From Rhodospirillales bacterium (lineage in GTDB: Bacteria > Pseudomonadota > Alphaproteobacteria > Acetobacterales > Acetobacteraceae), in the NCBI GenBank assembly GCA_025352915.1, contig JANXSA010000696.1, forward strand, positions 1-10,003: 10,003 nt of DNA. Direction: 5' to 3'. Shown here piece by piece: positions 1 through 10,003 of the stretch. A model generated the notes under the pieces. That model saw nothing but the letters and a program-made list of their open reading frames with translations, had not been told where the DNA came from and did no database searches. Position numbers and translations under genes: made by a program. Each line of letters begins with the position of its first letter. Position 1 is the stretch's first letter.

Positions 1-1
1 C

Positions 2-481
2 ATCAGCCGCCAGGCGCGGATCGAGGATGTGACGGAGCAGGACTACGACGAGCTGATGGGCACCAATCTGAAGGGCGCGTTCTTCATGGCGCAGGCGGCG
101 GCGAGGCAGATGATCGCGGCCAAGTGCCCCGGGCGGATCGTCAACATCGCGTCGATCGTGGGTATGCGCGCCGTTGGGCAGTTGTCCAGCTATGGCATGT
201 CCAAGGCCGGGATGATCCAGATGACGCATTCGATGGCGCGCGAATGGGGGCGGTACGGGATCAACACCAACGCCATTGCGCCGGGCTATATCGCGACGGA
301 CATCAGCGCCGAATTCCTGGCGACCGAAGTCGGCGCCAAATGGGTGGGCGCCCTGCCCCGCCGGCGGATGGGAGAAGCGCGCGACCTGGACGCACTGTTG
401 CTGCTGCTGTGTTCGGGCGAGGCGGCGCGGTTCATCAACGGGTCGATCATGGTCGCCGATGACGGGTTTACCTCGCAATGA
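2..481 (+). CDS. SDR-family NAD(P)-dependent oxidoreductase, 5' end outside the window
   Basis: The frame is open from base 2 and lacks the N-terminal Rossmann TGxxxGxG motif, so the gene begins before the window. About 159 residues are visible. They hold the NLKGAFF helix, the catalytic Ser in NIASI (codon 152-154), and the YGMSK active site with Tyr at 191-193 and Lys at 203-205. APGYIATD follows, and the C-terminal end has RFINGSIMVADDGF, the usual SDR cofactor-loop and terminal strand. This is the classical FabG-like SDR layout, a cytoplasmic oxidoreductase acting on an alcohol or ketone. The substrate cannot be read from the sequence. The reading frame ends at a TGA 40 nt before a strong hairpin shared with the facing gene. 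Family assignment is sure; any specific function is not. Confidence 0.93.
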   Translation: MSRQARIEDVTEQDYDELMGTNLKGAFFMAQAAARQMIAAKCPGRIVNIASIVGMRAVGQLSSYGMSKAGMIQMTHSMAREWGRYGINTNAIAPGYIATDISAEFLATEVGAKWVGALPRRRMGEARDLDALLLLLCSGEAARFINGSIMVADDGFTSQ

Positions 482-520
482 GCCTACGCCGGCTTCGGCA
501 CGAAAAACACCGGCGGCCCG

Positions 521-551
521 ACAAAACCGCCGCCGCGTGGCCGCGGCGGCG
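521..551 (-). terminator. Rho-independent terminator of the CHRD/PEP-CTERM gene
   Basis: A perfect 10-bp GC stem (528-537 paired with 542-551, 4-nt loop) begins 6 nt after the TGA of the minus-strand gene. Read on the minus strand it is followed by G and TTTT (523-526). That is the intrinsic-terminator pattern for the minus gene. On the plus strand there is no T-run, so for the SDR ending at 481 it could only act as an mRNA 3' stem. Confidence 0.7.
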
Positions 552-557
552 TCCTGC

Positions 558-1415
558 TCAGCGGCGGCGGATTGCCCCCAGTCCCAGTAACCCCGCGCCC
601 AACATCGCGATACTGAATGGCTCGGGAACGCTGGCCACCTTGATGAATTCGCCGTTGGCGACAGGCAGGGCCACGGTGCCCTCGAATGGATCGGCGATGC
701 CGCCCGGACAATCCTGCGGACACCTCGGCAGGAAGGTCGTGGTTCCGTCCACCTCGTTGGGAGCGTCGCCGGCGTTACCCAACGCAAACGGCACTGTCAG
801 GCCATGAATGACAATATGGCGCAGATCAAGCGACGTAAGATCAGTGCCGAGCAGGTCGGTGATGCCATAATGTGGGCCGTTGGGCTCGAACCGGCTGACC
901 GGCGCATATGTCATGGGATCAGCGAGATTAAACGTCATGTCGTAGTTGACGACGCCACTCGCGTTGGGCGCAAAGTTGGGCAGTTCCAGCAGGACAGGGC
1001 CATAGCTCGGCGCACCCTCGGCGACTTCGATGAAACCATCACGATCCGTGTCCTGGGCAAGCGTCGGGAGTACCGAATTGATTGCGCCGCTGCCAATCGC
1101 TAACGGACCGCCCGCAAGGTTCCCGTGAATATGGGCCACGTGTGGAACGCCCGGTTCGACACCGGTCGCGTTGACGCGAACGCGCAGCGTCAAGGCGGTG
1201 GTGTCGACCGTGGCCGTCGCGGTGCTGAACACCGTTGAGCCGATGAAGCCCTGCGGAAGGATCGCGCCGCCATTACCGGCCTGGATCTGCCCCAAGGAGT
1301 TCAGAGTCAGTAAATTACTCGTGTAGTCTTGTACAGCGGCCTCCGCCCGGGCCGTTAAAAGGGGCGTGAGTGCGGCGGACGCCAACAGCAGTGATAGCAG
1401 GCGAGATCTGTGCAT
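558..1415 (-). CDS. Secreted CHRD-domain protein with PEP-CTERM sorting signal
   Basis: This 285-residue protein has a signal peptide at about 1-26 (MHRSRLLSLLLASAALTP, then an AEA cleavage region). The middle resembles a CHRD domain, with VPHVAHIHG at 90-98 and RHIVIHG at 199-205. A canonical EF-hand loop, DTDRDGFIEVAE, lies at 122-133 with every calcium-ligand position filled. Two cysteines (232, 236) are four apart. The C-terminus is a PEP-CTERM tail: VPEP at 263-266, a hydrophobic span and a final RRR. Such tails are known to be cut by an exosortase, delivering the protein to the envelope or extracellular matrix. I chose the ATG at 1415 because AGGAG lies 8 nt upstream; a TTG two codons earlier is possible. 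The gene stands alone, with its own terminator. CHRD proteins have no settled biochemical role, so function beyond secretion is open. Confidence 0.9.
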   Translation of the reverse strand: MHRSRLLSLLLASAALTPLLTARAEAAVQDYTSNLLTLNSLGQIQAGNGGAILPQGFIGSTVFSTATATVDTTALTLRVRVNATGVEPGVPHVAHIHGNLAGGPLAIGSGAINSVLPTLAQDTDRDGFIEVAEGAPSYGPVLLELPNFAPNASGVVNYDMTFNLADPMTYAPVSRFEPNGPHYGITDLLGTDLTSLDLRHIVIHGLTVPFALGNAGDAPNEVDGTTTFLPRCPQDCPGGIADPFEGTVALPVANGEFIKVASVPEPFSIAMLGAGLLGLGAIRRR

Positions 1416-1423
1416 GACCAATT

Positions 1424-1428
1424 CTCCT
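1424..1428 (-). promoter_or_regulatory. Ribosome binding site deciding the CHRD gene start
   Basis: On the minus strand AGGAG sits 8 nt before the ATG at 1413-1415. This favours that ATG over the in-frame TTG two codons upstream. Confidence 0.8.
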
Positions 1429-1456
1429 GAAAACGAGGGATGGACTTTGAACCAAG

Positions 1457-1472
1457 CAGCTCTTGCAAGCTG
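1457..1472. promoter_or_regulatory. Small inverted repeat upstream of the CHRD gene
   Basis: CAGCT and AGCTG flank a 6-nt spacer about 42 nt before the CHRD start codon. The position and dyad symmetry fit an operator, but five-base arms can arise by chance, and I see no convincing -35/-10 pair nearby. Confidence 0.2.
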
Positions 1473-1752
1473 GGAAATAGACCGCTCAGGGCGTATCGCA
1501 TTTCCTAGATTTTGCTACGCACATAAGGCTGGCGAGGGTAGGAACGGAAACTACCCAGTCACCGTTCGTAGGTGCATACAAAGTACCGTGCAGGTCCAAC
1601 TTGCCGTCAACTCGACTGTGATCATGATGTCCATTGTACTAAATACGACTTGTGCCTCGCCGGGCGCATGCAATTGTGCCAGCACGTCACCAATGGTGCT
1701 GGGCAGTGAGTCGGTGCCGATCAAGTCGAAGCCGAGGGTGACCGTGCAGGTG

Positions 1753-1824
1753 CCCCAGAAGCCTGCGAGGCCCCAGAAGCCTGCGAGGCCCCAAAAGCCT
1801 GCGAGGCCCCACAAGCCTGCGAGG
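1753..1824. repeat. 18-bp tandem repeat, four copies
   Basis: Four head-to-tail units (1753-1770, 1771-1788, 1789-1806, 1807-1824) follow the pattern ccccaNaagcctgcgagg. Copies 1 and 2 are identical; copies 3 and 4 differ at one position, the sixth base. The unit is a multiple of three. It reads as APEACE-type hexapeptides in the plus frame that runs to 2087, and as GLAGFW on the minus strand. There are no spacers, so it is not a CRISPR array. Near-identical copies point to recent slippage or unequal crossing-over. Confidence 0.95.
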
Positions 1825-1832
1825 TCGGTGAG

Positions 1833-2087
1833 TTGGATGCGGTGCCCATCTGCACCTCGCCGGGTGCGCGATTTACCGTGGCATGGTACGCGCTGTTGGC
1901 TGGCAACCAAGCGCTGGGACAGCCGCCGGCGGCGACGCTGAGGACGGCCGAGGCGCTGGGGGCGGCTTGCGGCGCAGCAGGAGCTGGTCCTGTTTGCCAC
2001 CTGGCATTCGCAGTTGCCCGCTTGCAGATGACCTTGGACGCGCTGGCAATCGGACGGCGCCAGCGCATCCCGGCCTTCGAGGACTAG
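1833..2087 (+). CDS. Doubtful small hypothetical protein, possibly a gene remnant
   Basis: From a TTG at 1833 this frame encodes about 84 residues, rich in Ala and Leu with a helical look (for example ATLRTAEALGAACGAAG and HLAFAVARLQMTLDALAIG). Codon third positions are mostly G or C. It ends with TAG at 2085-2087, only 4 nt before the facing VOC gene ends, a spacing typical of real convergent genes. The same frame stays open leftward through the tandem repeat back to a TGA at 1707-1709, with no ATG or GTG and no visible Shine-Dalgarno. It could be a truncated gene whose 5' part was lost, a repeat-expanded pseudogene, or noise. I do not recognise a family. Confidence 0.3.
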   Translation: MDAVPICTSPGARFTVAWYALLAGNQALGQPPAATLRTAEALGAACGAAGAGPVCHLAFAVARLQMTLDALAIGRRQRIPAFED

Positions 2088-2091
2088 GCGG

Positions 2092-2508
2092 CTACCAGAC
2101 GCCGATATTCGGCGCACTCGACCAGGGCTCGGCCGGTGCCAGGGCGTCGCCATGCTGCAACAACTCGACCGAGATGCCGTCGGGCGTGCGCACGAACGCC
2201 ATCTTGCCCTCGCGCGGCGGCCGGTTGATGGTGACGCCGTGCGCGATCAGCGCGTTGCAGGTGTCGTAGATATTGTCGACGGCATAGGCGAGATGGCCGA
2301 AATTGCGGCCGCCGGCGAAGATTTCGGGGTCCCAGTTATAGGTCAGCTCCAGCGGCACCGCCTCGTCGCCGGGGGCGGCGAGGAAGACGTTGGTGAAGCG
2401 GCCCTTCTCGCTGGAGTAGCGGCGGATTTCCTTCATCCCGAGGACGGCGAAGAAGGCGATGGTGTCCTCGATCGACGAGACGCGGATCATCGTGTGCAGG
2501 TATTTCAT
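2092..2508 (-). CDS. VOC-family protein, lactoylglutathione lyase (glyoxalase I)-like
   Basis: At 138 residues this matches the length of bacterial glyoxalase I, with the usual N-terminal LHTMIRV, LELTYNW in the middle and FGHLAYAVDN. All four metal ligands of the GloA type are in place: His5, Glu54, His72 and Glu115. Known members convert the hemithioacetal of methylglyoxal and glutathione to S-lactoylglutathione in the cytoplasm, using Ni or Zn. The VOC superfamily is broad, so another thiol adduct or a different substrate is possible. The ATG at 2508 is preceded by AAGGA about 9 nt away. It lies 66 nt downstream of the FkbM-type gene on the same strand and is probably the last gene of that transcript. 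Confidence 0.88.
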   Translation of the reverse strand: MKYLHTMIRVSSIEDTIAFFAVLGMKEIRRYSSEKGRFTNVFLAAPGDEAVPLELTYNWDPEIFAGGRNFGHLAYAVDNIYDTCNALIAHGVTINRPPREGKMAFVRTPDGISVELLQHGDALAPAEPWSSAPNIGVW

Positions 2509-2574
2509 GGGTCTGATTCCTTGGTGGGCAGGTGGTTGTGGCAGATGATGCGGGGCGCGGGGAAGGGCGCGGGA

Positions 2575-3471
2575 TTATTTGGTAAAGACCAGGCCGTCGT
2601 CGCCCTGGCCGCGGTCGAACATTTCTCGCAATGCGGGCGCGAAATCCGGCCTGGCGAAGCGTCGGCCGAGGCTGGGCACGAACATCGATGCGAAGTGCGG
2701 CATGAGCGCCTCGGCGAAGGTTTCGGGGGTGATGCCGGCGACGTTGGTCAAGTGATGCGGCAGGAATTCGACGATCAGGCAGCGGGCGGCGCGGAGGATT
2801 TTCGGCATGCCGCGCAACGCGAAATACTCCGACCCCTCGATGTCCATGAACACCAAGGCATAGTCGTGGCGATCGAGTTTTTCGTCCAGGGCGAAGCACG
2901 GCACCTCGACGATATCAGGGTTGTCGTAGAAATAGGCGGGGTCGGGGGTCAGCGGGTAGCGCTTGCTGCCGCCGGAATTATGCGTGTTCATGACGAAGCG
3001 AATCGTGCCGGCCTGGTCGCTGGCGGCGAAATGATGCGCCACGACGTTGCTGGCGTCATTGAGGATCAGGTTGCATTGCAGCAGCTTGTAGGTCCACGGA
3101 TTGGCCTCGATCGCGGTCAGGTGTTGGCACCGGCGGGCGAGCGGAATGGCAATCGATCCGACATGCGCGCCGACCACGAGGACGCGGTCATCGGACGAAA
3201 CGAAGCCGGCGGCGAGATCGATCTGGTCCTGGCCGTATTGGCCGGACTCGCGGAGGGACTTGCCGACAAACGCGTCTTGCGGCGCGGTGGCGAACAGGCC
3301 CTGCGGCGACTGGGTGATGACCGCGCGCACGGCCGCCCGGTTGTCGGGGGCGCCGCGCCGCAATGCGGTCCAGCCGGCGTGGAAGCCCCGCAGGCTGATG
3401 ATGGCACCAATTTTCCTGGCGTATTCGGCCACGAGCCTGCCTTTGCCGCCGGTGTCTGGCGCCCCGATCAC
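2575..3471 (-). CDS. FkbM-family SAM-dependent methyltransferase
   Basis: The 298-residue frame starts with GTG at 3471 and overlaps the upstream stop by GTGA. The methyltransferase core starts near residue 50. It has SAM motif I VLVVGAHVG (97-105), acidic AIEANP (120-125), and the FkbM signature FMDIEGSE (208-215) followed by VEFLPHH (234-240). FkbM relatives O-methylate sugars or other hydroxyls in antibiotics, glycans and glycolipids; the substrate here is unknown. Residues 1-45 (IGAPDTGGKGRLVAEYARK and following) do not look like an FkbM N-terminus. They look like the C-terminal end of the class I methyltransferase encoded just upstream. Together with the open frame running back to 3507, this suggests the two frames may be one gene with a frameshift. 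Otherwise the GTGA overlap would give translational coupling. Confidence 0.88.
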   Translation of the reverse strand: MIGAPDTGGKGRLVAEYARKIGAIISLRGFHAGWTALRRGAPDNRAAVRAVITQSPQGLFATAPQDAFVGKSLRESGQYGQDQIDLAAGFVSSDDRVLVVGAHVGSIAIPLARRCQHLTAIEANPWTYKLLQCNLILNDASNVVAHHFAASDQAGTIRFVMNTHNSGGSKRYPLTPDPAYFYDNPDIVEVPCFALDEKLDRHDYALVFMDIEGSEYFALRGMPKILRAARCLIVEFLPHHLTNVAGITPETFAEALMPHFASMFVPSLGRRFARPDFAPALREMFDRGQGDDGLVFTK

Positions 3472-3998
3472 GACAAATCCGCCATTCGGCTGATGGACGC
3501 CGAGGATTCATCGACGACCACCATGGTGTCTTCATGCAGCAGCGGCTGCGCCGTGGTCAGCTCGCTCAGATGATGCACCGTGCTGGCGCCGAGGGTGCCT
3601 GCATTGAAATCCGATGAATCGAGGTAGAGCAGGTCCAGGGAGGTGAAATCCCGTGGCGGCGATGCGGCAAAGCCATTGAGGAAGGCCACACTGTCGCCGC
3701 AGGTGATCTCCACACGATCGCTCACCATCTGCCGGCACAGCTTAGCGGCGGCTGCGTCGATGTCCACCGAATGCACGGTCGAACCCAGGTGGAACGCGGC
3801 ATATTTGTCGAACAGGATCGTGCTGCCGCCGTCGCCGCCCAGCTCGGCTTCCAGGCGCCGCACACAGCCGGTTTCGATGATGCCGACCGGGCGGTCGAAG
3901 CGGTCGAGATACTCGAACATCGCGGCGAATGTTGCGCCACGCAGCTTCAGCCGCGGACGCGTCGCCTCGAAATAGTGCCAGAACGCTTCCGACCGCAT
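3468..3998 (-). CDS. Class I SAM-dependent methyltransferase, probably C-terminally truncated by a frameshift
   Basis: From ATG 3998 the product has 176 residues; a GTG at 4022 would add eight. I prefer ATG because GGAG lies 6 nt before it, whereas the GTG has a G-rich stretch only about 1 nt away. Visible motifs are the SAM-binding GIIETGCVR, acidic HSVDID, ITCGDSVAFL, and LDLLYLDSSDF, followed by LLHEDTMVVVDES. After that point family members normally continue with a loop and a GKG-x-LV-x-EY segment. Here this frame instead runs into SSASISRMADLS and stops at 3468, while the expected segment appears in the next frame at the start of the FkbM frame. Substrate unknown. It is divergent from the SDR at 4126. 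Confidence 0.75.
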   Translation of the reverse strand: MRSEAFWHYFEATRPRLKLRGATFAAMFEYLDRFDRPVGIIETGCVRRLEAELGGDGGSTILFDKYAAFHLGSTVHSVDIDAAAAKLCRQMVSDRVEITCGDSVAFLNGFAASPPRDFTSLDLLYLDSSDFNAGTLGASTVHHLSELTTAQPLLHEDTMVVVDESSASISRMADLS

Positions 3999-4125
3999 CA
4001 CCTGCTCCGCTGCATCGGGCACCCCTGGTGGCCGTGGCGCAAATCTGCCCTAGGTTTCAGCCAGGACGAAATCCGCGCCGGCGAGGCATCCGCATTCGCC
4101 GCGCATATTGAGAGGCACATTGCTC
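3999..4125. promoter_or_regulatory. Divergent intergenic region between methyltransferase and SDR genes
   Basis: These 127 bases separate the start of the minus methyltransferase run from the plus SDR, so promoters for both directions must lie here or inside the genes. I see GGAG (minus strand, 4005-4008) before the methyltransferase ATG and AGAGG 10 nt before the SDR ATG. I see no convincing -35/-10 pair. Confidence 0.4.
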
Positions 4126-4974
4126 ATGACTGGACGTTTCCTAGAAGGCCGGGTCCTCGAAGGCCGGGTCCTCGAAGGCCGGGTGGCCATCGTCACCGGC
4201 GCCGCCCACGGCATTGGCGCCGCCTGTGCCCGCGTCTATGCGCAGGCCGGCGCGCAGGTCCTAGTCGCTGATATCGACGTGGCCCAGGGCGAGGCGACGG
4301 TCGCGGCCATCAGCGAGGCCGGCGGCAATGCCCGGTTCATCGCCTGCGACGTGGGACGCAGCGCCGATTGCAGCGCGCTGGTGGCCCAAGCAGTCGCGGC
4401 CTTTGGGCGGCTGGATATCCTGCACGCCAATGCCGGGATCGAGCTGTGCCGCTCGGTGTGGGACACCACCGATGACGAGTGGGACCGCATCCTGGCGATC
4501 AACCTGTCCGGCAGCTTCTGGTGCGCGCGCGCGGCGATGCGGGTGATGCGCGATGCCGGACGTGGCGGCGTGGTGACCTTCACCGCCTCGCCGCATGCCT
4601 TCCTGACATCGCGCGAAATCGCCGCCTATGCCGCGACCAAGGGCGGCCAGGTGGCGCTGATGCGGGCGCTGGCGCTGGAGGGAGCGCCGTTCGGCATCCG
4701 GGTCAACGCGGTGCTGCCGGGAGCGACCGAGACGCCGATGCTGCTGCGCGAGGCCGAAGCCAGCGGCGATCCCGCCGCCCTGTTGCGGATTTTCGCCGCC
4801 GCCCAGCCGATGGGCCGGCTGGTGCAGCCGGAGGAGGTAGCGAAGGTCGCGGCCTTCCTGGCCTCGGACGCCGCCAGCGCGGTGACCGGCAGCAGCGTGG
4901 CGGCCGATGGCGGGCTGATGGCAGCGATCAATGCCGGGCCGGCGATTTCCTATACCGGGGAATCGCGGGGGTGA
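4126..4974 (+). CDS. SDR-family NAD-type oxidoreductase with triplicated N-terminal LEGRV
   Basis: This is a complete 282-residue classical SDR. It has the cofactor motif TGAAHGIG at 24-31, Asp49 at the end of the second strand (ADID, favouring NAD over NADP), HANAG at 100-104, and the catalytic set Ser155, Tyr168 and Lys172 in AAYAATK. The terminal GSSVAADGG marks the last strand. It would oxidise or reduce an alcohol/ketone in the cytoplasm; the substrate cannot be inferred. The ATG at 4126 has AGAGG 10 nt upstream; a TTG at 4108 is less likely. The oddity is at the front: residues 6-20 are LEGRV three times, where SDRs normally have one such segment before AIVTG. The 3' end meets the facing SDR with a 4-nt gap. 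Confidence 0.93.
   Translation: MTGRFLEGRVLEGRVLEGRVAIVTGAAHGIGAACARVYAQAGAQVLVADIDVAQGEATVAAISEAGGNARFIACDVGRSADCSALVAQAVAAFGRLDILHANAGIELCRSVWDTTDDEWDRILAINLSGSFWCARAAMRVMRDAGRGGVVTFTASPHAFLTSREIAAYAATKGGQVALMRALALEGAPFGIRVNAVLPGATETPMLLREAEASGDPAALLRIFAAAQPMGRLVQPEEVAKVAAFLASDAASAVTGSSVAADGGLMAAINAGPAISYTGESRG
4141..4185 (+). repeat. 15-bp tandem repeat, three copies, in the SDR coding sequence
   Basis: The units 4141-4155, 4156-4170 and 4171-4185 follow ctcgaaggccgggtc with one or two differences. Each encodes LEGRV in frame. Copy number changes would lengthen or shorten the protein N-terminus without breaking the frame. Confidence 0.95.
4942..4966. other. Hairpin inside the 3' end of the SDR gene at the convergent junction
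   Basis: Nine bases (4942-4950) pair with 4958-4966, with one G-T wobble on the plus-strand transcript and a 7-nt loop. It lies 5 nt before the SDR stop codon and 12 nt from the end of the facing gene. No T-run follows on either strand, so a classical intrinsic terminator is unlikely. It could protect 3' ends or slow polymerase where the two transcripts collide. Confidence 0.35.
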
Positions 4975-4978
4975 CGCT

Positions 4979-5749
4979 TCACCACCATCCGCCATCGACC
5001 ACCCAGTTCTGGGCGGTGCACATCCGGCTGTCGTCACTGGCCAGCCACAGCACCATGCGGGCGATATCGGGCGGCAGCAGCATGTCCTTGAGGCATTGCG
5101 CGTCCAGCGTGCGCTGCCGCGCCTCGTTGGTCAGCCAGAGGGTTTTCTGCCGCTCGGTCATGATCCAGCCGGGGATGATGCAGTTGACCCGGATGCCGTC
5201 CGGCCCGAGGTCGCGGGCGAAGCTGCGGGTCAGACCCTCGACCGCCGCCTTGGCGCTGGTATAGGCCGGCATCCCGCCCGATTTCAGGTGCCAGGAGATC
5301 GAGCCGAAATTGATGATCGAGCCGGCTTTCTTCGCCTGCATGAAGGGGGCCGCGGCCTGGATGGCGAAGAACTGGTGGCGCAGGTTCACCTGCATGCGGT
5401 CCTCCCAGTACTCTGGCGTGACCGTCTTCCAGTCGTGGCGCTCGTCGTGTGCTGCGTTGTTCACCAGCACGTCGATGCCGCCCATGGTGTTGCCGATCGT
5501 GTTGATCACCGCCTGGTAGGCCGCGATGTCGCGCAGGTCGCACGCCACGAAATGCGGCCTGGGGTGCCCGGCATCGGCCAGCCGCGCGACCAGGTTGAGG
5601 GCTGGCTCGGCTTGGATATCGACGAAGGCGACGCGCGCGCCCTGGACGGCGAAATGCTCGACGATCGCCGCCCCGATGCCGGTGGCGCCACCGCTGACGA
5701 ACACCACGCGGTCGCGCAGGCTGGGGTAGCTGGCGTCGTTGTTGGTCAT
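4979..5749 (-). CDS. SDR oxidoreductase resembling Caulobacter-type D-xylose 1-dehydrogenase
   Basis: At 256 residues it has GGATGIG at 20-26, VNNAA at 96-100, and the catalytic Ser150, Tyr163 and Lys167. Several stretches match, from memory, the NAD-dependent xylose dehydrogenase of Caulobacter crescentus: NLRHQFFAIQA, INFGSISWHL, AQCLKD, VLWLASDD and the C-terminal DGGW. That enzyme oxidises D-xylose to xylonolactone, opening an oxidative pentose pathway. Related SDRs act on other aldoses, so the substrate should be read as an aldose rather than xylose for certain. The ATG at 5749 overlaps the otsB stop by ATGA and has GGAG 7 nt upstream. It is the last gene of the operon. No pentonate dehydratase or transporter is next to it in this window. 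Confidence 0.9.
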   Translation of the reverse strand: MTNNDASYPSLRDRVVFVSGGATGIGAAIVEHFAVQGARVAFVDIQAEPALNLVARLADAGHPRPHFVACDLRDIAAYQAVINTIGNTMGGIDVLVNNAAHDERHDWKTVTPEYWEDRMQVNLRHQFFAIQAAAPFMQAKKAGSIINFGSISWHLKSGGMPAYTSAKAAVEGLTRSFARDLGPDGIRVNCIIPGWIMTERQKTLWLTNEARQRTLDAQCLKDMLLPPDIARMVLWLASDDSRMCTAQNWVVDGGWW

Positions 5750-6477
5750 GACACTTCTCCTGAGTCGGTCGCCCCGCGCGCTGCTTCGGCGGCAAGCCAG
5801 TCGCGTACGCCCTGCGGCGCGCCAAAAACCGCATCGACGCGCAGGCCGATGCCGCCGAGGTCGCGGGCGGCGCGGATCGCGTCCTCGTCGGTCGCGTCGT
5901 CGCCCACGAATAGCGGGATGCGGCCGGCGAAGGGCGGGCGCTGCATCAGGGCGGCAAGCGCGCGGCCCTTGTCGATGCCGCGCGGCCGGACTTCCCAGAC
6001 CATGTTGCCCGCCAGCACAGCGTGGCTGGGCAGGGCGGCGACCAGACGCTCGGCGAGGTCGCGCAGGGCGGGTCCGGCGATGGGGCGCTTGCGGAAATGC
6101 AGCGCCACGCCGTTCGTCTTGCGTTCGAGGATGGTGCCGGGATGGGCGCCGATCACCATGCGCGCGCGCGTCAGCCACGCTTCGGGGATCGGCGGGAAGG
6201 CCGGGCGCTCCAGTGCCGCATCTGGGGCCGCACGCACCGCGCCGCCGTGCTCGCCGGCCACCGCATGGGCGATGCCGGGCAGCAAGGCGTCGACCTCGGC
6301 GATCGGGCGGCCGGTGATGATCGCCAGGGCGCCGCCGAGGCGATCGCGCAAGGTGGTCAGCGTTTGGGGCAATCCCGGCGGCACCAGGACGGCATCTGGC
6401 GTCGGCGCGAAGTCGATCAGGGTGCCGTCGAGGTCGAGCAGCAATGCCATGCCGGACGAAATATGCGGCGGCGTCAC
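5746..6477 (-). CDS. otsB: Trehalose-6-phosphate phosphatase (OtsB)
   Basis: This 243-residue HAD-superfamily phosphatase carries all trehalose-phosphatase signatures. The catalytic DLDGTL has Asp15 as nucleophile and Asp17 as acid/base. Then come IITGR at 53-57, the family-specific ERKTNGVALHFR at 118-129, EVRPRGIDKG at 162-171, and the metal-binding GDDATDEDA at 192-200. It would remove phosphate from trehalose-6-phosphate to give trehalose, a stress solute, in the cytoplasm. I take the GTG at 6477 because it overlaps the upstream DUF2155 stop as GTGA, the pattern of this operon. An ATG at 6450 directly before ALLLDLDG is the alternative; neither has a strong Shine-Dalgarno. The partner synthase otsA is not in the window. 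Downstream, its stop overlaps the next start as ATGA. Confidence 0.93.
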   Translation of the reverse strand: MTPPHISSGMALLLDLDGTLIDFAPTPDAVLVPPGLPQTLTTLRDRLGGALAIITGRPIAEVDALLPGIAHAVAGEHGGAVRAAPDAALERPAFPPIPEAWLTRARMVIGAHPGTILERKTNGVALHFRKRPIAGPALRDLAERLVAALPSHAVLAGNMVWEVRPRGIDKGRALAALMQRPPFAGRIPLFVGDDATDEDAIRAARDLGGIGLRVDAVFGAPQGVRDWLAAEAARGATDSGEVS

Positions 6478-7013
6478 GGCTTGCAGGCGGCCAGCCGGAT
6501 GTCGTGGGTCGGGTGCTCGACCAAAGCGAGTTGCGGCAACGACAGCAGCATCCAGCCGCGAAACACCGATGGCTGGCCTGGCGCGCTGATCTCCAGGAAG
6601 GCCGCGGCGTCCTGCGGGCGGTCGGGCGGGCGGATCACGCAGTCGCGCACCACCACGCTGAGCGGGCCGAAGCGGATGGTTTCGCCGAGTTGGGCAGTCA
6701 GCGTGGTGGTGCGGGCCATCACCTTGTCGGTGGCGCGCAGTTCGACCGTGCGCTGGGCCACCCAATCGGCCTGCACCGGGGCGAGCGGCGCGGCACTCGG
6801 GGTGGCCGGGCCGGAGGAGGGCGGGACGGGTGCGGGCGGGCCGGGGGGGGGCGGGGTGGTCGACAGAAACTGGCCGGGCTGCAATTGCGGCGCGGCGGGC
6901 GCCGGCATCGGCTGGGCCTGTTGGCCTTGCCCGGGCACGTTGATCGCCGGGGGCGCCTGGGCATGGGCGGGAAAGGCGAGCAACGCCAGCACGGAAGCTG
7001 CGAGCAGATGCAT
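6474..7013 (-). CDS. Exported DUF2155-domain protein with proline-rich linker
   Basis: The product has 179 residues: a signal peptide at about 1-18 (MHLLAASVLALLAFPAHA), a Pro/Ala/Gln-rich linker at about 20-82, and a DUF2155 domain at about 85-177. The domain ends with FRGWMLLSLPQLALVEHP and a final cysteine, the recognisable pattern of this alphaproteobacterial family. A second cysteine at 125 could pair with it. It is likely periplasmic; no biochemical role is established for the domain. The ATG at 7013 follows the stop of the 75-residue gene by 2 nt, with no good Shine-Dalgarno, so translation is probably coupled. The linker includes a run of nine C on the coding strand. Longer minus-strand readings upstream are antisense or out-of-frame sequence over the 75-residue gene. 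Confidence 0.88.
   Translation of the reverse strand: MHLLAASVLALLAFPAHAQAPPAINVPGQGQQAQPMPAPAAPQLQPGQFLSTTPPPPGPPAPVPPSSGPATPSAAPLAPVQADWVAQRTVELRATDKVMARTTTLTAQLGETIRFGPLSVVVRDCVIRPPDRPQDAAAFLEISAPGQPSVFRGWMLLSLPQLALVEHPTHDIRLAACKP
6843..6851. repeat. Homopolymer of nine G (nine C on the coding strand)
   Basis: The run lies in the proline linker of the DUF2155 gene. Its length makes it prone to slippage, either in the cell or during sequencing. A change of one base would shift the frame before the domain. Confidence 0.9.
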
Positions 7014-7015
7014 GC

Positions 7016-7243
7016 TCAGGCGCGCTTCGGGCTGTGCAGGCCCTGGACCATTTCGGCCAGGATGGCGCGCATGGCCGCCTCGTCGACGCCGATCAGCACC
7101 GCATCCTCGAAGGCGTCCTGCATCATCTGGGCGAGTTCGGTGTGGTTTTCGGCCAGGGTCTTGAGCTTTTCCCGGCAGGACACCGGCGCGCCATCGGCTT
7201 GCGGCCAGATATTGGGCGGGCCAAGCTTGGGTAAAGTGGTCAC
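7016..7243 (-). CDS. Conserved-looking 75-residue orphan protein in the MlaD operon
   Basis: The gene starts with GTG at 7243, overlapping the MlaD stop as GTGA, and ends 2 nt before the next ATG. This tight packing on both sides is the main support for it. The protein is soluble, with no signal peptide or membrane span. It has an N-terminal extended part (PKLGPPNIWPQADGAPVSCREK) and then two likely helices with acidic content (LAQMMQDAFEDAVLIGV, MRAILAEMVQGL). One cysteine, Cys23, lies in APVSCREK. I do not recognise a named family, though I have the impression of seeing similar small proteins beside mlaD in Acetobacteraceae. Its position suggests a role connected with its envelope neighbours, but nothing in the sequence proves it. 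Confidence 0.75.
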   Translation of the reverse strand: MTTLPKLGPPNIWPQADGAPVSCREKLKTLAENHTELAQMMQDAFEDAVLIGVDEAAMRAILAEMVQGLHSPKRA

Positions 7244-7740
7244 GGCTTGGCGGCCGGCTTGTTCTGGTCGAGCTGGCGCTGGACGTTGCTGGACAGCTCG
7301 CCGACGCCGAAGATGAACTTGCCGAGCAATTGTTCCAGGCTGGCGGCGGACTGGGTGATGGTGAACTCGCCGCCATTGGCCAGGAACTTGTCCTCGCCGC
7401 CGGGCACGATGGCCAGCGACTTGCCGCCGACCAGGCCGTCGCTGCTGATCTCGGCGCTGGAATCGCGCGGCAGTTTCAGGCCGGGCTGCACGCTCATCAC
7501 CACCACCGCCTGATAGCTGACGGGATCGACGCTGGTGCTGGTGACGCTGCCGACGCGCACCCCGGCCAGGCGCACATCGGCGCCGACCGCCAGGCCGTCG
7601 ATGCGGTCGAACTTGGCGCGCAGGGTCATGCCGGAGACGGTGGCGCGGCCGGTATTGGCGACCGCGTAGCCGAGGAACACGGCCGCCGCGAGCAGCACGG
7701 CGGCGCCGGCGATCAGTTCGGTGGGGTTGCGCTGGGCCAT
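7240..7740 (-). CDS. mlaD: MlaD, outer-membrane lipid asymmetry MCE-domain protein
   Basis: The 166-residue protein has a single N-terminal membrane anchor at about 9-27 (LIAGAAVLLAAAVFLGYAVA) and an MCE domain at about 36-115. That domain includes FDRIDGLAVGADVRLAGVRVG and ISSDGLVGGKSLAIVPGG, the standard MlaD pattern. A short helical tail with VGELSSNVQRQLDQ follows. MlaD forms a hexamer at the inner membrane and binds phospholipid for the MlaFEDB transporter, which moves lipids between the membranes. The other mla genes are not in this window, so MlaD is separated from the transporter, an arrangement also known in other alphaproteobacteria. It starts 16 nt after the NDUFA12-like gene and overlaps the next gene by GTGA. 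Confidence 0.95.
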   Translation of the reverse strand: MAQRNPTELIAGAAVLLAAAVFLGYAVANTGRATVSGMTLRAKFDRIDGLAVGADVRLAGVRVGSVTSTSVDPVSYQAVVVMSVQPGLKLPRDSSAEISSDGLVGGKSLAIVPGGEDKFLANGGEFTITQSAASLEQLLGKFIFGVGELSSNVQRQLDQNKPAAKP

Positions 7741-7756
7741 GCTGCCGCCGGCGCGA

Positions 7757-8110
7757 TCAGGACCCGGGGGTCCAGGCCTCGTAATCGCCGGTAGCCTTGG
7801 CCCGCTTGCCGCCCTGGTAGTCGTGGCCGGCCGGACGGTAGCTGTCGGCGGTGCCGGTCAGGTTCGGCACGTGTGGCTTCTGCCAGGCCCGGCGGCCCTG
7901 TTCGGGCAGGGCGGCGTCCGTTGTATAGTGAAGCCAGCAATGCCACTCGGCCGGCACCTTGCTGGCCTCGGCGGCGCCGGTGAACATCACCCAGCGGCGC
8001 GCGCGCTCGCCCGCGCCGGCGCGCTTGTCCTCGTAATAGGTGTTGCCCGCGCTGTCGTGCCCGACGACGCGGCCATTGAACCAGGTGAACAGACGGGTGC
8101 CGATGGTCAT
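7757..8110 (-). CDS. NDUFA12-family complex I accessory subunit
   Basis: This 117-residue protein matches the NDUFA12 (B17.2) family. It has FNGRVVGHDSAGNTYYE at 11-27, RRWVMFTG at 38-45, VPAEWHCWLHY at 52-62, PHVPNLTGT at 79-87 and YRPAGHDYQGG near 91-101. Members are accessory subunits of the NADH:ubiquinone oxidoreductase of mitochondria and alphaproteobacteria, on the matrix/cytoplasmic side. They stabilise the peripheral arm rather than carry electrons. The gene is apart from any nuo operon here, as is usual for this subunit in bacteria, and heads the operon that continues with mlaD. The ATG at 8110 lacks a Shine-Dalgarno at normal distance, and a promoter -10 lies only 7 nt upstream. 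Confidence 0.93.
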   Translation of the reverse strand: MTIGTRLFTWFNGRVVGHDSAGNTYYEDKRAGAGERARRWVMFTGAAEASKVPAEWHCWLHYTTDAALPEQGRRAWQKPHVPNLTGTADSYRPAGHDYQGGKRAKATGDYEAWTPGS

Positions 8111-8117
8111 GCGATCA

Positions 8118-8146
8118 GATATAACGCCTTGGCGCGCCGCGGTCCA
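8118..8146 (-). promoter_or_regulatory. Candidate promoter of the NDUFA12-mlaD-otsB operon, possibly leaderless
   Basis: Read on the minus strand, TGGACC (8141-8146) and TATATC (8118-8123) are separated by 17 nt. Each matches the sigma-70 consensus at four of six positions. The ATG begins 8 nt after the -10, so transcription would start at or beside the A of the start codon. Confidence 0.4.
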
Positions 8147-8169
8147 TGGCGGCGACCCATGGCGGTGAC
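8144..8169. repeat. 13-bp direct repeat, two tandem copies
   Basis: The units 8144-8156 and 8157-8169 (ccatggcggYgac) differ at one base. They lie in the divergent intergenic region, the first overlapping the candidate -35 of the leftward operon. Confidence 0.85.
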
Positions 8170-8202
8170 GCGGAGCCGCCGGCCGTTGGGGGCGGAATCG
8201 GC

Positions 8203-8211
8203 TTATCCACA
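8203..8211 (+). promoter_or_regulatory. Perfect DnaA box
   Basis: TTATCCACA is the strongest DnaA-box sequence known from enterobacterial oriC. It sits 11 nt before the TTGACA of the rightward promoter. Chance occurrence in a GC-rich 10-kb window is low, but only one box is seen. Confidence 0.5.
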
Positions 8212-8216
8212 GGATT

Positions 8217-8250
8217 TTGTGGTTGACACCCCCTTGGACCACAATATGCG
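8217..8250 (+). promoter_or_regulatory. Candidate promoter with overlapping inverted repeat for the NrdJ-like gene
   Basis: A perfect TTGACA at 8223-8228 is followed after 16 nt by a weak -10, TATGCG (8245-8250). An inverted repeat, TTGTGGT (8217-8223) and ACCACAA (8238-8244) with a 14-nt spacer, covers the -35 and the spacer. That is where a repressor would act. The arm centres are about two helical turns apart. The CACAATAT part is loosely like half of an NrdR box, but this is too weak to name the regulator. Confidence 0.4.
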
Positions 8251-8268
8251 GCTTTCCGAGTCGCACCG

Positions 8269-8287
8269 GGCGGGCTAGCATCCCGCC
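8269..8287 (+). promoter_or_regulatory. GC hairpin directly before the NrdJ-like start codon
   Basis: GGCGGG (8269-8274) pairs with CCCGCC (8282-8287) around a 7-nt loop, ending one base before ATG 8288. No separate Shine-Dalgarno is present. The stem occupies the ribosome landing site, so translation from this ATG may be restrained. Confidence 0.45.
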
Positions 8288-9835
8288 ATGGAAAACGACC
8301 AGACGATCTCCTCCCTGCGTGGCGCCCCGATGCGCGGCATTGCCGCCTGGCGCGGCGTGCGCATGCGCCGCACCCTGGCCGCCGCCGATCCCGACAGCGC
8401 GCCGCGCCAGGTGGCGTTGCCCGCCGCATGGGAACAGCGTGCTGCCGAGGCGCTGGCCGGGCTGGCGACCGGCGAGGGTTCGGTCAGCGTGTCGGCCGCC
8501 GCCGAGGCCTGGGTCCGCCCGGTGGCCGAGCGGGGGCGGCGGGCTGGACTTCAGGAGGATCGCAGCCAGGACGCACTGGGCGAGGCGCTTCATGCGCTGC
8601 TGGCGAGCCGGCGCGGCACCGCAGGCGAGACGGTATGGCAAGGATTGACAACGCCGCGGCCGGGTTTCGCGCTCAACCTGCCGTCGTTCCATGACGTCGA
8701 GTACGGCTTCGACCATGCCGGATTTGCCGCCGCGGCCGGGTTGGCGATCACCGCCCTGACGCTGGCGGTGCCGATGGCCACGCGGCTGGCGGTGGGGATG
8801 CATGACCTCGCCGGGCTGCTCTCGCGGCTGGGGCTGGCCTATGACAGTGCGGCGGCGCGCGATATCGCAGCGAGCCTGGCGGCGCTGTTGCAGGCATCGG
8901 CCTCGCTGGCCTCGGCGGAGATGGCGGAGCGCTTCGGCACCCAGGCGCAGGCGCGCCCTGCCCCGGCCGCGCCCGCGACCACGGTGCTGCCCGGGCTCGC
9001 CGAGGCAGCTCGGGCGGCGCAGGCCCAGGCGGCAGCGCGTTCCGGCCGGCGTCATGAGGTGGTGTGCGCCCTGGCCGCCCCTGATCTGGCCGCAGCGCTG
9101 CTCGGCGTGGAGACCGGGGGGATCGCGCCGGCCTTCTCGCCGCTGGACGATACCGGTGCGCTGACCACCACGGCGCGCAGTTGGCTGGCGGCGCGCGGGA
9201 TGACCGCCGAGGCGGCACTGGCGGCATTGCTAGGGGGGCAATCGCCCTTCGCCGCCGCCAGCCCGCAGGCCCATGCCGCCATGCATGACGCCGTCGCCCC
9301 GTTCATGGACGAGGCCACTTCCCGCCCGGTCCAGGCCGGGCTGGCTGCTCCGGGAACCCGCCGCGAGTTGCCGGCACGGCGCGCCGGCTACACCCAGAAG
9401 GCCGCCGTTGGCGGGCACAAAGTGTTCCTGCGCACCGGCGAATACACCGACGGCAAGCTCGGCGAAATCTTCATCGGCCTGCACAAGGAAGGCCCGGCCT
9501 TCCGCGGCCTGATGGATAATTTCGCCGTGGCGGTCAGCCTCGGGCTGCAGCATGGCGTCCCGCTGGAAGCCTTCGTCGAAGCCTTCACCTTCACCCGCTT
9601 CGGCCCGCACGGCACCGTCGAGGGCGATGCCGCGGTCGGCCGGGCAACCTCCCTGCTCGACTACGCCTTCCGCAACCTCGCCGTGAACTACCTCAACCGC
9701 ACCGACATCCCAGAACCGCAGGACGAAGAGGCCGACACCATGGGCGACGGCCCCCGCGACCGCGCTCCCCTCCTCCCCGGCCTGCTGGACGGCCCCCGCC
9801 CGCGCCGCAGCGCCCTGCGCCTGGTCGCCAAGTAA
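8288..9835 (+). CDS. NrdJ-derived protein lacking the catalytic core of class II ribonucleotide reductase
   Basis: The 515 residues line up with two ends of NrdJ. Residues 40-120 ([11 protein letters not shown], then [16 protein letters not shown] and ETVWQGL) echo the NrdJ N-terminal domain up to its 'NSPVWFN' point. Residues 130-210 ([30 protein letters not shown]) correspond to the late barrel, and [11 protein letters not shown] at 273-283 to the 'TGIEPDF' segment. Residues 367-475 are a well-kept NrdJ C-terminal domain: [32 protein letters not shown] and FTFTRFGP. The N-C-E catalytic centre is absent and the whole protein has one cysteine (260), so it cannot reduce ribonucleotides by the known mechanism. 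Databases may label such proteins as B12-dependent reductases. A regulatory or nucleotide-binding role is inference. The ATG at 8288 fits; no Shine-Dalgarno is seen. Confidence 0.85.
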
Positions 9836-9837
9836 TG

Positions 9838-9914
9838 GAAAAAAGTTTTTGCTTCTTTTTTCAAAAAGAAGTGCTTGTTCTTTTTTGAAAAAAAGAACCA
9901 AAAAACTTTTATCC
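9838..9914 (+). terminator. AT-rich cloverleaf-like terminator or intergenic repeat
   Basis: Starting 3 nt after the NrdJ-like stop, an outer stem (9841-9850 with 9901-9910, perfect over 10 bp and extendable) encloses two hairpins: cttcttttt/aaaaagaag (9852-9860 with 9863-9871) and gttctttttt/aaaaaagaac (9877-9886 with 9889-9898). Loops are tight, so the innermost pairs must open. T-runs and A-runs occur on both strands, so it could stop transcription from either side. Low GC sets it apart from everything around it. I recall similar elements recurring after genes in Acetobacteraceae, but cannot verify that here. Confidence 0.65.
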
Positions 9915-10003
9915 GCTTGGCGTTGTGCCTAGTTGGGAAAGGCGGCGAACGGTCGATCGGCCGATGACTTGGCGATGCTCCAAGGCACATGGGAGCAGGT
10001 ATC
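9915..10003. other. Right edge without a supported gene
   Basis: The final 89 bases contain a perfect 10-bp palindrome (ATCGGCCGAT, 9956-9965). They also contain two ATGs (9963 and 9989) that could start a rightward gene beyond the window. Neither has a Shine-Dalgarno at a good distance that would decide it. Confidence 0.3.

Follow-up and report, generated by a model that had tools for sequence, protein, structure and literature searches.

A conserved, predicted non-catalytic descendant of the class II ribonucleotide reductase gene nrdJ in Acetobacteraceae

The locus and its promoter

The window, by which we mean the whole 10,003-nucleotide stretch of DNA analysed here, carries the gene of interest on its forward strand together with the upstream elements and divergent neighbours listed in Table 1. 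The open frame is intact from an ATG at 8288 to a stop at 9835, and the translation confirms the initial annotation's count of a single cysteine in the 515-residue product. The NCBIfam model of NrdJ, NF005736, whose curated cut-off is 1737 bits, matches this protein at 1.8e-68 and 231 bits, with the best stretch pairing protein residues 357-490 with model positions 968-1103, and Pfam places PF02867 at residues 166-285 and TSCPD at residues 371-465. A frameshift or assembly error as the source of this architecture was ruled out, since 73 of 80 named loci hold a complete open frame with the same architecture.

Table 1. Features of the locus in window coordinates
Feature	Position	Strand	Evidence
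NrdJ-derived pseudoenzyme, 515 aa	8288..9835	+	profile matches; alignment with NrdJs
N-terminal NrdJ segment, retained (aa 21-66)	8348..8485	+	alignment; 23% mean identity to NrdJ
Barrel segment kept downstream of the deleted NPCSE/CNLA region (aa 122-218)	8651..8941	+	PF02867; profile matches to PDB 7b9q and 1xje; alignment
Second retained barrel block (aa 236-345), APTGTIG segment replaced	8993..9322	+	alignment
TSCPD / IscU-like C-terminal domain (aa 356-475), without Cys	9353..9712	+	TSCPD 2.7e-8; 65% identity to NrdJ; AlphaFold2 model
Disordered basic tail (aa 481-515), at the place of the NrdJ zinc finger	9728..9832	+	tail pattern; pLDDT < 50
NrdR-like box 1, CCACAGGATTTTGTGG	8207..8222	+	consensus scoring; conservation
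NrdR-like box 2, a degenerate copy at a spacing of 32 bp	8239..8254	+	consensus scoring
-10-like TAGCAT, beginning 12 nt before the ATG	8276..8281	+	TANNNT recurrence
NDUFA12, divergent neighbour, also at the nrdJ locus of other families	7757..8110	-	locus comparison
MlaD, second neighbour common to the nrdJ locus	7240..7740	-	locus comparison

Three repeats were observed in the window. Directly 3' of the stop, positions 9837-9914 form an A/T-rich imperfect inverted repeat with 35-nt arms that are 71% complementary; a stretch resembling it also follows the homologue in L005, and it may be either a terminator or a copy of a dispersed repeat. Tandem repeats lie at 1752-1824 (18-bp unit, 4.1 copies) and at 4139-4184 (15-bp unit, 3.1 copies), the latter translated as repeated LEGRV close to the beginning of a short-chain dehydrogenase.

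Upstream of the gene, a CCACAGGATTTTGTGG-like block followed by a degenerate second copy recurs at 72 of the 80 named loci. We scored such pairs against what we take to be the NrdR consensus and its box spacing of about 31-32 bp. The pair reaches a score of 20 or more at 70 of 78 loci (the other two of the 80, with less than 150 bp of upstream sequence, were left out), against none of 780 random windows and five of 780 mononucleotide shuffles. At 49 of the 78, the best-scoring pair is spaced by 32 bp; the pair in the window scores 22. When six genomes were scanned with the box-pair pattern, four gave one match each and two gave none, as did the reversed control. NrdR is present in 56 of 60 genomes, and was not found in the window's own MAG, which is 69% complete. 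The mean best pair score is 21.4 upstream of nrdA (18 loci) and 22.2 upstream of nrdJ (13 loci), both from windows longer than the control's. Overall, the window carries an NrdR-type box pair at the regulon spacing, and the gene is a candidate member of the NrdR regulon.

At the same time, control by NrdR does not appear to be general, because several groups of loci score low or at control level: eight of the 78, 14 of the 21 loci of a second set (the other seven reach 20), the nrdA of the same genus (L127, with a score of 19), and the reduced nrdJ genes of other families described below, among which that of G378 scores 21, equal to its control maximum, while none of the rest rises above its own controls. 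The second set consists mostly of a divergent small-genome clade, which we take to be the acetic-acid bacteria. No support is drawn from L120, L125, L126 and L196-L198, because AT-rich loci score high by chance; the control means of L196-L198 are about 18. These loci bear directly on one alternative, that the protein has a job outside dNTP supply, its promoter being just inherited. The second-set loci that fall below the threshold and nevertheless keep the protein are what such a job would predict, and strong conservation of the pair at 70 of the 78 other loci is not; moreover, the neighbours hint at no other pathway, because they are those of the nrdJ locus. We consider this alternative rather unlikely, if worth keeping in view.

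By eye, a stretch reading GTTATCC(A/C)CC(A/T)TATCC... recurs upstream of L146, L148, L149, L151 and L162-L164, where the box pair is unrecognisable. Closer to the gene, 66 of 79 loci have TANNNT at -12 or -13 from the chosen start codon and six of 79 have an SD-like sequence, a combination that suggests a leaderless mRNA, which we predict for the pseudoenzyme gene.

Descent from nrdJ and the parts that were lost

The initial annotation had described the protein as a remodelled NrdJ with its ends retained and its catalytic part gone, and had proposed alignment with the full-length enzyme. Aligned with 14 full-length NrdJs, the protein is a series of collinear retained blocks separated by large deletions, and the description holds: absent are the NPCSE radical site, the zinc finger, the APTGTIG segment and, of the barrel, both the first half and the end. 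The loss of APTGTIG and of that half of the barrel bears on the initial annotation's idea that the protein might sense nucleotides or cobalamin. Of 17 conserved NrdJ cysteine positions, defined as Cys in at least 12 of the 14 full-length enzymes, 15 align with gaps in every one of the 38 homologues, and the remaining two hold a Cys in 12 and in four of the 38. The radical-site Cys of NPCSE, and with it the N-x-C-x-E motif, is a gap in 38 of 38, as are C199 and C485 (L114 numbering), which we take to be the active-site redox pair of NrdJ, and all six Cys positions of the C-terminal zinc finger are absent in 38 of 38. What stands where the zinc finger was is a tail with the pattern P-x-L-P, then basic R-rich residues, then L-R-L-V, found in 65 of 73 homologues, the pattern having been defined after inspection of the tails. 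The C-terminal domain is the most NrdJ-like part, as had been claimed, with a mean identity to the NrdJs of 65% at residues 356-475 of the window protein versus 23-34% in the four other blocks.

The surroundings of the gene tell the same story. NDUFA12 stands divergently upstream at 71 of the 74 named pseudoenzyme loci with room for it; downstream, 62 of 69 have RidA and 54 of 63 have a FemAB-like gene. At full-length nrdJ loci of other families, NDUFA12 is divergently upstream in seven of 13, RidA and FemAB are downstream in one more, and five lack all four markers. A tree of 38 pseudoenzymes (16 hand-picked from the 80 loci, the window, and the 21 second-set loci) and the 14 NrdJs, built on 488 shared columns whose alignment is loose outside the C-terminal domain, splits the two groups with a bootstrap of 100 and a branch of 1.38. 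The shared neighbours and the tree split argue for reduction of nrdJ in place, and descent from nrdJ is supported by locus, alignment and tree alike. The earlier suggestion of a captured domain with a new job is thus not sustained, the gene being instead nrdJ itself, reduced at the shared NDUFA12 locus. Judged from sequence comparison, it is close to certain that the product descends from nrdJ, is conserved and non-catalytic, and is still encoded at the nrdJ locus.

AlphaFold2, given an alignment of 74 sequences (the 73 complete loci and the window, the seven incomplete loci of the 80 being left out), returns a confident fold with a pLDDT of 86.7 and a pTM of 0.70, in which residues 1-15 and 481-515 are disordered and the C-terminal domain consists of four strands followed by helices. 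Sequence searches of the PDB gave barrel matches and one weak unrelated match, and none for the C-terminal domain; an hhalign comparison of that domain with a single E. coli IscU sequence gave no significant signal. In section 2.4 of PMC9669993, AlphaFold2 models lead the authors to call the C-terminal domain of the long class II reductases IscU-like; they state that its role in these enzymes has not been reported, and they link the split NrdJb to the same domain. Because it is homologous to the NrdJ C-terminus, the C-terminal domain of the pseudoenzyme would be this IscU-like domain. An IscU-type Fe-S scaffold, by contrast, was ruled out for lack of Cys ligands: residues 356-475 of the window protein are Cys-free, and four of the 73 homologues have any Cys in the domain (seven of the 21 second-set loci, by a cruder cut).

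The same cysteine counts weigh on the idea of an NrdJb-like redox subunit that re-reduces the active site of a reductase. The split NrdJb combines this domain type with a zinc finger (PMC9669993, section 2.4), and according to PMC4520616 the P. aeruginosa NrdJb works by disulfide exchange. In the pseudoenzyme, the zinc-finger positions are Cys-free throughout, Cys is as rare in the C-terminal domain as just described, and the redox-active C-terminal Cys of NrdJb is not conserved in the homologues. We therefore find this idea scarcely credible.

Distribution, selection and the reductases of the hosts

A profile of the N-terminal 351 residues matches 115 of 120 genomes that were drawn from the order and all belong to Acetobacteraceae. 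Three of the 115, from genus g112, match weakly, the gene being very divergent there. It was not found in five of the 120, namely four genomes of genus g83, including G090 (Acidibrevibacterium fodinaquatile), and G094 (Formicincola oecophyllae). NDUFA12 is still present in all four g83 genomes, and in G090, the one g83 genome inspected, a ketoacyl synthase occupies the place expected for the gene. A plasmid search returned 16 records, in which the listed matches are limited to query residues 357-486 and none reaches 80% coverage.

All segments of the gene are under purifying selection. Gene-wide dN/dS is 0.089-0.215 (Nei-Gojobori) in seven pairs of a single genus; some sequences occur in more than one pair, so the pairs are not independent, and four of them have a dS of 0.68-0.87. 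The initial annotation had suggested that selection acts on the C-terminal part and proposed a comparison of segments. With 0.00-0.14, the C-terminal segment has a lower dN/dS than any of the other four non-tail segments in six of the seven pairs; the exception is the closest pair, with 0.086 versus 0.070-0.083 in three other segments. A decaying relic without function could explain the five genomes in which the gene was not found and its divergence in g112. It could hardly explain the low dN/dS, the 73 complete frames, the conserved promoter or the confident predicted fold, and we regard a relic as very improbable. Sporadic, decaying homologues, which would have spoken against the initial annotation, are not what these genomes hold.

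That annotation had also called for a search of the genome for an intact nrdJ or nrdAB. In the window's own genome, a class I NrdA lies at the end of a contig; neither NrdB nor a second NrdJ-type match besides the pseudoenzyme was found in the MAG, at its 69% completeness. Across 100 genomes of the family, PF02867 matches 99, the pseudoenzyme itself included; an NrdA-type match of 250-274 bits, like that of the window's own genome, is among the listed matches in 90; and NrdB (PF00268) is present in 93, in one by a partial match. A full-length NrdJ frame appears among the listed matches only in G081 (loci L183 and L178), where a 1199-aa NrdJ lies away from the NDUFA12 locus and the pseudoenzyme sits at the NDUFA12 locus 25 kb off. 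G101 has the pseudoenzyme and a 759-aa class II enzyme. NrdB was not found in G081 or G101, and an NrdA-type match is absent from their listed matches. Most pseudoenzyme hosts thus have class I NrdAB, and two genomes show class II only. G021 keeps the pseudoenzyme with another class I pair; at L145 in this genome, a 926-aa class I NrdA adjoins NrdB, versus the usual 640-aa NrdA of the family.

Retention in G081, G101 and G021 indicates that the pseudoenzyme is not tied to one RNR class in the genomes examined. With a single match in its own MAG and full-length NrdJ listed only in G081, the suggestion that it assembles with or regulates full-length NrdJ finds no support as a general role. A dedicated regulator or inhibitor subunit of class I NrdAB would fit the prevalence of NrdA and NrdB among the family genomes, and the box pairs upstream of nrdA, whose mean comes from windows longer than the control's, would fit as well. 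Against it, G081, with its full-length NrdJ, and G101, with its 759-aa class II enzyme, both retain the pseudoenzyme with no NrdB found and no NrdA-type match listed; we judge a dedicated class I subunit improbable.

Reduced nrdJ genes in other families and a role for the C-terminal domain

A profile of the full-length protein matches 134 of 192 genomes of the class. Outside Acetobacteraceae, most listed matches fall in frames as long as a full-length NrdJ, at 1180-1367 aa; those of G341, G360 and G383 lie in shorter frames or at contig ends and do not enter the count that follows. Among the matches listed, at least six genomes of five other families carry a shortened nrdJ (L201, L200, L199 and L196-L198), a count that is a lower bound. 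The reduced products measure 663 aa in G277, 807 aa in G345, 912 aa in G378 and 278-282 aa in G276, G367 and G043. NDUFA12 adjoins five of these six genes, and RidA and FemAB adjoin that of G378. NPCSE is kept in none of the six and the TSCPD/IscU-like domain in all six, and the proteins of G043, G345 and G378 also keep a cysteine ribbon. A wider alignment, in stretches that are poorly aligned, places Cys of G345 in the C199, C682 and C845 columns and Cys of G276 and G367 (L196/L197) in the C199 column. A second match in G378, on contig C13, was ruled out as a full-length NrdJ, being 99.9% identical to the same reduced gene over the 758 aa present there.

In a tree of the C-terminal domain, the G378 protein joins those of Acetobacteraceae (support 97), G345 joins G276 and G367 (71), G043 joins one intact NrdJ (93) and G277 stands apart. 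An AU test does not reject one origin of all reduced forms (p = 0.051); several reduction events are argued for by the differing deletion patterns, whose end products are 515, 663, 807, 912 and about 280 aa long. The 912-aa protein of G378 may be an intermediate.

Overall, the account we favour, and to which we give an even chance, is that the pseudoenzyme is an ancestral nrdJ that was reduced in place, became non-catalytic and retained a second function of its C-terminal domain. Suppose that class I NrdAB took over in the ancestor of the Acetobacteraceae. That ancestor could then have dispensed with the reductase activity of NrdJ, but not with the second function of the IscU-like domain. The barrel would have shrunk to a scaffold carrying that domain, and the disordered basic tail would have replaced the zinc finger. 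Through NrdR, expression of the pseudoenzyme could be coupled to that of the reductase under dNTP shortage. As to partner and biochemical action, we infer that the IscU-like domain would bind a partner not specific to one RNR class and serve in dNTP supply or use, as an adaptor or a regulator.

Somewhat more tentatively, and a little short of an even chance in our estimation, the IscU-like domain may perform a conserved function that depends neither on nucleotide reduction nor on the class of RNR. Alphaproteobacteria that exchange NrdJ for another reductase would then often keep nrdJ and pare it down around this domain at its own locus; this would have happened several times and given a new class of RNR-derived pseudoenzymes. 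A class-independent role is suggested by retention of the pseudoenzyme in G081 and G101, NrdB being absent from the matches in both, and on the sequences compared a second, class-independent function of the domain is our best reading of the retention pattern. In this context, evolution appears to have separated the IscU-like domain from its enzyme: the domain survives loss of the enzyme in most of the Acetobacteraceae, and other lineages seem to show the same survival. The locus would thus provide a cellular, in-place example of the passage from reductase to pseudoenzyme, with the G378 protein as its possible intermediate. An earlier description of the pseudoenzyme was not found in the literature searched, whose coverage mostly excludes subscription journals and preprints, and the available part of PMC3019208 contains nothing on the family.

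Among known systems, the NrdJb of Pseudomonas aeruginosa is alike in carrying an IscU-like domain outside the catalytic chain, as described in PMC9669993; it differs in keeping its zinc finger and redox Cys and in serving NrdJa, whereas the pseudoenzyme is seen without an NrdJa partner. NrdJ itself (NF005736) shares with the pseudoenzyme its locus, the collinear segments, a C-terminal domain that is 65% identical and, at part of the loci, an NrdR-type promoter, but at about 1200 rather than 515 aa it has NPCSE, the active-site Cys and the zinc finger, and ends in a different C-terminal tail. Further afield lie UL45 and M45, betaherpesvirus R1 homologues of class I RNR origin. As far as the descriptions at hand extend, these too are inactive relatives of an RNR large subunit with non-catalytic roles; they are viral and act on host signalling, unlike the pseudoenzyme, and the likeness is one of descriptions rather than of sequences.
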